Below are positions 1-54,139 of a DNA stretch of 54,139 nt, piece after piece (within the stretch, counting starts at the first letter, position 1; every line of letters starts with the position of its first letter). Below the pieces are notes generated by a model, which did not search any database, was not told where the DNA came from, and was given only the letters and a program-made list of their open reading frames with translations. This DNA is from an uncultured Selenomonadales bacterium (lineage in GTDB: Bacteria; Bacillota; Negativicutes; Selenomonadales; Selenomonadaceae): positions 1 to 54,139 of the forward strand of contig CAMUZG010000015.1 of assembly GCA_947165145.1 (NCBI GenBank). The letters run 5' to 3'. Position numbers and translations under genes: made by a program.

Positions 1-100
1 CGCAACCTCGATGATTCAGGAAGCTCCCGCCTCTTCAGGCGGCGAGTAGTTCACTGGCGATGGATTAGAAATGACTTGGAACGCGGCTATGAACTTTGAA

Positions 101-149
101 CAGTCGCAACGTTGAATCGCGACATCTGGGTCAAGCGTCACGCTTGCAC
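101..149 (+). repeat. Palindromic dispersed repeat, copy A
   Basis: A unit of about 48 bp starting with CGCAACGTTGAATCGC and ending in a hairpin with arms CAAGCGT and ACGCTTG around a single C (132-146). Related units lie at 32765-32812, 33691-33735, 41781-41813 and 42144-42176. This copy differs in the hairpin: one extra base in the left arm is matched by its partner in the right arm, so pairing is kept. It lies just upstream of the tlyA start. The first 181 bases of the window hold no other gene that I can support. Confidence 0.75.
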
Positions 150-181
150 GAAATAATTTTCGGATTCTTGATGGTGGTAGA

Positions 182-973
182 ATGAAACAAAGACTCGACG
201 TGCTCTTGTTTGAAAAAAATTTTTTCGACAGCCGCGCCCGCGCCAAAGCAATGATTATGGCGGGCAAAATTCTCGTCGACGGTCAAAAAATCGACAAGGC
301 GGGAACACTCGTCGCGGAAGATGCTCAAATTCGCGTGCTCGGCGAGGAAATGCCTTTCGTCAGTCGCGGCGGTCTCAAACTTCAAAAAGCTCTCGACGTG
401 TTCAAAATTATTTTGAGCGGACGAATTGCGATTGATGTCGGCGCATCGACGGGCGGCTTTACCGATTGCATGTTGCAACACGGCGCGAAGAAAGTTTACG
501 CTATCGACGTCGGCTACGGTCAACTCGCGTGGAAACTGCGCAGTAATGTCCAAGTCGTCAACATGGAGCGCACGAACATTCGCAACGTCACGCGTCAAGA
601 TTTTCTCGACGAGCCGGACTTCGCGTCAATCGACGTGGCGTTCATCTCGCTGGAAAAAGTTTTGCCGATTGTCTTCGACGTGCTGAGCGATTCTGGTGAA
701 GTCGTCGCGCTGATTAAGCCGCAATTCGAGGCGGGTCGCGAACACGTCGGCAAACACGGTGTCGTCCGTGACAAAAAAATTCACGTAGCGGTCATTGAAC
801 GTATCTTGAACTTCGCAACGGAGCTCGGCTTTGCTGTCAACGGCTTGAGTTTTTCGCCCGTCAAAGGTCCCGAAGGCAACATCGAGTATTTGGCGCACCT
901 TGCGAAAAATTCTGCGGCGGTGGACGTCGATATTTTATCTGTGGTTAATTCGGCACATGGAGAACTTGACTAA
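182..973 (+). CDS. tlyA: TlyA-family rRNA 2'-O-methyltransferase
   Basis: A 263-residue protein of the TlyA/YqxC family. Known members are S4-domain plus SAM-dependent methyltransferase proteins that act on rRNA (2'-O-methylation of cytidines in Mycobacterium); some are called hemolysins. The N-terminal S4 RNA-binding domain covers about residues 1-60. The hallmark SRGGLKL at 61-67 is followed by the SAM-binding motif DVGASTGGFTD at 85-95, and a later segment contains ALIKPQFE. Length is normal. The ATG at 182 follows a GGTGGT stretch. The stop TAA overlaps the ATG of nadK (TAATG), a usual neighbour in Firmicutes, so translation is probably coupled. Family assignment is secure; the exact rRNA target here is inferred. 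Confidence 0.93.
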   Translation: MKQRLDVLLFEKNFFDSRARAKAMIMAGKILVDGQKIDKAGTLVAEDAQIRVLGEEMPFVSRGGLKLQKALDVFKIILSGRIAIDVGASTGGFTDCMLQHGAKKVYAIDVGYGQLAWKLRSNVQVVNMERTNIRNVTRQDFLDEPDFASIDVAFISLEKVLPIVFDVLSDSGEVVALIKPQFEAGREHVGKHGVVRDKKIHVAVIERILNFATELGFAVNGLSFSPVKGPEGNIEYLAHLAKNSAAVDVDILSVVNSAHGELD

Positions 974-1872
974 TGGCGAGACAAAACGTTTTCGGCACGG
1001 TGTTCGGTGTCGACGCCGGCATGATGCAGTTGGCGGTTTTCCCGAACATGAGCAAGCGGCGGGCAGGCGAAATCGTCGACCGCATTTTTAATTTCTATCA
1101 CAACAAGGACGTGCGATTGGTTATGCCCGCGACCGAAGCTCGTCAATTCCGCAAAGAGGAATACGGTCTGCCCTGCGTCGAACGCGTTCACGTTGACATG
1201 GCGTTGAGTATCGGCGGCGACGGAACTTTGCTCGGCGTCTGCAGAAGATTCGGCAACCAAGGCGTCCCCGTCTGCGGCATCAATCTCGGCACGTTGGGAT
1301 TTCTCGCTGACATTGAACCCCGCGAACTTGAAAGTCGTCTTGCAAAAATTTTGGCGGGTCAATATCGCGTCGAACAACGATTGCTTTTGAGCGGCTACGT
1401 TCGCAACGAACTCGGCGAAAAATTTCTCGGCAACGCAATCAACGACGTGGTCATCACGAAAAGCGGCGTCGCTCGCATGTTGCGACTCGGTCTATACGTC
1501 AACCAAACACACCTCATGGACTACAAAGCGGACGGAATCATCGTGTCAAGCCCGACCGGTTCAACGGCGTATTCATTGAGCGCGGGCGGTCCGATACTCA
1601 ATCCGATGATTCGCGCGTTGCTGTTAACGCCGATTTGTGCGCATACGTTCCAAATGCGACCGCTCGTTGTCAGTGAAGACGACGAAGTTTTAATCAAAGT
1701 TTCCGCCATGCAGGACGTTATCGTCACGCTCGACGGGCAGGTCAGTCACAAAGTTCAGCCCAACGACGAAATCATCGTCCGCAAAGCCAAAACGACCGCG
1801 CAGATTGTCAAGTTCGACGACAAAAATTATTACGACGTGCTCAAGGCAAAAATGTGGAGCGGCGGCAACTGA
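973..1872 (+). CDS. nadK: NAD kinase
   Basis: A 299-residue ATP-NAD kinase that makes NADP from NAD in the cytoplasm. The diagnostic GGDGT motif is at residues 81-85, the GNAIND segment near 153-158, and SSPTGSTAYSLSAGGP at about 192-207. The ATG at 973 overlaps the tlyA stop and has a GGAGA Shine-Dalgarno. Most homologues begin near the MMQLAVFPN segment, so an ATG at 1021 (283 residues) is an alternative, but no good ribosome site precedes it. The last 27 codons including the stop (1792-1872) form the start of a 159-bp segment that is perfectly duplicated immediately downstream. Confidence 0.95.
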   Translation: MARQNVFGTVFGVDAGMMQLAVFPNMSKRRAGEIVDRIFNFYHNKDVRLVMPATEARQFRKEEYGLPCVERVHVDMALSIGGDGTLLGVCRRFGNQGVPVCGINLGTLGFLADIEPRELESRLAKILAGQYRVEQRLLLSGYVRNELGEKFLGNAINDVVITKSGVARMLRLGLYVNQTHLMDYKADGIIVSSPTGSTAYSLSAGGPILNPMIRALLLTPICAHTFQMRPLVVSEDDEVLIKVSAMQDVIVTLDGQVSHKVQPNDEIIVRKAKTTAQIVKFDDKNYYDVLKAKMWSGGN

Positions 1873-2109
1873 ACGGAGGCAATCCCTTTGAGAGACGACA
1901 TTATCGGCAAGCTCACTGCGCAAATTAATGAGTTGCACTTTGCGGAGAATACGACCGCGCAGATTGTCAAGTTCGACGACAAAAATTATTACGACGTGCT
2001 CAAGGCAAAAATGTGGAGCGGCGGCAACTGAACGGAGGCAATCCCTTTGAGAGACGACATTATCGGCAAGCTCACTGCGCAAATTAATGAGTTGCACTTT
2101 GCGGAGAAT
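1792..2109. repeat. Perfect 159-bp tandem duplication
   Basis: Bases 1792-1950 and 1951-2109 are identical by eye. Each unit holds the last 27 codons of nadK including the stop, the 15-bp gap with the GGAGGCAAT ribosome site, and the first 21 codons of the next gene. 159 is a multiple of three, so the first copy of the downstream start runs in frame into the second copy of the nadK tail. Both flanking genes stay intact. The perfect identity points to a very recent event, or to an assembly artefact. Confidence 0.97.
1888..2031 (+). CDS. Chimeric 47-codon ORF created by the duplication
   Basis: The duplicated TTG start at 1888, with its own GGAGG ribosome site, opens a frame of 21 codons identical to the start of the downstream gene, joined at the duplication junction to the last 26 codons of nadK and its TGA. 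It has the same translation signals as the intact downstream gene, so it may be translated. A functional product is unlikely: it is probably a by-product of the duplication. Confidence 0.4.
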   Translation: MRDDIIGKLTAQINELHFAENTTAQIVKFDDKNYYDVLKAKMWSGGN

Positions 2110-2751
2110 TTGCCCGACGAAATTGACGGCTTCGCGGTGAAAAAAATCTGCGCGGCGGTCGAAGATAAATTTATTCTGTTCACATGCACGAACGAGGCGG
2201 CTCACTGCGCGTTGACGACGTACTTTCACGAAGAGACAATGGAATTCAAAGTAAGTCAACGAATCGGCTTGACGGAATTTTGTCTGACGAAATTTTTTAC
2301 GGAGGACTTCGCGCACTTCAAAGAGCTGATTGACGCTGAACTTAGCAACGTCTTGAAAAATCTGCGCAACATTCGCGACGGCAAGCTCAATCGTTTTCTG
2401 CGCGAAAAAAATCTCGACACGTGGGTTTACGGTTCGGAACTGCCCGACACGCTTGAAGGCTTTGAACTGTTCATCAAGCCCGCCGCGCCCGTCAGAGTCA
2501 CGAACGGTTCGTTCATCGTCATCAATTACGCCGACTTCAGCTTGAACAGCGACTTCGTTCTTTACTGCAACATTTACACCGACGAATTCAGCGGCGAGTC
2601 TCGAATCAACGGGGCACCGCACGTCACCTACGCTTTCGACGCCGTGACGCTCAACGAATTGGAAGACAAGCTCAAAAAAAATTTAGTCGATGAGTTGCGC
2701 GAAATTCGACGGCTCTCGACAAATACGATTTATGGAGGAATTCAACAATGA
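2047..2751 (+). CDS. Conserved-looking protein of unknown function
   Basis: A 234-residue soluble protein with no signal peptide or membrane segment. I do not recognise the family. It has two similar-sized halves; short motifs such as LPDEIDGF near residue 22 and [11 protein letters not shown] near 132 may reflect an internal duplication, but this is weak. The TTG at 2047 is chosen because GGAGG lies about 8 bases upstream; the segment 1888-1950 carries an extra copy of this start. The stop overlaps the ATG of the following chemoreceptor gene (ATGA), so the two are probably translationally coupled. The function could relate to the receptor, but nothing in the sequence proves it. Confidence 0.8.
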
Positions 2752-4433
2752 GCTTGAAAACAAAATCAATTCTCGCGGTCAATGCGATTGTCATTGTCGC
2801 CTGCGTGCTCACTGGCGTTATCGGCTGTCTTCGCGCCGAAGAAGGCTTTGCACGCGCTTTGCAGATGAAAGCCGCCGCTGATGTTCAATCGCTGACCGAA
2901 ATTCTCAACAGCCGTTACGACGGCGATTGGTATCTGCAAGACGGAATTCTCTTCAAGGGCGATCAACAAATTGACGGTGTCAACGAAATCGTCGATTTTC
3001 TCAGCAACATTTGCAATGCAAAGGTCACGCTGTTCAACGGCTCAACTCGTGTCGCCACAACAGTCAAAGACGCCGCTGGCAATCGTCAAGTCGGCACCAA
3101 AGCTTCCGATACCGTCATCGACAACGTAATCAATCGCGGCAACTTTTTCGTCGGCAAAGCGTCCGTCATGGGCGAAGATCATTACGCCGCTTATCAGCCG
3201 CTCAAAGACACGTCGGGCAAGACAATCGGCATGTTATTCGTCGGTGTCAGTGTGCACGCGATGGACGACATTTTCCGCAATCTGATTCTGTCAATCGTGC
3301 TGGCGGTCGTTGTGATTGTAATTGTCTGTATATTAGCGTCGAACTTTTTTATCGGCAAAATGGTCGGGCAGCTTGACGAAGTCACCGCCGCAACGAAAAA
3401 AATTTCTTCGGGCAACCTGCGAATCAACGACCTTGAAATCAAATCGAAAGACGAACTCGGCACGCTTGCCGTCAGCGTCAACGATATGAAATTCCGCTTG
3501 AAAGCCCTGCTCACGAAGATTGCTGATTGTTCGGAACGCGTCGCGGCGTCGAGCGAGGAACTCACCGCCGGCACACAACAGACGAACGAATCGCTTGCCA
3601 TGGTTGCCGACAACATGACTGTCTTGACGAGTTGCACCGCTGAACAGGAACAGACTGTTCAGTTGCTTGAAGATGAAATTAACGACGTTCGCACCAAGAT
3701 TGACGGCTTGCGCGATAGTGCGGCTCAAATGTCGACTGCGGCTCAAGAGAGTGCGAATAACGCGGCAATCGGCAAATCGAAGGTCGACGCGGCAATCAAG
3801 CTTATGGAGAACATCGCTGAACAGGTCGACGAGTCCGCGCAGATTGTCGGCGAACTCGGCAAACGTTCCGACGAAATCGGGCAGATTGTCGAGACGATAA
3901 GCGGCATTGCTGGACAGACGAATTTGCTTGCGCTGAACGCGGCGATTGAAGCGTCGCACGCTGGCGAACACGGGCGCGGATTTGCAGTCGTCGCGGAGGA
4001 AGTTCGTAAGCTTGCCGAACAGTCGAGCATTGCGGCGGAGAACATCACCAAGCTTATCACCACGATTCAGCGCGACACCGATTCCGCCATCAAGTCAATT
4101 GAACAGAGCACGCAAAACGTCAAGAACGGTCGCGAAGCTGTAATTCAAACGGGCACGGCTTTTCGCAACATTGAAACGCATGTCGGGACTTTGACGGCGA
4201 ACGTTGCCGCAAGCGTGGAACATATCGGCGCGGTTGATTCGGGCAGCAAAGAAATTTTGACGGCGGTCACACGCGTCAGACAATTTGCGGTTAAGTCAAG
4301 CGAAAATGCGACTTCAGTCAGTGCCGCGACTCAACAACAATCCGCCACGATGCAGGAAGTTGCTGACGCAGGCAAAACGCTTGCTGAACTTGCCGACGAT
4401 TTGCGCGGTGAAGTTTCGCAGTTCAAACTTTAA
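2748..4433 (+). CDS. Methyl-accepting chemotaxis protein, single-Cache sensor
   Basis: A 561-residue transmembrane chemoreceptor. A first hydrophobic segment (about residues 8-28) is followed by an extracytoplasmic region to about 175 that looks like a single-Cache (sCache) ligand domain with the [14 protein letters not shown] ending typical of that fold. A second membrane segment covers about 178-203, then a HAMP linker to about 255. The long helical signalling domain contains the conserved hairpin tip with [13 protein letters not shown] and [18 protein letters not shown]. It would relay a small-molecule signal to CheA/CheW; the ligand cannot be read from sequence. The start overlaps the preceding unknown gene by four bases. 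A terminator follows at once, so it ends the tlyA-side transcription unit. Confidence 0.95.
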
Positions 4434-4444
4434 GCAAAGGAAAA

Positions 4445-4483
4445 AGCCCGACGGTCGCAAAACCTTCGGGCTGTTATTTTTTT
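4445..4483. terminator. Bidirectional intrinsic terminator between mcp and ssrA
   Basis: A ten-pair stem AGCCCGACGG / CCTTCGGGCT with one mismatch and a TCGCAAAA loop is followed on the plus strand by GTTATTTTTTT and on the minus strand by a T run. It can end mcp transcription from the left and tmRNA transcription from the right. Confidence 0.85.
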
Positions 4484-4486
4484 AGT

Positions 4487-4861
4487 TGGTGGAGATGAGG
4501 AGAATCGAACTCCTGTCCGAAAATGATGCCGCAAGACTTTCTCCGAGCGCAGTCATTGATCGATTTCAGTCGTGCAAAGTTCAATGACAACCTTTGAACG
4601 ACCAAGCACTTTAGAATTTCCCGACGCTTTACAGTGCGCTCAAGCGTGGTATCCCGTTGTTGGCGTCGACTCCGACCTGACGGGAAGAATCAGTCGGGCG
4701 ACGTGGCGTTAAGCCGCCAGTGCGTACTCTTCGTTCGCAGTTATGTTTTTCAATCCGCGCACCTTTATAGGGTGCGAAGCATTCCGCTTGTTAAACCGGT
4801 TAACGGAGCCGGTGCTCGCTTATCAAACTTCATACATCCCCGTCGAAACCATTACATCCCC
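4487..4861 (-). ncRNA. ssrA: Transfer-messenger RNA (tmRNA)
   Basis: A one-piece tmRNA that rescues stalled ribosomes and tags nascent proteins. The 5' end GGGGATGTAATGGTTTCGAC pairs with CATCTCC before the encoded CCA; the 3' TPsi-like arm contains GGTTCGATTCTCC-type sequence. The message part at 4709-4738 encodes the tag ANEEYALAA and stops with TAA; the resume codon is GCG. The remaining internal part would form the pseudoknots. The length of 375 is normal. It has its own promoter, which overlaps the stop of the upstream DUF2156 gene. Confidence 0.97.
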
Positions 4862-4879
4862 TTTGTTGAAAGTTAAAAC

Positions 4880-4908
4880 AATTTACCACGCGGGAAAATT
4901 TTTGTCAA
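4880..4908 (-). promoter_or_regulatory. Sigma70-type promoter for ssrA
   Basis: On the minus strand a perfect TTGACA (4903-4908) and TAAATT (4880-4885) are separated by 17 bases. The tmRNA 5' end lies 18 bases after the -10 element. The TGA inside TTGACA is the stop codon of the upstream DUF2156 gene. Confidence 0.8.
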
Positions 4909-5810
4909 GCAAGCGTGGCGTCGAACTTCTCAATCAGCTTTATTGGACGGTAAGATTCTTTTGCCTGCCGCAAGCCGTCAATGCCCATGTCCTCTTCGCG
5001 ATTGACGAACGTCATATCGGACCACTCGTTGGCGACGAAACTTTGATTAATCGCGACGTAAATTCCGCGCACGTTTGAATCAGCCTTTTCGACGTGGATA
5101 ACCGCCGTGTCGGAATTGAGCCGCTCGCCGAATGTGAACGCCGCAACTTTGCCGCCAATCAGAATCGCGCCGCCCTTGAGTTTGAATTTGTCGAAGTGGT
5201 CAAAAATCTCGTGAATCGCCGCTTGCTCGTAACAAATGAACGGGTCGTCCGCGCGTTTATGATTTTCGTACCAAAGATTAAGTTGCTCACGACATTGCGG
5301 GATAATTTCTTCGGTTATCGGCCGATAAACGGCGTCGGGATATTCTTTGCGGAAGGCGTTGAGATGATTTTTTTTGCCGTGAAATTTTCTGCCGGAAAGA
5401 TTAATCAAATCGTGCGCGAGATAAACGTAGTCGAAGTTGTTGCGCTCGGCTGTAATGTTAAATTTCGCATGCGGATAATTCGCCAATTCGTCGGCAAAAA
5501 TTTTTTCCACGACGACGAACTTAAATTTTCTGTCACCGCGATTTTCTTCAGCCATGCGCAAAATTTTTGTGATAGCGTCCTGCATTTTTTCCTGCGAACA
5601 AATTGGTTGCCACGCCGCGAAAGTTTTATCGTCGGATGAAAAAATATACAGCACGTCGTCTTCGACCGCCCAAAGCGGATTGATTATCTTGCGCCACATG
5701 AAAAGATTCGTGAACGTGAACTCGGCGTTTTCGCAGTAGCGCGAGCCGAAAAATTTGTCGAACGTTTCTTTGTCGTTGCAAGTCAGTTTCCGTAAATTAA
5801 TATTGTCCAC
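4905..5810 (-). CDS. DUF2156 (phosphatidylglycerol lysyltransferase C-domain-like) protein
   Basis: A 301-residue cytosolic protein of the DUF2156 family, which has a double GNAT-like fold related to the catalytic domain of MprF-type lipid aminoacyltransferases. Family features seen: an N-terminal half with ENAEFTFTNLFMWR near residue 28, a KKNHLNAFRKEY segment near 145, and a C-terminal half with VRGIYVAINQSF and EEDMGIDGLRQAKESYRP. No membrane flippase domain is present, so it is the soluble stand-alone form, whose substrate is unknown. The start is uncertain: GTG at 5808-5810 lies only about one base after a GAGGAG ribosome site. It is monocistronic, and its stop is part of the ssrA -35 box. 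Confidence 0.85.
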   Translation of the reverse strand: MDNINLRKLTCNDKETFDKFFGSRYCENAEFTFTNLFMWRKIINPLWAVEDDVLYIFSSDDKTFAAWQPICSQEKMQDAITKILRMAEENRGDRKFKFVVVEKIFADELANYPHAKFNITAERNNFDYVYLAHDLINLSGRKFHGKKNHLNAFRKEYPDAVYRPITEEIIPQCREQLNLWYENHKRADDPFICYEQAAIHEIFDHFDKFKLKGGAILIGGKVAAFTFGERLNSDTAVIHVEKADSNVRGIYVAINQSFVANEWSDMTFVNREEDMGIDGLRQAKESYRPIKLIEKFDATLA

Positions 5811-5897
5811 TCTCCTCGATTAACAGTTCCGCAAATGAAAAGTAGTTGTGGTATCTAATTTTAGTTCACGAATGCATTAATGGCAACATGCTTCTAC

Positions 5898-6965
5898 TCA
5901 AATCAACTGTCTGATGTCGCTGACGAAGTTATTTAACGGTCGAACGTAATTTTTCATGCCCGGGTGCGCAGAACATTTCTTGTAAGTTTCGCTTGTGTCG
6001 GGCAGATAAAAGATTTGTCCCTGTTCACCAAGTCGAACGATTTTGTCGTCAGATAAATCTTTGTCGAACGTTATCAAATGCCAAAGCTCGCGGATTTTGA
6101 AATGCGACAACGTGCCCCTGTCGGCTTGACTCAACTGCTTCCAACGCTCCCGCAATGTCCGCTTGCAACTGATGCCGACAACCCAACCGTCACGACACTT
6201 AAACCATTTGTCAACCTCAATGTCTTGGTCGAAGTGGCTCGGCTCGTTCGTCGATTTAAATTCATAGTAATTGAAGATGAAATCCGCAACCGTCTCCAAT
6301 GATGCGCCGCCGCGAGCTTTTCGTTTCTGCCCGAGTCGACGCTCAAATTCTTGCACGAAAGCCGTCATCATCATGGCGTCATCAAGTTTGCTGTGAGAAA
6401 TTTTCAGAGACGACAAATTCCTCAAAAATTTTATAAAAGACTCGACGACGGAAGTACGTTCGGCGTCAAGACAACCTTTAATGCCCAAGCTGTCCCACGT
6501 TTCAATCAATAAAGCGATTTTTTCCTCGCCGAAAGTGTCGAGAATATTTTTAGCCGCCGTTTCGCAGAATTTTTTGTCATCGGAAGGAATGAGTGACAAC
6601 GCGTGATTAATCGGTGCGACAACATATTTCATCGCCACACAGAAAATAATAACGTCCTCGACTGTGCGAATGTCATTATCAAGCTGTTATACGAGATTAA
6701 GCGCAAGGACGTAAGTTTTGGTGCCCGGTCGCGCCAAATTTTTAATTTCGGTCAGCAAAGTATTTTTCATCAGCAAAAATTTTTCGTCGGCAGAAAGATT
6801 TTCTTGCGTCGACAAATTCTCCAACAGGGTGACGAGTTCAATCAGTTGCTGTTCTTTTAATTTGCCGGGTGCGCCGAATTGGTCAGTGTTCATCAAATAG
6901 CGGGAGAACCAATAAATGTTCTTGAACGGGCTTTTTTGAATTTGTGCGTGAATCGTTGAAACCAT
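5898..6965 (-). pseudogene. Type II restriction endonuclease, interrupted by an in-frame TAA
   Basis: Two minus-strand open frames, 6690-6965 and 5898-6686, lie in the same frame and are separated only by a TAA at 6687-6689. Reading through gives one 355-residue protein. Upstream it ends in KTYVLALNLV; downstream it continues with QLDNDIRTVEDVII. The gene follows and overlaps (by 83 bases) a DNA methyltransferase, so its likely role is the cognate restriction nuclease. A candidate nuclease core is YYEFKSTNEP with a later GISCKRTLRERW near the middle of the second part. ATG at 6963-6965 is chosen because GGAGGTG lies nine bases upstream. If the stop is real, the nuclease is inactive or made only by readthrough; restart at GTG 6636 would yield a truncated protein. 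Recognition sequence unknown. Confidence 0.75.
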
Positions 6966-7728
6966 TGCGCCAATCACCTCCGTCAATCCGAGTACGTGCC
7001 ATTTCGCAATATTTCAGTGACTTCTCAATCAAAATAAAATTTCTGCCGAATTTTTTCGCACAGACGCCTGTCGTGCCGGAACCTGCGAACGGGTCAAGGA
7101 TAATCGCTCCGGTCGTGCTCGAAACAATTTTGTCGATTAACTCTTCGGGAAACGGCGCAGGGTGAGGATTTTTCATCTCCTGCTTGACTTCCCAAACGTC
7201 GGTGAGTTTGTTCGCACCTTTCGCAAGCTTGAAAGCTTTGCCGCACAACAGATAAATTTGCTCGGTCGTCGGCAGAAAGTAGCCTGCGTTGAAATTTATC
7301 GCGCCGCTCCGCTTCCAAATGATGATTTGCCTCAACGGAAAGCCGCGCAGAATTTCGCCGCGATCTTCAAGCAAGCCGTTCTGCACGCGATTTTTGTTGT
7401 TGTAGAAAATTGCGCCGTCGTCCTTGATGAGCCTGCACATTTCAGCGACACACGTCCTTTGCCACGCGATATAATCGGCGTAGGGCATATTGTCGTCATA
7501 TTCGGCGTAACCTTCCTTGATAGCGGCGTTCTTCCACTTGCCGCAATTGGTATTGCGTTTCAAACCGTTGCCGGTGGAATTGAGCAGATTGTACGGCGGC
7601 GAAGTTATGACTATGTCAACGCACTTATCGGGCAAAGCTCTCATGACTGCAAGGCAATCGCCGTGAATGATTTTGTCTCGGCAACCGTCAAAATCGACAG
7701 CTCCGTTAAATTCAACAATCTCCGTCAT
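6883..7728 (-). CDS. DNA methyltransferase (beta-class N4/N6) of a type II system
   Basis: A 281-residue DNA methyltransferase. Motif IV TSPPYN is near residue 44, so the target is the exocyclic amino group of adenine or cytosine. The SAM-binding DPFAGSGTTG follows near residue 225, which gives the beta-class order (IV before I). It would protect host DNA against the nuclease encoded by the next, overlapping gene. The ATG at 7726-7728 begins one base after the purL stop, so the pair is appended to the purL transcript. A longer open frame reaches into purL, but those codons are the purL shadow. With the nuclease broken, this would be an orphan methylase. Confidence 0.92.
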   Translation of the reverse strand: MTEIVEFNGAVDFDGCRDKIIHGDCLAVMRALPDKCVDIVITSPPYNLLNSTGNGLKRNTNCGKWKNAAIKEGYAEYDDNMPYADYIAWQRTCVAEMCRLIKDDGAIFYNNKNRVQNGLLEDRGEILRGFPLRQIIIWKRSGAINFNAGYFLPTTEQIYLLCGKAFKLAKGANKLTDVWEVKQEMKNPHPAPFPEELIDKIVSSTTGAIILDPFAGSGTTGVCAKKFGRNFILIEKSLKYCEMARTRIDGGDWRNGFNDSRTNSKKPVQEHLLVLPLFDEH

Positions 7729-7729
7729 A

Positions 7730-10700
7730 TCAACTGAAATATTCAACGCCTGCCTCGAAAAGGTGCTGATTTTTGTTGTCGTGAATGTTTTTGGCGACGT
7801 TGGAGCCGATTCGTTCGGAGTGACCCATTTTGCCGAAAATTTTGCCGCTCGCGTCGGTAATGCCTTCAATCGCCCAAGCGGAGCCGTTCGGGTTGAAAGG
7901 TAGCTCGCTTGTCGGCGCGTCGTCGAAGTCAACGTATTGCGTGGCGATTTGTCCGTTGTCGGCAAGTTTTTTGAGCCAAACATCATTGGCGACGAAACGA
8001 CCTTCGCCATGCGAAACTGGAATTGCGTGAACATCACCGATTGAATTTTTCGCAAGCCACGGCGACAAATTGCTGGCAACGCGCGTGCGGACGTATTGGC
8101 TGACGTGGCGTCCCAAGCTGTTGTGCGTCAAAGTCGGTGAATCCTCTTCAAGTTCGCGAATTTCACCGTATGGCAACAATCCAAGTTTAATCAAAGCCTG
8201 GAAGCCGTTGCAGATGCCGAGAATCAAGCCGTCACGTTCGCGCAGGAGTTTCATGACTTCTTCGGCAATGCGTGGATTTCTGAACGTCGCCGCGATAAAT
8301 TTGCCAGAACCGTCAGGCTCGTCGCCGCCGCTGAAGCCGCCTGGCAACATGATAATCTGCGCCTCACGAATTTTTTTCGCCATGACGGAGATACTTTCTT
8401 CGACCGCTTGAGGCGTCAAATTCTTCACGACGAAAACATCTGGGACGCCGCCGGCATTGCGCCAACATTTCGCGCTGTCGAACTCACAATTCGTGCCGGG
8501 GAAGACGGGAATAAAAATTTGCGGACGCGCAAATTTTAATGTGGAATTAGGAATTAGGAATGTGGAATTATTTTTCGTCGGGATAGTTTGTACGACGGAC
8601 TTCGTGCATGTCGGGAAAATTTTTTCAAGCGGCTCGGAAAGTGCGCGTTTAACATCGTCGAGAGAAATTTTTTCGTCTGCAATTTTTATGCAAGGCTCGG
8701 AAATCGTCTCGCCAATCAACGTGAAGTCAAGCTCGCAAGTCGACTCGACAATCAAACTGCCGTAATTCGTCGCGAATAAATTTTCCACCGCCGCGAATTT
8801 GAATCCGAAATCATTGCCGATTGACATTTTCGAGACCGCCGCCGCAATACCGCCCGCTTGAACACTCATCGCCGCAACAATTTTGCCCGCCGTGATGAGC
8901 TTGTGAACTTTAGAAAAATTTTTCTTGAGCGCGTCGAAATCGGGGACGTTGTCAACATCGCGCGGACATTCAACGAGATAAACTTTGTGACCGGCAGCTT
9001 TGAATTCTGGCGAAATGACTTTATCGGCGTCGACGACAGCAACCGCAAAGCTCACAAGCGTCGGGGGCACGTGAATATTTTCAAACGTCCCGCTCATCGA
9101 ATCTTTGCCGCCGATTGCCGCGACACCGAAATTTTTCTGCGCAACGAATGCTCCGAGCAATGCCGCCAACGGTTTGCCCCAACGAACGGGATTGTCGCCG
9201 AGTTTCTCAAAATATTCCTGGAACGTCAGATAAGCTTGAGAATAATCCGCGCCAGTCGCAACCAATTTTGCCAACGAACTCGTCACAGCATCAATCGCGC
9301 CGTGAAATGGACTGTGTTCCGAAATATCCGCGTCAAATCCAAATGTCATTGCTGTTGTCGTAGAAGTTTCGCCGTCGCAAGGAATTTTCGCAACCATCGC
9401 ATCGGGCGGAGTGAGCTGATTTTTTCCGCCGAACGGCATTAGAACAGTCGCCGCGCCGATTGTCGAATCGAATCGCTCAACCAAACCTTTTTGACTGCAA
9501 ACATTTAATTCGCGCAGATTTTCGAGCCACGAAAAATTTTTCTTGTCCTGAAAACTGACGGCTGACACCTGACAGCTCACATGCCGCTTGACGCCGTTCG
9601 TGTCGAAAAATTTTCTGCTGATGTTAACGATTTGATTGCCGCGCCACGTCATAATCATTCGCCCGCCGTCAGTGACCTCAGCGACTTCGTAAGCCTCAAG
9701 ATTTTCCGCGTCAGCAAGCGCAATGAATTTGTCAACGTCGTTTTTGTCGAGGACAACCGCCATACGTTCCTGCGACTCGGAAATTGCAAGTTCGGTGCCG
9801 TCGAGCCCGTCATATTTTTTGCGTACGGCGTCGAGATTGATTTTGAGACCCGCCGCCAATTCGCCGACAGCAACCGCCACACCGCCCGCGCCGAAGTCGT
9901 TGCAACGTTTGATGAGCCTTGCGGCAGTCGGATTGCGGAACAGGCGTTGAATTTTGCGTTCGGTCGGAGCATTGCCCTTCTGAACTTCCGCGCCGCTTTT
10001 CGTGAGTGATTCGGTCGTGTGAACTTTGCTTGAGCCCGTCGCGCCGCCGATACCGTCACGTCCGGTTCGTCCGCCGAGCAAAATGACTTTGTCGCCCGCG
10101 CAGGGACGTTTTCTGATGACGTTCGCACTCGGAGCCGCCGCAATCACCGCGCCGATTTCCATTCGTTTGGCGAGATAACCTTCGTGATAAATTTCGTGAA
10201 CTTGTCCCGTCGCCAAACCGATTTGGTTGCCGTAGGAGCTGTAGCCTTGAGCCGCGCCGCGAGTAATTTTTTTCTGCGGAAGTTTGCCTGGCAACGTCTC
10301 TGAAAATTTTTTACGAGGGTCAGCGGCACCTGTCACGCGCATTGCTTGATAAACGTAACTTCGTCCGCTCAACGGGTCACGAATCGCTCCGCCGAGACAT
10401 GTCGCCGCGCCGCCGAACGGTTCAATTTCGGTCGGGTGATTGTGCGTCTCGTTCTTGAACATCACAAGCCAATCTTCGTCGTGCCCGTCAATCTTTGCGG
10501 TGATTTTGATTGAGCAGGCGTTGATTTCCTCGGAAACGTCAAGATTCGCGGGCTTAACGATTTTCGCGCCGATTGTGCCCAAATCCATGAGCGAAACGTC
10601 TTTGTCGGGATTGTGCGCAGACAAATATTCTTTAAAGGCACGTTCGACAACTTCCGCGCCCGCGTCGAAGGTCACGCTGTCAATCGCCGTCGTGAAGGTC

Positions 10701-11383
10701 GTGTGGCGGCAATGGTCGCTCCAATACGTATCAATGACTTTGAGCTCAGTGATTGTCGGTGGACGTTGCTCAGTGTCGCGAAAATATTTTTGGCAGAACT
10801 TCAAATCGTCGAGATTCATGGCAAGCCCGCGTTCCGTCAAAAAATTTTTCAATGCGGCGTCATCGCTGTCGTTGAAGTCGTTCAAAATTTCCACGTCAGG
10901 CGGATTGTCGGCAGAAATTTTCAACGTCGCGGGCAAATCAAAAGTCGCCTCGCGTGATTCAATCGCGTTAATCGAGTACGCTTTGATTTTCGCGAAATCG
11001 TCAGCAGAAATGTCGCCGCTCAAAGAAATTATTCGTGCGGAATGAATCATCGGCAATTCGCCACCCGTGACGAGCTGAACACATTGCGCGGCGGAATCGG
11101 CACGTTGATCGAATTGACCAGGCAGATATTCCACGGCAAAAGTTTTCGTCGCGTCGAGTTCGTCGGGCAGTTCGCAGTAAAAATTGTCGACGTTCGGTTC
11201 GCGAAAAACAATATCTCGCACGCGCAGAAAATCTTCGTCGCTCAAACCTTCCACATCGTAGCGAACGAGCAATCGCACGCCCGAAAGATTTTTGATGTCC
11301 AAAGTCTCGCGGAAATCTTCGAGCAGTTGACGGGCGGGAACGTCGAACCCCGCGCGCTTCTCAACGTAAATTCTCTTAACCAT
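7730..11383 (-). CDS. purL: Phosphoribosylformylglycinamidine synthase, single-chain
   Basis: A 1217-residue FGAM synthase for the fourth step of purine synthesis, converting FGAR, glutamine and ATP to FGAM. It is the long form with a PurS-like N-terminus, two AIR-synthase-like halves (KNETHNHPTEIEPFGGAATC near residue 310) and a C-terminal class I glutamine amidotransferase with the nucleophile in GICNGFQ. Two short repeat-derived stretches lie in frame: about residues 602-610 (QVSAVSFQ, from a GTCAG-rich repeat) and 938-948 (STFLIPNSTL, from the AATTCC repeat), the second in the linker to the amidotransferase domain. ATG at 11381-11383 follows GGGAGGC. A restriction-modification pair follows one base downstream. 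Confidence 0.96.
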   Translation of the reverse strand: MVKRIYVEKRAGFDVPARQLLEDFRETLDIKNLSGVRLLVRYDVEGLSDEDFLRVRDIVFREPNVDNFYCELPDELDATKTFAVEYLPGQFDQRADSAAQCVQLVTGGELPMIHSARIISLSGDISADDFAKIKAYSINAIESREATFDLPATLKISADNPPDVEILNDFNDSDDAALKNFLTERGLAMNLDDLKFCQKYFRDTEQRPPTITELKVIDTYWSDHCRHTTFTTAIDSVTFDAGAEVVERAFKEYLSAHNPDKDVSLMDLGTIGAKIVKPANLDVSEEINACSIKITAKIDGHDEDWLVMFKNETHNHPTEIEPFGGAATCLGGAIRDPLSGRSYVYQAMRVTGAADPRKKFSETLPGKLPQKKITRGAAQGYSSYGNQIGLATGQVHEIYHEGYLAKRMEIGAVIAAAPSANVIRKRPCAGDKVILLGGRTGRDGIGGATGSSKVHTTESLTKSGAEVQKGNAPTERKIQRLFRNPTAARLIKRCNDFGAGGVAVAVGELAAGLKINLDAVRKKYDGLDGTELAISESQERMAVVLDKNDVDKFIALADAENLEAYEVAEVTDGGRMIMTWRGNQIVNISRKFFDTNGVKRHVSCQVSAVSFQDKKNFSWLENLRELNVCSQKGLVERFDSTIGAATVLMPFGGKNQLTPPDAMVAKIPCDGETSTTTAMTFGFDADISEHSPFHGAIDAVTSSLAKLVATGADYSQAYLTFQEYFEKLGDNPVRWGKPLAALLGAFVAQKNFGVAAIGGKDSMSGTFENIHVPPTLVSFAVAVVDADKVISPEFKAAGHKVYLVECPRDVDNVPDFDALKKNFSKVHKLITAGKIVAAMSVQAGGIAAAVSKMSIGNDFGFKFAAVENLFATNYGSLIVESTCELDFTLIGETISEPCIKIADEKISLDDVKRALSEPLEKIFPTCTKSVVQTIPTKNNSTFLIPNSTLKFARPQIFIPVFPGTNCEFDSAKCWRNAGGVPDVFVVKNLTPQAVEESISVMAKKIREAQIIMLPGGFSGGDEPDGSGKFIAATFRNPRIAEEVMKLLRERDGLILGICNGFQALIKLGLLPYGEIRELEEDSPTLTHNSLGRHVSQYVRTRVASNLSPWLAKNSIGDVHAIPVSHGEGRFVANDVWLKKLADNGQIATQYVDFDDAPTSELPFNPNGSAWAIEGITDASGKIFGKMGHSERIGSNVAKNIHDNKNQHLFEAGVEYFS
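8539..8570 (-). repeat. AATTCC-type repeat inside purL
   Basis: On the minus strand this stretch reads as tandem AATTCC/TAATTCC units bounded by CCACATT, and encodes STFLIPNSTL in the purL frame. The same element occurs at intergenic or gene-end sites 26810-26840, 39146-39177 and 39686-39707. It lies in the linker before the amidotransferase domain, where extra residues should be tolerated. Confidence 0.8.
9555..9580 (-). repeat. GTCAG-type short repeat inside purL
   Basis: Three near-tandem units (minus strand TGTCAG, GTGTCAGC, CGTCAG) encode CQVSAVS in the purL frame. A related GCTGATA run lies at 39113-39137 after hisS. The insertion keeps the frame. Confidence 0.6.
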
Positions 11384-11410
11384 GACAGCCTCCCGAAATT
11401 TTTTGAAATT

Positions 11411-11440
11411 ATTCTATCACAGCGCGTCAATAAATGTTAA
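11411..11440 (-). promoter_or_regulatory. Probable purL promoter
   Basis: On the minus strand, TTAACA (11435-11440) and TAGAAT (11411-11416) are 18 bases apart, about 27 bases before the purL start. No purine riboswitch is visible in this short leader. Confidence 0.5.
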
Positions 11441-11453
11441 GCGTCCCGCAAGC

Positions 11454-11482
11454 TTGACCGTGCGCGGGCTTTGCAATAAAAT
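11454..11482 (+). promoter_or_regulatory. Sigma70-type promoter for the SIMPL gene
   Basis: TTGACC (11454-11459) and TAAAAT (11477-11482) are separated by 17 bases, followed by GAGGTGA just before the ATG at 11502. It is arranged back to back with the purL promoter. Confidence 0.75.
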
Positions 11483-11501
11483 TCTTTACGAGGTGAGTGC
11501 T

Positions 11502-12206
11502 ATGAAAAAATTTTTTATCTTAACGCTGATGTTGATGATGTTCTGCGCAACGACGTTCGCCGCAGAAGTCAAGCCGCCGACAATTTCCGTGAGCGGTGAA
11601 GGTGTCGTTGAAGTCGCGCCCGATCGTGCCACAATTACCGTCGGTGTCGTCACTCGCGAAAAAACTTCGTCTGCCGTTCAATCAGCCAATGCAAAAGCCG
11701 CAACGTCCGTCATCAACGCGATTGTCGCGCTCGGCATTGAACGCAAGAACATTTCCACCGGCAACTACAATTTCAACCCGACGTATCGCCACTTCGACAA
11801 CGGGCGCAGTGAAATCGACGGCTACGAGGCATCGAACTCCGTCACGGTTATTGTCGACGATTTGAATTTGGTCGGCAAAGTTATCGACGCGGCGTTAAGT
11901 CACGGTGCCAATCAAGTCAACAGCTTGAATTTCGGATTGCGCAACAGGACTGCTTATCAAGACGAGGCTTTGAAACTCGCGATTCTCGACGCCAGACGCA
12001 AAGCTGAAGTTGCCGCCGCCGCTTTGGGCAAAAATATTCTGGGCGTTTACAGCGTTTCGATTAACTCCGCGTCAGTGAATTCGCCCCGCAATTACAAAAT
12101 GGCTCGCGGTATGGCGGAAGATTCCTTGAGCGTCGATACTCCGATTGAAAGCGGAACGTTGCAATGTTCGGCAAGCGTTCACGTCGAATTTGAAATCAGT
12201 CGATGA
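11502..12206 (+). CDS. SIMPL-domain (DUF541) secreted protein
   Basis: A 234-residue protein with a Sec signal peptide (MKKFFILTLMLMMF then an ATTFAAE cleavage region) and one SIMPL/DUF541 domain. Family hallmarks are ISVSGEGVVEVAPDRATITVGV at the start of the mature part, IKNIS-like GIERKNISTGNYNFNP, and a C-terminal strand with ALKLAILDARRKAE. Members are periplasmic or surface-associated; the Brucella relative forms an oligomeric ring, and the biochemical role is not established. The true start is the ATG at 11502 with GAGGTGA; an upstream extension has no signal peptide. The stop overlaps the ATG of the acyltransferase by four bases. Confidence 0.9.
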   Translation: MKKFFILTLMLMMFCATTFAAEVKPPTISVSGEGVVEVAPDRATITVGVVTREKTSSAVQSANAKAATSVINAIVALGIERKNISTGNYNFNPTYRHFDNGRSEIDGYEASNSVTVIVDDLNLVGKVIDAALSHGANQVNSLNFGLRNRTAYQDEALKLAILDARRKAEVAAAALGKNILGVYSVSINSASVNSPRNYKMARGMAEDSLSVDTPIESGTLQCSASVHVEFEISR

Positions 12207-13288
12207 AAAAGCCGTGGCTTGATTCAATCGAATACATTCGCGGCGTCGCAATGCTCGGCGTCGTGGCAATTCATGTCGGCTCGCAATATCTGCTCAACCC
12301 AACGCCGAACACGCATTTAGTCGCGCTGTTCGAGATCGTCTCGCGGTTCAGCGTGCCGATATTTTTTTTCGTGTCAGCATTCGGATTGTTTTATCGCATG
12401 GATTTGGCTGAGCCGTTCGACTACGGAAAATTTCTGCGGCGGCGATTCAAAGCTGTACTTGTGCCGTATTTGCTCTGGTCGACGCTGTATTTGTTGCACG
12501 ACAGATTTTTTTACGGCTACGCGATAATCGCGGACTTCGGGCACGCTGTGGAAATTTTTTTCTTCGGGCTCGCGAAATATCATCTGTACTTCCTGGTGAT
12601 TTTGATTTGGTTTTATCTGCTGATGCCGCTGTGGATTTTCATTGTCAAGCGCATGACGCCCGCACGATTAATTTTCTTGCTCGCCGCGCAGATTTTGTTT
12701 GATTGCTGGTCGAGTTATTGCGTTGGGGCGACAGAAAATCTTTTCGTAAAATGGCGCATGAATTGGCTTGTCTTGCATTACGTGTTCATCTTCGTTTTAG
12801 GTGGAGTGTTGGCGGTTCATTCGCAGAAATTCTTCGCGTGGTGTTCGTCGCAAAAAAAAATCATCAGCGCAACATTTTTCGTCGCGCTGACAATTTTGCT
12901 CGGATACTATCATTTTTTATTGGCGGTCAGAGGATACACGCCACTTGAGGCGGTCAACACTGCTCATCAACTGTCGCCGCCGGGAATTTTCTACACAATC
13001 GCCGCGTCAATATTTTTGTTCACGCTGTTTCAATTCGGACGATTGCCCGCGCCGTTGAAAAAATTTTTGAGCGTGCTCGGAAAAAATTCATACTTCGTGT
13101 ATTTGGCGCACCCGTTGGCGATAACGTGGTTGTCGCTCGGTTTAGGCAAGCTCGGTTTATTGATGACGGCTCCGAACGCGCTGATATTTTACACGTTGAC
13201 GGTCGCTGTGACGTTAGCGGCAAATTTCATCGTCAATCAATTACGCGGGCTAGTGTTCCGTTCGGTCGACGGCGGTCGCGGCGCGTAA
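12203..13288 (+). CDS. Acyltransferase 3 family membrane protein
   Basis: A 361-residue integral membrane protein of the acyltransferase 3 family, which transfers acetyl or other acyl groups to sugars of surface glycans. The family signature at the N-terminus is seen: DSIEYIRGVAMLGVVAIH, with the conserved Arg and His in the first membrane helix, followed by about ten hydrophobic segments with HLYFLVILIWFYLLMPL and, near the end, GKNSYFVYLAHPLAI. The ATG overlaps the SIMPL stop, so it is co-transcribed. Its 3' end overlaps by 52 bases the end of the convergent glycosyltransferase, which suggests a surface polysaccharide context for both. The acceptor is unknown. Confidence 0.9.
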   Translation: MKKPWLDSIEYIRGVAMLGVVAIHVGSQYLLNPTPNTHLVALFEIVSRFSVPIFFFVSAFGLFYRMDLAEPFDYGKFLRRRFKAVLVPYLLWSTLYLLHDRFFYGYAIIADFGHAVEIFFFGLAKYHLYFLVILIWFYLLMPLWIFIVKRMTPARLIFLLAAQILFDCWSSYCVGATENLFVKWRMNWLVLHYVFIFVLGGVLAVHSQKFFAWCSSQKKIISATFFVALTILLGYYHFLLAVRGYTPLEAVNTAHQLSPPGIFYTIAASIFLFTLFQFGRLPAPLKKFLSVLGKNSYFVYLAHPLAITWLSLGLGKLGLLMTAPNALIFYTLTVAVTLAANFIVNQLRGLVFRSVDGGRGA

Positions 13289-14226
13289 ATCATTCTCTTA
13301 CCGTCAATCTCGTCGACAAGATAAATCGGGCGGTGTTTGCTCTCGTAGAAAATTTGTCCGAGATATTCGCCGATAATTCCCAACGCGAGCATTTGCATTC
13401 CGCCGAGGAACAACATCACCGTCAACAGCGTCGGGTAACCGGCAACGGGGTCGCCGTAAAGCAACGCCATTGTCAGCACGAAAAACATATACACCATTGC
13501 GCCGAACGACACGGTGATTCCGAGAAATGTCATCATGCGGAGCGGCGCGGTCGTGAAGGAAGTCATGCCGTTCATCGCCAAATTGAACAGCGCGGCGAAA
13601 TTCCACGTCGTTGAACCGGCGGCACGCGGTTGCACTTCAAACGGAATTTCTTTCTTGCGGTAACCAATCCACGTGAAAAGTCCCTTCGTGAAGCGTTGGT
13701 TTTCGCGCATGAGTTTCAACGCCTCAATACATCTGCGGTCGAGTAAACGGAAATCTCCAACGTCACGTTGCATTTCATAAGACGTGCTGAATTTTTTCAT
13801 TACCGCGTAGAAGATATTGGCACATTGACGCTTGAGCCACGTCTCGCCTTTACGGTCGATTCTCTTTGCACAAACGTCGTCGAAACCTTCGCGCCACCAC
13901 TTGACCATTTCAGCGATACTTGACGGCGGGTGTTGGAGGTCGGCGTCCATGATTATAACGGCGTCACCGTCGGCATAGTCGATACCCGCCATCATCGCGG
14001 ATTCTTTGCCGAAATTGCGCGACAAGCTGACGTAACTAATTTCGTCGTGCGCGGCGGATAATTGTCTGAGTTTGTCGAGCGTGCCGTCGCGGCTGCCGTC
14101 GTTGACGAAAATGTAATTGAACGTGCAGTCGGGAATTTTTTCAACGTGTTTGTGCACGGCGGGATAGAACAGGTCGACGACTTCCTCTTCGTTGTAGCAG
14201 GGCACGATTATCGTAATTTTGTCCAT
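13237..14226 (-). CDS. Family 2 glycosyltransferase, GtrB/DPM1-like
   Basis: A 329-residue GT-A enzyme likely to transfer a sugar from a nucleotide donor to undecaprenyl phosphate. Seen: ITIIVPCYNEEEVV at the N-terminus, VNDGSRDGT near 40, the metal-binding DADLQHPP near 94, and QRFTKGLFTWIGYR near 170. Two C-terminal membrane segments (about 230-255 and 265-290) are followed by EYLGQIFYESKHRPIYLVDE. This is the layout of the GtrB/YfdH bactoprenol glucosyltransferase group. The ATG at 14224-14226 is chosen as the family start; a longer frame to 14295 exists, and no strong ribosome site was found. It converges with the acyltransferase, with a 52-base overlap. Confidence 0.92.
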   Translation of the reverse strand: MDKITIIVPCYNEEEVVDLFYPAVHKHVEKIPDCTFNYIFVNDGSRDGTLDKLRQLSAAHDEISYVSLSRNFGKESAMMAGIDYADGDAVIIMDADLQHPPSSIAEMVKWWREGFDDVCAKRIDRKGETWLKRQCANIFYAVMKKFSTSYEMQRDVGDFRLLDRRCIEALKLMRENQRFTKGLFTWIGYRKKEIPFEVQPRAAGSTTWNFAALFNLAMNGMTSFTTAPLRMMTFLGITVSFGAMVYMFFVLTMALLYGDPVAGYPTLLTVMLFLGGMQMLALGIIGEYLGQIFYESKHRPIYLVDEIDGKRMIYAPRPPSTERNTSPRN

Positions 14227-14337
14227 AAGTTCTTGCGTTGCGGTCTCCCGTGAAATTTTTTCTGCGATTATATCAAAGGCGCGGGGATTGTTCAATCACA
14301 ACGCGGGCGGCAGGCTCGCATGATTTTTGGAGGAGAC

Positions 14338-15120
14338 ATGGAAAATTTTATTGTGACGACGACGCGCAAACCCGACGATACCGCCGAAATTTTTGCTACG
14401 GAATTGGCGACGAAACTCGGTGGAAATTTTGTTGAACGTGAAGATTTTTCGTTCGACATGCTCAAAAAAATTCACGGCGTGGAAAATATTTTGCTCGTCA
14501 AAAAAAATTCGCTCAGCGTCATAACGGCGGAGGGCGAACTTTTTTTTCATCCGAACACGGCACATCTGCGAATCAAAAATCTGCGCGGCGGCGACGGCGA
14601 TCGTTTGATTGACGCGCTGAAAATTTCGGAAGGCTCGACGGTTTTGGATTGCACGCTCGGTTTGGGCAGTGACGCGCTTGTTGTAAGCTTCGTTGTCGGC
14701 TTGAGAGGCAAAGTCGTTGCGCTTGAAATCAATCCGCTCATTGCCGAAATCGTCCGCCACGGTTTGAAAAATTTTTCCGAAGACAGCCCGCACGTTTTGG
14801 ACGCCATGCGTCGCGTCGAAGTCGTCAACGCCGATTGCAAAGACTTTCTAAAAAATTGCGCCGACAATTCGTTCGACGCGGTGTATTTTGACCCGATGTT
14901 CCGCCGTCCCGTCAAAAGCAGTTCGGGGCTCAATCCGATTCGTCCGCTTGCCGATAATCGCCCGTTGACGCAGGAAATTATCCGTGAGGCTTGTCGTGTC
15001 GCAAAATGTCGCATCGTCATGAAAGAACATTCCGACAGCGCGGAATTCGACAGGCTCGGCTTCACAATCGCTGCGGGCGGCAAATACAGTTCCGTTGCCT
15101 TCGGCGTGATTGATGTTTAA
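14338..15120 (+). CDS. Class I SAM-dependent methyltransferase, RsmJ-like
   Basis: A 260-residue methyltransferase resembling the RsmJ family (16S rRNA guanine-N2 methylation in E. coli) and its Firmicute relatives. Motif I is VLDCTLGLGSDALV, motif II is KVVALEINPL, and the catalytic region is YFDPMFRRPVKSSSGLNPI, as in this family. A short N-terminal domain (about 90 residues) precedes the SAM fold. ATG at 14338 follows GGAGGAGA; an in-frame ATG at 14320 lacks a site. It ends six bases before the convergent mfd stop. Equivalence with RsmJ is inferred, so I give no gene symbol. Confidence 0.85.
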   Translation: MENFIVTTTRKPDDTAEIFATELATKLGGNFVEREDFSFDMLKKIHGVENILLVKKNSLSVITAEGELFFHPNTAHLRIKNLRGGDGDRLIDALKISEGSTVLDCTLGLGSDALVVSFVVGLRGKVVALEINPLIAEIVRHGLKNFSEDSPHVLDAMRRVEVVNADCKDFLKNCADNSFDAVYFDPMFRRPVKSSSGLNPIRPLADNRPLTQEIIREACRVAKCRIVMKEHSDSAEFDRLGFTIAAGGKYSSVAFGVIDV

Positions 15121-15126
15121 AATTTT

Positions 15127-18100
15127 TTATCTCGGCGTTAAACTCCTGAGCACGTTAAAAATTCGTGTCGGGAGATTTTTTTTCGTCTTTAACGTGATAA
15201 AAATTCGCTGTGAACTCTCGATGAATTTCAAATCGCGGCGGAAGATTTTCGACAGCTCAAGCAAGCCTGACGCTGAAATGCTCGACACGTCATCAAAAAT
15301 AATTTCCACGCGCAAATTTTGTTCCCGAATCGAACGCACGCCCAAATTCTTCGCGGCAATACGAATTCTGGCGACTTGCAACAAATTTTCGACTGGCTCG
15401 GTGATTTGGCCGAAACGATCAGTCAATTCGTCGCGCAGGTCACGAACTTCCTTGTCTTCGCGCATAACGGCAAGTCGACGATAAATTTCAATCTTGTCGC
15501 CCGCATTTGAAATGTAATCGCGGTCAATGAACGCCTCCGTCGGCAGGCTGATAATCGGGTCGGGCTCCTTAACGTCCGCGACGGATTTGTTCTGCAACTT
15601 GTTAACCGCTTCTTCCAAAAGCTGACAGTACATCTCGAAGCCGACGCTGGCAATGTGTCCGTGCTGTTGTGAACCGAGTAAATTTCCCGCGCCGCGAATT
15701 TGCAGGTCACGCATGGCAATTTTGAATCCCGCGCCGAGTTGAGCGAATTCCCGCATGGCTTGAAGACGTTTTTCGGCAGTCTCGCTTAAAATTTTTTCCG
15801 CACGATGAACAAAGTACGCAAAAGCCATACGACTGGAACGTCCGACACGTCCGCGCATTTGATAAAGTTGTGCCAAACCGAAATTGTCCGCGTCGTAAAC
15901 AATAATCGTGTTCGCGTTGGCAACGTCAAGCCCGCTCTCAATAATCGTCGTCGTCAACAGCACATTGAACGCGCCCTCGTAAAAATCCATCATCACGCTT
16001 TCAAGCAAATCCTCCGACATTTGACCGTGAGCAGTGCGAATTTTGGCTTCGGGCACAAGTTTCATCAATCGGTCGCGCATGATGTCGATTGTGTCGATTT
16101 TGTTGTAGACGAAGAAAACTTGTCCGCCGCGACGAATTTCCCGCCGCAGTGCCTCGGCAATGATTGCGTCGTCGTCCTCAATAATGTAGGTTTGAACGGG
16201 GAAACGTTCCGAAGGTGCAGTTTCAATCAAACTCATGTCGCGTGCTCCGACTAATGACATGTGCAACGTTCGCGGAATCGGTGTCGCGCTCAAGGTCAAA
16301 ATGTCGACGCCCGCGCTCATCGAACGAATTTTTTCCTTCTGCTTGACGCCAAATCGTTGTTCCTCGTCGATAATCAGCAAGCCCAAATCTTTGAACTGAA
16401 TTTTGCTCGAAAGGATTGCGTGCGTGCCGATTAACACGTCGACTTGACCTGCGCGGACTTTTTGCAAAGTCAAACGCTGTTCCTTCGGACTTCTGAAGCG
16501 GCAGATAACGTCGACGGTCGGCAAAAATCCTTTGAAACGCTCGGAGAAAGTTTGATAGTGCTGTTGAGCCAAAACGGTCGTCGGGACGAGAACTGCGCAT
16601 TGTTTGCCGTTCATCGCCGCCTTGTACGCCGCACGAATCGCAATTTCAGTCTTGCCGAAGCCAACGTCGCCGCAAATCAGCCTGTCCATCGGCTCTGCGC
16701 GTTCCATGTCGCGTTTGATGTCGGCAACGGCACGAATTTGGTCGGCGGTCTCTTCGTATGGAAAAGCGTCCTCGAATTCGCGTTGAGTGGCGTCGTCCTC
16801 GGCGAAGGCAAAACCTGTTGCCTGCTGACGTTGCGCGTAAAGCTCCAAAAGTTTTTCGGCAATGTCCTCGACTGCGGCGGAAGCTTTGGATTTGGCACGT
16901 GCCCAATCGCCTGAACCTAATCGCGACAATTTCGGAACCGCGCCGTCATCAGAAATATATTTTTGAAGATATTGCACCTGGTCAACGGGAATGAACAACT
17001 TATCCGCGCCGCCGTATTGAATATGCAGAAAATCTTTGCGCACGCCGTCAAATTCCAAAGTCTCGACGCCGAGATATTTTCCGATACCGTTTTCGATGTG
17101 CACGACGTAATCGCCTGGGTGAATGTCGCTGAAGTGACGGATTTTCTCGCCGCTGACGGATTGAACGTTTTGCCGCTTGTGATGAATTTGTCCGCCGAAA
17201 ATATTTTGCTCCGTCAAGACAGTCAGCTTGGCGTTGGGCAGCGTGAAACCGTCGCTCAAGTTGCCGAGTTGTAGCGCAATGCCCGTTAAACCGCGTTCGT
17301 AAAGCAATTTCATCACGCCGTTAAGTTTGGCTTGGCTCGCGAACAGGATAAAAATATTTTGCCCAAACTCAAGCAGTCGCGCCAATTCGTCAAGGAAAAA
17401 TTTCGTTTGCCCCTGAAAACTCGTGACGTTCGCCGCAGTGATTCCGATTGATTCCGTCGGTTTGACGCCGCGAATTTTTTTCATCATCAACTCGAAGTGA
17501 ATTAACGTGCTTGAACGCGCCGCCTCGACGAGTTGCTCGAACTTGAAAATTTTTCTCTTGAGCACGGGATTTTCGGCAGTCAGCGTGTTTATCGCCTCGA
17601 AAATTCGCGCCGGTTCGTCGAAAATTATTGTCGCGTTGTCGCCCGCGCAGGTCAAAAACGGTTCCGCAAACGCGCCGAAATTTTTTATCGGGATAATCGT
17701 GACGAAACAAATTTTTTTCTGCGAACGCAACGTATCAAAATCGACGACGCGAATCGACTCGACTTCATCGCCGAAAAATTCTACGCGATAAGGTTGAGGC
17801 TCATTGACGGGGAAAACGTCGACAATGCCGCCGTGCACGCTGAATTTGCCGATTGCGTCAATTTCGTCAGCGCGTTCGTAGCCGAATTCGTCAAGTTTGC
17901 TCAAAAAATTTTCCCGCGACAAAGTTTGACCGTTCTCGACGCGCAGTTGAAGTCGCAAAAAATCTTGGCGGGAAAAATCTTTTTTGACAGCCGCAACCGC
18001 CGTCGCCAACACGATTATTTTTTCGCCGCGCAGAAGTCTCGACAAAATTCCCAAACGTTTTGCCTGCCGCTCAATGCCCACTGTGCTTGCTTGCACGTCG

Positions 18101-18360
18101 ATTAAATCGAGTTCGGGCAATTCGACGACTTCGACGTTCGGCAACAATTCCGCAAGGTCATCGCGCCACGGGGAAATTTTTTCTCTGTCGCTGAGCAAAA
18201 TTATCGTCGGACGCGGATTGAGTGCGTAACCAGCCGCCATCGGCAAAATTTTTTGCGAACCCGATACGCCGTAAATCAGAAATTCGCCGTGCAGTGAAAA
18301 TTTTTTCGCCGCAACGGAAATCATCTCGTCGCGCAGTGCTTCTTCCAAAATTTTGTGCAT
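15127..18360 (-). CDS. mfd: Transcription-repair coupling factor
   Basis: A 1077-residue Mfd, which removes stalled RNA polymerase at lesions and recruits UvrAB. In order: UvrB-like N-terminal modules; the CarD-like RNA-polymerase interaction domain at about residues 410-470 (PGDYVVHIENGIGKYLG); the RecG-like translocase with Walker A GDVGFGKTE, LIIDEEQRFGV and TLSATPIPRTL; the TRG region with RMRGRVGRSSRMAFAY-type sequence; and the C-terminal domain with TEAFIDRDYI. Length is slightly short of the typical 1150. Promoter TTGCGG-17-TATAAT lies directly upstream, inside the tail of the alaS terminator region. The 3' end converges with the methyltransferase gene. Confidence 0.97.
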   Translation of the reverse strand: MHKILEEALRDEMISVAAKKFSLHGEFLIYGVSGSQKILPMAAGYALNPRPTIILLSDREKISPWRDDLAELLPNVEVVELPELDLIDVQASTVGIERQAKRLGILSRLLRGEKIIVLATAVAAVKKDFSRQDFLRLQLRVENGQTLSRENFLSKLDEFGYERADEIDAIGKFSVHGGIVDVFPVNEPQPYRVEFFGDEVESIRVVDFDTLRSQKKICFVTIIPIKNFGAFAEPFLTCAGDNATIIFDEPARIFEAINTLTAENPVLKRKIFKFEQLVEAARSSTLIHFELMMKKIRGVKPTESIGITAANVTSFQGQTKFFLDELARLLEFGQNIFILFASQAKLNGVMKLLYERGLTGIALQLGNLSDGFTLPNAKLTVLTEQNIFGGQIHHKRQNVQSVSGEKIRHFSDIHPGDYVVHIENGIGKYLGVETLEFDGVRKDFLHIQYGGADKLFIPVDQVQYLQKYISDDGAVPKLSRLGSGDWARAKSKASAAVEDIAEKLLELYAQRQQATGFAFAEDDATQREFEDAFPYEETADQIRAVADIKRDMERAEPMDRLICGDVGFGKTEIAIRAAYKAAMNGKQCAVLVPTTVLAQQHYQTFSERFKGFLPTVDVICRFRSPKEQRLTLQKVRAGQVDVLIGTHAILSSKIQFKDLGLLIIDEEQRFGVKQKEKIRSMSAGVDILTLSATPIPRTLHMSLVGARDMSLIETAPSERFPVQTYIIEDDDAIIAEALRREIRRGGQVFFVYNKIDTIDIMRDRLMKLVPEAKIRTAHGQMSEDLLESVMMDFYEGAFNVLLTTTIIESGLDVANANTIIVYDADNFGLAQLYQMRGRVGRSSRMAFAYFVHRAEKILSETAEKRLQAMREFAQLGAGFKIAMRDLQIRGAGNLLGSQQHGHIASVGFEMYCQLLEEAVNKLQNKSVADVKEPDPIISLPTEAFIDRDYISNAGDKIEIYRRLAVMREDKEVRDLRDELTDRFGQITEPVENLLQVARIRIAAKNLGVRSIREQNLRVEIIFDDVSSISASGLLELSKIFRRDLKFIESSQRIFITLKTKKNLPTRIFNVLRSLTPR

Positions 18361-18377
18361 TTAATCACCCCGCGCTG

Positions 18378-18406
18378 ATTATACGAAAAATTTTCGTTTG
18401 CCGCAA
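18378..18406 (-). promoter_or_regulatory. Sigma70-type promoter for mfd
   Basis: Minus strand TTGCGG (18401-18406) and TATAAT (18378-18383) have 17-base spacing; GGGGTGA precedes the mfd ATG. The -35 box abuts the T run of the alaS terminator. Confidence 0.8.
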
Positions 18407-18437
18407 AAAAAAGCCCGCTCCAATCGGAACGAGCTTT
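18404..18437 (-). terminator. Intrinsic terminator of alaS
   Basis: Minus strand AAAGCTCGTTCC, loop GATT, GGAGCGGGCTTT forms twelve pairs (three G-U), followed by a run of T's. It starts about 18 bases after the alaS stop. Confidence 0.92.
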
Positions 18438-18454
18438 GAAATTCGTGAGTGAAT

Positions 18455-21076
18455 TTATTTTGCGAGAGCCTCAAGAATTTTTTTTGCAGCTTCGAACATC
18501 TGCGGGAGACCTTCAGGATTTTTGCCGCCTGCTTGAGCCATATCGGGACGACCGCCGCCGCCGCCGCCTACGAACTTGGAAATTTCTTTGACGATTTTGC
18601 CGGCATGAACGCCCGCTTTGACCGCAACTTTGTCCGCTTTGACGACCAGCGAAACTTTGCCGTCATTGACCGCCGCGAGCACGACAACGCCGCCGTCGAG
18701 CTTGTCAATCAGCATGTCAGCCATATTGCGCAAATCGTCGGGAGTTTTCGTCTGCACAACGCCTTTAAGATATTTCAAGTCGCCAACGTCTTCGCCGCCG
18801 ACCAGAATTTTTTGAGCCTCGGCACGTTCTTTGAGTTTTTGAACTTCGTCAAGCTGTTTGCGCATCGATTTATCTTCCGCCAAAATTTTTTCAATCTGCG
18901 CGGGCAAATCTTCGGCACGAACTTTCAAAAGCGCGGAAACTTGATTGAGCAATTCGGCTTGATGATTGGCGTCCTTAATCGCCGCGCGACCCGTGACGGC
19001 TTCAATTCGACGAACTCCCGCCGCAATGCCGCTTTCGCTGACGATTTTGAAACGACCGATTTGCCCGACGTTCGTGACGTGCGAGCCGCCGCAAAGTTCG
19101 CAACTGAAATCTTCGACGCTGACGACGCGGACAATGTCACCGTACTTTTCGCCGAACAGAGCCATCGCGCCGAGTTTTTTAGCTTCAGCAATCGGCATTT
19201 GGCGAATCGTGACGTCGACGCCGCGCAGAATTTCTTCATTGACGAGTTCTTCAACGTCCGCGAGCTGTTGAGCGGTGACGGGCTCAAAATTCGAGAAGTC
19301 AAATCTTAAACGTTCGGGCGTGACGAGCGAGCCGGCTTGATTGACTTGGTTGCCGACAACTTTTTTCAATGCGGCTTGAAGAAGATGTGTTGCCGTGTGA
19401 TTGCGTGCGGAAGAAAGTTTTTTGTCGCGGTCAATTTGAATTTGAACAACTTCGCCGACTTTAAGCTGACCTTCCTCGACGTAAGACTCGTGATAAATCG
19501 TGCCGTCGGGAAGTTTTTTGGCGTTGAAGACTTTGATTTTGCCGAGTTCGCTGAACAGCTGACCTTCATCGCCGACTTGACCGCCGCCTTCTGCGTAAAA
19601 CGGTGTGCACTCCAAAATAATTCCCGCTTCGTCGCCGTCATGCAGTTCGTCAACAATTTTGCCGTCTTTCCAAATCGCAAAGACTTTCGAGCGCGTGCAA
19701 GATTCGTCGCGGGTCAAATGTTCCGTGTCTACATTGAGCAAATCGGGCACATCAAGGCGTTCGTTTGCGGCACGAGCCGAGCGTGCGCGTTGACGTTGAT
19801 TTTCCATTGCCGCGTCGAAACCTTTTTTATCGGGCGCAAGATTATTTTCCTGCAAAATTTCTTCCGTCAACTCGAACGGGAAGCCGAACGTATCGTAAAG
19901 CTTGAAACAAATTTCGCCGTCGAGTTCAGTTTTGCCCGCCGATTTTGCAACGTCAATTTCGCGCGTCAAAACTTCAATGCCCTGTGCGAGCGTCGCGGCA
20001 AATCGATCTTCCTCAAGGCGAACGACTTTTTTGATGTAGGAAATGTTCTTGGCGAGTTCCTCGAAGTCAGGCATGTCCGCGTAAATTTTCGCAACGGTGT
20101 CAATCGCGCCCTCAAGGAAAGCGTCTTTGATGCCGAGCATGCGACCATGACGAATTGCACGACGTAAAATTCTGCGCAGAACGTAGCCGCGTCCCTCATT
20201 CGACGGCAAAATTTTATCCATAATCATAAACGCCATTGACCGCGCGTGGTCGGCAATAACTTTCATGGAAATGTCGCGCTTAGCGTCGACGCCGAATTTG
20301 AGCCCGCTGATTTTCTCAACGTACTCGATAATCGGGAACAATAAATCGGTCTCGAAGTTGGAATTTTTCTGCTGAAGGACGCTTGCCAGACGTTCAAGCC
20401 CGCAGCCCGTGTCGATGTTTTTATGTTCAAGCGGCTTGTAATCGCCGTCCTCGGTCTTGTCAAATTGCGTGAAGACGAGATTCCAAATCTCCAAAAATCT
20501 ATCGCAGTCACAGCCAGGCGAACAAGTATCTTTGCCGCAACCGCGTTCTTCGCCCAAGTCGATATAAATTTCGCTGTCGGGACCGCACGGACCGGGACCA
20601 ATTTCCCAGAAATTATCGTCAAGGCGGACAATGTGTTCGGGATTCAAGCCAGGCTGTTGCAACCAAATTTTCTCCGCCTCGTTGTCGTTGGGATAAATCG
20701 AAACCCAAAGCTTTTCGCGCGGCAATCCACAAACTTCCGTTAAAAATTCCCACGCCCAAGGAATTGCCTCCGCTTTGAAGTAATCGCCGAATGAAAAATT
20801 ACCGAGCATCATGAACGCCGTATGGTGTCGCGCAGTTCGTCCGACGTTTTCGATGTCACCCGTTCGCACGCAACGTTGATTCGTCGTCACGCGCGGACAA
20901 GGCGGTTTGAGTTTGCCTGTAAAGAACGGTTTGAGCGGTGCCATTCCCGCGCCAATCATCAGCAATGTCGGATCGTTTTCGGGTATCAGCGAGAAACTGG
21001 GCATGACGAGATGTCCTTTGCTCTCGAAAAATTTCAGCCACGCTGCGGCGATTTCTTTGCCTGTCATGTATTTCAA
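18455..21076 (-). CDS. alaS: Alanyl-tRNA synthetase
   Basis: An approximately 873-residue class II synthetase charging tRNA-Ala. Seen: N-terminal MTGKEIAAAWLKFFESKGH, the class II core with NQRCVRTGDIENVG and HHTAFMMLGNFSFGDYF, the editing domain with zinc ligands HTATHLLQAALK and CELCGGSHV, and the C-terminal DHHA1 domain ending in a Gly-rich GGGGGGRPDMAQAGG. Full length. I prefer the TTG at 21074-21076 as start because GGAGG lies eight bases upstream; the ATG at 21065-21067 (870 residues) is nine bases further on. It has its own promoter and a strong terminator, so it is probably monocistronic. Confidence 0.97.
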   Translation of the reverse strand: MKYMTGKEIAAAWLKFFESKGHLVMPSFSLIPENDPTLLMIGAGMAPLKPFFTGKLKPPCPRVTTNQRCVRTGDIENVGRTARHHTAFMMLGNFSFGDYFKAEAIPWAWEFLTEVCGLPREKLWVSIYPNDNEAEKIWLQQPGLNPEHIVRLDDNFWEIGPGPCGPDSEIYIDLGEERGCGKDTCSPGCDCDRFLEIWNLVFTQFDKTEDGDYKPLEHKNIDTGCGLERLASVLQQKNSNFETDLLFPIIEYVEKISGLKFGVDAKRDISMKVIADHARSMAFMIMDKILPSNEGRGYVLRRILRRAIRHGRMLGIKDAFLEGAIDTVAKIYADMPDFEELAKNISYIKKVVRLEEDRFAATLAQGIEVLTREIDVAKSAGKTELDGEICFKLYDTFGFPFELTEEILQENNLAPDKKGFDAAMENQRQRARSARAANERLDVPDLLNVDTEHLTRDESCTRSKVFAIWKDGKIVDELHDGDEAGIILECTPFYAEGGGQVGDEGQLFSELGKIKVFNAKKLPDGTIYHESYVEEGQLKVGEVVQIQIDRDKKLSSARNHTATHLLQAALKKVVGNQVNQAGSLVTPERLRFDFSNFEPVTAQQLADVEELVNEEILRGVDVTIRQMPIAEAKKLGAMALFGEKYGDIVRVVSVEDFSCELCGGSHVTNVGQIGRFKIVSESGIAAGVRRIEAVTGRAAIKDANHQAELLNQVSALLKVRAEDLPAQIEKILAEDKSMRKQLDEVQKLKERAEAQKILVGGEDVGDLKYLKGVVQTKTPDDLRNMADMLIDKLDGGVVVLAAVNDGKVSLVVKADKVAVKAGVHAGKIVKEISKFVGGGGGGRPDMAQAGGKNPEGLPQMFEAAKKILEALAK

Positions 21077-21108
21077 ATTAACTACCTCCAAAAAATTTCA
21101 TGCCGCGA

Positions 21109-21137
21109 ATTATAGCACAGTGACTTGATGTTGTCGA
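21109..21137 (-). promoter_or_regulatory. Promoter for alaS
   Basis: Minus strand TCGACA (21132-21137) and TATAAT (21109-21114) have 17-base spacing. The short leader has no room for a T-box. Confidence 0.65.
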
Positions 21138-21181
21138 AATTTTTTTCACGGCGTGCAGGAAATTCTACTTTTTCTTTAGGC

Positions 21182-21211
21182 TTGTCGCCGAAAAGTTTTC
21201 TGTTATATAAT
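21182..21211 (+). promoter_or_regulatory. Promoter for tonB-hypF
   Basis: TTGTCG (21182-21187) and TATAAT (21206-21211) have 18-base spacing, 35 bases before the tonB ATG. No Fur box is obvious by eye. Confidence 0.65.
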
Positions 21212-21245
21212 CGCGGCGAAATAACTTTGAAATCGGGAATTGATC

Positions 21246-21950
21246 ATGAAAAATTATTCAGCATGTTGGCGGGCAACAATCTTCGCGGCGATTGTCCTGC
21301 ATATCGTGGCGGCAATGATTTACTCTTACGTCGTGCCGATGTTCGCGCCCAAGCCGAAAATTGAAACGCTCGTCGAACTTGAGTGGGTTGACCTTGACGC
21401 CGCCGAAGAAGTCGTAATCATCGACGCGGAAACAATCCCGTCCGACGAAACGGAGCCTGTGCCGACCTTCGACGCGGAAGCTTTGCGTGTGCCCGAATTG
21501 CCGACGCCCGAACCGATTAAGTTGCCGGAATTGTCGCCGCCAAAACCAATCGAGAGACCGAAGCCGAAACCTAAACCTGTCGAGGAAAAACCTGCCGTTC
21601 AAAAGCCCGAACCTAAACCAGCCGACGAAAAACCTGCTGACGATAAGACCGATAAAAATCCCGACGACAACGATACTCGACGCATGAAAACGCCGCCCGT
21701 CACGCTCACGGAAGTTTTCCCCGAAAAAGGCGGCTCCGACTTCAAAGGCTACGTGTCGCTCGCCGTGCGTATCGGCAAGGACGGCAAGGTCAAATCGACT
21801 GAAATTCTTCAAAGCTCCGGACAAAGCGCAATCGATGAAAGTTCCGTCAAGGCGGCGATGCAATGGACGTTCCGCCCCGCGCTCGACCAACTCGACCGAC
21901 CAATGGAGTGCGACAAAATTATCACGTTCGACTTCAAAAAAATTTCGTGA
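21246..21950 (+). CDS. tonB: TonB-family energy transducer
   Basis: A 234-residue inner-membrane protein that couples the proton motive force to outer-membrane receptors. An N-terminal anchor helix (about residues 8-30) is followed by an acidic stretch, then a Pro-rich rigid spacer with PKPKPKPVEEKPA-type repeats (about 85-140) that would span the periplasm. The TonB C-terminal domain (about 155-234) shows GYVSLAVRIGKDGKVKS, ILQSSGQSAIDESSVKAA and WTFRPALD. Its presence implies an outer membrane. The partner ExbBD and receptors are not in the window. ATG at 21246 is chosen; an in-frame TTG six bases earlier is possible. hypF follows after nine bases. Confidence 0.92.
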   Translation: MKNYSACWRATIFAAIVLHIVAAMIYSYVVPMFAPKPKIETLVELEWVDLDAAEEVVIIDAETIPSDETEPVPTFDAEALRVPELPTPEPIKLPELSPPKPIERPKPKPKPVEEKPAVQKPEPKPADEKPADDKTDKNPDDNDTRRMKTPPVTLTEVFPEKGGSDFKGYVSLAVRIGKDGKVKSTEILQSSGQSAIDESSVKAAMQWTFRPALDQLDRPMECDKIITFDFKKIS

Positions 21951-21959
21951 GGGCGTGTC

Positions 21960-24176
21960 ATGCTTAACGTAAAAATTTTCGGTATCGTGCAAGGCGTGGG
22001 CTTTCGACCGTTCGTCAGCAAAATCGCCGTCGCCAACAAAATTTTCGGCACCGTAGCCAATCGCGGCTCCTACGTCGAGATTTTCGCGCAAGGTTCACGC
22101 GATGACTTACAAAAATTTTTGACGGCTCTGCAAACGGAAAATCCTCCGCGCTCAACAATTCTGAACGTCACGATTGCTGAAATGCCCGACGAAAATTTTT
22201 CCGACTTCCAAATCGTCGACAGCGTGCACGAAGTCGGAGATATTTTTGTTGCGCCCGACATTGCGATTTGCGACAAATGCGCCGCTGAACTTTTCGACCC
22301 GACCAATCGCCGATATTTGCACCCGTTCATAAATTGCACTGCTTGCGGACCACGGCTGACGATTTTAAAGAACATGCCTTACGACCGCGAACGGACGGCG
22401 ATGGCTGATTTCCCAATGTGCGACGATTGCGCCGCAGAATATCACAATCCCGACAGCCGACGTTTCGACGCCCAACCTATTTGCTGTAACGATTGCGGTC
22501 CAGAAGTTTACGTGCTCAATTCAAATCTGCGCGGACATGCGGCAATTCGTCACGTGCGGAAAATTTTGGCGGCAGGTGGTATCGTAGCGATTAAAGGTAT
22601 CGGCGGATTTCATTTGGCTTGCGACGCGAGAAACTTTGACGCGGTTGAACGTCTGCGAAATTCCAAGACTCGTCCGACGAAACCGTTTGCCGTGATGTTC
22701 AGAGACATTGCCGCCGTCGAACGCGAATGTTTCTTGACCGCCGCGCAGAAAAATTTCCTCGACACGTCGCAAAAACCAATTGTCCTGTTGCAAAAAAAAA
22801 TCGGCTCAATCGCCGCGAACGTTGCGCCCGATATAAACAGACTCGGAGCAATGTTGCCGTATACGCCGCTACATTTGTTGCTATTCAACTTCCCCGACAA
22901 CGAAAATTTCCCCGACGCGTTGGTGATGACGAGCGGCAATCCTTCGGGCGTGCCGATTACGATTGACGACGATGACGCGCTGACAAATTTGGAGTGCGAT
23001 GCGATTTTAAGCCACAACAGAAAAATTTTGCTCCGCGCCGATGATTCGGTCATGGACTTTATCGACGACGTTCCGTCAATGATTCGACGTTCCCGCGGCT
23101 ATGCTCCGTTGCCGATTTTTTATGCCGGCTCAAAAAAATTTTCGGCGTTGGCGATTGGCGGCGAACTCAAGAACACTTTTTGCCTGTCGAAAAATGATTT
23201 GCTGTACGCCTCGCCTTACGTCGGTGATGTCGGCGATTTGCGCACGATTGACGTTTTGAAGTCGTCGATTGCCCGCATGAGCGAATTGTTGGAGATTTCG
23301 CCCGAAGTCATTGCTTGCGACCTGCACCCGCGCTATCACACGACGATTTTAGCCGAAGAGCTTGCCCGCGAACTTCAAATCCCGCTCGTCAAAGTTCAGC
23401 ACCATTACGCGCACGTTTTGAGCTGTCTTGCCGAAAATAATTTTAGCGGCGAAGTTATCGGTGTGGCGTTCGACGGCACCGGCTACGGCGATGACGGCAC
23501 GATTTGGGGCGGCGAATTTTTTATCTGCGACGAAAAAAATTTTGAGCGTGCGGCGACAATCAGTCCGTTCAAGCAGGCGGGCGGCGACAAATCTGCTCGC
23601 GAAGGCTGGCGAATTGCTCAGGCGATGATCGGCGACATTGACATTGCTCGCGAATTGAATTTGGCAAGCGACGCTGAACTTGTCGGGCAAAAATTTCTGC
23701 TTGAAAAAAATTTCAACTGCGTGACATCGACGAGTGTCGGCAGACTTTTCGACGCGGTATCAGCCATGCTCGGCATTTGCAAAGTTTCGACGTACGAGGG
23801 CGAAGCGGCGATGAAGTTGCAAGCTTTTGCCGAACGTTCGACTTTTGAATTACGCGGGAACTTCGCGACGACTGCTGAACTTTTTGCTGAACTGTTGACG
23901 CGTCGGCTTGCGGGCGAAAATATTTCTGACTTGGCGCGATTTTTCCACGTGAATCTTGCCGCATTGACAGCCGACATTTGCGCGGAGTTAAGTCGCTCGA
24001 CAAAAATAAAAACCGTTGCATTGAGCGGCGGAGTTTTTCAAAATTCGCTGTTGAGTTCGCTGACGATTGATGAGTTGCGGCGACGCGGCTTGATGGTTTT
24101 GCGCCACATGATGATTCCGCCGAACGACGGAGGCATTTGCATTGGACAAGCCGTTCACGCACGAGTCGCGCGGTAA
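21960..24176 (+). CDS. hypF: Carbamoyltransferase HypF ([NiFe]-hydrogenase maturation)
   Basis: A 738-residue enzyme making the carbamoyl group that becomes the cyanide ligands of [NiFe] hydrogenase. Domains in order: acylphosphatase-like (residues 1-90, IVQGVGFRPFV), two CxxC...CxxC zinc modules (CDKCAAEL to CTACGP and CDDCAAEY to CNDCGP, about 100-180), a YrdC-like domain (about 190-380, with GIGGFHLACDA), and the Kae1-like C-terminal domain (HHYAHVLSCLAEN and GVAFDGTGYGDDGTIWGGEF). Full length. Other hyp genes are not in the window. It follows tonB by nine bases, so it is likely co-transcribed, though there is no obvious functional link. Confidence 0.96.
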   Translation: MLNVKIFGIVQGVGFRPFVSKIAVANKIFGTVANRGSYVEIFAQGSRDDLQKFLTALQTENPPRSTILNVTIAEMPDENFSDFQIVDSVHEVGDIFVAPDIAICDKCAAELFDPTNRRYLHPFINCTACGPRLTILKNMPYDRERTAMADFPMCDDCAAEYHNPDSRRFDAQPICCNDCGPEVYVLNSNLRGHAAIRHVRKILAAGGIVAIKGIGGFHLACDARNFDAVERLRNSKTRPTKPFAVMFRDIAAVERECFLTAAQKNFLDTSQKPIVLLQKKIGSIAANVAPDINRLGAMLPYTPLHLLLFNFPDNENFPDALVMTSGNPSGVPITIDDDDALTNLECDAILSHNRKILLRADDSVMDFIDDVPSMIRRSRGYAPLPIFYAGSKKFSALAIGGELKNTFCLSKNDLLYASPYVGDVGDLRTIDVLKSSIARMSELLEISPEVIACDLHPRYHTTILAEELARELQIPLVKVQHHYAHVLSCLAENNFSGEVIGVAFDGTGYGDDGTIWGGEFFICDEKNFERAATISPFKQAGGDKSAREGWRIAQAMIGDIDIARELNLASDAELVGQKFLLEKNFNCVTSTSVGRLFDAVSAMLGICKVSTYEGEAAMKLQAFAERSTFELRGNFATTAELFAELLTRRLAGENISDLARFFHVNLAALTADICAELSRSTKIKTVALSGGVFQNSLLSSLTIDELRRRGLMVLRHMMIPPNDGGICIGQAVHARVAR

Positions 24177-24188
24177 ATCATTTTGAAC

Positions 24189-24223
24189 AAAAAAAATCGG
24201 CAAGACGTTTGATGTGCTTGCCG
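24189..24223 (-). terminator. Terminator of the zinc-ribbon gene
   Basis: CGGCAAG (24198-24204) pairs with CTTGCCG (24217-24223). On the minus strand it is followed by ATTTTTTTT. It also separates the convergent hypF. Confidence 0.8.
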
Positions 24224-24255
24224 TAAATTTGTCGAACGTGTAAGTTATTGTCGAA

Positions 24256-24552
24256 TCAGAATTGACCCCGCGCAGGACGATGTTTGCCGAAGCAATCGCG
24301 GCAGTAGACGGGGCGATCGTTTCTCGGCTCGAACGGAACTTCAGTTTCTTTGCCGCAATCGGCGCAGACCACGGTGAACATTTGACGTTGTTCGCCGCCG
24401 TCACGATTGCGTTTGCGTTTATCGCGGCAGTCGCGGCAACGTACGGGTTCGTTCTCAAAACCGCGTTCTTTGTAAAATTCCTGTTCGCCCGCGCTGAAAG
24501 TGAATTCTTTTCCGCAGTCCTTGCACACGAGTGTTTTGTCTTCGAAAGCCAT
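24256..24552 (-). CDS. Small double zinc-ribbon protein (CxxC-x17-CxxC type)
   Basis: A 98-residue protein with four CxxC pairs. The first ribbon is CKDCGKEF ... CRDCRDKR, where the GEQEFYKERGFENEPVRC segment is typical of the small probable-zinc-binding family seen in many Firmicutes. A charged spacer is followed by a second ribbon CADCGKETEVPF ... CRDCFGKH. The likely role is nucleic-acid or protein binding; none is established. ATG at 24550-24552 follows GGAGATTTG. A promoter lies more than 230 bases upstream, leaving a long leader that contains a large hairpin and an open frame whose TAA overlaps this ATG. Confidence 0.85.
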   Translation of the reverse strand: MAFEDKTLVCKDCGKEFTFSAGEQEFYKERGFENEPVRCRDCRDKRKRNRDGGEQRQMFTVVCADCGKETEVPFEPRNDRPVYCRDCFGKHRPARGQF

Positions 24553-24783
24553 TAAGCAAATCTCCTTACCAACCAAAAAAATTCTTTTTGAGTCTGTTGA
24601 CAAACCCCAGCAGCGATGGTTCTTTTTCCGCCTGACTGCGTTACCGCGCACTCGACGTAGCTTATTACTACGCCTTCGCGCCGACGCCTTGTCATACGAA
24701 AAAATTCCTCGTCACGTAATGGTTTTAATTTATCAACTCGCTCTGGTGCGACGTAGACATTGCCCACAATCGACACGCCACGA
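24553..24783 (-). other. Structured leader of the zinc-ribbon gene, possible small ORF
   Basis: Between a good promoter and the zinc-ribbon ATG lie about 230 transcribed bases. Their core, 24633-24694, folds by eye into one long interrupted hairpin: minus-strand segments TGAC, GCGT, GCGC and GCGTAG pair in order with CTACGT, GCGC, ACGC and GTCA, with internal loops. A 74-codon open frame (24552-24776, GTG start, TAA overlapping the downstream ATG) covers the whole stretch. It is rich in AGA, AGG, ATA and GTA codons, unlike the neighbours, and has no ribosome site. A regulatory RNA or a palindromic mobile element seems more likely than a protein gene. I do not recognise a known riboswitch class. 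Confidence 0.5.
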
Positions 24784-24811
24784 ATTATATCACGCTTTAC
24801 AAAAAAAGCAA
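24784..24811 (-). promoter_or_regulatory. Promoter upstream of the structured leader
   Basis: Minus strand TTGCTT (24806-24811) and TATAAT (24784-24789) have 16-base spacing. It points toward the zinc-ribbon gene. Confidence 0.65.
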
Positions 24812-24842
24812 GACGGCAATAAATCGGGCAGATTAAAGCAAA

Positions 24843-24868
24843 AGAGACGCGCCGTTTGACACGTCTCT
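24843..24868 (-). terminator. Terminator after tRNA-Gly
   Basis: AGAGACG (24843-24849) pairs with CGTCTCT (24862-24868). A T-rich stretch (TTTTGCTTT) follows on the minus strand, 11 bases past the tRNA end. Confidence 0.7.
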
Positions 24869-24879
24869 GATTTTTCGAT

Positions 24880-24953
24880 TGGAGCGGGCAATGGGAATCG
24901 AACCCACCTCTCAAGCTTGGGAAGCTCGCGTTCTACCGATGAACTATGCCCGC
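24880..24953 (-). tRNA. tRNA-Gly, anticodon CCC
   Basis: A 74-nt cloverleaf. The acceptor GCGGGCA pairs with TGCCCGC, then T and an encoded CCA. The D arm contains AGTTCATCGGTAGAAC, the anticodon arm is CGAGC-TTCCCAA-GCTTG with anticodon CCC, and the T arm is GTGGG-TTCGATT-CCCAT. It reads GGG codons. It starts six bases after the flagellin stop on the same strand. Confidence 0.96.
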
Positions 24954-24959
24954 AGAAGT

Positions 24960-25853
24960 TTATTGAAACATTTTCACAGCGGTTGCGTTAGAGTTTGTGT
25001 TTTGTTCAAGTTGCATTCTCAGTACCGCCAACGACAACTGTCCTTGAATTTGCTGATTTCTTTGTAAGGTGACTTGCTTGTGCAGGTCGGCACCGTTTAT
25101 CGTCGACTCCGTGTAAAGCATGTTTTCTTCCTGAACCTCATAATTTTTTTCTTGAAGTTCAAAACGTTGAGATTGCGCACCTTGAGTAGTTAACTCGTCG
25201 AGTGCTCTGTCTAACGCGCTGTCGTTGTCGGCTAAGCTTTGGGCGACGTCCAGCGAATCGCTTTGATACTCTGCGGTATCAAGCGCACTGTTGACGACGT
25301 CAAGAGATTCGGTTGCCGCCTCGGGTGTCGACGTGTCGATTGTAACATTGCCCTCAGCGTCCGTCAAGCCTAATGCTTTCGAGCTCATATCGCCGAGCTG
25401 AAAATTTTCGTAGCCGTCAATGCCCGCCAAAGTCAAATCGCGTTGCGAGCCGTCAAGTAGACGTTTGCCGTTGTATTCGGCGTTAGCGTTCTCGTTAATC
25501 TGCGACACGAGCTGATTGATGTCTTCTTGAAGAGCACGGCGGTCGAAAGAGTTGTTGGTGTCGTTCGCTGCGTTAATCAATCTTTCGCGGATTGAATTCA
25601 ACGCGCTGACCGTGTTTTGAGTTGCGCCAGAAGCAGTCTTTATCATATCGCTCATATTGCGCGTATTTTGAATGGAACGTTGCGCCGCCAAAATGTTGCT
25701 TCCGAGGCGAACTGATGCCGCGTATCCAGAAGGATTCGCAGAAACATTCGGAATCATCGAGCCCGTCGCGATTGTAAGAGCCGTCCTTTGTGCGGCGGCG
25801 TTGTTGCGGTTGAGGGAATTGATGTAAGACATACCCCAGTTTACTGCCGACAT
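24960..25853 (-). CDS. Divergent flagellin
   Basis: A 297-residue flagellin-family protein. The N-terminal D0/D1 helices are clear: NNAAAQRTALTIATGSMIPN, then SAANP-like NPSGYAASVRLGSNILA, and RRALQEDINQLVSQINENAN followed by NGKRLLDGS. The variable centre is very short. The C-terminal helix (about 215-297, ending in QNTNSNATAVKMFQ) replaces the usual ANQ-LLQ type ending and is strongly divergent, so this may be a minor filament component or a non-motility homologue. ATG at 25851-25853 follows GGGTGA. No other flagellar gene is in the window; a chemoreceptor is present at 2.7-4.4 kb. tRNA-Gly follows directly. Confidence 0.85.
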   Translation of the reverse strand: MSAVNWGMSYINSLNRNNAAAQRTALTIATGSMIPNVSANPSGYAASVRLGSNILAAQRSIQNTRNMSDMIKTASGATQNTVSALNSIRERLINAANDTNNSFDRRALQEDINQLVSQINENANAEYNGKRLLDGSQRDLTLAGIDGYENFQLGDMSSKALGLTDAEGNVTIDTSTPEAATESLDVVNSALDTAEYQSDSLDVAQSLADNDSALDRALDELTTQGAQSQRFELQEKNYEVQEENMLYTESTINGADLHKQVTLQRNQQIQGQLSLAVLRMQLEQNTNSNATAVKMFQ

Positions 25854-25907
25854 AATTATCACCCTTTCTTCCATGACGTTAAAATTTTCCCTAAAACTTT
25901 CGCGTAA

Positions 25908-25936
25908 ATGATAGCACAAAAATTTTTTCGGCACAA
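25908..25936 (-). promoter_or_regulatory. Probable flagellin promoter
   Basis: Minus strand TTGTGC (25931-25936) and TATCAT (25908-25913) have 17-base spacing. I saw no clear sigma28 (TAAA/GCCGATAA) site. Confidence 0.5.
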
Positions 25937-25966
25937 GAATTTTTTTATTGCAACGGAAATTTTTTG

Positions 25967-25995
25967 TGGCAATGTTTTTCGCCGCGTGATAAAAT
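25967..25995 (+). promoter_or_regulatory. Promoter for the cobalamin genes
   Basis: TGGCAA (25967-25972) and TAAAAT (25990-25995) have 17-base spacing. There is no room for a cobalamin riboswitch in the leader of about 30 bases. Confidence 0.55.
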
Positions 25996-26031
25996 CTTCG
26001 CGCAAAAATTTTTTCAAAGGTGGTTAAGGCA

Positions 26032-26799
26032 ATGGTTCATATCGTCGGAGCGGGACCGGGCGACCCCGAACTCATCACGATTAGAGGACAAAAACTTTTG
26101 AGCGAAGCTGACGTTGTGATTTATGCCGGCTCGCTCGTCAACGAGGCAATTCTTCAATTCTGCAAGCCCGAAGCAGAAATTTACAATTCCGCGCAAATGA
26201 TGTTTGAAGAAATTATGCATGTCATATCGTTGGCGGAACGTGCCGGCAAAATGACAGTTCGATTGCACACGGGCGACCCGTCGATTTACGGCGCAATTCA
26301 AGAACAAATGGACGCAATGCAGGAACGCGGCATCGAATTCGACGTAACGCCGGGTGTGAGCTCGTTTTTGGCGGCGGCGGCGGCTCTCAAGCAAGAATAC
26401 ACTTTACCGGGCATTTCGCAGACCGTCATCATCACGCGGCGCGGCGGACGTACTCCCGTCCCCGACAGCGAATCACTCAAAAAATTGGCGCAACATCAAA
26501 CGACGCTGTGCATTTTCCTTTCCGTCAATTTGTTGGCGGAAGTCAAGCAAGATTTATTGTCGGCGGGATTCAAATCGTCGACACCCATTGCCGTTGTTTA
26601 TAAAGCGTCGTGGCCAGGCGAAGAATTAATTCTGCGCGGACGCCTCGACACAATCGTTAATCAAGTTAAGGAAGCGAAAATTGAGCGCACGGCAATCATC
26701 ATCGTCGGGCACTGCTTAAACACAAAAAAAGAAGATCGTCAAATGTCCAATCTGTATTCGCCGCGATTCAGTCACATGTTCAGGCAATCAAACTTTTAA
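26032..26799 (+). CDS. cbiF: Cobalt-precorrin-4 methyltransferase (CbiF/CobM)
   Basis: A 255-residue SAM-dependent methylase of corrin ring synthesis (C-11 methylation, anaerobic pathway). The tetrapyrrole methylase fold signatures are VHIVGAGPGDPELITIRG at the N-terminus, VIYAGSLV, and the second-half motif RLHTGDPSIYGAIQEQMD, followed by VTPGVSSFLAAAAAL. GRTPVP is typical of the precorrin-4 enzyme. ATG at 26032 follows AAAGGTGG; the GTG at 26020 lies inside that site. cbiG, the next enzyme in the anaerobic pathway, follows after a 65-base gap that contains an AATTCC repeat. Confidence 0.94.
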   Translation: MVHIVGAGPGDPELITIRGQKLLSEADVVIYAGSLVNEAILQFCKPEAEIYNSAQMMFEEIMHVISLAERAGKMTVRLHTGDPSIYGAIQEQMDAMQERGIEFDVTPGVSSFLAAAAALKQEYTLPGISQTVIITRRGGRTPVPDSESLKKLAQHQTTLCIFLSVNLLAEVKQDLLSAGFKSSTPIAVVYKASWPGEELILRGRLDTIVNQVKEAKIERTAIIIVGHCLNTKKEDRQMSNLYSPRFSHMFRQSNF

Positions 26800-26809
26800 C
26801 AAGCAAATC

Positions 26810-26840
26810 AATTCCTAATTCCCAATTCCTTTCCAAATTA
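26810..26840. repeat. AATTCC-type repeat between cbiF and cbiG
   Basis: Near-tandem AATTCCTAATTCCCAATTCC followed by TTTCCAAATTA. It is the same element as at 8539-8570, 39146-39177 and 39686-39707. It fills the gap between two genes that should be co-transcribed. Confidence 0.8.
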
Positions 26841-26864
26841 AATTCGGGCAGGCGAGATTTAAAA

Positions 26865-27755
26865 TTGAGAACAGCAATTATTTCATTGACGGCGAACGGT
26901 GCCCGCATTGCCGATAAAATTTCAGCAAAGGTCGGCGGACAAACTTTCGCTAAAGGCAAAGAATTCGAGAACCTTGCCGAACTCGTCGCGGAGATTTTCA
27001 GCAGGTTCGACGGACTCATTTTCGTTTGCGCGGCAGGTATCGTCGTGCGCATGATTGCTCCGCACATCGTCAGCAAACTCAGCGATCCAGCTGTTTTGGT
27101 CGTCGACGAACGCGGGCAAAATGTCATCAGTCTTTTAAGCGGTCACGTCGGGCGGGCGAACGAACTTGCGCTTGACATCGCCGACGCACTCGACGCAAAC
27201 CCCGTCATCACCACGGCAACGGATATTGTCGGGAAATTTTCAATCGACGCAATCGCTTCAAAACTCGGACTTGTTCCCGAACCTAAAGAAGTCATCAAGG
27301 CGATTAACTCGGCGATTCTGCGCGGCGAAGAAGTTTTCGTGACGGCGGGCGACGTGCGCTTGAATCTGATTCCGCAAAATTTAATCGCGGGCGTAGGTTG
27401 CAGACGCGGCACATCTTCCCTAAAAATTTTCGAGGCACTGCAACGAGCTTGCGCAATGATTCATCAGCCGATTGAACGCGTGAAACTTTTGGCTACCGTC
27501 GACGCCAAGAGCGATGAATCCGGACTTATATCGTTGGCGGAAGTCATGGATCTCAAAATAAGATTTTTTTCCAACATCGAGCTCCAAAGAAAAATCGACG
27601 AATACAAACTCGTCGAATCAAAATTCGTCACTCGGACAATCGGCGTCGGCAACGTCTGTGAAGCAGCGGCATTATGTTGCGTGGAAGGTGCGCGTTTTGC
27701 TCTGCCGAAAACATCTTTCAAAGGCGTGACGGTCGCTCTGCTTTGGGAACGTTGA
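26865..27755 (+). CDS. cbiG: Cobalt-precorrin-5A hydrolase
   Basis: A 296-residue CbiG, which opens the delta-lactone of cobalt-precorrin-5A and releases acetaldehyde in anaerobic B12 synthesis. N-terminal domain: DGLIFVCAAGIVVRMIAPH, then DPAVLVVDERGQNVISLLSGHVGRAN, a hallmark. C-terminal domain: LIAGVGCRRGTS, then ESKFVTRTIGVGNVCEAAAL. Two-domain length is normal. The TTG at 26865 is the likely start, although no strong ribosome site is evident. It is one of only two cob genes in the window. Confidence 0.93.
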   Translation: MRTAIISLTANGARIADKISAKVGGQTFAKGKEFENLAELVAEIFSRFDGLIFVCAAGIVVRMIAPHIVSKLSDPAVLVVDERGQNVISLLSGHVGRANELALDIADALDANPVITTATDIVGKFSIDAIASKLGLVPEPKEVIKAINSAILRGEEVFVTAGDVRLNLIPQNLIAGVGCRRGTSSLKIFEALQRACAMIHQPIERVKLLATVDAKSDESGLISLAEVMDLKIRFFSNIELQRKIDEYKLVESKFVTRTIGVGNVCEAAALCCVEGARFALPKTSFKGVTVALLWER

Positions 27756-27784
27756 CTTAAACGCCAATCGGAGGAATTATTTTT

Positions 27785-28240
27785 ATGTTAAAGAAAATTT
27801 TATTGGGCGTCATAATTCTCATCGTGGCGGGAATAGCTTTGTTCGGCATCGGCTCCTACGCAGTCATTGACGACGCTATCAAGAACAAGGAACCGCAAAT
27901 CCGTCAATACGTGCAGCTCGACGAGGTGGCGCAAGACAAATTCATCATGGACAACGTCGGCGAATTGTTGGACGGCATTGACATCGACGAGGACGGTACA
28001 CCTGAAGATAAAGAACAGTTAGATTTGCTGAAACGGACTTACAATCACCCCGAAGTTCAACAGGCTTTGACCGAACTCGGACGTTCTTTTATGGCTGTGA
28101 TGATTTTGGCGTCCGACGCAATCGTCACGGAACTCACCGCTGACGCAAAAGCAAAGTATCATCACGAGAAAGACCAATTTAAAGCGCGACTCGAAAAGTA
28201 CGGTGAACTTTTGGAGAAAGCCAAGAACGATATAAAATGA
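27785..28240 (+). CDS. Small membrane-anchored protein of unknown function
   Basis: A 151-residue protein with an uncleaved-looking N-terminal hydrophobic segment (about residues 4-25, KKILLGVIILIVAGIALFGIG) and a charged helical remainder. I do not recognise a family. Residues 60-75 form an acidic patch (IDIDEDGTPEDKEQ). GGAGG stands upstream of the ATG at a spacing of about 11. It lies 29 bases after cbiG on the same strand and could be transcribed with it; a cobalamin-related role is possible only by position. It is convergent with the EamA transporter gene. Confidence 0.75.
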   Translation: MLKKILLGVIILIVAGIALFGIGSYAVIDDAIKNKEPQIRQYVQLDEVAQDKFIMDNVGELLDGIDIDEDGTPEDKEQLDLLKRTYNHPEVQQALTELGRSFMAVMILASDAIVTELTADAKAKYHHEKDQFKARLEKYGELLEKAKNDIK

Positions 28241-28246
28241 ACGCAA

Positions 28247-29140
28247 TCACCGTTTAACAATCGACGGCATGACGATTGCCAATATGACCAAAATTATCCC
28301 GATTGATTCGACTAAATCGAACGACGTCCCGAAAATTATCCAACTGATGACGACCGAGGCTACAGGTTCCGTCGTGGCGGTTATCGAGGCTTCTTCAGGC
28401 GTCAAGAATTTTAAGCCCGCGTTAAAACTCAAAAATGCCGCGACCGTCCCGAAAACAATTATCCAGCTCACGTCGAACAAAACATTCGTCGCGAAGAACG
28501 GCAGCCAATTCCGATTGTCAATCAGCGCGAACGTCGACAATCCGCCGATAAACATTCCTACGCCCGTCAAAAAGTACGGGTCTATTTTTTTTGCGAACAA
28601 GTGCTTCGGGAATATCGCGCTGAATGCAAACGCCGCGCCGCTCAACAACGACCATATCACGCAACCGAGCGGTACAAGCATTTTCGACGGATTGCCACCT
28701 GTCACCAATAAAAATACGCCGCTCATCGCCAAAATTACCGCAAGCACTTCGCCACGTTTCGGAAATCGTCTGTGATAAAAACTTTCCCACATCACGACCA
28801 TTGCTGGACAAGCGTAGGTTATTACCGTTGTCGCCGCCGCGCCGCCGATTGAAATTGCTTGAAAGTACGTGAATTGCATGAACATCACGCCGAGCACGCC
28901 GTAAATCACCAAGTCGAGCCACAAACGCGGTTGACCGTTCATCAGCTTCAGCGACCGCCAAAAATTTCTACGCCGCGTTGCAATCAATATCAACAGCAAG
29001 CCCGCCGTGCACATGCGGATATTCGTCAGCTCCATTGCCGACTTCGACGAGTGCGCGAAAAAATCTTGTACCGCAACGCCCGAACTCGCCCAGAATATTC
29101 CAGCCATTCCGACGAAGATTAACGCCAAGCTCCTGCTCAA
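28247..29140 (-). CDS. EamA/DMT-family transporter
   Basis: A 297-residue inner-membrane protein with about ten hydrophobic helices arranged as two EamA repeats. Seen: GMAGIFWASSGVAVQ in helix 1, GAAATTVITYACPAMVVMWE at the end of the first repeat, and SFNAGLKFLTPEEASITATTEPVASVV in the second, typical of drug/metabolite exporters. The substrate is unknown. It lies 22 bases downstream of the large restriction-modification gene on the same strand, and converges with the preceding small anchored protein gene. Confidence 0.92.
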   Translation of the reverse strand: MSRSLALIFVGMAGIFWASSGVAVQDFFAHSSKSAMELTNIRMCTAGLLLILIATRRRNFWRSLKLMNGQPRLWLDLVIYGVLGVMFMQFTYFQAISIGGAAATTVITYACPAMVVMWESFYHRRFPKRGEVLAVILAMSGVFLLVTGGNPSKMLVPLGCVIWSLLSGAAFAFSAIFPKHLFAKKIDPYFLTGVGMFIGGLSTFALIDNRNWLPFFATNVLFDVSWIIVFGTVAAFLSFNAGLKFLTPEEASITATTEPVASVVISWIIFGTSFDLVESIGIILVILAIVMPSIVKR

Positions 29141-29161
29141 AATGTCACCTGCTTTTATCGT

Positions 29162-32100
29162 TCACTTGAAATATTTCGTCACCAGTTCGCCGCGCTTACG
29201 AATCAGTTCTTCGCGACGCGTCCGCGCAGATTTTTTCATTGACTCGCAATTCGTCACGTATGCCGCAAATTCTTCCTGCAATTCAATCGGCGGCAACGGA
29301 ATTTTTATCCTTAATAGATTTGTTCTGTTTATTCCGCCTTGCGCCATTCCTGTAATTTTTGATTTGAGTTGTTGCTGTCCGTCCTTAAAAAATAAGTAGT
29401 GAAACAAACATAGTTGTAATGTCTTGGATGAATTTCTCAAAACAAAAACATGTTCATTAGCCAGAGCCTCTACATCTTCCAATTCGTCTCGTACAAGTGC
29501 AACTTTTCCACTCAATGCGCCGTCTTTGCAAATCAAAATATCGTTTCTTCCGATTTTGCCTGAAGTAGCCGTGTCAAAAAAATCTTTCGGCACAAATTTT
29601 TTGTTCTCTAAGTTCAAGTATCCTGTTGTATTATCTATGTGCTCGCCGCCTAAACTCAAAATTCCTTCTGTAAATTCTGAAACGCCACCTTTAGGACGCG
29701 AACCTGTTTCGATTGATTGAAATATATTTTCCAAAGGAATGTTATCGTTTAATCCATCGAACAACGCGGTGAATTTTTTTTGAATATCAGCGTCAAGATT
29801 TTTAATCGTTTCGACCTGCGCGGCAATCTCGTCGTCAATGGCACGGAATTCGTCGACGATTTGATGTTGAATGTCAACGGGCGGCAACGGGAGCTTATAA
29901 CTTTGAATTTTATTTTTGTCTCCGCGTGGCATTTTCATTCCCTTAGCCGTCGACATAGCAAACGCAAAGAAATCATCTAATTTCAAAGTTTCCATGAGAT
30001 ATTCGGGCAACAAAATATTTTTGTCGCGACTACGAAAAACTAAAACGTCAGGTGAACAACCGCCGTTACGGTCGGCAAGCCAAATTTTCTTTAGATAGGG
30101 ACGAATATTTGATACAAGCACATCGCCGACAGAAAATTTTATTAAGCCGGAAATTTGCGGTACTCCGTCATAAGTTTTAATTCCACGTTTGTCCTTGAGC
30201 ATGTTATCGGTAGTCACGAAGTCGGCAATTTGAATTTCGTCAAGCGTTGTGCGTTCATTAACAAATGGTGCAACATCGCCGAGCTTTACTGTTGAGAAGT
30301 TGCCGCTATATTCGTCGGGCTTATAGTCGGAGCTTGTGACAGTGATTTTTTTTGTGAAGTTATCGGTGTTGAAGTCAATCAAATCGGCAAGCGTTGAGTA
30401 ATGGAAATATTTTTCGAGCTTGGGCATTTGAATTTGTTCGCCACGATATGCGGCACGAACGACTGCGGCAAGAGTGTTATCGGCGGCGCGATTGGCGTTG
30501 TCGAAGAGCAAACCTCCGCGTTTCTTGTGAACGATACCTTCGCGACCCTTGGCGTTCGTCCAGCCGTAGCCAAGAAAAGTTTCTTCGTCTTTGTCGACGG
30601 TCGCAGAAATGACAAGCGTCGTCTGCCGAAAAGTCAATCCGAAGTAGAAAATTTTTTCGCGCTCAAGGTCAAGAATCTTGTCGTTGGCGGCGGCGATGAA
30701 GTTGCGGTAATCGTCTTCAGACTTGCCGATTTTTTTCAAGTAGGCGTCAAAAATATCGCGGCTGAATTTCCTGCCGAGCGTCTTGCCGGTGATGATGCTT
30801 TCTGCCACGTCTTCAAAATCGGCGGTGAACAGCGGCGGCTCATCAAATCTTTCAAGGAACATAATCACGGTATTGGTGCCTGTCGCGCTGAAAGTTTTGC
30901 TGCCGAGCTGAACGATTGCCTTGATAAAAAATTTTTTCAACAGCGATTCGCGTGCGGCGACGAAACTTTTACCGTCCTTGTTCAAAATGGAGCTTGGCAG
31001 AATTACGGCGGCGACACCTTGAGCCTTGACGAGCTGACCGATTCTTTCGGCAAAGAGCGTCTCAATTTCCGAGCCTTGATTTGAAATTTTGTCGAGCACG
31101 GAAAAATTTTCTTCGTTCGCAAGCTTGAGATGTTGCTTGAAACCTTTGACGGAATAAGGCGGATTGGCAACGAGCACGTCGAAAGTCGCGGGTGAAATTT
31201 TTTCGTCGGGATAATCTTCGAGACCGTCGCCGAATTTGATTTTGCCTTCGTTGGCACCGTGCATGAACAGAGAAATTTTTGATACGCGAGCCAGCCGATA
31301 ATCTTTTTCCACGCCAAAAAGTCTGTCACGTTCCCAAAGATACGGCGGCGTCAAATTTCTTTGTGCATAGAAGTCGTTAATTGCTTTGAAACCTTCGGTT
31401 AGGAAATGACCTGCACCGCAAGCGTAATCGATGATTTTTGGCGGCGTGTCGACGATAAGCCTGTCGAGCGGCAAACTGTCCCAAATGAATTGCGCAATCG
31501 GTGTCGGCGTGAAAAATTGACCGGCGTCCTGCTTGAAGCCCTTATCAAGGAGCTGTTCAAACATGTCGCCGAGCGTCTGCAAATCCTTCGAGCCGATGAT
31601 TCGATAGCCGCGCAGAGTGTCGACGACTTCTTTTAGAATTTTGGCGTTGAGATAAAAAAGTTTGTCGTTGTTCACGTCGACAAAGGCAAAGGCGTTGTTC
31701 GTGTAAAATTTGAGCTTGCGAAAATTCTCGCGCAGATCACGAATTTGATTGTCGTGATTTTCTTCGTCAATGAAGTTTTCAAACAGCCTGTCGGGATAAT
31801 CTTCGGGCAGATAAAAAATATCTTCGCCCATAAATTTTTTCATGCCGTCGGCGTAAAGTTTCTGCAACTTGTCTTGAAAAGTCTCGTGAGTATCGGAGCC
31901 GACTTTGAATTGAAAAGAAACTTCGTCGTTGTCGAGAGCGCGACTTTCGTCGGCGAGTTTGCAGATGAACAGCGCGACAAGCCGATTGAAAGCGTTTTCC
32001 TTGTCGGAAACTTGATTGTGGCGTAAAATCTCCTCGAACTTATTGACAAGGCTCGTGTCGTCGAAATCTTTAAGGTCACGTTTGCGCAACGGTTTTGCGC

Positions 32101-32740
32101 CGATTTGATAGGCAACGGTCTCGTCATGGAAAATTACATCGCCGAGAAAATTTTTCTCGTAACGGTCGCGCCAAATTTCAAAACGTTCTTCAACGGTGGT
32201 TGCGTCGCTGTAAAATTTTTTTCCGCAAGGAACACTTGCCGTTTTGAAAGTCAAATTGCCGTCGTCAAAGTTTGCGGCGTACAAAATAAGCCATTGACAA
32301 CTTTGTTCCTGTTGCCAATACGAAAAGAGTTGCCCGCCGTCAGCGAGCATATTTTTAATTTCTTGATTGAATTCTGCTCCGAAAGTTTTGCACTCGATGA
32401 TAAAAAGCGTTGAGCCGTTCGACGAGACGCAAATATCTGCGCGACCGCCTTTTGGCGAATGACCGAGTTGCCAACGTCGCTCAAGTTCAATATCTTCGGG
32501 CTTATAACCTTTATCCAGCAACCGATTGACGCACTCGAAGACAACGAGATTTTCTTTGTGCGATTCGTCGAAAAAATTGTTTCTGTCACGACCTTTGAGT
32601 TGCGCAGGATAGAATAACTTCTTTGCGGACAAATCGGCACGCATTACGACACCTTCAGAGAAAACTTTTTCGTAGTGATTGCCGTTTGCGGTGAAATTCA
32701 TGATCTTGAGAGCGTCGGCAAAATTTTTTTCGGTGAGCAA
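29162..32740 (-). CDS. Single-chain restriction-methylation-specificity protein (type IIG/type I-like)
   Basis: A 1192-residue fusion of three modules. The N-terminal nuclease domain has a PD-(D/E)xK core: Asp102 in GRADICV and Glu116-Cys-Lys118 in FIIECKT. The central N6-adenine methylase domain resembles HsdM: DAGQFFTPTPIAQFIWDSL at about 405-423, motif I IDYACGAGHF at 437-446, motif IV NPPY at 526-529. The C-terminal HsdS-like part has two target-recognition domains, each ending in a PLPPVDIQHQIV or PLPPIELQEEF helix motif (about 960 and 1160). This is the type IIG R-M-S layout, with bipartite target recognition expected. All key residues seen are intact. No separate HsdR translocase is present. 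Confidence 0.9.
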   Translation of the reverse strand: MLTEKNFADALKIMNFTANGNHYEKVFSEGVVMRADLSAKKLFYPAQLKGRDRNNFFDESHKENLVVFECVNRLLDKGYKPEDIELERRWQLGHSPKGGRADICVSSNGSTLFIIECKTFGAEFNQEIKNMLADGGQLFSYWQQEQSCQWLILYAANFDDGNLTFKTASVPCGKKFYSDATTVEERFEIWRDRYEKNFLGDVIFHDETVAYQIGAKPLRKRDLKDFDDTSLVNKFEEILRHNQVSDKENAFNRLVALFICKLADESRALDNDEVSFQFKVGSDTHETFQDKLQKLYADGMKKFMGEDIFYLPEDYPDRLFENFIDEENHDNQIRDLRENFRKLKFYTNNAFAFVDVNNDKLFYLNAKILKEVVDTLRGYRIIGSKDLQTLGDMFEQLLDKGFKQDAGQFFTPTPIAQFIWDSLPLDRLIVDTPPKIIDYACGAGHFLTEGFKAINDFYAQRNLTPPYLWERDRLFGVEKDYRLARVSKISLFMHGANEGKIKFGDGLEDYPDEKISPATFDVLVANPPYSVKGFKQHLKLANEENFSVLDKISNQGSEIETLFAERIGQLVKAQGVAAVILPSSILNKDGKSFVAARESLLKKFFIKAIVQLGSKTFSATGTNTVIMFLERFDEPPLFTADFEDVAESIITGKTLGRKFSRDIFDAYLKKIGKSEDDYRNFIAAANDKILDLEREKIFYFGLTFRQTTLVISATVDKDEETFLGYGWTNAKGREGIVHKKRGGLLFDNANRAADNTLAAVVRAAYRGEQIQMPKLEKYFHYSTLADLIDFNTDNFTKKITVTSSDYKPDEYSGNFSTVKLGDVAPFVNERTTLDEIQIADFVTTDNMLKDKRGIKTYDGVPQISGLIKFSVGDVLVSNIRPYLKKIWLADRNGGCSPDVLVFRSRDKNILLPEYLMETLKLDDFFAFAMSTAKGMKMPRGDKNKIQSYKLPLPPVDIQHQIVDEFRAIDDEIAAQVETIKNLDADIQKKFTALFDGLNDNIPLENIFQSIETGSRPKGGVSEFTEGILSLGGEHIDNTTGYLNLENKKFVPKDFFDTATSGKIGRNDILICKDGALSGKVALVRDELEDVEALANEHVFVLRNSSKTLQLCLFHYLFFKDGQQQLKSKITGMAQGGINRTNLLRIKIPLPPIELQEEFAAYVTNCESMKKSARTRREELIRKRGELVTKYFK

Positions 32741-32764
32741 ATCATCACTTCCCTACTTGACAAA

Positions 32765-32812
32765 GCAACGTGACGTTGCATCCAACGGTCACGATTCAAC
32801 GTTGCGATGAGT
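32765..32812 (-). repeat. Palindromic dispersed repeat, copy B (inverted)
   Basis: Read on the minus strand this is the same unit as copy C: CGCAACGTTGAATCG, a short spacer, then GGATGCAACGTCACGTTGC. The 15-bp palindrome (32765-32779) is at its outer left end. With copy C it brackets the permease gene as an inverted pair. Confidence 0.85.
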
Positions 32813-32836
32813 TCAAGGCATTAACCGCGCTTGAAA

Positions 32837-33643
32837 TCATTTTATGAATCTTGGCTTGAGAATCAACGTCACGAAGTACACGACCGCCGCGCAGACTACA
32901 ATCGTTGCACCCGTAGCCGAATTCAGTTCGTAAGACAAAATTAAGCCCGTGAGCCCCGAACTCAACGCAATCAGCACGCTCAACACGTGATAACTTTTGA
33001 CCGAATTCGTGACGTTGCGAGCCGCCGCCGCTGGTAAGACTAACAACGCATTGATTATCAAAATTCCAACCCATTGAATGCTTAACGCGACGACGATTGC
33101 CAACATCACCGCGAAAATTGATTCGATAAACTGCGTGCGTATCCCGCGACTGCGTGCCAACGTCTGATTCACCGACAAAATCAACAGCCGATTGAATAAC
33201 AACGCCCAAGCCGTCACGACGAACACGAACACCGCCGTCAATGAAAATAAATCGTCGCGAGTGATGCTCAACAAGTCGCCGATTAAAAATCTCGAAAATT
33301 TATTGAATTGCCCGCCCGCCGACATCAACATCAATCCGAGAGCAATCGCCGTCGAACTGAACACGCCGATAACCGTGTCCGCGCCCGCGTGCGATTTGTT
33401 CTTTATGTAAGTGATGAGCAACGCGAAAATTATCGAGAAGCCGAGCAAACCGACGATTTCCGAGCCCACACCGATTAACACGCCCAAGGCAATTCCCGTG
33501 AACGCGCCGTGACCTAACGAGTCCGAGAAAAACGCCATGCGGTTCGACACGACCATCGTCGACAGCAAACCGAACAGCGGCGTCACCAGCAAAATCGCCG
33601 TCAAGGCGTTGCGCATGAATTCATATTCAAACAAATTTATCAA
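32837..33643 (-). CDS. Metal ABC transporter permease (ZnuB/MntB type)
   Basis: An approximately 268-residue ABC-3 family inner-membrane permease for zinc or manganese, with about eight hydrophobic segments. Family marks: EFMRNALTAILLVTPLFG at the N-terminus, VVSNRMAFFSDSLGHGAFTGIALG (the permease-ATPase contact region), and IQWVGILIINALLVLPAAAAR. The frame extends to 33739, but those upstream codons lie in the repeat; I favour the TTG at 33641-33643, with a TTG nine bases later as an alternative. No ATPase or binding-protein gene is adjacent, which is unusual. Inverted palindromic repeats stand on both sides. Confidence 0.88.
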   Translation of the reverse strand: MINLFEYEFMRNALTAILLVTPLFGLLSTMVVSNRMAFFSDSLGHGAFTGIALGVLIGVGSEIVGLLGFSIIFALLITYIKNKSHAGADTVIGVFSSTAIALGLMLMSAGGQFNKFSRFLIGDLLSITRDDLFSLTAVFVFVVTAWALLFNRLLILSVNQTLARSRGIRTQFIESIFAVMLAIVVALSIQWVGILIINALLVLPAAAARNVTNSVKSYHVLSVLIALSSGLTGLILSYELNSATGATIVVCAAVVYFVTLILKPRFIK

Positions 33644-33690
33644 CCCGCCAAAAAAAATTTTAACGTTCAAACGCGGTAGTAACGTTTGAC

Positions 33691-33735
33691 TGTTGCAACG
33701 TTGAATCGCAACCATTGGATGCAACGTCACGTTGC
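33691..33735 (+). repeat. Palindromic dispersed repeat, copy C
   Basis: The fullest copy: TGTTGCAACGTTGAATCGC, a short spacer, then GGATGCAACGTCACGTTGC with a perfect 15-bp palindrome at 33721-33735. It lies between the divergent permease and DUF1850 genes. Confidence 0.88.
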
Positions 33736-33795
33736 TCACCGCGCAAATTTTATCAGCTGATAAAATATTTTCAAGCCGAAAGGAATTTGATCGTC

Positions 33796-34233
33796 ATGAA
33801 AAAAATTTTACTCGCAATCGTGATGTCGGCGATGTTGTTCGCGTTGACAAGTTCGCCAAAAATTTTTATCGGGACTGAACACGCCACGGTTGCCGTCGTC
33901 GACGCCACAGAAAATTTACCGCTCACGATTGAATTCACGCATTCCGTACAGAAAACGCCCGTAATCGAGGAGCTGACCTTCTGCGCGGGCGAATTCGTTT
34001 TGTGTCGAACAAAATACAAATCTCAAGGCGTCGGATTGCCTTTCGACGCGTCGGACGGGAATTTTCGTCGCGAAGGCGAGTGGTTTATAATGGACGACAT
34101 GAATCGCCACTTTAAAAATCTTGAATTGCGCACCGGTAAAGGTACACGCTTGACTCTCACGCTGGACGGTCGCAAATTTGCGCTGTATAAAAAATTTCCC
34201 GTCGGCACAAAAATTTTTGTGAAAACTTTTTGA
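33796..34233 (+). CDS. DUF1850 secreted protein
   Basis: A 145-residue protein with a signal-peptide-like N-terminus (MKKILLAIVMSAMLFALTSS) and the DUF1850 pattern: LTIEFTHSVQKTPVIEEL, where THSVxxTPV is a hallmark, then KSQGVGLPFDASDG. In known genomes DUF1850 genes usually sit next to TAXI-type TRAP transporters, but no TRAP genes are present here. Function unknown. ATG at 33796 is chosen with AAAGGAA upstream. The HD-domain gene follows after 19 bases. Confidence 0.85.
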   Translation: MKKILLAIVMSAMLFALTSSPKIFIGTEHATVAVVDATENLPLTIEFTHSVQKTPVIEELTFCAGEFVLCRTKYKSQGVGLPFDASDGNFRREGEWFIMDDMNRHFKNLELRTGKGTRLTLTLDGRKFALYKKFPVGTKIFVKTF

Positions 34234-34252
34234 TTGACAGGAGGCGGACACC

Positions 34253-34702
34253 ATGAAAAATTTTTCCAATCACAGCAATGAGCGGGTTCGTCGGGCATAC
34301 GAGACTGCTTTGACTGCTCATCGCGGACAAATCGACAAAGCAGGCGTCGATTACATCAATCACCCGCTGACAGTTGCGTCTAACGTCGGCGAAAATGTTT
34401 CGGCGATAATTGTCGCACTGCTTCACGACGTTGCGGAGGATACAAACTTGACGCTTGCCGAGCTTCGTGAAAAAATTCCGCTCACCGACGAAGAATTTCA
34501 CGCGTTGAAACTTTTGACGCACGATAAATCAATTCCTTACCTTAAATATGTCGAACGAATCAGATCTGATGAGTTGGCACGCGTCGTAAAAGTTGCTGAC
34601 CTTCGCCACAATTCGGATTTGTCACGCATAAAAAATCCTGCGCCGAAAGATTTTGCCCGCGTCGAAAAATATTCGGCGGCACTAAGGCTGTTGGAGAGCT
34701 GA
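34253..34702 (+). CDS. HD-domain phosphohydrolase, SpoT/Mesh1-like
   Basis: A 149-residue single HD domain related to the hydrolase half of RelA/SpoT (small alarmone hydrolases). Metal ligands: His37 in INHPLTVA, His58-Asp59 in ALLHDVAEDT, and a later Asp in KVADLRHNSDL. The synthetase domain is absent. It may hydrolyse (p)ppGpp or another nucleotide; which one cannot be told from sequence. ATG at 34253 follows AGGAGGCGG. It is likely co-transcribed with the DUF1850 gene. Confidence 0.88.
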   Translation: MKNFSNHSNERVRRAYETALTAHRGQIDKAGVDYINHPLTVASNVGENVSAIIVALLHDVAEDTNLTLAELREKIPLTDEEFHALKLLTHDKSIPYLKYVERIRSDELARVVKVADLRHNSDLSRIKNPAPKDFARVEKYSAALRLLES

Positions 34703-34713
34703 AAGTTTTTTCC

Positions 34714-34742
34714 TTCACACGCCCGAATAAAACTGTTATAAT
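34714..34742 (+). promoter_or_regulatory. Promoter for fur
   Basis: TTCACA (34714-34719) and TATAAT (34737-34742) have 17-base spacing, with AAAGGAGG before the ATG. Confidence 0.7.
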
Positions 34743-34769
34743 CGTCGCAAAGGCAAAGGAGGCTTTAAC

Positions 34770-35234
34770 ATGAGCGAAAACCATCAGCTGTTCGGATTGA
34801 AAGATCTGCGTGCGAAATTGTCTGAGCGCGGCTACAAAATGACACCGCAACGCAAAGAGATTTTGAAAATTTTCGTCGAGCATCCGAAAATTCACCACAT
34901 GAGCGCGGAAGATGTCTACGATTTTCTCCGCAAGAACGACTCGGAAATCGGTTTGGCGACGGTTTATCGCGCCTTGGATTTGTTGAGCGAATTGGGAATT
35001 CTCGTTCAAGTCGATTTCGGCGACGGTTGCGCCAGATACGAACTAAACACCGCTGATCCGAACGTTCATCATCATCATCATTTGATTTGCCTGAAGTGCA
35101 AGCGCGTTATTGAGTTCGAGGAAGATTTTTTGGACTATTTGGAATATACAATCGAAAAACAATCCGGCTTTCAAATTGTCAATCACGAAGTGAAATTTTT
35201 CGGCTACTGCAAAGATTGTCGAGCTGACGATTGA
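34770..35234 (+). CDS. fur: Fur-family metalloregulator
   Basis: A 154-residue Fur-type repressor. The N-terminal winged helix has GYKMTPQRKEILKIF and the recognition helix region GLATVYRALDLL. The metal-binding half has a run of five His (100-104), a structural CxxC at 107-110 and another CxxC at 147-150, fitting Fur rather than Zur or PerR with moderate certainty. Own promoter and strong ribosome site. hemZ follows after 19 bases, a plausible iron/heme regulatory link. Confidence 0.92.
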   Translation: MSENHQLFGLKDLRAKLSERGYKMTPQRKEILKIFVEHPKIHHMSAEDVYDFLRKNDSEIGLATVYRALDLLSELGILVQVDFGDGCARYELNTADPNVHHHHHLICLKCKRVIEFEEDFLDYLEYTIEKQSGFQIVNHEVKFFGYCKDCRADD

Positions 35235-35253
35235 GCGGAAGGAGACGAAGATT

Positions 35254-36990
35254 TTGGGCATCAAGATAAAAAAAATCACGCTCCTGGGCGTGCGCGACTT
35301 CTCCAAAATCGTCGGCGAAGTTTTACGGTCGTTGAAAGTCGAAATCTGCGCGGACAACGGAGACATTGACGGCTTGGAAATTTTTAACGAGGTCGTCGTT
35401 AATCGAATCTTCACGCGCTTGAAAATCACATCGGACGGCGAAAATTTATTCTTCCGCAAAAGTTCGCAGGTTCGTCGCGAAGAACGTTTCGGCTCGGAAG
35501 TCAATCGGCTCGTCAAAAAAAATCTTTACACGCTATTAGTCGAAGCGTTCGGCTTGAAAGCGGTTCCTTACGGAATTTTGCATGGCGTGCGTCCGACAAA
35601 AATTATCCAGCGTTGGCTTGATGACGATTTCGGCGTGACAAGTCAAGGCGTTATTGACCGCGACAAAATTTCACGACGAATTTGTTCCGATTTCCTGACT
35701 GACCGCGACAAGGCGACGCTTTTGACGGAAGTTGCCGTTCGACAGCTGCCGATTATCCGTTCAAGCACCGATAAAACCGTCGGCGTGTACGTCGGAATTC
35801 CGTTTTGCAAGACGCGCTGTCTGTACTGTTCCTTCCCGTCGAACGTTTTGCCTGCCGATGAAAAAGTTGCGGAATTTATGGCGGTTTTGACACGCGACAT
35901 TAATGCGGCGTCCGAAACAATTAAACGTTTCGGGCTGAACGTGCAGACGATTTACGTTGGCGGCGGTACTCCGACTGCTTTGCCCGAAAAATTTTTCGTA
36001 GAAATGCTCGCTCAAGTTCACGACAAATTCAACGGCGCGTCTGTCGAAGAATTCACGGTCGAATGTGGTCGTCCCGATACAATTACGCCCGAAAAAATTT
36101 CTGCCTTGAAAAAATTCGGCGTCACGCGAGTCAGTGTCAATCCGCAGACAATGCATCAGCGCACGCTTGACATTATCGGTCGCAAACACACGGTTGAAGA
36201 CGTGATTCAAGCTTACGATTCGTTGCGGGCGGCGGGCGATTGGAAAATCAACATGGATTTGATTGTCGGCTTGCCTGGCGAACATTTTGACGATTTTAAA
36301 GTCACGTTGAACAAAATTATTGCGCTTACCCCCGATGACGTGACGATTCACGCTTTGGCAATTAAACGCGGCTCCGAATTGCAAATGCGACTTGCCGATG
36401 AAGTCAATCGATTGGAAGATTTTAATTTGCCGAGCGACGCCGAAGTTCGCAAAATGTCCGAATACGCCGCCGAAATTCTACGCAAGAAAAATTATTTGCC
36501 GTACTATCTTTATCGGCAAGATTACATGAGCGGGCAGATTGAAAACGTCGGTTGGTGTCGTCGCGGTGACGAAGGAATTTACAACGTTCAGATAATGGGC
36601 GAACGACAGACGATTTTGGGCGTTGGGGCAGCGGCGTCGACGAAAGTTCCCGATAATTCCGCGAGAAAAATTTTGACTGCCTTCACAGCGAAAGATTTGC
36701 CGACTTACCTGCGCGACATTGACAAATATATTGAGCAGCGTGAAAAAGTTTTGGCTCAAGTCTATCAGCCTGTCGAAGTCGCAGAGATTGAGCCGTTGAA
36801 CGCGATTGATGATGTTGTGACGATTGAACAGTCGCCCGCAGATGATGTCAAGACGATTGAGCCGTTGCCAGCGATTGATGACGTTGTGACGATTGAACAA
36901 TCGCCCGAAAAAAAAAAAAGTCGCCGACGACGACGAAAACAAATTTCCCAAGCGAAGAAAGGAGCGCAGATTGATGGCATACGTGACTAA
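35254..36990 (+). CDS. hemZ: Coproporphyrinogen dehydrogenase HemZ-type radical SAM protein with extended tail
   Basis: A 578-residue radical SAM protein of the HemZ/HemN group, associated with oxygen-independent coproporphyrinogen III oxidation in heme synthesis. A leading domain (about 1-165) contains YGILHGVRPTKIIQ. The cluster motif CKTRCLYC is near residue 187; VGGGTPTAL and DLIVGLPGE follow, and MSGQIENVGWC begins the C-terminal module. The family usually ends near residue 500. Here an extra tail of about 75 residues holds two 23-residue repeats (IEPLNAIDDVVTIEQSP and IEPLPAIDDVVTIEQSP), then a basic KKKSRRRRRK stretch coded across an 11-A run. TTG start at 35254. It overlaps the next gene by 17 bases. 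Confidence 0.92.
   Translation: MGIKIKKITLLGVRDFSKIVGEVLRSLKVEICADNGDIDGLEIFNEVVVNRIFTRLKITSDGENLFFRKSSQVRREERFGSEVNRLVKKNLYTLLVEAFGLKAVPYGILHGVRPTKIIQRWLDDDFGVTSQGVIDRDKISRRICSDFLTDRDKATLLTEVAVRQLPIIRSSTDKTVGVYVGIPFCKTRCLYCSFPSNVLPADEKVAEFMAVLTRDINAASETIKRFGLNVQTIYVGGGTPTALPEKFFVEMLAQVHDKFNGASVEEFTVECGRPDTITPEKISALKKFGVTRVSVNPQTMHQRTLDIIGRKHTVEDVIQAYDSLRAAGDWKINMDLIVGLPGEHFDDFKVTLNKIIALTPDDVTIHALAIKRGSELQMRLADEVNRLEDFNLPSDAEVRKMSEYAAEILRKKNYLPYYLYRQDYMSGQIENVGWCRRGDEGIYNVQIMGERQTILGVGAAASTKVPDNSARKILTAFTAKDLPTYLRDIDKYIEQREKVLAQVYQPVEVAEIEPLNAIDDVVTIEQSPADDVKTIEPLPAIDDVVTIEQSPEKKKSRRRRRKQISQAKKGAQIDGIRD
36786..36907 (+). repeat. Two 69-bp tandem units in the hemZ tail
   Basis: Units starting with GATTGAGCCGTTG at 36786 and 36855 are nearly identical over about 53 bases each and encode the duplicated IEPLxAIDDVVTIEQSP segments. 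The second ends at an 11-A homopolymer (36908-36918). Confidence 0.85.
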
Positions 36991-37822
36991 GAACGAGATG
37001 ATTGAGATTTTCCGCGACACTGAAGAATTTTACCGCAGCGATGAAAATTTGCGGCGTGCGATTCAGGATTCGATTAAAGCCACGGCTTTTTACGGTGCGG
37101 AAGATTATCCGTCATTGTCCGAACGTCGATTCAAGAAAACGAAAATTTCTGTTGTCAGGCGACGGACATTCGACGCGGCGATTGCAATGCAGAAACGTCA
37201 CCTTGAGCTGAAAATTGCCGTACATAATTTTGCTTCGGCGACAAATCCCGGCGGCGGCGTAAAACACGGTTCGCGGGCACAGGAAGAGGCACTTTGCCGT
37301 TGCTCGACGCTGTATCCCGTGCTCAACACCGAAGAGAATTGGAACCGCTACTACAACGTCAATCGGAGAAGTTTTAATCCGCTTCACGACGACGCTTGCA
37401 TTTACACGCCCGAAATTATCGTCTGCAAAAGCGATATTGATAAACCTGCGCGGCTTCCGCGTGACAAATGGGATTTGGTCGACGTGATAACGATTGCCGC
37501 GCCAAATTTGCGTGAACATGCGTCGAACATTTACAATCCGAACGAAAGCGAATCAAAATCCATCACTGACGAGGAACTTTTTGCGTTGCATGAAAGTCGA
37601 CTTCGGCACATGTTCACAGTTGTCGCTCATCACGGCGCGGAAATTTTCGTGACGGGTGCTTTCGGTTGTGGAGCATTTCAAAATAATCCCAAAGTCGTCG
37701 CGCAGGCTTATAAAAAAGTTTTGCCCGAATTCGACGGCTACTTTAAGGAAGTTGTTTTCGCGATTTACTGCCGCCCGCAAGAGACGATTAACTTCGACAC
37801 GTTCAAAAATATTCTTGAGTGA
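36974..37822 (+). CDS. Bacterial-type poly(ADP-ribose) glycohydrolase-like protein (TIGR02452/DUF2263)
   Basis: A 282-residue macrodomain-fold protein of the TIGR02452 family. The catalytic signature of microbial PARG is present: GGG at 93-95 and QEE at 103-105 in NPGGGVKHGSRAQEEALCR, followed by GAFGCGAFQNNP near 230. It would remove poly- or mono-ADP-ribose from proteins or nucleic acids. ATG at 36974 follows AAGGAG and overlaps the hemZ end by 17 bases. Its reading frame stays open upstream through the 11-A run of hemZ, so a one-base contraction there would fuse the two proteins. Confidence 0.88.
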   Translation: MAYVTKNEMIEIFRDTEEFYRSDENLRRAIQDSIKATAFYGAEDYPSLSERRFKKTKISVVRRRTFDAAIAMQKRHLELKIAVHNFASATNPGGGVKHGSRAQEEALCRCSTLYPVLNTEENWNRYYNVNRRSFNPLHDDACIYTPEIIVCKSDIDKPARLPRDKWDLVDVITIAAPNLREHASNIYNPNESESKSITDEELFALHESRLRHMFTVVAHHGAEIFVTGAFGCGAFQNNPKVVAQAYKKVLPEFDGYFKEVVFAIYCRPQETINFDTFKNILE

Positions 37823-37849
37823 CTTTGAAAATTTTAGGAGGCTGAAATT

Positions 37850-39109
37850 TTGCTGACGAATGCGCCGAGAGGCACCAAAGACATTTTGCCGGAGCAGACG
37901 ATTAATTGGCTTTGGCTTGAAAATAAAATTCGCGAACTGTGCGCGTTGTACGGCTACGACGAGATTCGCACGCCGACTTTTGAACACACGGAACTTTTTC
38001 TGCGCGGCATCGGCGAAGGCACTGACGTCGTCGACAAGGAGATGTACACGTTCACTGACCGCGGCGACCGCTCGATAACGTTGCGTCCCGAAAATACTGC
38101 GTCGGTTGTGCGTGCCTATCTGCAGAACAAACTTTACGCCAACGTCGGGCTCGTGAAACTTTTTTATATCGGCTCGATGTTCCGCTACGACAGACCGCAA
38201 GCAGGACGTCTGCGCGAATTTCATCAATTCGGAGTTGAAGCTATCGGAGAAAAAAATCCTGCCGTCGACGCTGAAATAATTTTATTGGCGTGGGAATTTT
38301 TGCGGAGTTTGGGGCTTAACGACTTGACGCTGAAGATTAACACCGTTGGTTGTCCCGCGTGCCGACCGATTTTCCGCCGCAAACTCACCGAATACTTTAC
38401 TGAGAACGCTGAAGATTTGTGCGAAGATTGTCTGCGTCGATTGGAGAAAAATCCGTTGCGAATTCTCGATTGCAAAGTTGATGCTAGCAAAGATGTTCTG
38501 GACGACGCGCCGAGAATTGAAACGTGCCTTTGCGACGATTGCCGCGAGCATTTTAATTCGCTGAAAAAATTTTTAACGTCCGCAGGCATTGAATACGTTG
38601 TTGACAATCGGCTGGTGCGTGGGCTTGACTACTATACCAAGACGGCTTTTGAGATTCAATACGCGCCATTGGGTGCTCAATCTGCGGTTGCGGGCGGCGG
38701 TCGCTATGACGGGCTCATCAAAGAAATTGGCGGCGACGATACTCCGGCTGTCGGTTTTGCGGCTGGTCTCGAACGAATTCTTCTTGCGTTGGAACTTCAA
38801 GGCATGTTGCCTGCTCAGACAAAAAAAATTGACGCGTTCGTGGTGAGCGGCGGTGCTGCTGCCGAAGTTTACGCGTTCAAACTGCTGACTGACTTGCGGC
38901 GACAAAATATTTCTGCGGCGATGGACTTTGCCAAAAAGAGCATGAAAGCTCAGATGAAGTCTGCGGCGAAATCGGGTGCAAAGTTCGCGCTGATTGTTGG
39001 CGACGACGAGGTTGCAAGCTCGACCGTCACAATAAAAAATTTGGAGACTGCCGCGCAGGAAAACGTTGCCTTTGCGGAAGTCTCCGAAAAAATTTGCGGT
39101 GAGCTTTGA
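37850..39109 (+). CDS. hisS: Histidyl-tRNA synthetase
   Basis: A 419-residue class II synthetase for tRNA-His. Seen: N-terminal APRGTKDILPEQ; motif 1/2 region RPENTASVVRAYL and FYIGSMFRYDRPQAGRLREFHQFGVE; the histidine-specific LVRGLDYYTKTAFEI; motif 3 AVGFAAGLERIL; and a C-terminal anticodon-binding domain. Length is normal. TTG at 37850 is supported by AGGAGG eight bases upstream. The 3' end is followed by GCTGATA and AATTCC repeats and converges with ribH. aspS, a frequent partner, is not adjacent. Confidence 0.97.
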   Translation: MLTNAPRGTKDILPEQTINWLWLENKIRELCALYGYDEIRTPTFEHTELFLRGIGEGTDVVDKEMYTFTDRGDRSITLRPENTASVVRAYLQNKLYANVGLVKLFYIGSMFRYDRPQAGRLREFHQFGVEAIGEKNPAVDAEIILLAWEFLRSLGLNDLTLKINTVGCPACRPIFRRKLTEYFTENAEDLCEDCLRRLEKNPLRILDCKVDASKDVLDDAPRIETCLCDDCREHFNSLKKFLTSAGIEYVVDNRLVRGLDYYTKTAFEIQYAPLGAQSAVAGGGRYDGLIKEIGGDDTPAVGFAAGLERILLALELQGMLPAQTKKIDAFVVSGGAAAEVYAFKLLTDLRRQNISAAMDFAKKSMKAQMKSAAKSGAKFALIVGDDEVASSTVTIKNLETAAQENVAFAEVSEKICGEL

Positions 39110-39112
39110 GGT

Positions 39113-39177
39113 TATAGCTGATAGCTGATAGCTTATAGGTTTTGTAATTCCAAATTCCTAATTCCCAATTCCTAATT
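39113..39177. repeat. GCTGATA and AATTCC repeats between hisS and ribH
   Basis: Tandem GCTGATA units (39113-39137) are followed by AATTCC units (39146-39177). The right part encodes the last residues of ribH (LGIGN) and its TAG stop on the minus strand. Confidence 0.8.
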
Positions 39178-39631
39178 GATTCAGCAGATTTGCCATTTCC
39201 ATTGCGGAAATCGCGGCGTCAAAGCCTTTGTTGCCCGATTTTGTGCCGGCACGTTCAATCGCCTGCTGAATGTTCTCGGTTGTGACGACTCCGAAAATCG
39301 TCGGGACACCGCTTTGAAGTCCGACTTGAGCCACGCCCTTTGAAACTTCACTGCAAACGTAATCGTAATGAGTAGTTGCACCGCGAATCACTGCGCCGAG
39401 ACAAATTATCGCGTCGAAATTTTTGGTCGACGCCAATTTTTTTGCGACAAGCGGAATTTCAAATGAACCAGGCACCCACACGACAGAAATATTTTCGTCG
39501 GGAGTTTCGTGGCGTTTGAGAGCGTCAATCGCGCCGCCTAAAAGTTTGCTCGTGATGAATTCGTTAAACCTGGCGACAACGATTGCAAATTTCAAATCGC
39601 GTCCGCTGATAATTCCTTCGTAAGTTTTCAT
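39158..39631 (-). CDS. ribH: 6,7-dimethyl-8-ribityllumazine synthase
   Basis: A 157-residue lumazine synthase, the penultimate riboflavin step. Seen: [49 protein letters not shown] with catalytic His, and [13 protein letters not shown]. The chain ends in [12 protein letters not shown], where the final LGIGN and the TAG come from an AATTCC repeat, so the natural end has been replaced or extended by it. ATG at 39629-39631 follows GGAGGTAG. It is the last gene of the riboswitch-controlled ribE-ribBA-ribH unit. Confidence 0.96.
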
Positions 39632-39685
39632 TCTGCTACCTCCAAAAAATTTTTCAAACATGACGATATAAGCACATGAACCGAC

Positions 39686-39707
39686 AATTAATTCCTAATT
39701 CCTAATT
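39686..39707. repeat. AATTCC-type repeat at the end of ribBA
   Basis: AATTAATTCCTAATTCCTAATT. On the minus strand it supplies the last Asn codon and the TAG stop of ribBA. Same element as at 39146-39177. Confidence 0.8.
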
Positions 39708-40898
39708 GAATACGTGACCCATTTTGATTTTTTTGACGGCAAGATAATTTTTATCGAACTTCGTCGGCGCAATGACAATCGGGACGCGTTCAGTTATCGT
39801 CAAGCCGTGACCTTCAAGCCCTGCGCGTTTGGCGGGATTGTTCGTCAGCAGGCGAATCGTCGTCAAGCCGAGATCAGAAAGAATTTGTGCGCCGATACCG
39901 TAGTCGCGAAGGTCGGGTTTGAATCCGAGAATGATGTTCGCCTCAACGGTGTCATTGCCAGCGTCTTGCAGAGCGTACGCGCGAATTTTGTTCGCCAAAC
40001 CGATTCCGCGACCTTCTTGCCGCATGTAAAGCAAAACGCCTTCGCCAGCCGCATCAATTTTTTTGAGAGCAGTGGCAAGTTGATCTCCGCAATCGCAACG
40101 TAATGAGCCGAGAGCGTCGCCCGTCAAACATTCCGAATGAACGCGCACGAGAACATTTTCCTTGCCGGCAACGTCGCCTTTGACAATCGCGAGATGACAT
40201 TTACCGTCGAGAGTGCTTTCATAAGCTTTGAGCCGAAAATGACCGTATTTGCTGGGAAAATCGACGTCGGCAATTTTTTTTACGAATTTCTCCGTGCGTT
40301 TGCGATATTCAATCAGTGCGCGGACGGTGATTATGCTCAAACCGTGTTTGTCGGCGAATTTTTTTAAGCCTTCAGTGCGCATCATGTGCCCGTCGTCGTC
40401 CATAATCTCGCAGCACAGTCCTGCAGGATAAAAGCCCGCCAGTCGTGCAAGGTCAGTCGTCGTCTCAGTGTGTCCCGCGCGCCGAAGTACTCCGCCTTCG
40501 ACAGAACGCAAAGGAAAGACGTGACCGGGTCGCCTGAAACTTGACGGTTTGGAATTTTTGTCGAGAAGCAACTTAATCGTGTGACAACGTTCGTAAGCCG
40601 AAATTCCAGTCTCCGTATCGAAGCCGTCAATCGACACCGTGAAAGCCGTTTCATGATTATCAGTGTTATTGACGACCATTTGCCCGATTTCGAGTTCGTC
40701 AAGGCGTTTACCGTCAATCGGCGTGCAAATCAAACCTTTAGCGTGCGTTGCCATGAAATTTATGTCTGCTGGCGTGACGGTCTCCGCCGCGACAATCAAA
40801 TCGCCTTCGTTCTCGCGGTCTTCATCGTCGACAACGACAATCATTTTTCCGCGTTTGATGTCGTCAATCGCCTGCTCAATCGTTGCAAAATCGCTCAT
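39702..40898 (-). CDS. ribBA: Bifunctional DHBP synthase / GTP cyclohydrolase II
   Basis: A 398-residue fusion. The N-terminal RibB half (about 1-200) makes 3,4-dihydroxy-2-butanone 4-phosphate: [24 protein letters not shown] and [24 protein letters not shown] (active site). The C-terminal RibA half opens [27 protein letters not shown] gives the zinc cysteines, and [22 protein letters not shown] the catalytic loop. Both active sites look intact. The start overlaps the ribE stop by ATGA and is preceded by GGAGG. The stop codon lies inside an AATTCC repeat. Confidence 0.97.
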
Positions 40899-41521
40899 AA
40901 AAATCCGTTCGCCTCCAAAAAATTTTTATTAATTGTTTCCGACGCTTTGAAGTTCATCAATCGGTCGACGTACTTCGCCAAAACGTCCGTTTCAATGTTG
41001 ACGGGGCTGCCGACGCGTTTATTTTTGAAATTCGTGACTTCGCGGGTGTGCGGAATCATCGACACGCTAAATTTGTCCGAATCGGCGTCCACAACCGTCA
41101 AGCTGATACCGTCGAGCGCAACGGAGCCTTTCGCCGCGATTTGTCGGAGCAAAAAATTTTCCGCCGCAATGTCGATAATCAATGCGTTGCCTTCGGGGCG
41201 AATGCTCAAAATTTTTCCGACGCCGTCAATGTGTCCGCTGACGATATGCCCGCCGAGCCTGTCACCGATTTTCAAAGCGCGTTCGAGATTGACTGCTCCG
41301 CCGCGATTGAGTTCGGCAAGCGAAGTTTTGCGGAAAGTTTCGGGCATGACGTCCGCCGCGAAAAAATTTTCCCCAAAGTCAACGACCGTCAAGCAAATTC
41401 CGTTCACGGCGATACTGTCGCCGATTTTGATGTCGTCGAGAATTTTTGAGCAGGAAATTTCTATTTGACCGTCGCTTGAACTTTTGAGCCGCCCGACTTC
41501 CTCAATAATGCCCGTGAACAA
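40895..41521 (-). CDS. ribE: Riboflavin synthase, alpha subunit
   Basis: A 208-residue trimeric enzyme that dismutates two lumazines to riboflavin. Two lumazine-binding barrels are seen: [10 protein letters not shown] ... [11 protein letters not shown] ... [15 protein letters not shown], then [20 protein letters not shown] ... [15 protein letters not shown]. The start is TTG at 41519-41521 after GGGGGTG. It is the first gene behind the FMN riboswitch and overlaps ribBA by four bases. Confidence 0.96.
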
Positions 41522-41533
41522 TTTTTCACCCCC

Positions 41534-41568
41534 AAAAAAAATTTAAACCGCCGCGAAATTTCGGGCGG
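41534..41568 (-). terminator. Riboswitch expression-platform terminator
   Basis: Minus strand CCGCCCG, loop AAATTT, CGCGGCGG (one bulge) is followed by TTTAAATTTTTTTT and then the ribE ribosome site. FMN binding upstream would favour this hairpin and stop transcription. Confidence 0.75.
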
Positions 41569-41590
41569 GAAAATTCAAATTATGTGCGCC

Positions 41591-41699
41591 AAACTTTTTC
41601 GTCCGGACTTTAACCGTCGGTCTCGGAATTTCGCCGAGTCATGCAAAATTGCTCGCGGACTGTCACCGCCGGTGGAGAATTTCGCTCCGCCCCAAGTTT
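41591..41699 (-). promoter_or_regulatory. FMN riboswitch (RFN element)
   Basis: Minus strand shows the RFN consensus in order: GGGGCGGAGCGAAATTCTCC, ACCGGCGGTGA, AGTCCGCGAGC, CGGCGAAATTCCGA, GACCGACGGTTAAAGTCCGG. The closing stem pairs AAACTT at the 5' end with AAGTTT at the 3' end. It controls ribE-ribBA-ribH by FMN feedback. ribD lies upstream of it, outside its direct control. Confidence 0.96.
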
Positions 41700-41702
41700 C
41701 AC

Positions 41703-41741
41703 GCGTCAACGATAGCACGATTAACGTTGCCTGTCAAATTG
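41703..41741. repeat. Diverged duplicate of the 3' end of the YkgJ-like gene
   Basis: About 31 of 39 bases match 41814-41852, which codes for the C-terminus of the YkgJ-like gene. Spacing is 111 bases. This suggests an old local duplication between the riboswitch and that gene. Confidence 0.55.
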
Positions 41742-41780
41742 CTTGAGCGCGGCGAACAACTTCGATTTATAATAACGTCA

Positions 41781-41813
41781 CGGCGCGACATCTGGATGCA
41801 ACGTCACGTTGCC
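41781..41813 (+). repeat. Palindromic dispersed repeat, copy D (partial)
   Basis: CGGCGCGACATCTGGAT then GCAACGTCACGTTGC (41798-41812). The central bases 41804-41806 are the TGA stop of the YkgJ-like gene on the minus strand. Confidence 0.8.
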
Positions 41814-42094
41814 ACGTCGACGATAACACGATTATCTTGCGCTGTCAATTTTTTTAAACGTTCGCAAGCGTCGTGATTGAGCTTGTAAAAATCTTCGCGG
41901 CTCATCGTCTGCGACAAAAATTTTTCGTAGTAAGCGTCGACATTGCAGAAAATCGGGCGTTCGGCATAAATCCTGCAAAGATTCGTTGTCTCGTCGAAAT
42001 TTTTGCAAACGCCGTCTCCGCGGTCGAGTTCGTGATTAAAATTCGCCAGCCGAATATTTCTGCAACACAATCCGCAACGGTCACAATCAAACAA
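41804..42094 (-). CDS. YkgJ-family cysteine-cluster protein
   Basis: A 96-residue protein of the YkgJ/UPF0153 family, thought to bind a metal or Fe-S cluster; function is not established. Cysteines: CDRCGLCC near the N-terminus, DGVCKNF, NLCRIY and RPIFCNVD. The start is set at TTG 42092-42094, eight bases after GGAGG, giving MFDCDRCGLCC, the usual family beginning; a longer frame to 42109 would begin before the ribosome site. The last codons run into a palindromic repeat, whose centre is the stop codon. Confidence 0.85.
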   Translation of the reverse strand: MFDCDRCGLCCRNIRLANFNHELDRGDGVCKNFDETTNLCRIYAERPIFCNVDAYYEKFLSQTMSREDFYKLNHDACERLKKLTAQDNRVIVDVAT

Positions 42095-42143
42095 AATTTT
42101 CACCTCCAAACGCGGTGAATGACTTCGACAGGTTACAATGTTA

Positions 42144-42176
42144 CGGCGCGACCGTTGGATGCAACGTCACGTTGCC
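42144..42176 (+). repeat. Palindromic dispersed repeat, copy E (partial)
   Basis: CGGCGCGACCGTTGGAT then GCAACGTCACGTTGC (42161-42175). It lies between the peptidase-like gene and the YkgJ-like gene. Confidence 0.8.
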
Positions 42177-42192
42177 GCCGCAACAATCGCAA

Positions 42193-42801
42193 TCAAATTT
42201 CAAAGAGAATCAGCCCGCCTTTCCGAGAGTAGCCCGTGTTCCACAGCGTCGCGAAATCAAACCAACGTCCCACGCCGTATGACACGGCTTGAACAAAAAA
42301 TTCTTCGTCGCGCAGTTCGTAGCCGTTCAAAATAAACCAGTGCCAAACGTAATCCTGCAACGATTGCGCTTGATGATTGAGCGTCAGGCAGGGAATCGGA
42401 TATTTCGCGTCGATTTGGCGGCGAATAACTTCCTGCGTATCATCAAAATAATTTTCGCCAGACCAGCCCGACAACTTCAAATCAACGTTGCGGTCGCTCA
42501 AAAATTTTCCGAAGCCGTCAAGATAAATTTCCAGCTTGTCGACGCCCGACCAACGCGGATAAAGATACGGCTCCATAATTTTGCCGAAACGCAAATAATC
42601 TTCCCGCGTGACATTTTGCGAATCGAACGGGTACAGCCCGCGCAGTCCGAAATATTTTTCAAGGCAGATGGCGCAATCGCACGCCGTAATCGCCGCACAA
42701 CCGCCGACGTGCATTCCGAAATCGGTGATTCGCGAATACCAATCCTGTTGCCCGCCAAGCGAGTCGCCAACGTAAAAATGCGGCAAAATTTTTTTGTCCA
42801 A
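42193..42801 (-). CDS. Unknown protein, possibly C39-like cysteine peptidase fold
   Basis: A 202-residue protein without signal peptide. The N-terminal half has GMHVGGCAAITACDCAIC, with Cys35 at the start of a helix as in papain-like folds. The C-terminal half has PIPCLTLNHQ with His143 and YVWHWFILNGYEL with His154 and Asn160, which could complete a Cys-His-Asn site. This is only a suggestion. The start is TTG at 42799-42801, seven bases after GGAGG inside the ribD end. Translation is coupled to ribD, with a four-base overlap. Confidence 0.7.
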   Translation of the reverse strand: MDKKILPHFYVGDSLGGQQDWYSRITDFGMHVGGCAAITACDCAICLEKYFGLRGLYPFDSQNVTREDYLRFGKIMEPYLYPRWSGVDKLEIYLDGFGKFLSDRNVDLKLSGWSGENYFDDTQEVIRRQIDAKYPIPCLTLNHQAQSLQDYVWHWFILNGYELRDEEFFVQAVSYGVGRWFDFATLWNTGYSRKGGLILFEI

Positions 42802-42803
42802 GT

Positions 42804-43898
42804 TCAAGCCTCCGTGTAGCCGCTCAACAGAAAATCATCGCCGAGTTTTTGAGCAGTGAAATTTTTCAGCGTGACGGCGTCGGAAATTTTTTCAAAGCCT
42901 GCGCCTTCGACGGCAGTCAACGCATTCGACCCGCCGATGATTTTCGGTGCAATGAACGCCAAAATTTTATCGACGAGCCCAGCTTCCAACATGGAGAAAT
43001 GAATTTGTCCGCCGCCTTCGACTAAAACGGAAGTTATCTCACGAGCCGCAAGTTCGCTCATCAAAATTTTCAAGTCGACACGTTGACCGTCACCCGCCGT
43101 GATGATTTCGACGCCACAAGCCTTAAGTGCGGAAATTTTTTCGGCAGGAGCGTTCGTTGTCGTCGAGATGATTGTCCGCGCAGATTTATCGGTCACGACG
43201 TTTGAATCAAGCGGCGTCCGCGCGTTGCTGTCAACGATGATTCGCACGGGATTTTTGCCGTCAACAAGCCGCGTCGTCAAGCTCGGATTGTCCGCCAAAA
43301 CCGTGCCGACACCGATTAAAATTGCGTCGTTGATGTCGCGCAGTCTATGCGAAAATTTCCGCGACTCTTCACAGCTTATCCATTGCGATTCACCCGTTGA
43401 CGTGGCAATTTTCCCGTCGAGCGAACAGGCGAATTTCAGCGTGACGAACGGCAATTTTTTAGTGACCCATTTTAAAAAAATTTCGTTGAGCCTGCGAGCT
43501 TCGTCTTCCAAAATTCCTACTTCGACTTCAATGCCCGCCGAACGCAAAATTTCAAAGCCGCGACCTGCAACCAAGGGATTCGGATCGCTCATTGCGGCGA
43601 CGACACGTTTAATGCCCGCGTCGACAATCGCACGAGCACAAGGCGGCGTTCGACCGAAATGCGAGCACGGTTCAAGCGTGACGTAAAGCGTTGCGCCGTG
43701 AGCAAGTTCGCCGGCCATGTTCAGCGCGTGAATTTCGGCATGAGGTGTTCCGGCTTGACGGTGCCAACCTTCCGCGATGATTTTCCCGTCACGAACGATA
43801 ACAGCTCCGACCAGCGGATTCGGCGACGTGCGACCTTCAGCGTGTTGAGCAATCCGCAAAGCCTCGCGCATAAAAATTTCGTCAGTCAAAAAATTCAT
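42804..43898 (-). CDS. ribD: Bifunctional riboflavin deaminase/reductase
   Basis: A 364-residue RibD acting on the pyrimidine intermediate of riboflavin synthesis. The deaminase half has zinc ligands in TPHAEIHAL and TLEPCSHFGRTPPC. The reductase half has FVTLKFACSLDGKIAT, AILIGVGTVLADNPSLT and VLVEGGGQIHFSML. Both halves look intact. ATG at 43896-43898 follows GGGAG. It is upstream of, and separate from, the FMN-riboswitch unit; two small genes follow in the same direction. Confidence 0.96.
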   Translation of the reverse strand: MNFLTDEIFMREALRIAQHAEGRTSPNPLVGAVIVRDGKIIAEGWHRQAGTPHAEIHALNMAGELAHGATLYVTLEPCSHFGRTPPCARAIVDAGIKRVVAAMSDPNPLVAGRGFEILRSAGIEVEVGILEDEARRLNEIFLKWVTKKLPFVTLKFACSLDGKIATSTGESQWISCEESRKFSHRLRDINDAILIGVGTVLADNPSLTTRLVDGKNPVRIIVDSNARTPLDSNVVTDKSARTIISTTTNAPAEKISALKACGVEIITAGDGQRVDLKILMSELAAREITSVLVEGGGQIHFSMLEAGLVDKILAFIAPKIIGGSNALTAVEGAGFEKISDAVTLKNFTAQKLGDDFLLSGYTEA

Positions 43899-43943
43899 CT
43901 CCCGATTGCTTGAGTTGCCGACGCTTTACACGTCGACGCCGCC

Positions 43944-43949
43944 ATTATA
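43944..43949 (-). promoter_or_regulatory. -10 element upstream of ribD
   Basis: Minus strand TATAAT, about 46 bases before the ribD ATG, in the divergent gap with the radical SAM gene. No good -35 box is seen at 16-18 bases. No RFN element is present in this gap. Confidence 0.45.
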
Positions 43950-43988
43950 TCATAACGCAAAACGATTTAAGGCAACGGAGGATTTATC

Positions 43989-44810
43989 ATGCTTACCTGT
44001 GAAATTTGTCCGCATCATTGTCGCTTGAATGTCGGAGAAATCGGCAAATGTCGTGCGCGAATCAATGACGGCGAAAAAATTACCGCGCTCAATTACGGGG
44101 CGTTGACTTCCGTCGCGCTTGACCCGATTGAAAAGAAGCCGCTGTACAGATTTTTTCCTGGCAGTCGGATTTTGTCGGTCGGTAGCTACGGTTGCAATTT
44201 GAACTGTCCGTTCTGCCAGAACTTTGAAATTTCCATGGCGGATTCAAATTTCCCGACACGCAACGTTACGCCCGCTCAACTCGTCGCCTTGGCTCAAGAA
44301 CTCGTCGCACAAAAAAATATCGGCGTCGCGTTCACATACAACGAGCCGTTCATAAGTTATGAATTTGTCCGCGACACGTCGAATTTGCTCAAAGCTTGCG
44401 GCTTGAAAAGCGTCCTCGTCACCAATGGCACCGTCGCACCCGCCGCGCTCAAAAAAATTCTGCCGCTTATCGACGCAATGAACATCGACCTTAAAGCTTT
44501 CAATCAGACGGTTTACGACAAACTCGGCGGAAATTTCGAGACTGTGCGCCGAACGATTGAGCTTGCCGCGCAGAGTTGTCACGTCGAAGTCACAACGCTG
44601 ATTGTCCCGACAATGAACGATTCGCCCGACGAAATGGAACTTGAGGCTCAGTGGCTTGCGTCACTCTCAAAGGATATTCCGTTGCACATCAGCAGATTTT
44701 TCCCGCGCTACAAAGTCACGAACTTGCCGCCGACACCCGTAGCGAAAATTTATGAGCTCGTCGACGTGGCGAAGCGTCACTTAAATTTCGTCTACGCCGG
44801 CAACTGCTGA
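43989..44810 (+). CDS. amrS: AmmeMemoRadiSam system radical SAM enzyme
   Basis: A 273-residue radical SAM protein of the AmrS family, related to pyruvate-formate-lyase activating enzymes. An N-terminal cysteine set (CEICPHHCRL ... GKCRAR) precedes the cluster motif CNLNCPFC near residue 69, then GVAFTYNEPFISYEF and the late HISRFFPRYK. The family is widespread in anaerobes with AmmeMemoRadiSam system proteins A and B; neither is adjacent here. Substrate unknown. ATG at 43989 follows GGAGG. A gap of about 98 bases separates it from the cluster that follows. Confidence 0.92.
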   Translation: MLTCEICPHHCRLNVGEIGKCRARINDGEKITALNYGALTSVALDPIEKKPLYRFFPGSRILSVGSYGCNLNCPFCQNFEISMADSNFPTRNVTPAQLVALAQELVAQKNIGVAFTYNEPFISYEFVRDTSNLLKACGLKSVLVTNGTVAPAALKKILPLIDAMNIDLKAFNQTVYDKLGGNFETVRRTIELAAQSCHVEVTTLIVPTMNDSPDEMELEAQWLASLSKDIPLHISRFFPRYKVTNLPPTPVAKIYELVDVAKRHLNFVYAGNC

Positions 44811-44908
44811 GGGTTATTTTTTTTCAAGCAGGAAAATTTTTCACAACGCAGAAAATTCGAGTGCACGTTTGCAATAAAAAATTTTCACGAAAAGGAATTG
44901 TGATTTGT

Positions 44909-47869
44909 ATGGAAATTACCGAATCGTTGCCAAAATTTCTTAAGCGCGAATACTTTTCCGAGACTGATGAAAAAATTTTTCGCCCGCAATGTGTGAAGGC
45001 AGAAGACTTGAAGATAAGCGAAGTTTGTTTTTACAAGGTAAATAGGCTGACTTTTGACGAAGAATATCCGCACCGCGAGGCGTTTGAAAATGTTTTGCAG
45101 GCACTCAACAACAACGCGTTCAATTTCGTCTATATTTTGGACGGAGACAAGAACGGCGTTTCATTGTATATCGGAGTGGTTAAGAATCAGCATGAAAACA
45201 AGCCCGTTCTCGGCAAGCTCATGAACGCTGTAAATTGCGGCAAAAATATTGTCGGCGCATTCGAGGGAAACTTCGGAGGCAGTGTTTTAGAAAAACTCAC
45301 GAGCCAAAACTTAGTCGAAACGGTTTTCGATTCAGTACAAAAATTTCGGAATGCGGGCGTGATTCTCGGCATTCCTTCCGTCAACAAAGACGACAGCAAC
45401 GGGAAGTACGGCTTTCAAGGGATTGACAGGCTGATTAACAGTATGCTCGGCTTGAAGTGGCGATTGGTCGTTGTCTGCGAACCAGTTCCCAAAAACGAAG
45501 TCGCGACTGTTCGGGATAACATTTACGAGATTTATAACACCGTGTCGCCTTATGCACAACGTTCGGTTCAACGCTCGGAAAGCAGCGGTCAAAGTTTCAA
45601 CCGTTCTGAAAGTTCTTCGACTGCCAAAGGCACAAACCGTTCCGAAAATAAATCGCACTCCGACACAAGAAATAGACAATCCGACGAGAGTAGCAGTGGT
45701 TATTCCGACCAAACGGGCGATTCTTTTGGCGAGAGCACGACGAAAACTTCCGGTTCAAGTCAAAGTTTCGGAACAAATAGCGGCAAATCTTCATCACTGA
45801 CGACAGAAATTGTCAACAAGAAAGCAAAGGAAATTCTCGACTATATCGACAAGGAACTTTTGGAGCGCGTGAAAATCGGTTTTGCTAAGGGACTGTTCAA
45901 GACTTCGATTTATTACATGGGCGAAAAGCCGACCGATGCCGAACGCTTGAAAGTCGGGATAATGTCGCTGTTTCAAGGAAACAATTCTTCTTACAGCCCG
46001 TTGCGAGCTTATCCGCTGGACGTGGATCGCGACTCCAGAGTTTTGACGGCGTATCAAAGTTTTTACGTGAACGAAAGCAATCTTCCCGCTGATAAATTGA
46101 CGTTGCTCAGTCGCCCGAATTTTGACGGCAGAGTCGGGCTCACGACTTACTTGACGGCGGGCGAAGTCAGTTTGATTGCTGGTCTTCCTCAAAAAGAAGT
46201 GCCGGGTCTTGCCGTAAAAGAAAGCGTTGATTTCGGCTTGAATTTCAATCGCGGCGACGGCAAAATTTTTTTGGGCAACCTTATGCAACACGGGCGACAA
46301 CTTGAAACTGTTCCAATCAAAATCAGCGACGCCGTTTTAAACAAGCACATGTTTATTGCGGGCGTGACGGGTTCAGGCAAAACGACGACTTGCCACAAAA
46401 TCTTGAAAGAAACCGCGCTACATTTCTTGGTTATCGAGCCGTCGACGACTGAATATCGCAACTTTATCAACTCACCACATTTCAGCGACGTTGTTGTTTT
46501 TACTGTCGGAGACGAGACGACTGCGCCATTCCGACTGAATCCGTTTGAACTGGTTCGCGGCGAAAGTGTTTCCGCTCACGCCGACATGCTCAAGGCGACG
46601 TTTACTTCCGCCTTTCCAATGGAAGCGTCAATGCCGCAGATTTTAGAAGAGGCGATTTACAAAGTTTACGAGGACAGAGGTTGGGACATTGACAGCAACA
46701 GAAATCACGTCGTCGAAAGCCGCGCAGATTACAAAGATGGCGATGAGTTCCGCCCCGAAGCCGACGCCTTCCCGACGCTTGCCGACTTTCTTAAAGCGTT
46801 GGAAGATATTGTCGACACGAAAGGTTTTAGTGACAGACTGCGCGACGATTATTGCGGCTCGCTCGTTAGTCGTTTCTCGAACTTGCTTAAAGGCTCCAAA
46901 GGCGCACTTTTTAATTGCAAGCAGTCGACGAATTTTGAACAGCTCATTGATATGAACGTCGTCATTGAAATGGAAAACTTGAAGTCCGCCGAAGATAAAG
47001 CGTTGTTTATGGGTTTTGTCCTAACACGTTTGACGGCTGTTATCAAGCGGCGTCATTTGCTTGACAAAAATTTTCGGCACATCACGCTTGTTGAGGAAGC
47101 ACATCGTCTGTTGTCGCGCGTGGAATTCGGTGACAGCGGCTCCAAACGAACGGCAGTTGCGACTTTTACCGATTTGCTCGCCGAGGTCAGAAAGTACGGC
47201 GAATCTTTTATTGTCGTCGATCAAATTCCCAACAAGCTTGCGCCTGAAGTCCTGAAGAACACGAACACGAAGATAATTCACAGGCTGTTTGCCCGCGACG
47301 ATAAAGAATCCGTCGGCGACACAATGTTAATGGACGACAAGCAAAAATCATTTCTGTCCGCGTTGGAGACAGGTCAAGCGATTGTCTTTTCCGAAGGCAT
47401 GGAACGTCCCGTCCACATAAAAATTCAACCCGTCACCGACACGAGCGAAGGCGTTGTTTCCAATGAAATCGTCCGCGAACGGTTCATGAAATTTTTCGGA
47501 CGCAATTATCGCGTTTCTGAACTCGTGCAAAAATTTTATTTGCCCGCGCAGATGCTTTTGAAAAAAATCGCGGAAGAGTTCACGGCAAATCAAATTTTGT
47601 CTTTGGACACATTGACACTCGGCGAAAACTTCAAACGCGAAGCTACACGGTATCTCGAAATTTTGCAGACAGAATTCGGCGACGAAGCGACAGAATTTTT
47701 CACGGAAAACTTGTCGGCGGAATTTGTCCTTCGACATTCGCGTGATAGAATTTTCGAGGAACGATTGAAAAAATTTTTGTACAGCTTGCTGACGGGCAAA
47801 AAAATTCTCAAAGACTACGAACAGTTCCGCCTGCTTGATGATGTCAAGAAAATTTTAAGGAGGAGTTAA
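44909..47869 (+). CDS. HerA/DUF87-type ATPase with Ser-rich linker
   Basis: A 986-residue P-loop ATPase, first gene of the 3' cluster. The N-terminal domain (about 1-215) is unrecognised. Residues 219-296 form a low-complexity linker of mainly Ser, Gly, Thr, Asn and Arg. Walker A is GVTGSGKTT at 485-493; an FtsK/HerA-like core follows, with Walker B HITLVEEAHRLL at 724-735 and an Arg-containing KIIHRLFARDD motif near 795. The C-terminal 150 residues are helical. HerA-type ATPases form hexamers that move DNA or protein substrates. ATG at 44909 is preceded by AAAGGAA; an in-frame ATG at 44861 lacks a site. No nuclease (NurA) partner is adjacent. Confidence 0.88.
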   Translation: MEITESLPKFLKREYFSETDEKIFRPQCVKAEDLKISEVCFYKVNRLTFDEEYPHREAFENVLQALNNNAFNFVYILDGDKNGVSLYIGVVKNQHENKPVLGKLMNAVNCGKNIVGAFEGNFGGSVLEKLTSQNLVETVFDSVQKFRNAGVILGIPSVNKDDSNGKYGFQGIDRLINSMLGLKWRLVVVCEPVPKNEVATVRDNIYEIYNTVSPYAQRSVQRSESSGQSFNRSESSSTAKGTNRSENKSHSDTRNRQSDESSSGYSDQTGDSFGESTTKTSGSSQSFGTNSGKSSSLTTEIVNKKAKEILDYIDKELLERVKIGFAKGLFKTSIYYMGEKPTDAERLKVGIMSLFQGNNSSYSPLRAYPLDVDRDSRVLTAYQSFYVNESNLPADKLTLLSRPNFDGRVGLTTYLTAGEVSLIAGLPQKEVPGLAVKESVDFGLNFNRGDGKIFLGNLMQHGRQLETVPIKISDAVLNKHMFIAGVTGSGKTTTCHKILKETALHFLVIEPSTTEYRNFINSPHFSDVVVFTVGDETTAPFRLNPFELVRGESVSAHADMLKATFTSAFPMEASMPQILEEAIYKVYEDRGWDIDSNRNHVVESRADYKDGDEFRPEADAFPTLADFLKALEDIVDTKGFSDRLRDDYCGSLVSRFSNLLKGSKGALFNCKQSTNFEQLIDMNVVIEMENLKSAEDKALFMGFVLTRLTAVIKRRHLLDKNFRHITLVEEAHRLLSRVEFGDSGSKRTAVATFTDLLAEVRKYGESFIVVDQIPNKLAPEVLKNTNTKIIHRLFARDDKESVGDTMLMDDKQKSFLSALETGQAIVFSEGMERPVHIKIQPVTDTSEGVVSNEIVRERFMKFFGRNYRVSELVQKFYLPAQMLLKKIAEEFTANQILSLDTLTLGENFKREATRYLEILQTEFGDEATEFFTENLSAEFVLRHSRDRIFEERLKKFLYSLLTGKKILKDYEQFRLLDDVKKILRRS

Positions 47870-47870
47870 A

Positions 47871-48506
47871 ATGTTTGGTTTTCTCGGAGTGATTGTTTCT
47901 GGTTTGAGCAGTGCGCTGAGCGTCGTGGCAAAGCTAGTGCCGGCGATAGTTAAAATTGTCGGAAATGCGTTGGAAAAACTTAGCACGGAGTTGGAGACTT
48001 TCTTCAAAGGATTGAATTTGCTTGAACCGAACGAAACAATGGAAACGATTGGCGACAGGGCATTGCAGGCGGAACAAGACGAACACGAGCCGATTAAAAT
48101 CGAAAACTTCGACAGCCACGAAAAATATTTGGCGGCGATTCGCGAATACGAGCTTGACGCAGAAAAATCCGCGTTCACTTCCCAAGACGACAAACTTCAC
48201 AAGGCGATTGAGGTTATGCTGGCAACGGCAATGTCGCAGTACGGTCAGCCGATGAGCGAATTTGCTCAAATAATTGTTAATAATCCCGACTTTTACAGCA
48301 AGGCAGGGCGTCTTGCCGAGTTCGCGAGTATTGCCCGCAGTGATCCGCAGACCTTCGCGGAAATCGTCAACTACATTGAAAACAAGAACATGAGTACCGA
48401 AAAGAACGACGCCGCCTTCGACAAACTGGTCGACATGGAACGCAAAGTCAATCCCGACGCGCCCGATACGGAAATTTGGTCGGCAGTCAGCGGCATGAAA
48501 AAGTGA
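47871..48506 (+). CDS. Cluster protein of unknown function with N-terminal hydrophobic helix
   Basis: A 211-residue protein. Residues 1-32 (FLGVIVSGLSSALSVVAKLV and onward) are a hydrophobic or amphipathic helix that could touch membrane. The rest is charged and mostly helical, with an acidic segment around 65-90. No family recognised. It starts two bases after the ATPase stop, with AAGGAGG as ribosome site inside the ATPase end, so it is translationally linked to the ATPase. Confidence 0.8.
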   Translation: MFGFLGVIVSGLSSALSVVAKLVPAIVKIVGNALEKLSTELETFFKGLNLLEPNETMETIGDRALQAEQDEHEPIKIENFDSHEKYLAAIREYELDAEKSAFTSQDDKLHKAIEVMLATAMSQYGQPMSEFAQIIVNNPDFYSKAGRLAEFASIARSDPQTFAEIVNYIENKNMSTEKNDAAFDKLVDMERKVNPDAPDTEIWSAVSGMKK

Positions 48507-48518
48507 GGTGTTTTCAAC

Positions 48519-48971
48519 GTGACGAAATTTTATCTGGCGGTTTGCAAAAATAAATTTTACGTTTACGACGAAGCCCGTAAACCGTTTCACGTTGAAGGCG
48601 AACCGTTCTTTGCCTACAACGTGAATAAAATTCGCGCGGCAGTTGCAAAGTTGTGGGAACAAATTGCCGACGAACAAAATCTTGACAAAAACGAAATAAA
48701 TTTTCTCATCGTGTCGAACAGCGACAACGTCCGCAACGAAAGTTTGAGCAAGGAATTAGGCACGGCGATTGTCAAAACGTACGCGCTTGACGAACTTATT
48801 CGGAGTGCACTCACGGAGCTTGCCAAAAATCCAAAGCTTCACATCAACGAATTCGGTCTCAACTATGACGGCGAATGCTACCACTTTGATAACGGTCTGT
48901 TGATTCACGACGATTTCAGTTTGCTTGCCCTGTCGATTGAGCCGTCGGAACTTTTGAAATTTGTCGGCTGA
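48519..48971 (+). CDS. Cluster protein of unknown function
   Basis: A 150-residue soluble protein starting at GTG 48519 after GAGGTG. It alternates predicted strands and helices, beginning KFYLAVCKNKFYVYDEA and containing INFLIVSNSDNVRNESLS. This faintly suggests an actin/Hsp70-like N-terminal subdomain or a Rossmann-type fold, but I cannot support a family. It sits 12 bases after the previous gene and 21 before the GTPase gene, fully inside the cluster. Confidence 0.75.
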   Translation: MTKFYLAVCKNKFYVYDEARKPFHVEGEPFFAYNVNKIRAAVAKLWEQIADEQNLDKNEINFLIVSNSDNVRNESLSKELGTAIVKTYALDELIRSALTELAKNPKLHINEFGLNYDGECYHFDNGLLIHDDFSLLALSIEPSELLKFVG

Positions 48972-48992
48972 ACCGCCAACGGAGGCAATGTC

Positions 48993-50540
48993 ATGAAAAA
49001 AAATGTTTGTAGCAAATGTCACTTTGAGAACAACGCCAATCGCAATTTCTGTGAAAAATGCGGAGCCTTCCTGCACGCGGCGGACTTCGATGAAAGCGTT
49101 TACAATCTGCCCGAAGTGAAAATGATGCGCGTCGTCGATAATCTTTTGCACGTTCCGCACGAGCCGATAAGTTGGGACAATCTCATCGACGCTTACGCCA
49201 TGAAGATTGAGAAACTCAACGCACTGTTCAAACTTCCTGGCATGGGCGCGGAAAATAATTCGGCGATTGTCCAAAAGATTACCGACTTTCTAAGCTTGTG
49301 CAGGAATCCCGATTTTCAAATCGCGTTCGTCGGCACGATAAAGACAGGCAAGTCCACGCTGATTAACGCACTTCTCGGCAAGAATTATGCATCAATGGCA
49401 GTGACGCCCGAAACCGCCGCGTTAACGAAATTCCGCGCAAGTCCCCGCGATTACGTCAAAATAACTTTTTACACGCAGAGCGAATGGGATAAGCTTTGGG
49501 CGTCGCGAACGAGTGGAGCCGAAGCTTTCATGCGCGAATACGAGGAGCTTGACGGCGATAAGCACAAAGGCAAATGGATTAATCACGCGCCGCTTAACAA
49601 ATTCATGGCGAACGATGAGATTCAAGAAGAGTTGAAAATTTGGTCGAGCTCAAAGCGTGCGGAGCATTACTTCGTTAAAGAAATTGAGGTTGGCATATCG
49701 ACGTTGGGAAAAAATTTCCCGCCGCAAGTTGTCTTCGTCGACACTCCTGGACTATCCGACCCCGTCGCCTATCGTTCCGAGCTGACGAAAGAATATATCC
49801 GTCGCGCCAACGCGGTTTTCGTTTGCATAGACGCGCGGAAAGTTCAAAGCGAAGAGATTAAAACCATCTCGTCGGTATTTTCGTTTTCGTCGGACGCCAA
49901 AGACAAAGTTCACATTATCGCCACGCATTGGGACATTCTGAACGACCCCGAAAAAGATTGGGATGAACAGAAAAGTTATCTGGTCAAGCGGCTGACGGGC
50001 AAGGCGTTCTTCGACACGCAAGAAACTGCGGCGACAAATATCATGCATTCGGCGGCATATATCTACAATCTCTGTCTCGATTTTGATTCTTTGAACAGCG
50101 ATGATGAACTTGCCGACCTTGATAATTTCGCGCGGCACGTCCATATTATCGGCAGGAGAGAATTTGTTGCTCGTAATCATTTACCTGCAATCAGCGAAAA
50201 GACTAATATCAGTAAAATTTTGCGCGTGATTCGTGAGAAGCTTGTTGCCAATTACAAAAAACTTTTGGCGCAAGAAATTCAAAGCAAATTCCTGGACGCT
50301 ATCTACAACCTCAATCGCGTGACGAAAGAAAAGAAAGACAGCATGACCGAACTTTTAGCGGCATCACGTTCGACTACTTCTGAACTTGAAGAAAAACTTC
50401 GTGAACAACTTCAAAAATGCGACGAAGTGCGAACAACGTCTGACCAGCTCAAAGAGATCATTAAAAAAGTTAAACAAAAGACAAACACTCGCGCCGACGT
50501 TATCTGCGGCAAGTTGCGTTATAAGTTGAGTCAGCGATGA
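48993..50540 (+). CDS. Zinc-ribbon dynamin-like GTPase
   Basis: A 515-residue GTPase. An N-terminal zinc ribbon (Cys6, Cys9, Cys20, Cys23 in CSKCHFEN ... CEKCGAFL) precedes a large GTPase domain: G1 GTIKTGKST at 114-122, a candidate G2 Thr in [10 protein letters not shown]3 DTPGL at 250-254, and G4 variant THWD at 311-314. A C-terminal coiled coil (about 440-500) contains [14 protein letters not shown]. The spacing resembles bacterial dynamin-like proteins, which bind and remodel membranes on oligomerisation. No transmembrane segment is seen. ATG at 48993 follows GGAGG. It overlaps the LpxD-like gene by four bases. Confidence 0.9.
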
Positions 50541-51478
50541 AAACTGTCCGATTGAACGAACTTGCGGCAAAGTTGGATTTGGGTTTGGCGGGCGATGCGG
50601 AACTTGAAATTTCTTCAATCCGATATGCGCACGAGGCTGACGAAAATTCTTTGGCAATCGCTCACAACGACAAAGACATTTGCCGAACGTCCGCGCAGGC
50701 TGTCTTGACTGAGCCGCGTATTTTGCCCGTCAAAAAAAGTTTTCTTTACAGCGGATTTGGCGAATTGAGCGAGACGGCAGTAAAAATCGCACGGCTTTTC
50801 GTTGCGACAGGCATTTATTCCGACTACGACAAAAATTTTCCGCAGACTTCACGCGGCGGTTCAATGTTCGGAGCAAACGTCGAAATTGGCGAAGAAACTT
50901 TTATCGCGCCATTCGCCAGCATAGGCGAGAATGTTTGCGTCGGCAAGAACTGCAGGATTGAATCGGGTGTCTTCATCGGCTCCGGTACACATATTGGCGA
51001 CGGTGTGAAAATTCTTTCAGGCGCACGTGTTGGCGTAAATTGCCATTATCATTACGACGTTGACGGCGGGCACAAAAGTTTTTGCGGAATCGGGCGGACG
51101 ATTATCGGCGACGGCGTGGAAATCGGTAGCAACACTGTTATTCAACGTGGCTCGTTTTCGGATACGGTTATCGGTGCGGGCACGATTATCGGCAATCTTG
51201 TCGAAATTGCGCACGACGTGAAAATCGGCGCGGATTGTTTAATCGTTTCGCAGGTCGGCATTTGCGGCAACGTCACGATCGGCAACCGTGTTCAGATTTT
51301 CGGGCAAGCGGGCATTTCAAATCGGGTGACAGTCGGTGACGGCGCGATTGTTTTGGCGAAGTCTGTCGTTACGAAAAATCTTCGTGCCGGTCAAAAAGTT
51401 TCGGGCATGTTTGCTCGCGAACACAGCGACGAATTGAAACATCTTGCCAAACTCAGAAAGATTATCGGGAGGGAATGA
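50537..51478 (+). CDS. LpxD-like left-handed beta-helix acyltransferase
   Basis: A 313-residue protein with the layout of UDP-3-O-acylglucosamine N-acyltransferase. An N-terminal uridine-binding-like domain (about 1-100) with [18 protein letters not shown] is followed by hexapeptide repeats (about 105-290), including [44 protein letters not shown] and [10 protein letters not shown], and a C-terminal helix. The [13 protein letters not shown] segment contains candidate catalytic His residues. It may N-acylate a sugar nucleotide for lipid A or another glycan. Its place between a GTPase and a radical SAM module, not in an lpx cluster, suggests a dedicated paralogue. Overlaps the GTPase stop. Confidence 0.87.
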
Positions 51479-51481
51479 TAT

Positions 51482-52246
51482 ATGGGCGGTTGTTGCATAG
51501 GAGATTGTTGCGTAGCAAATTGCGGCTTTTGTTGCGTCTTTGATTGTTGCATAGGAAAAAGTAATTGTTGTGTTGGTGAGCACGCAACGCCTTCCAGCAG
51601 TAGTTCAAGCAAAAAACATCAAGAAGAAGATCATGCGGCAATGATTGCTAATGAGCTTGCGGAGATGCGTTCGCGGTCAGCGTCGGAGGCTCGGAGGCAG
51701 GAAGAAGAAGTTATCGCCGAAACGAACAAAACTATGGAAGAATTTATCAAGTGGATTCAAGACGAGAACAAGAAGCAATACGGCGGACGCAGCTTGAACA
51801 TAAACATTGAGCGAATTAAGGAGCTCAACGAGAACTTGCGGAAAAAAATCGTCGGCTTTATCGGCAAACGTCTCAATGATAAAATCGTCGACACGAATCC
51901 GGAAGTCTCAACGATTCTCAACGAACGCGACAACAGTAAACGCAAGAAAAATTTTGACGAATTCTATCAGGCTCGAATGCGTGATGCGATTCGCGAACTT
52001 ATTGTTGCCATTGAAATTTCCGTCCGTGAACAATCCGACAGTATAGAACGCGAAATTCAAAACCGAATCAAAGAGCTCAACAACACAATGACGGAAGAAA
52101 CTCGCGCCCTGGAAGATTTGAAACGTCTCAAGGAACAGGAAAATTCGCGTGTCGCCGAAAAGCAGGTCGAATACATGTACTATATCAACCTGTGCGACAT
52201 CATGTACGACGAGCTGAAGATAAGCGGCTTGGATATCGGCAGGTGA
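51482..52246 (+). CDS. Cys-rich N-terminus coiled-coil protein
   Basis: A 254-residue protein in two parts. Residues 4-30 contain 11 Cys, mostly as CC pairs (4-5, 9-10, 14, 17-18, 22-23, 29-30) spaced by Gly and hydrophobic residues. A Ser run (SSSSSS near 38-44) leads into a highly charged helical part (about 45-245) likely to form coiled coil. The Cys segment is coded by imperfect short repeats around GATTGTTGCATAGG. I do not know the family. The next gene is a radical SAM/SPASM enzyme, so the Cys segment may be a modification substrate or a metal site; both are inferences. ATG at 51482 follows GGGAGGG. Confidence 0.82.
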   Translation: MGGCCIGDCCVANCGFCCVFDCCIGKSNCCVGEHATPSSSSSSKKHQEEDHAAMIANELAEMRSRSASEARRQEEEVIAETNKTMEEFIKWIQDENKKQYGGRSLNINIERIKELNENLRKKIVGFIGKRLNDKIVDTNPEVSTILNERDNSKRKKNFDEFYQARMRDAIRELIVAIEISVREQSDSIEREIQNRIKELNNTMTEETRALEDLKRLKEQENSRVAEKQVEYMYYINLCDIMYDELKISGLDIGR

Positions 52247-52252
52247 AACGGC

Positions 52253-53605
52253 ATGGAGACGCTTATTTCGGGAAATGAAAAAATTCTCGCGTTCATGTAT
52301 GCGTTGGGCGGCGATTTCAATTTGAGCGGCACGAAATTTGACGAGATAGAAAAAAATTTTCGAACGACGATTGAAAATGCCGTAGCAGTTCAACCGTCAA
52401 CTTTCAATTATTCTTTCGAGACGCCGCAAAAAATTTTGGTTTACAACACGCTTTACAATTCGTTGGTGAAGTTGACGCCCGAAGAATTTTCGGAGCTCGG
52501 TGGCGAAAAAAATTGCAATGAAGAATTGCGGCGGAAATTTTTGGAGGCAGGTCTCCTCGTTGCGGCGGGAACTGATGAACGCGAAAATTATCGGCGGTGG
52601 CGATTGGAATCACTCAAGCACAAGGAACATCTTTCAATCAACGTGACGACAACGCTCAAATGCAACGCCCGCTGTCCTTACTGTTACGAACGCGGCGTCG
52701 AACATGTTGACTTCGACGAAACGAAAATTGACGCGCTAATAAATTTCATCAAGCGGCACAAAAAAAATTTGCCCGTTCAACTGAATTGGTTTGGCGGAGA
52801 GCCATTCCTCAATCCGAAAATGATTGACGCGGTGACAACGCGGCTCGGCGAACTGGGCTTTGAATTCGAGTGTTTTGCGATAACCAACGGTAGCTTAATC
52901 ACGCGGCGGCTGATTGAAAGCAAATTCCCGAAATGGCATCTGCGCGGTGTGCAAATTACACTGGACGGGACAGCGGAGCAATATGAGCGGCGCAAAGCTT
53001 ATGTCGACGGACAACGACAGGTTTTCAAAAAAATTCTCAACCGTATCAAATGGCTTGCCGAGGCGGGAATTCACGTGGACATTCGCCTGAACATTGACCG
53101 CAAGAACATGAACGACATTTTGGATTTGGTGTACACGTTGCAGGCGCGTTTCGACGGCAACACTCACGTTGTCTATTATCCCGCGTTCGTCACGGGTTTG
53201 AAAGATAAATTGACCGATGCCGAAAAACTTTCCTGCGTGAAAAAAATTTTCGAGGCTTTGGCGAATCCAGACAAGATGAGCATAAATAATCGTTTGTATT
53301 CCTTCCCGCGAGATATGCCTTGCATGAGAAATGACCCGCAAGCTTTTTCCGTCGACGTTTACGGCAGAGTTTACAACTGCGAACATTTGGTAGGGCGCAA
53401 AGAAAAATCTTTGGGCACTTTGAAACGTCTGCCGAAAAAAATTAATGAGGCGCGGCTTGATGAACCGTTGCGTGAAGAATGTGCGACTTGCGTCTTTCTG
53501 CCGAAATGCATGAGCGGTTGCTCGTCAAACTTGCGGACGGGCGACGCCGCTTGCATGATTGAACGCTACTTAATTTCGGCTTACTTGGAATTCATCAGCG
53601 AATAA
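52253..53605 (+). CDS. Radical SAM/SPASM protein, peptide-maturase type
   Basis: A 450-residue radical SAM enzyme. An N-terminal domain (about 55-110), with VYNTLYNSLVKLTPEEF, resembles the leader region of anaerobic sulfatase-maturase and RiPP-maturase relatives. The cluster motif CNARCPYC is at 137-144; QLNWFGGEPFLNP and ITLDGTAEQYERRK follow. A C-terminal SPASM region has Cys in RVYNCEHL, ECATCVFLPKCMSGCSS and ACMIERYL for auxiliary Fe-S clusters. Such enzymes modify Cys, Ser or other residues in peptides or proteins. The candidate partner is the preceding Cys-rich protein, six bases upstream. ATG at 52253. Confidence 0.92.
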   Translation: METLISGNEKILAFMYALGGDFNLSGTKFDEIEKNFRTTIENAVAVQPSTFNYSFETPQKILVYNTLYNSLVKLTPEEFSELGGEKNCNEELRRKFLEAGLLVAAGTDERENYRRWRLESLKHKEHLSINVTTTLKCNARCPYCYERGVEHVDFDETKIDALINFIKRHKKNLPVQLNWFGGEPFLNPKMIDAVTTRLGELGFEFECFAITNGSLITRRLIESKFPKWHLRGVQITLDGTAEQYERRKAYVDGQRQVFKKILNRIKWLAEAGIHVDIRLNIDRKNMNDILDLVYTLQARFDGNTHVVYYPAFVTGLKDKLTDAEKLSCVKKIFEALANPDKMSINNRLYSFPRDMPCMRNDPQAFSVDVYGRVYNCEHLVGRKEKSLGTLKRLPKKINEARLDEPLREECATCVFLPKCMSGCSSNLRTGDAACMIERYLISAYLEFISE

Positions 53606-53616
53606 CGGAGGATTTC

Positions 53617-53940
53617 ATGGAAAAACTTTTGGAGCAAATTTTGTCTCAACAGGAATTGATACTCAAACAACAGCAGGAAATTTTATCGGCGGTCAATCGC
53701 CTGGAGAATTCGGCGAACATGATGAATTTCAAAATGCAACGGCAGTACGACGAATTGAACTCACGGCTTGAAATAAATGAACGTTCGACGCGGCAAATAG
53801 ATGAGCAGTTGGCATTGGCAAACGAATTGCGGCGCGACGAGCTTAAAGACTTGCAACCGACATTGAAACAACTGCAGGAGCTGGAAGAATTTTTGCGGCT
53901 TGATATGGCGACGCATCTTCTCAGCACTTTGGAGGAATAA
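53617..53940 (+). CDS. Short coiled-coil protein
   Basis: A 107-residue protein that is almost entirely predicted coiled coil, rich in Gln, Glu and Leu (KLLEQILSQQELILKQQQEI at the start). No family recognised. ATG at 53617 follows GGAGG. It lies 11 bases after the radical SAM gene and three before the next coiled-coil frame, as part of the cluster. Confidence 0.75.
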   Translation: MEKLLEQILSQQELILKQQQEILSAVNRLENSANMMNFKMQRQYDELNSRLEINERSTRQIDEQLALANELRRDELKDLQPTLKQLQELEEFLRLDMATHLLSTLEE

Positions 53941-53943
53941 CAC

Positions 53944-54139
53944 ATGGAAGAATTTTTTCTTAAGCTCGGTTTGATGACGCAAAAAAATCACGCGGAAATT
54001 ATTCGGGAGATTGACGGCTTACGAACGAGCGTTGAGGCATTGACGGCAGAGATTGCCAAACTGAATTCGCAAATCGCCGAATCGTTTTCACGGGTTGAGA
54101 CCGCTCAAGCTGATTCAGAGAAAAAAATTACTGCGCTTG
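53944..54139 (+). CDS. Coiled-coil protein, partial (cut by window end)
   Basis: An open frame from ATG 53944 runs off the end of the window (65 codons visible). It begins MEEFFLKLGLMTQKN and continues with a heptad-like EIIREIDGLRTSVEALTAEI region. Its first residues parallel the previous gene (short acidic start, then coiled coil), so the two may be paralogues or interacting partners. The C-terminus is unknown. Confidence 0.65.
   Translation, partial: MEEFFLKLGLMTQKNHAEIIREIDGLRTSVEALTAEIAKLNSQIAESFSRVETAQADSEKKITAL

Follow-up and report, generated by a model that had tools for sequence, protein, structure and literature searches.

We describe here a conserved nine-gene cluster, carried by some rumen and gut bacteria of the Selenomonadaceae, in which a HerA/DUF87-type ATPase and a dynamin-like GTPase are encoded together with an LpxD paralogue whose substrate site is altered, a helical protein with a Cys-rich head and a radical SAM/SPASM enzyme. 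Based on family searches, residue comparison and gene order in related genomes, we propose that it is an accessory system of three arms, serving membrane protection or conflict, with a membrane head that would be matured post-translationally. This reading is tentative (we give it a probability of about 0.4).

Organization and extent of the cluster

The cluster occupies the end of a 54,139-nucleotide stretch of DNA (hereafter the window) from an uncultured Selenomonadales bacterium. From position 44909 on, the open reading frames of the window comprise eight genes in full and the first part of another, all on the + strand (genes A to I, Table 1), separated by 1 (A-B), 12 (B-C), 21 (C-D), -4 (D-E), 3 (E-F), 6 (F-G), 11 (G-H) and 3 (H-I) bases. 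The original prediction, of a tightly spaced unit running in one direction with no internal terminator, is thus borne out, since the gaps range from -4 to 21 bases and the 19 terminator-like sites in the cluster compare with 17.7 expected. Its family calls (HerA-like ATPase, zinc-ribbon dynamin, LpxD-like protein, radical SAM/SPASM enzyme) are likewise backed by family searches, in which B, C, F, H and I reached no curated family cut-off.

Table 1. Features of the cluster, in window coordinates.
Feature	Coordinates	Strand	Basis
Gene A, HerA/DUF87-type ATPase, 986 aa	44909..47869	+	Family search, tree
Gene B, hydrophobic N-terminal head, 211 aa	47871..48506	+	Homologous to the protein after distant A homologues
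Gene C, 150 aa, GTG start	48519..48971	+	Look of the model (borderline Z)
Gene D, dynamin-like GTPase with N-terminal zinc ribbon, 515 aa	48993..50540	+	Family search
Gene E, LpxD paralogue, 313 aa	50537..51478	+	Family search, residue comparison
Gene F, Cys-rich N-terminal head and long-helix body, 254 aa	51482..52246	+	Alignment of homologues
Cys-rich head of F, ~aa 1-30	51482..51571	+	8 Cys invariant in 12 homologues
Gene G, radical SAM/SPASM peptide-maturase-type enzyme, 450 aa	52253..53605	+	Family search, motifs
Gene H, coiled-coil-type sequence, 107 aa	53617..53940	+	By eye
Gene I, first 65 codons, coiled-coil-type	53944..54139	+	By eye; rest on contig C40

Gene I is interrupted by the end of the contig, whose last 55 bases are identical to the first 55 of contig C40, the only match when the last 1140 bases were searched against the contigs. 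The remainder of gene I lies there (L006:1-729) and stops at base 729, which locates the cluster end that had been placed beyond 54139; convergent ftsL/rsmH genes follow on the opposite strand. Since the join falls within a 96-base tandem repeat of gene I, the number of repeats in this gene is unsure.

Comparison of genes A to H with two relatives gave dN/dS values of 0.09-0.33 in 15 of 16 cases (the sixteenth, for H, is saturated). Together with a gene order that recurs in other genomes, these low values indicate that the cluster is more than a chance arrangement, and the same recurrence disposes of the possibility that the genes adjoin in this genome only. The prediction of an unnamed multi-gene unit is supported: we found no named system with this gene set.

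Distribution and genomic setting

Profile searches identified 13 carriers among 189 genomes of the family, and the profiles of E (A12) and of the Cys-headed F (A1) pick out the identical 13 (in G753, F is cut by a contig end). The order A to G is intact in ten of them and is broken by contig ends in the remaining three. In 9 loci E and F lie 2-10 bases apart, and F and G 1-6 bases apart, except in L073 (276 bases, with a small gene between). Some loci are one contig under two ids (e.g., L038 = G760; L047 = L074 = G039). Additionally, a further record (L048) holds a fragment of G, and L093 (G131) carries a D homologue.

Because the flanks differ between carriers, we regard the cluster as an accessory locus. 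Its upstream neighbour is present in 59 of 66 genus genomes, and 29 other loci, read for ~1.5 kb downstream, showed neither the cluster nor ftsL/rsmH and have variable downstream genes, so a clean empty insertion site was not shown. The suggestion of a defence island is not supported for the window's copy, whose scanned neighbours are housekeeping-type genes; in one carrier (G730) a type IIG restriction enzyme gene directly follows the cluster. Phage carriage was considered and rejected: the D profile found no relative among viral contigs, and the G profile gave 109 candidates, the best 80 of which show 21-37% identity over the best segment. Gene A has two matches in phage records.

The ATPase and the wider HerA/DUF87 family

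Gene A matches DUF87/HerA (E 1.3e-7, 32.4 bits; cut-off 23.2) and, partially, the NCBIfam model NF033849, "serine-rich protein" (168.9 bits; cut-off 650). An N-terminal domain and a Ser-rich linker (~aa 212-300) precede the ATPase domain, where a P-loop (GVTGSGKT) and a Walker B-type motif (LVEEAHR) were recognized by eye, and A is a probable ring ATPase. Translation may instead begin at an upstream GTG (44861).

In the tree of A (from which L043, L069-L072, L074 and L077 were dropped because they are duplicated, nearly duplicated or fragmentary, and in which L066 and L090 are labelled "toxin" although a nuclease is not demonstrated there), the window's A falls in the branch of this wide family in which B comes next. 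B follows A in all 12 distant B-type family loci, of which four have dynamin genes and none a nuclease after A, and a B homologue lies close after the A homologue on plasmids of Acinetobacter piscicola and Photobacterium damselae. These A-B loci share homologous A and B in the order of our cluster; unlike it, those of the family hold no match to E, F or G among the genes clustered, and several have a large protein (c8) in their place. The assignment of c8 as Hsp70/actin-like was dropped, as it came from motifs seen by eye and the Pfam, NCBIfam and PDB sequence searches were empty.

In the other branch, A is followed by a Pfam-confirmed HNH-superfamily nuclease in 7/10 family loci, and dynamin-like genes occur in 9/10. 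The gene after the nuclease encodes SUFU (L062-L064), a SUKH-type protein (L061, L068) or a protein with a below-cut-off DUF6985 match (L075, L076). Plasmid records matching A number 296, of which six were examined for neighbourhood: on those of E. coli, Treponema and Exiguobacterium a nuclease and then SMI1/KNR4 follow the A homologue, with dynamin-like genes nearby on the first two and none annotated on the third, and at the Planktothrix locus (L252) neither this pattern nor the A-B pattern is clear. Such loci, in which the ATPase gene is accompanied by a dynamin pair and by HNH nuclease and SMI1-KNR4 genes, resemble the cluster in A (26.5% identity over 82% for the E. coli plasmid protein) and in the dynamin-like genes nearby, and differ from it in having a nuclease/immunity pair where the cluster has B, C, E, F, G, H and I. 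They are annotated gene by gene, and we found no system name for them in the literature.

It is because the other branch of A adjoins HNH nuclease and dynamin-like genes that we link the cluster to conflict systems. This tie is indirectly supported, but the data favour the predicted defence role no more than modification and export or envelope stress, and membership in a known defence system is not supported: the nine proteins gave partial PADLOC matches only, the best being mad8 (4.4e-21, A), LeoA (5.1e-13, D) and pVip (1.2e-18, G). Against the NCBIfam models HerA-SIR2 and HerA-DUF4297, which we take to be anti-phage HerA systems, A scores 50.4 (cut-off 800) and 35.3 (cut-off 850), and no SIR2 or nuclease partner was found among the nine proteins with Pfam, NCBIfam or PADLOC. 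None of the nine has a toxin or immunity match in Pfam, such pairs adjoining distant A homologues instead.

As for gene C, its model has a borderline (Z) resemblance to RNase H/actin-like (ASKHA) folds, and no immunity family was matched in Pfam. Homology between C and the small proteins that follow B in distant loci was not established (hhalign probability 3.1 and 1.4).

The dynamin-like GTPase and the helical protein F

Gene D matches Dynamin_N (1.8e-17, 64.3 bits; cut-off 27), its zinc ribbon (Cys 6, 9, 20 and 23) being just below the Pfam cut-off. It resembles PDB 5owv (E 1.1e-20), which we take to be a Campylobacter dynamin-like protein, and parts of the LeoA and LeoBC models. Campylobacter DLP1/2, as described in the part of PMC6104087 available, is a dynamin-like pair; our cluster differs from such pairs, and from LeoABC, in having a single dynamin gene together with F, a zinc ribbon and extra enzymes.

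The body of F matches dynamin-linked relatives that have no Cys head (hhalign probability 97.6, E 4e-12, columns 45-211 only). In those relatives the N-terminal head is hydrophobic, whereas in the cluster it is Cys-rich, and the Cys-headed F is the only version found with E and G; in G117, G062 and G045 F-body relatives adjoin a D homologue, and E and G were not found there. F is under purifying selection (dN/dS 0.13-0.15), and its BAR-like match is within the range that long helices give by chance. A protein of L091 (G040) matches one F relative without the Cys head, its own start not being settled. The neighbour of the D homologue in L089 ([Eubacterium] eligens) has the position and head of an F-like protein, but no sequence match.

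The Cys-rich head and the two putative modification enzymes

Gene G matches Radical_SAM (2.1e-14), with CNARCPYC at 52661-52684. Cys 137, 141 and 144 and seven C-terminal Cys are invariant in 11/11 aligned sequences, in agreement with the CX3CX2C motif and a SPASM domain. Its closest maturases are those of CefB, geopeptide and Clo7bot, the PapB model also matches, and the best solved relative is 5wgg. Nevertheless, G lies below every NCBIfam maturase cut-off (141.6 bits against 600 for CefB, 139.6 against 400 for geopeptide, 95.7 against 340 for PapB, and also below that of TIGR04463). With the ranthipeptide-type maturases (PapB, CefB, CteB) it shares the fold, the SPASM cysteines and a Cys-rich neighbour protein; it differs in these scores and in a presumed substrate head that sits at the N-terminus of a large helical protein.

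This head is presumed, from sequence, to be the substrate of G and/or E. That the Cys-rich protein is a radical SAM substrate, as had been predicted, is indirectly supported; the sub-threshold scores of G count against the maturation proposed below. According to the part of PMC9413430 available, PapB joins Cys to Asp within CX3D. This motif is present in 10 of 12 F heads (related sequences being counted as independent) and absent from L042 and L043, which means that PapB-like chemistry could not apply to all of these heads.

Gene E is close to the LpxD family (1.5e-59, 201.9 bits; cut-off 207) and keeps the catalytic His in 12/12 homologues (His226 here, 51212-51214). In the same 12, the residues that presumably serve as uracil-stacking Phe and second active-site His are absent, whereas the separate canonical LpxD of this genome keeps all three. 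The LpxD Tyr position is uninformative, since the canonical LpxD here also has no Tyr there. Three carriers (G756, G730 and G108) encode E with an F-like domain joined to its N-terminal side, and the two of these fusions whose start is visible begin with a Cys-rich head.

Proposed role and alternative explanations

In the proposed system, A would work with B, which would enter the membrane through its hydrophobic head (the motor/sensor arm), and D would act with F, the long-helix body lying on the membrane and the head serving as anchor (the remodelling arm). In the maturation arm, G would introduce cross-links, most likely thioethers, into the Cys-rich head of F (perhaps at Cys-X3-Asp in heads having that motif), and E, freed from its UDP-sugar, would acylate F or a partner, the matured head then taking the place of the hydrophobic head of F's relatives. 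Upon attack or envelope damage, A and B may set off D and F, which would then seal the membrane, draw it into tubules or close it off. Usual radical SAM peptides have a C-terminal core, and the presumed core of F, which would be N-terminal, counts against this proposal, as do the failure of Pfam and NCBIfam searches to recognize a transporter or protease among the nine proteins, the housekeeping-type neighbours scanned and the distant B-type loci, where dynamin genes were seen in just four of 12 and no nuclease comes after A. A bolder version, which we hold to be unlikely, would make the cluster a bacterial counterpart of N-BAR/dynamin: F would be a membrane-curving helical adaptor for D whose inserted head became a Cys-rich peptide, made membrane-active by two dedicated enzymes. 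These would be a radical SAM/SPASM cross-linker and a protein acyltransferase derived from LpxD, so that a lipid A enzyme paralogue would lipidate protein, and a HerA-type ATPase from a conflict-system family would govern the whole.

The nucleases after distant A homologues, with the SUFU, SUKH-type, DUF6985 or plasmid SMI1/KNR4 proteins behind them, also speak for an interbacterial weapon, as does the hydrophobic head of B. Here A would be a toxin-loading or export motor, B a membrane-active effector in the place that the nuclease toxin has in the other branch, C maybe its immunity protein, and D to G would provide delivery through the envelope. We find this doubtful, since B is conserved rather than polymorphic (in all 12 distant B-type loci and on two plasmids), a secretion machine was not seen, and C has the borderline resemblance given above and no immunity family. 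It is rather improbable that F is the precursor of a RiPP-like lipidated and cross-linked peptide, with G and E as tailoring enzymes, A-B as exporter and D, H and I as accessories: G does fall among peptide maturases, the Cys-rich F adjoins it in the carriers and E is an acyltransferase relative, but the Cys-rich part precedes a conserved helical body of 200 residues, A and B homologues occur in loci without G or F, and Pfam and NCBIfam searches of the nine proteins recognized no transporter (an ABC exporter included) or protease.

An operon for envelope stress or membrane repair that plays no part in conflict would accord with the housekeeping-type flanks, with the descent of E from lipid A enzymes and with the dynamin-like DynA, which maintains membrane integrity (PMC8844932, in the part available). 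However, the patchy distribution, the changing neighbours and the plasmid relatives of A better fit an accessory, mobile trait, and we consider such an operon quite unlikely. Finally, although distant A-B pairs and D-F-like pairs do exist separately, the order kept in ten of 13 carriers, with short gaps and in varied surroundings, makes it very improbable that several independent units lie together by chance.

Our searches of the open-licence literature found no paper on the combinations of HerA, dynamin-like and radical SAM proteins or of dynamin and SPASM, nor on a Cys-every-fifth pattern, and nothing related to a dynamin/HNH/SMI1/DUF87/WYL set was found; among the matches listed there, no title joins HerA to dynamin in one bacterial system and none is relevant to a polymorphic toxin with dynamin/HerA. 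If our proposal for the cluster as a membrane-protection or conflict system is true, peptide-maturation chemistry would be joined to a GTPase that remodels membranes, and we did not find this combination in that literature. Additionally, with E one could test whether an LpxD paralogue has been redirected to a different acceptor, which may be a protein, and the cluster as a whole represents one branch of widespread HerA/DUF87 loci with dynamin genes, some of them on plasmids of other phyla.

Cluster architecture and boundaries

Nine genes occupy the end of contig C15 (the window), encoding a HerA/DUF87 ATPase (A), a protein with a hydrophobic head (B), a small protein (C), a dynamin-like GTPase (D), an LpxD paralogue (E), a Cys-headed helical protein (F), a radical SAM/SPASM enzyme (G) and two proteins that look coiled-coil-type by eye (H and I), with successive intergenic gaps of 1, 12, 21, -4, 3, 6, 11 and 3 bases. 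End-matching across the contigs of this assembly (a 1.94-Mb genome, 82.78% complete) showed that the first 55 bases of contig C40 are the last 55 of C15, with no match to this end found on any other contig of the assembly, as expected for adjoining pieces. Gene I ends on C40, where ftsL and rsmH lie beyond it on the opposite strand, facing it. Given this end, and the flanking genes for an AmmeMemoRadiSam-type enzyme (upstream) and ftsL (downstream), the cluster is therefore bounded on both sides.

The window also carries RNA genes and a tandem duplication (see the table). The 19-base CAACGTGACGTTGCATCCA is a dispersed repeat with 62 occurrences in the genome at <=1 mismatch, against 0 for the reversed control; its copies are often arranged in tandem, 76-146 bases apart.

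Coordinates of the cluster and of other features observed
Feature	Location	Strand	Remarks
Genes A-I	window, 44909 to end of C15	+	nine genes
Stop of gene I	C40:729		
tmRNA	window, 4487-4861	-	tag ANEEYALAA
tRNA-Gly(ccc)	window, 24880-24953	-	
Tandem duplication	window, 1792-2109		two perfect 159-base copies
CAACGTGACGTTGCATCCA, sites included	window, 32766, 33716, 41793, 42156; C40 (L006), 3893-4297		
Two adjoining radical SAM genes	L163:985-3325		carrier G746; distant relatives of G
Gene of cluster c8	L052:13977-16973		~1000-aa protein; relatives also found

Conservation and distribution

The cluster is not a chance gene array, and its gene set and conservation are established. Compared with two relatives, A to H are under purifying selection (dN/dS 0.09-0.33 in 15 of 16 comparisons, the remaining one being saturated). 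Gene E is present in 13 of 189 Selenomonadaceae genomes (E-value <= 1e-70) and Cys-headed F in the same 13 (one copy, in G753, cut by a contig end), while G occurs in 10 of 66 genus genomes (E-value <= 1e-60) and in both carriers outside the genus. The order A-B-C-D-E-F-G is unbroken in ten of the 13 carriers, with an extra small gene between F and G at locus L073; in the other three the contigs are cut, yet the gene content held there is consistent with this order. A DNA scan with G picked up 11 loci whose records carry Selenomonadales or Selenomonadaceae names, Mitsuokella jalaludinii DSM 13811 among them, and F was found in two of 398 genomes drawn from the phylum (the window's own and G039). 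Genome G759 holds broken E/F-type gene pieces (L162) with no other cluster genes on that contig, a decayed copy, and the radical SAM pair of G746 lies on a different contig from its cluster.

The cluster is an accessory locus. Its flanks vary among carriers (the ftsL side in the window, birA/flagellin in G760, ispG/metG in G148, CheW-like and AmmeMemoRadiSam A genes in G012, and a type IIG restriction enzyme gene immediately after the cluster in G730), the CheW-like/AmmeMemoRadiSam A flank being common to three carriers and the ispG side to two. An empty insertion site was sought at the upstream-neighbour loci of genus genomes, and none was shown.

The head of F and its putative modifying enzymes

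In genomes G117, G062 and G045, genes next to those of D-like GTPases encode homologues of the F body (columns 45-211; hhalign 97.6, E-value 4.2e-12), and the first ~45 residues of these proteins are hydrophobic and start with MGFF. In F this head is replaced by a Cys-rich one, with eight Cys invariant among 12 homologues; in the predicted structure, residues 1-40 are disordered (pLDDT 34-37) and residues 51-200 reach pLDDT 80-88. E and G were seen with the Cys-headed version only: neither was found in the three loci with hydrophobic-headed relatives, and both are absent genome-wide from G117 at the thresholds used. The plainest inference is that a modified Cys head does the job of the hydrophobic one.

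The radical SAM and SPASM cysteines of G are kept in all 11 aligned sequences. G is nearest to maturases of Cys-rich peptides, yet under all cut-offs, and its best solved relative is 5wgg, which we take to be CteB, a thioether enzyme. A CX3D motif occurs in ten of 12 F heads and is missing from the other two; PapB forms Cys-Asp thioethers in CX3D, with other spacings tolerated (PMC9413430).

E shares 31.5% identity with the canonical LpxD encoded elsewhere in the same genome. The catalytic His is kept in 12/12 E sequences, and the stacking Phe and second His, both kept in the canonical protein, are missing in 12/12. Judging from sequence, E should still be an acyl transferase, but UDP-glucosamine would hardly be its acceptor. 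In three carriers (G756, G730 and G108) an F-like domain precedes E within a single protein, a fusion that links E with F.

The ATPase A and its relatives

A is a HerA/DUF87-group ATPase with a Ser-rich linker (31% Ser across 89 residues). A tree of 38 relatives groups the nine sequences from the cluster in a single clade (support 100/100), which lies inside a larger clade (23 rows, 100/99) that also takes in 14 sequences neighbouring B; 13 of the 14 sequences labelled toxin-type form a separate clade (100/100), the last, L061, being a long branch whose placement is unsure. B follows A in all 12 distant B-type family loci (in L060 after a broken A end), and a dynamin-like gene is seen in four. 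Homology links the two B families (hhalign 98.9, E-value 1.9e-17); B heads, like those of the F relatives, are hydrophobic, and many in the distant family begin MG[FW][FW]S. On plasmids, B lies close behind A in Photobacterium damselae and in Acinetobacter piscicola (here with a 78-aa gene between). One distant A-B pair (L058) lies ~4 kb from MkoA-like (4e-90) and MkoB-like (1.4e-7) genes, with PP2C phosphatase and kinase-like genes between. The c8 protein, encoded upstream of A-B pairs, had no match in Pfam, NCBIfam or PDB sequence searches; by eye, its motifs look actin/Hsp70-like.

On the other branch, nine of ten family loci contain dynamin-like genes. Immediately after A, seven of the ten encode an HNH-superfamily nuclease confirmed with Pfam; the gene there resembles a nuclease by eye in L065 and L067, and L066 has dynamins in this place. 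The next gene is SUFU in L062-L064, SUKH-type in L061, L067 and L068, and a DUF6985 match below cut-off in L075 and L076. Plasmids of E. coli and Treponema have the gene series dynamin, dynamin, small gene, A, nuclease (Pfam LHH, Colicin-DNase), SMI1/KNR4; Exiguobacterium has A, nuclease and SMI1/KNR4 genes and, upstream, a protein with weak similarity to a dynamin group (without Pfam match). From these neighbours, the family of A has conflict-type relatives. The genes scanned around the window's own copy are ordinary.

Taken as loci in their own right, these HerA/DUF87 ATPase loci (L061-L068, L075, L076; plasmid loci L251, L253, L254, which extend to other phyla) mostly contain dynamin-like genes, and in many the ATPase gene is followed by one for an HNH-superfamily nuclease and one of immunity type; no system name was found for them in the open-licence literature. 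A record labelled Bacteriophage sp. (L090, MT837341.1) holds an A homologue, a gene that by eye resembles an integrase gene, and the first part of one with weak similarity to dynamin group c12, without Pfam match.

Discussion

That G and E mature F is a well-motivated proposal. None of the systems tested fits the whole cluster, whose component protein families are known; its purpose would most likely be membrane defence or conflict.
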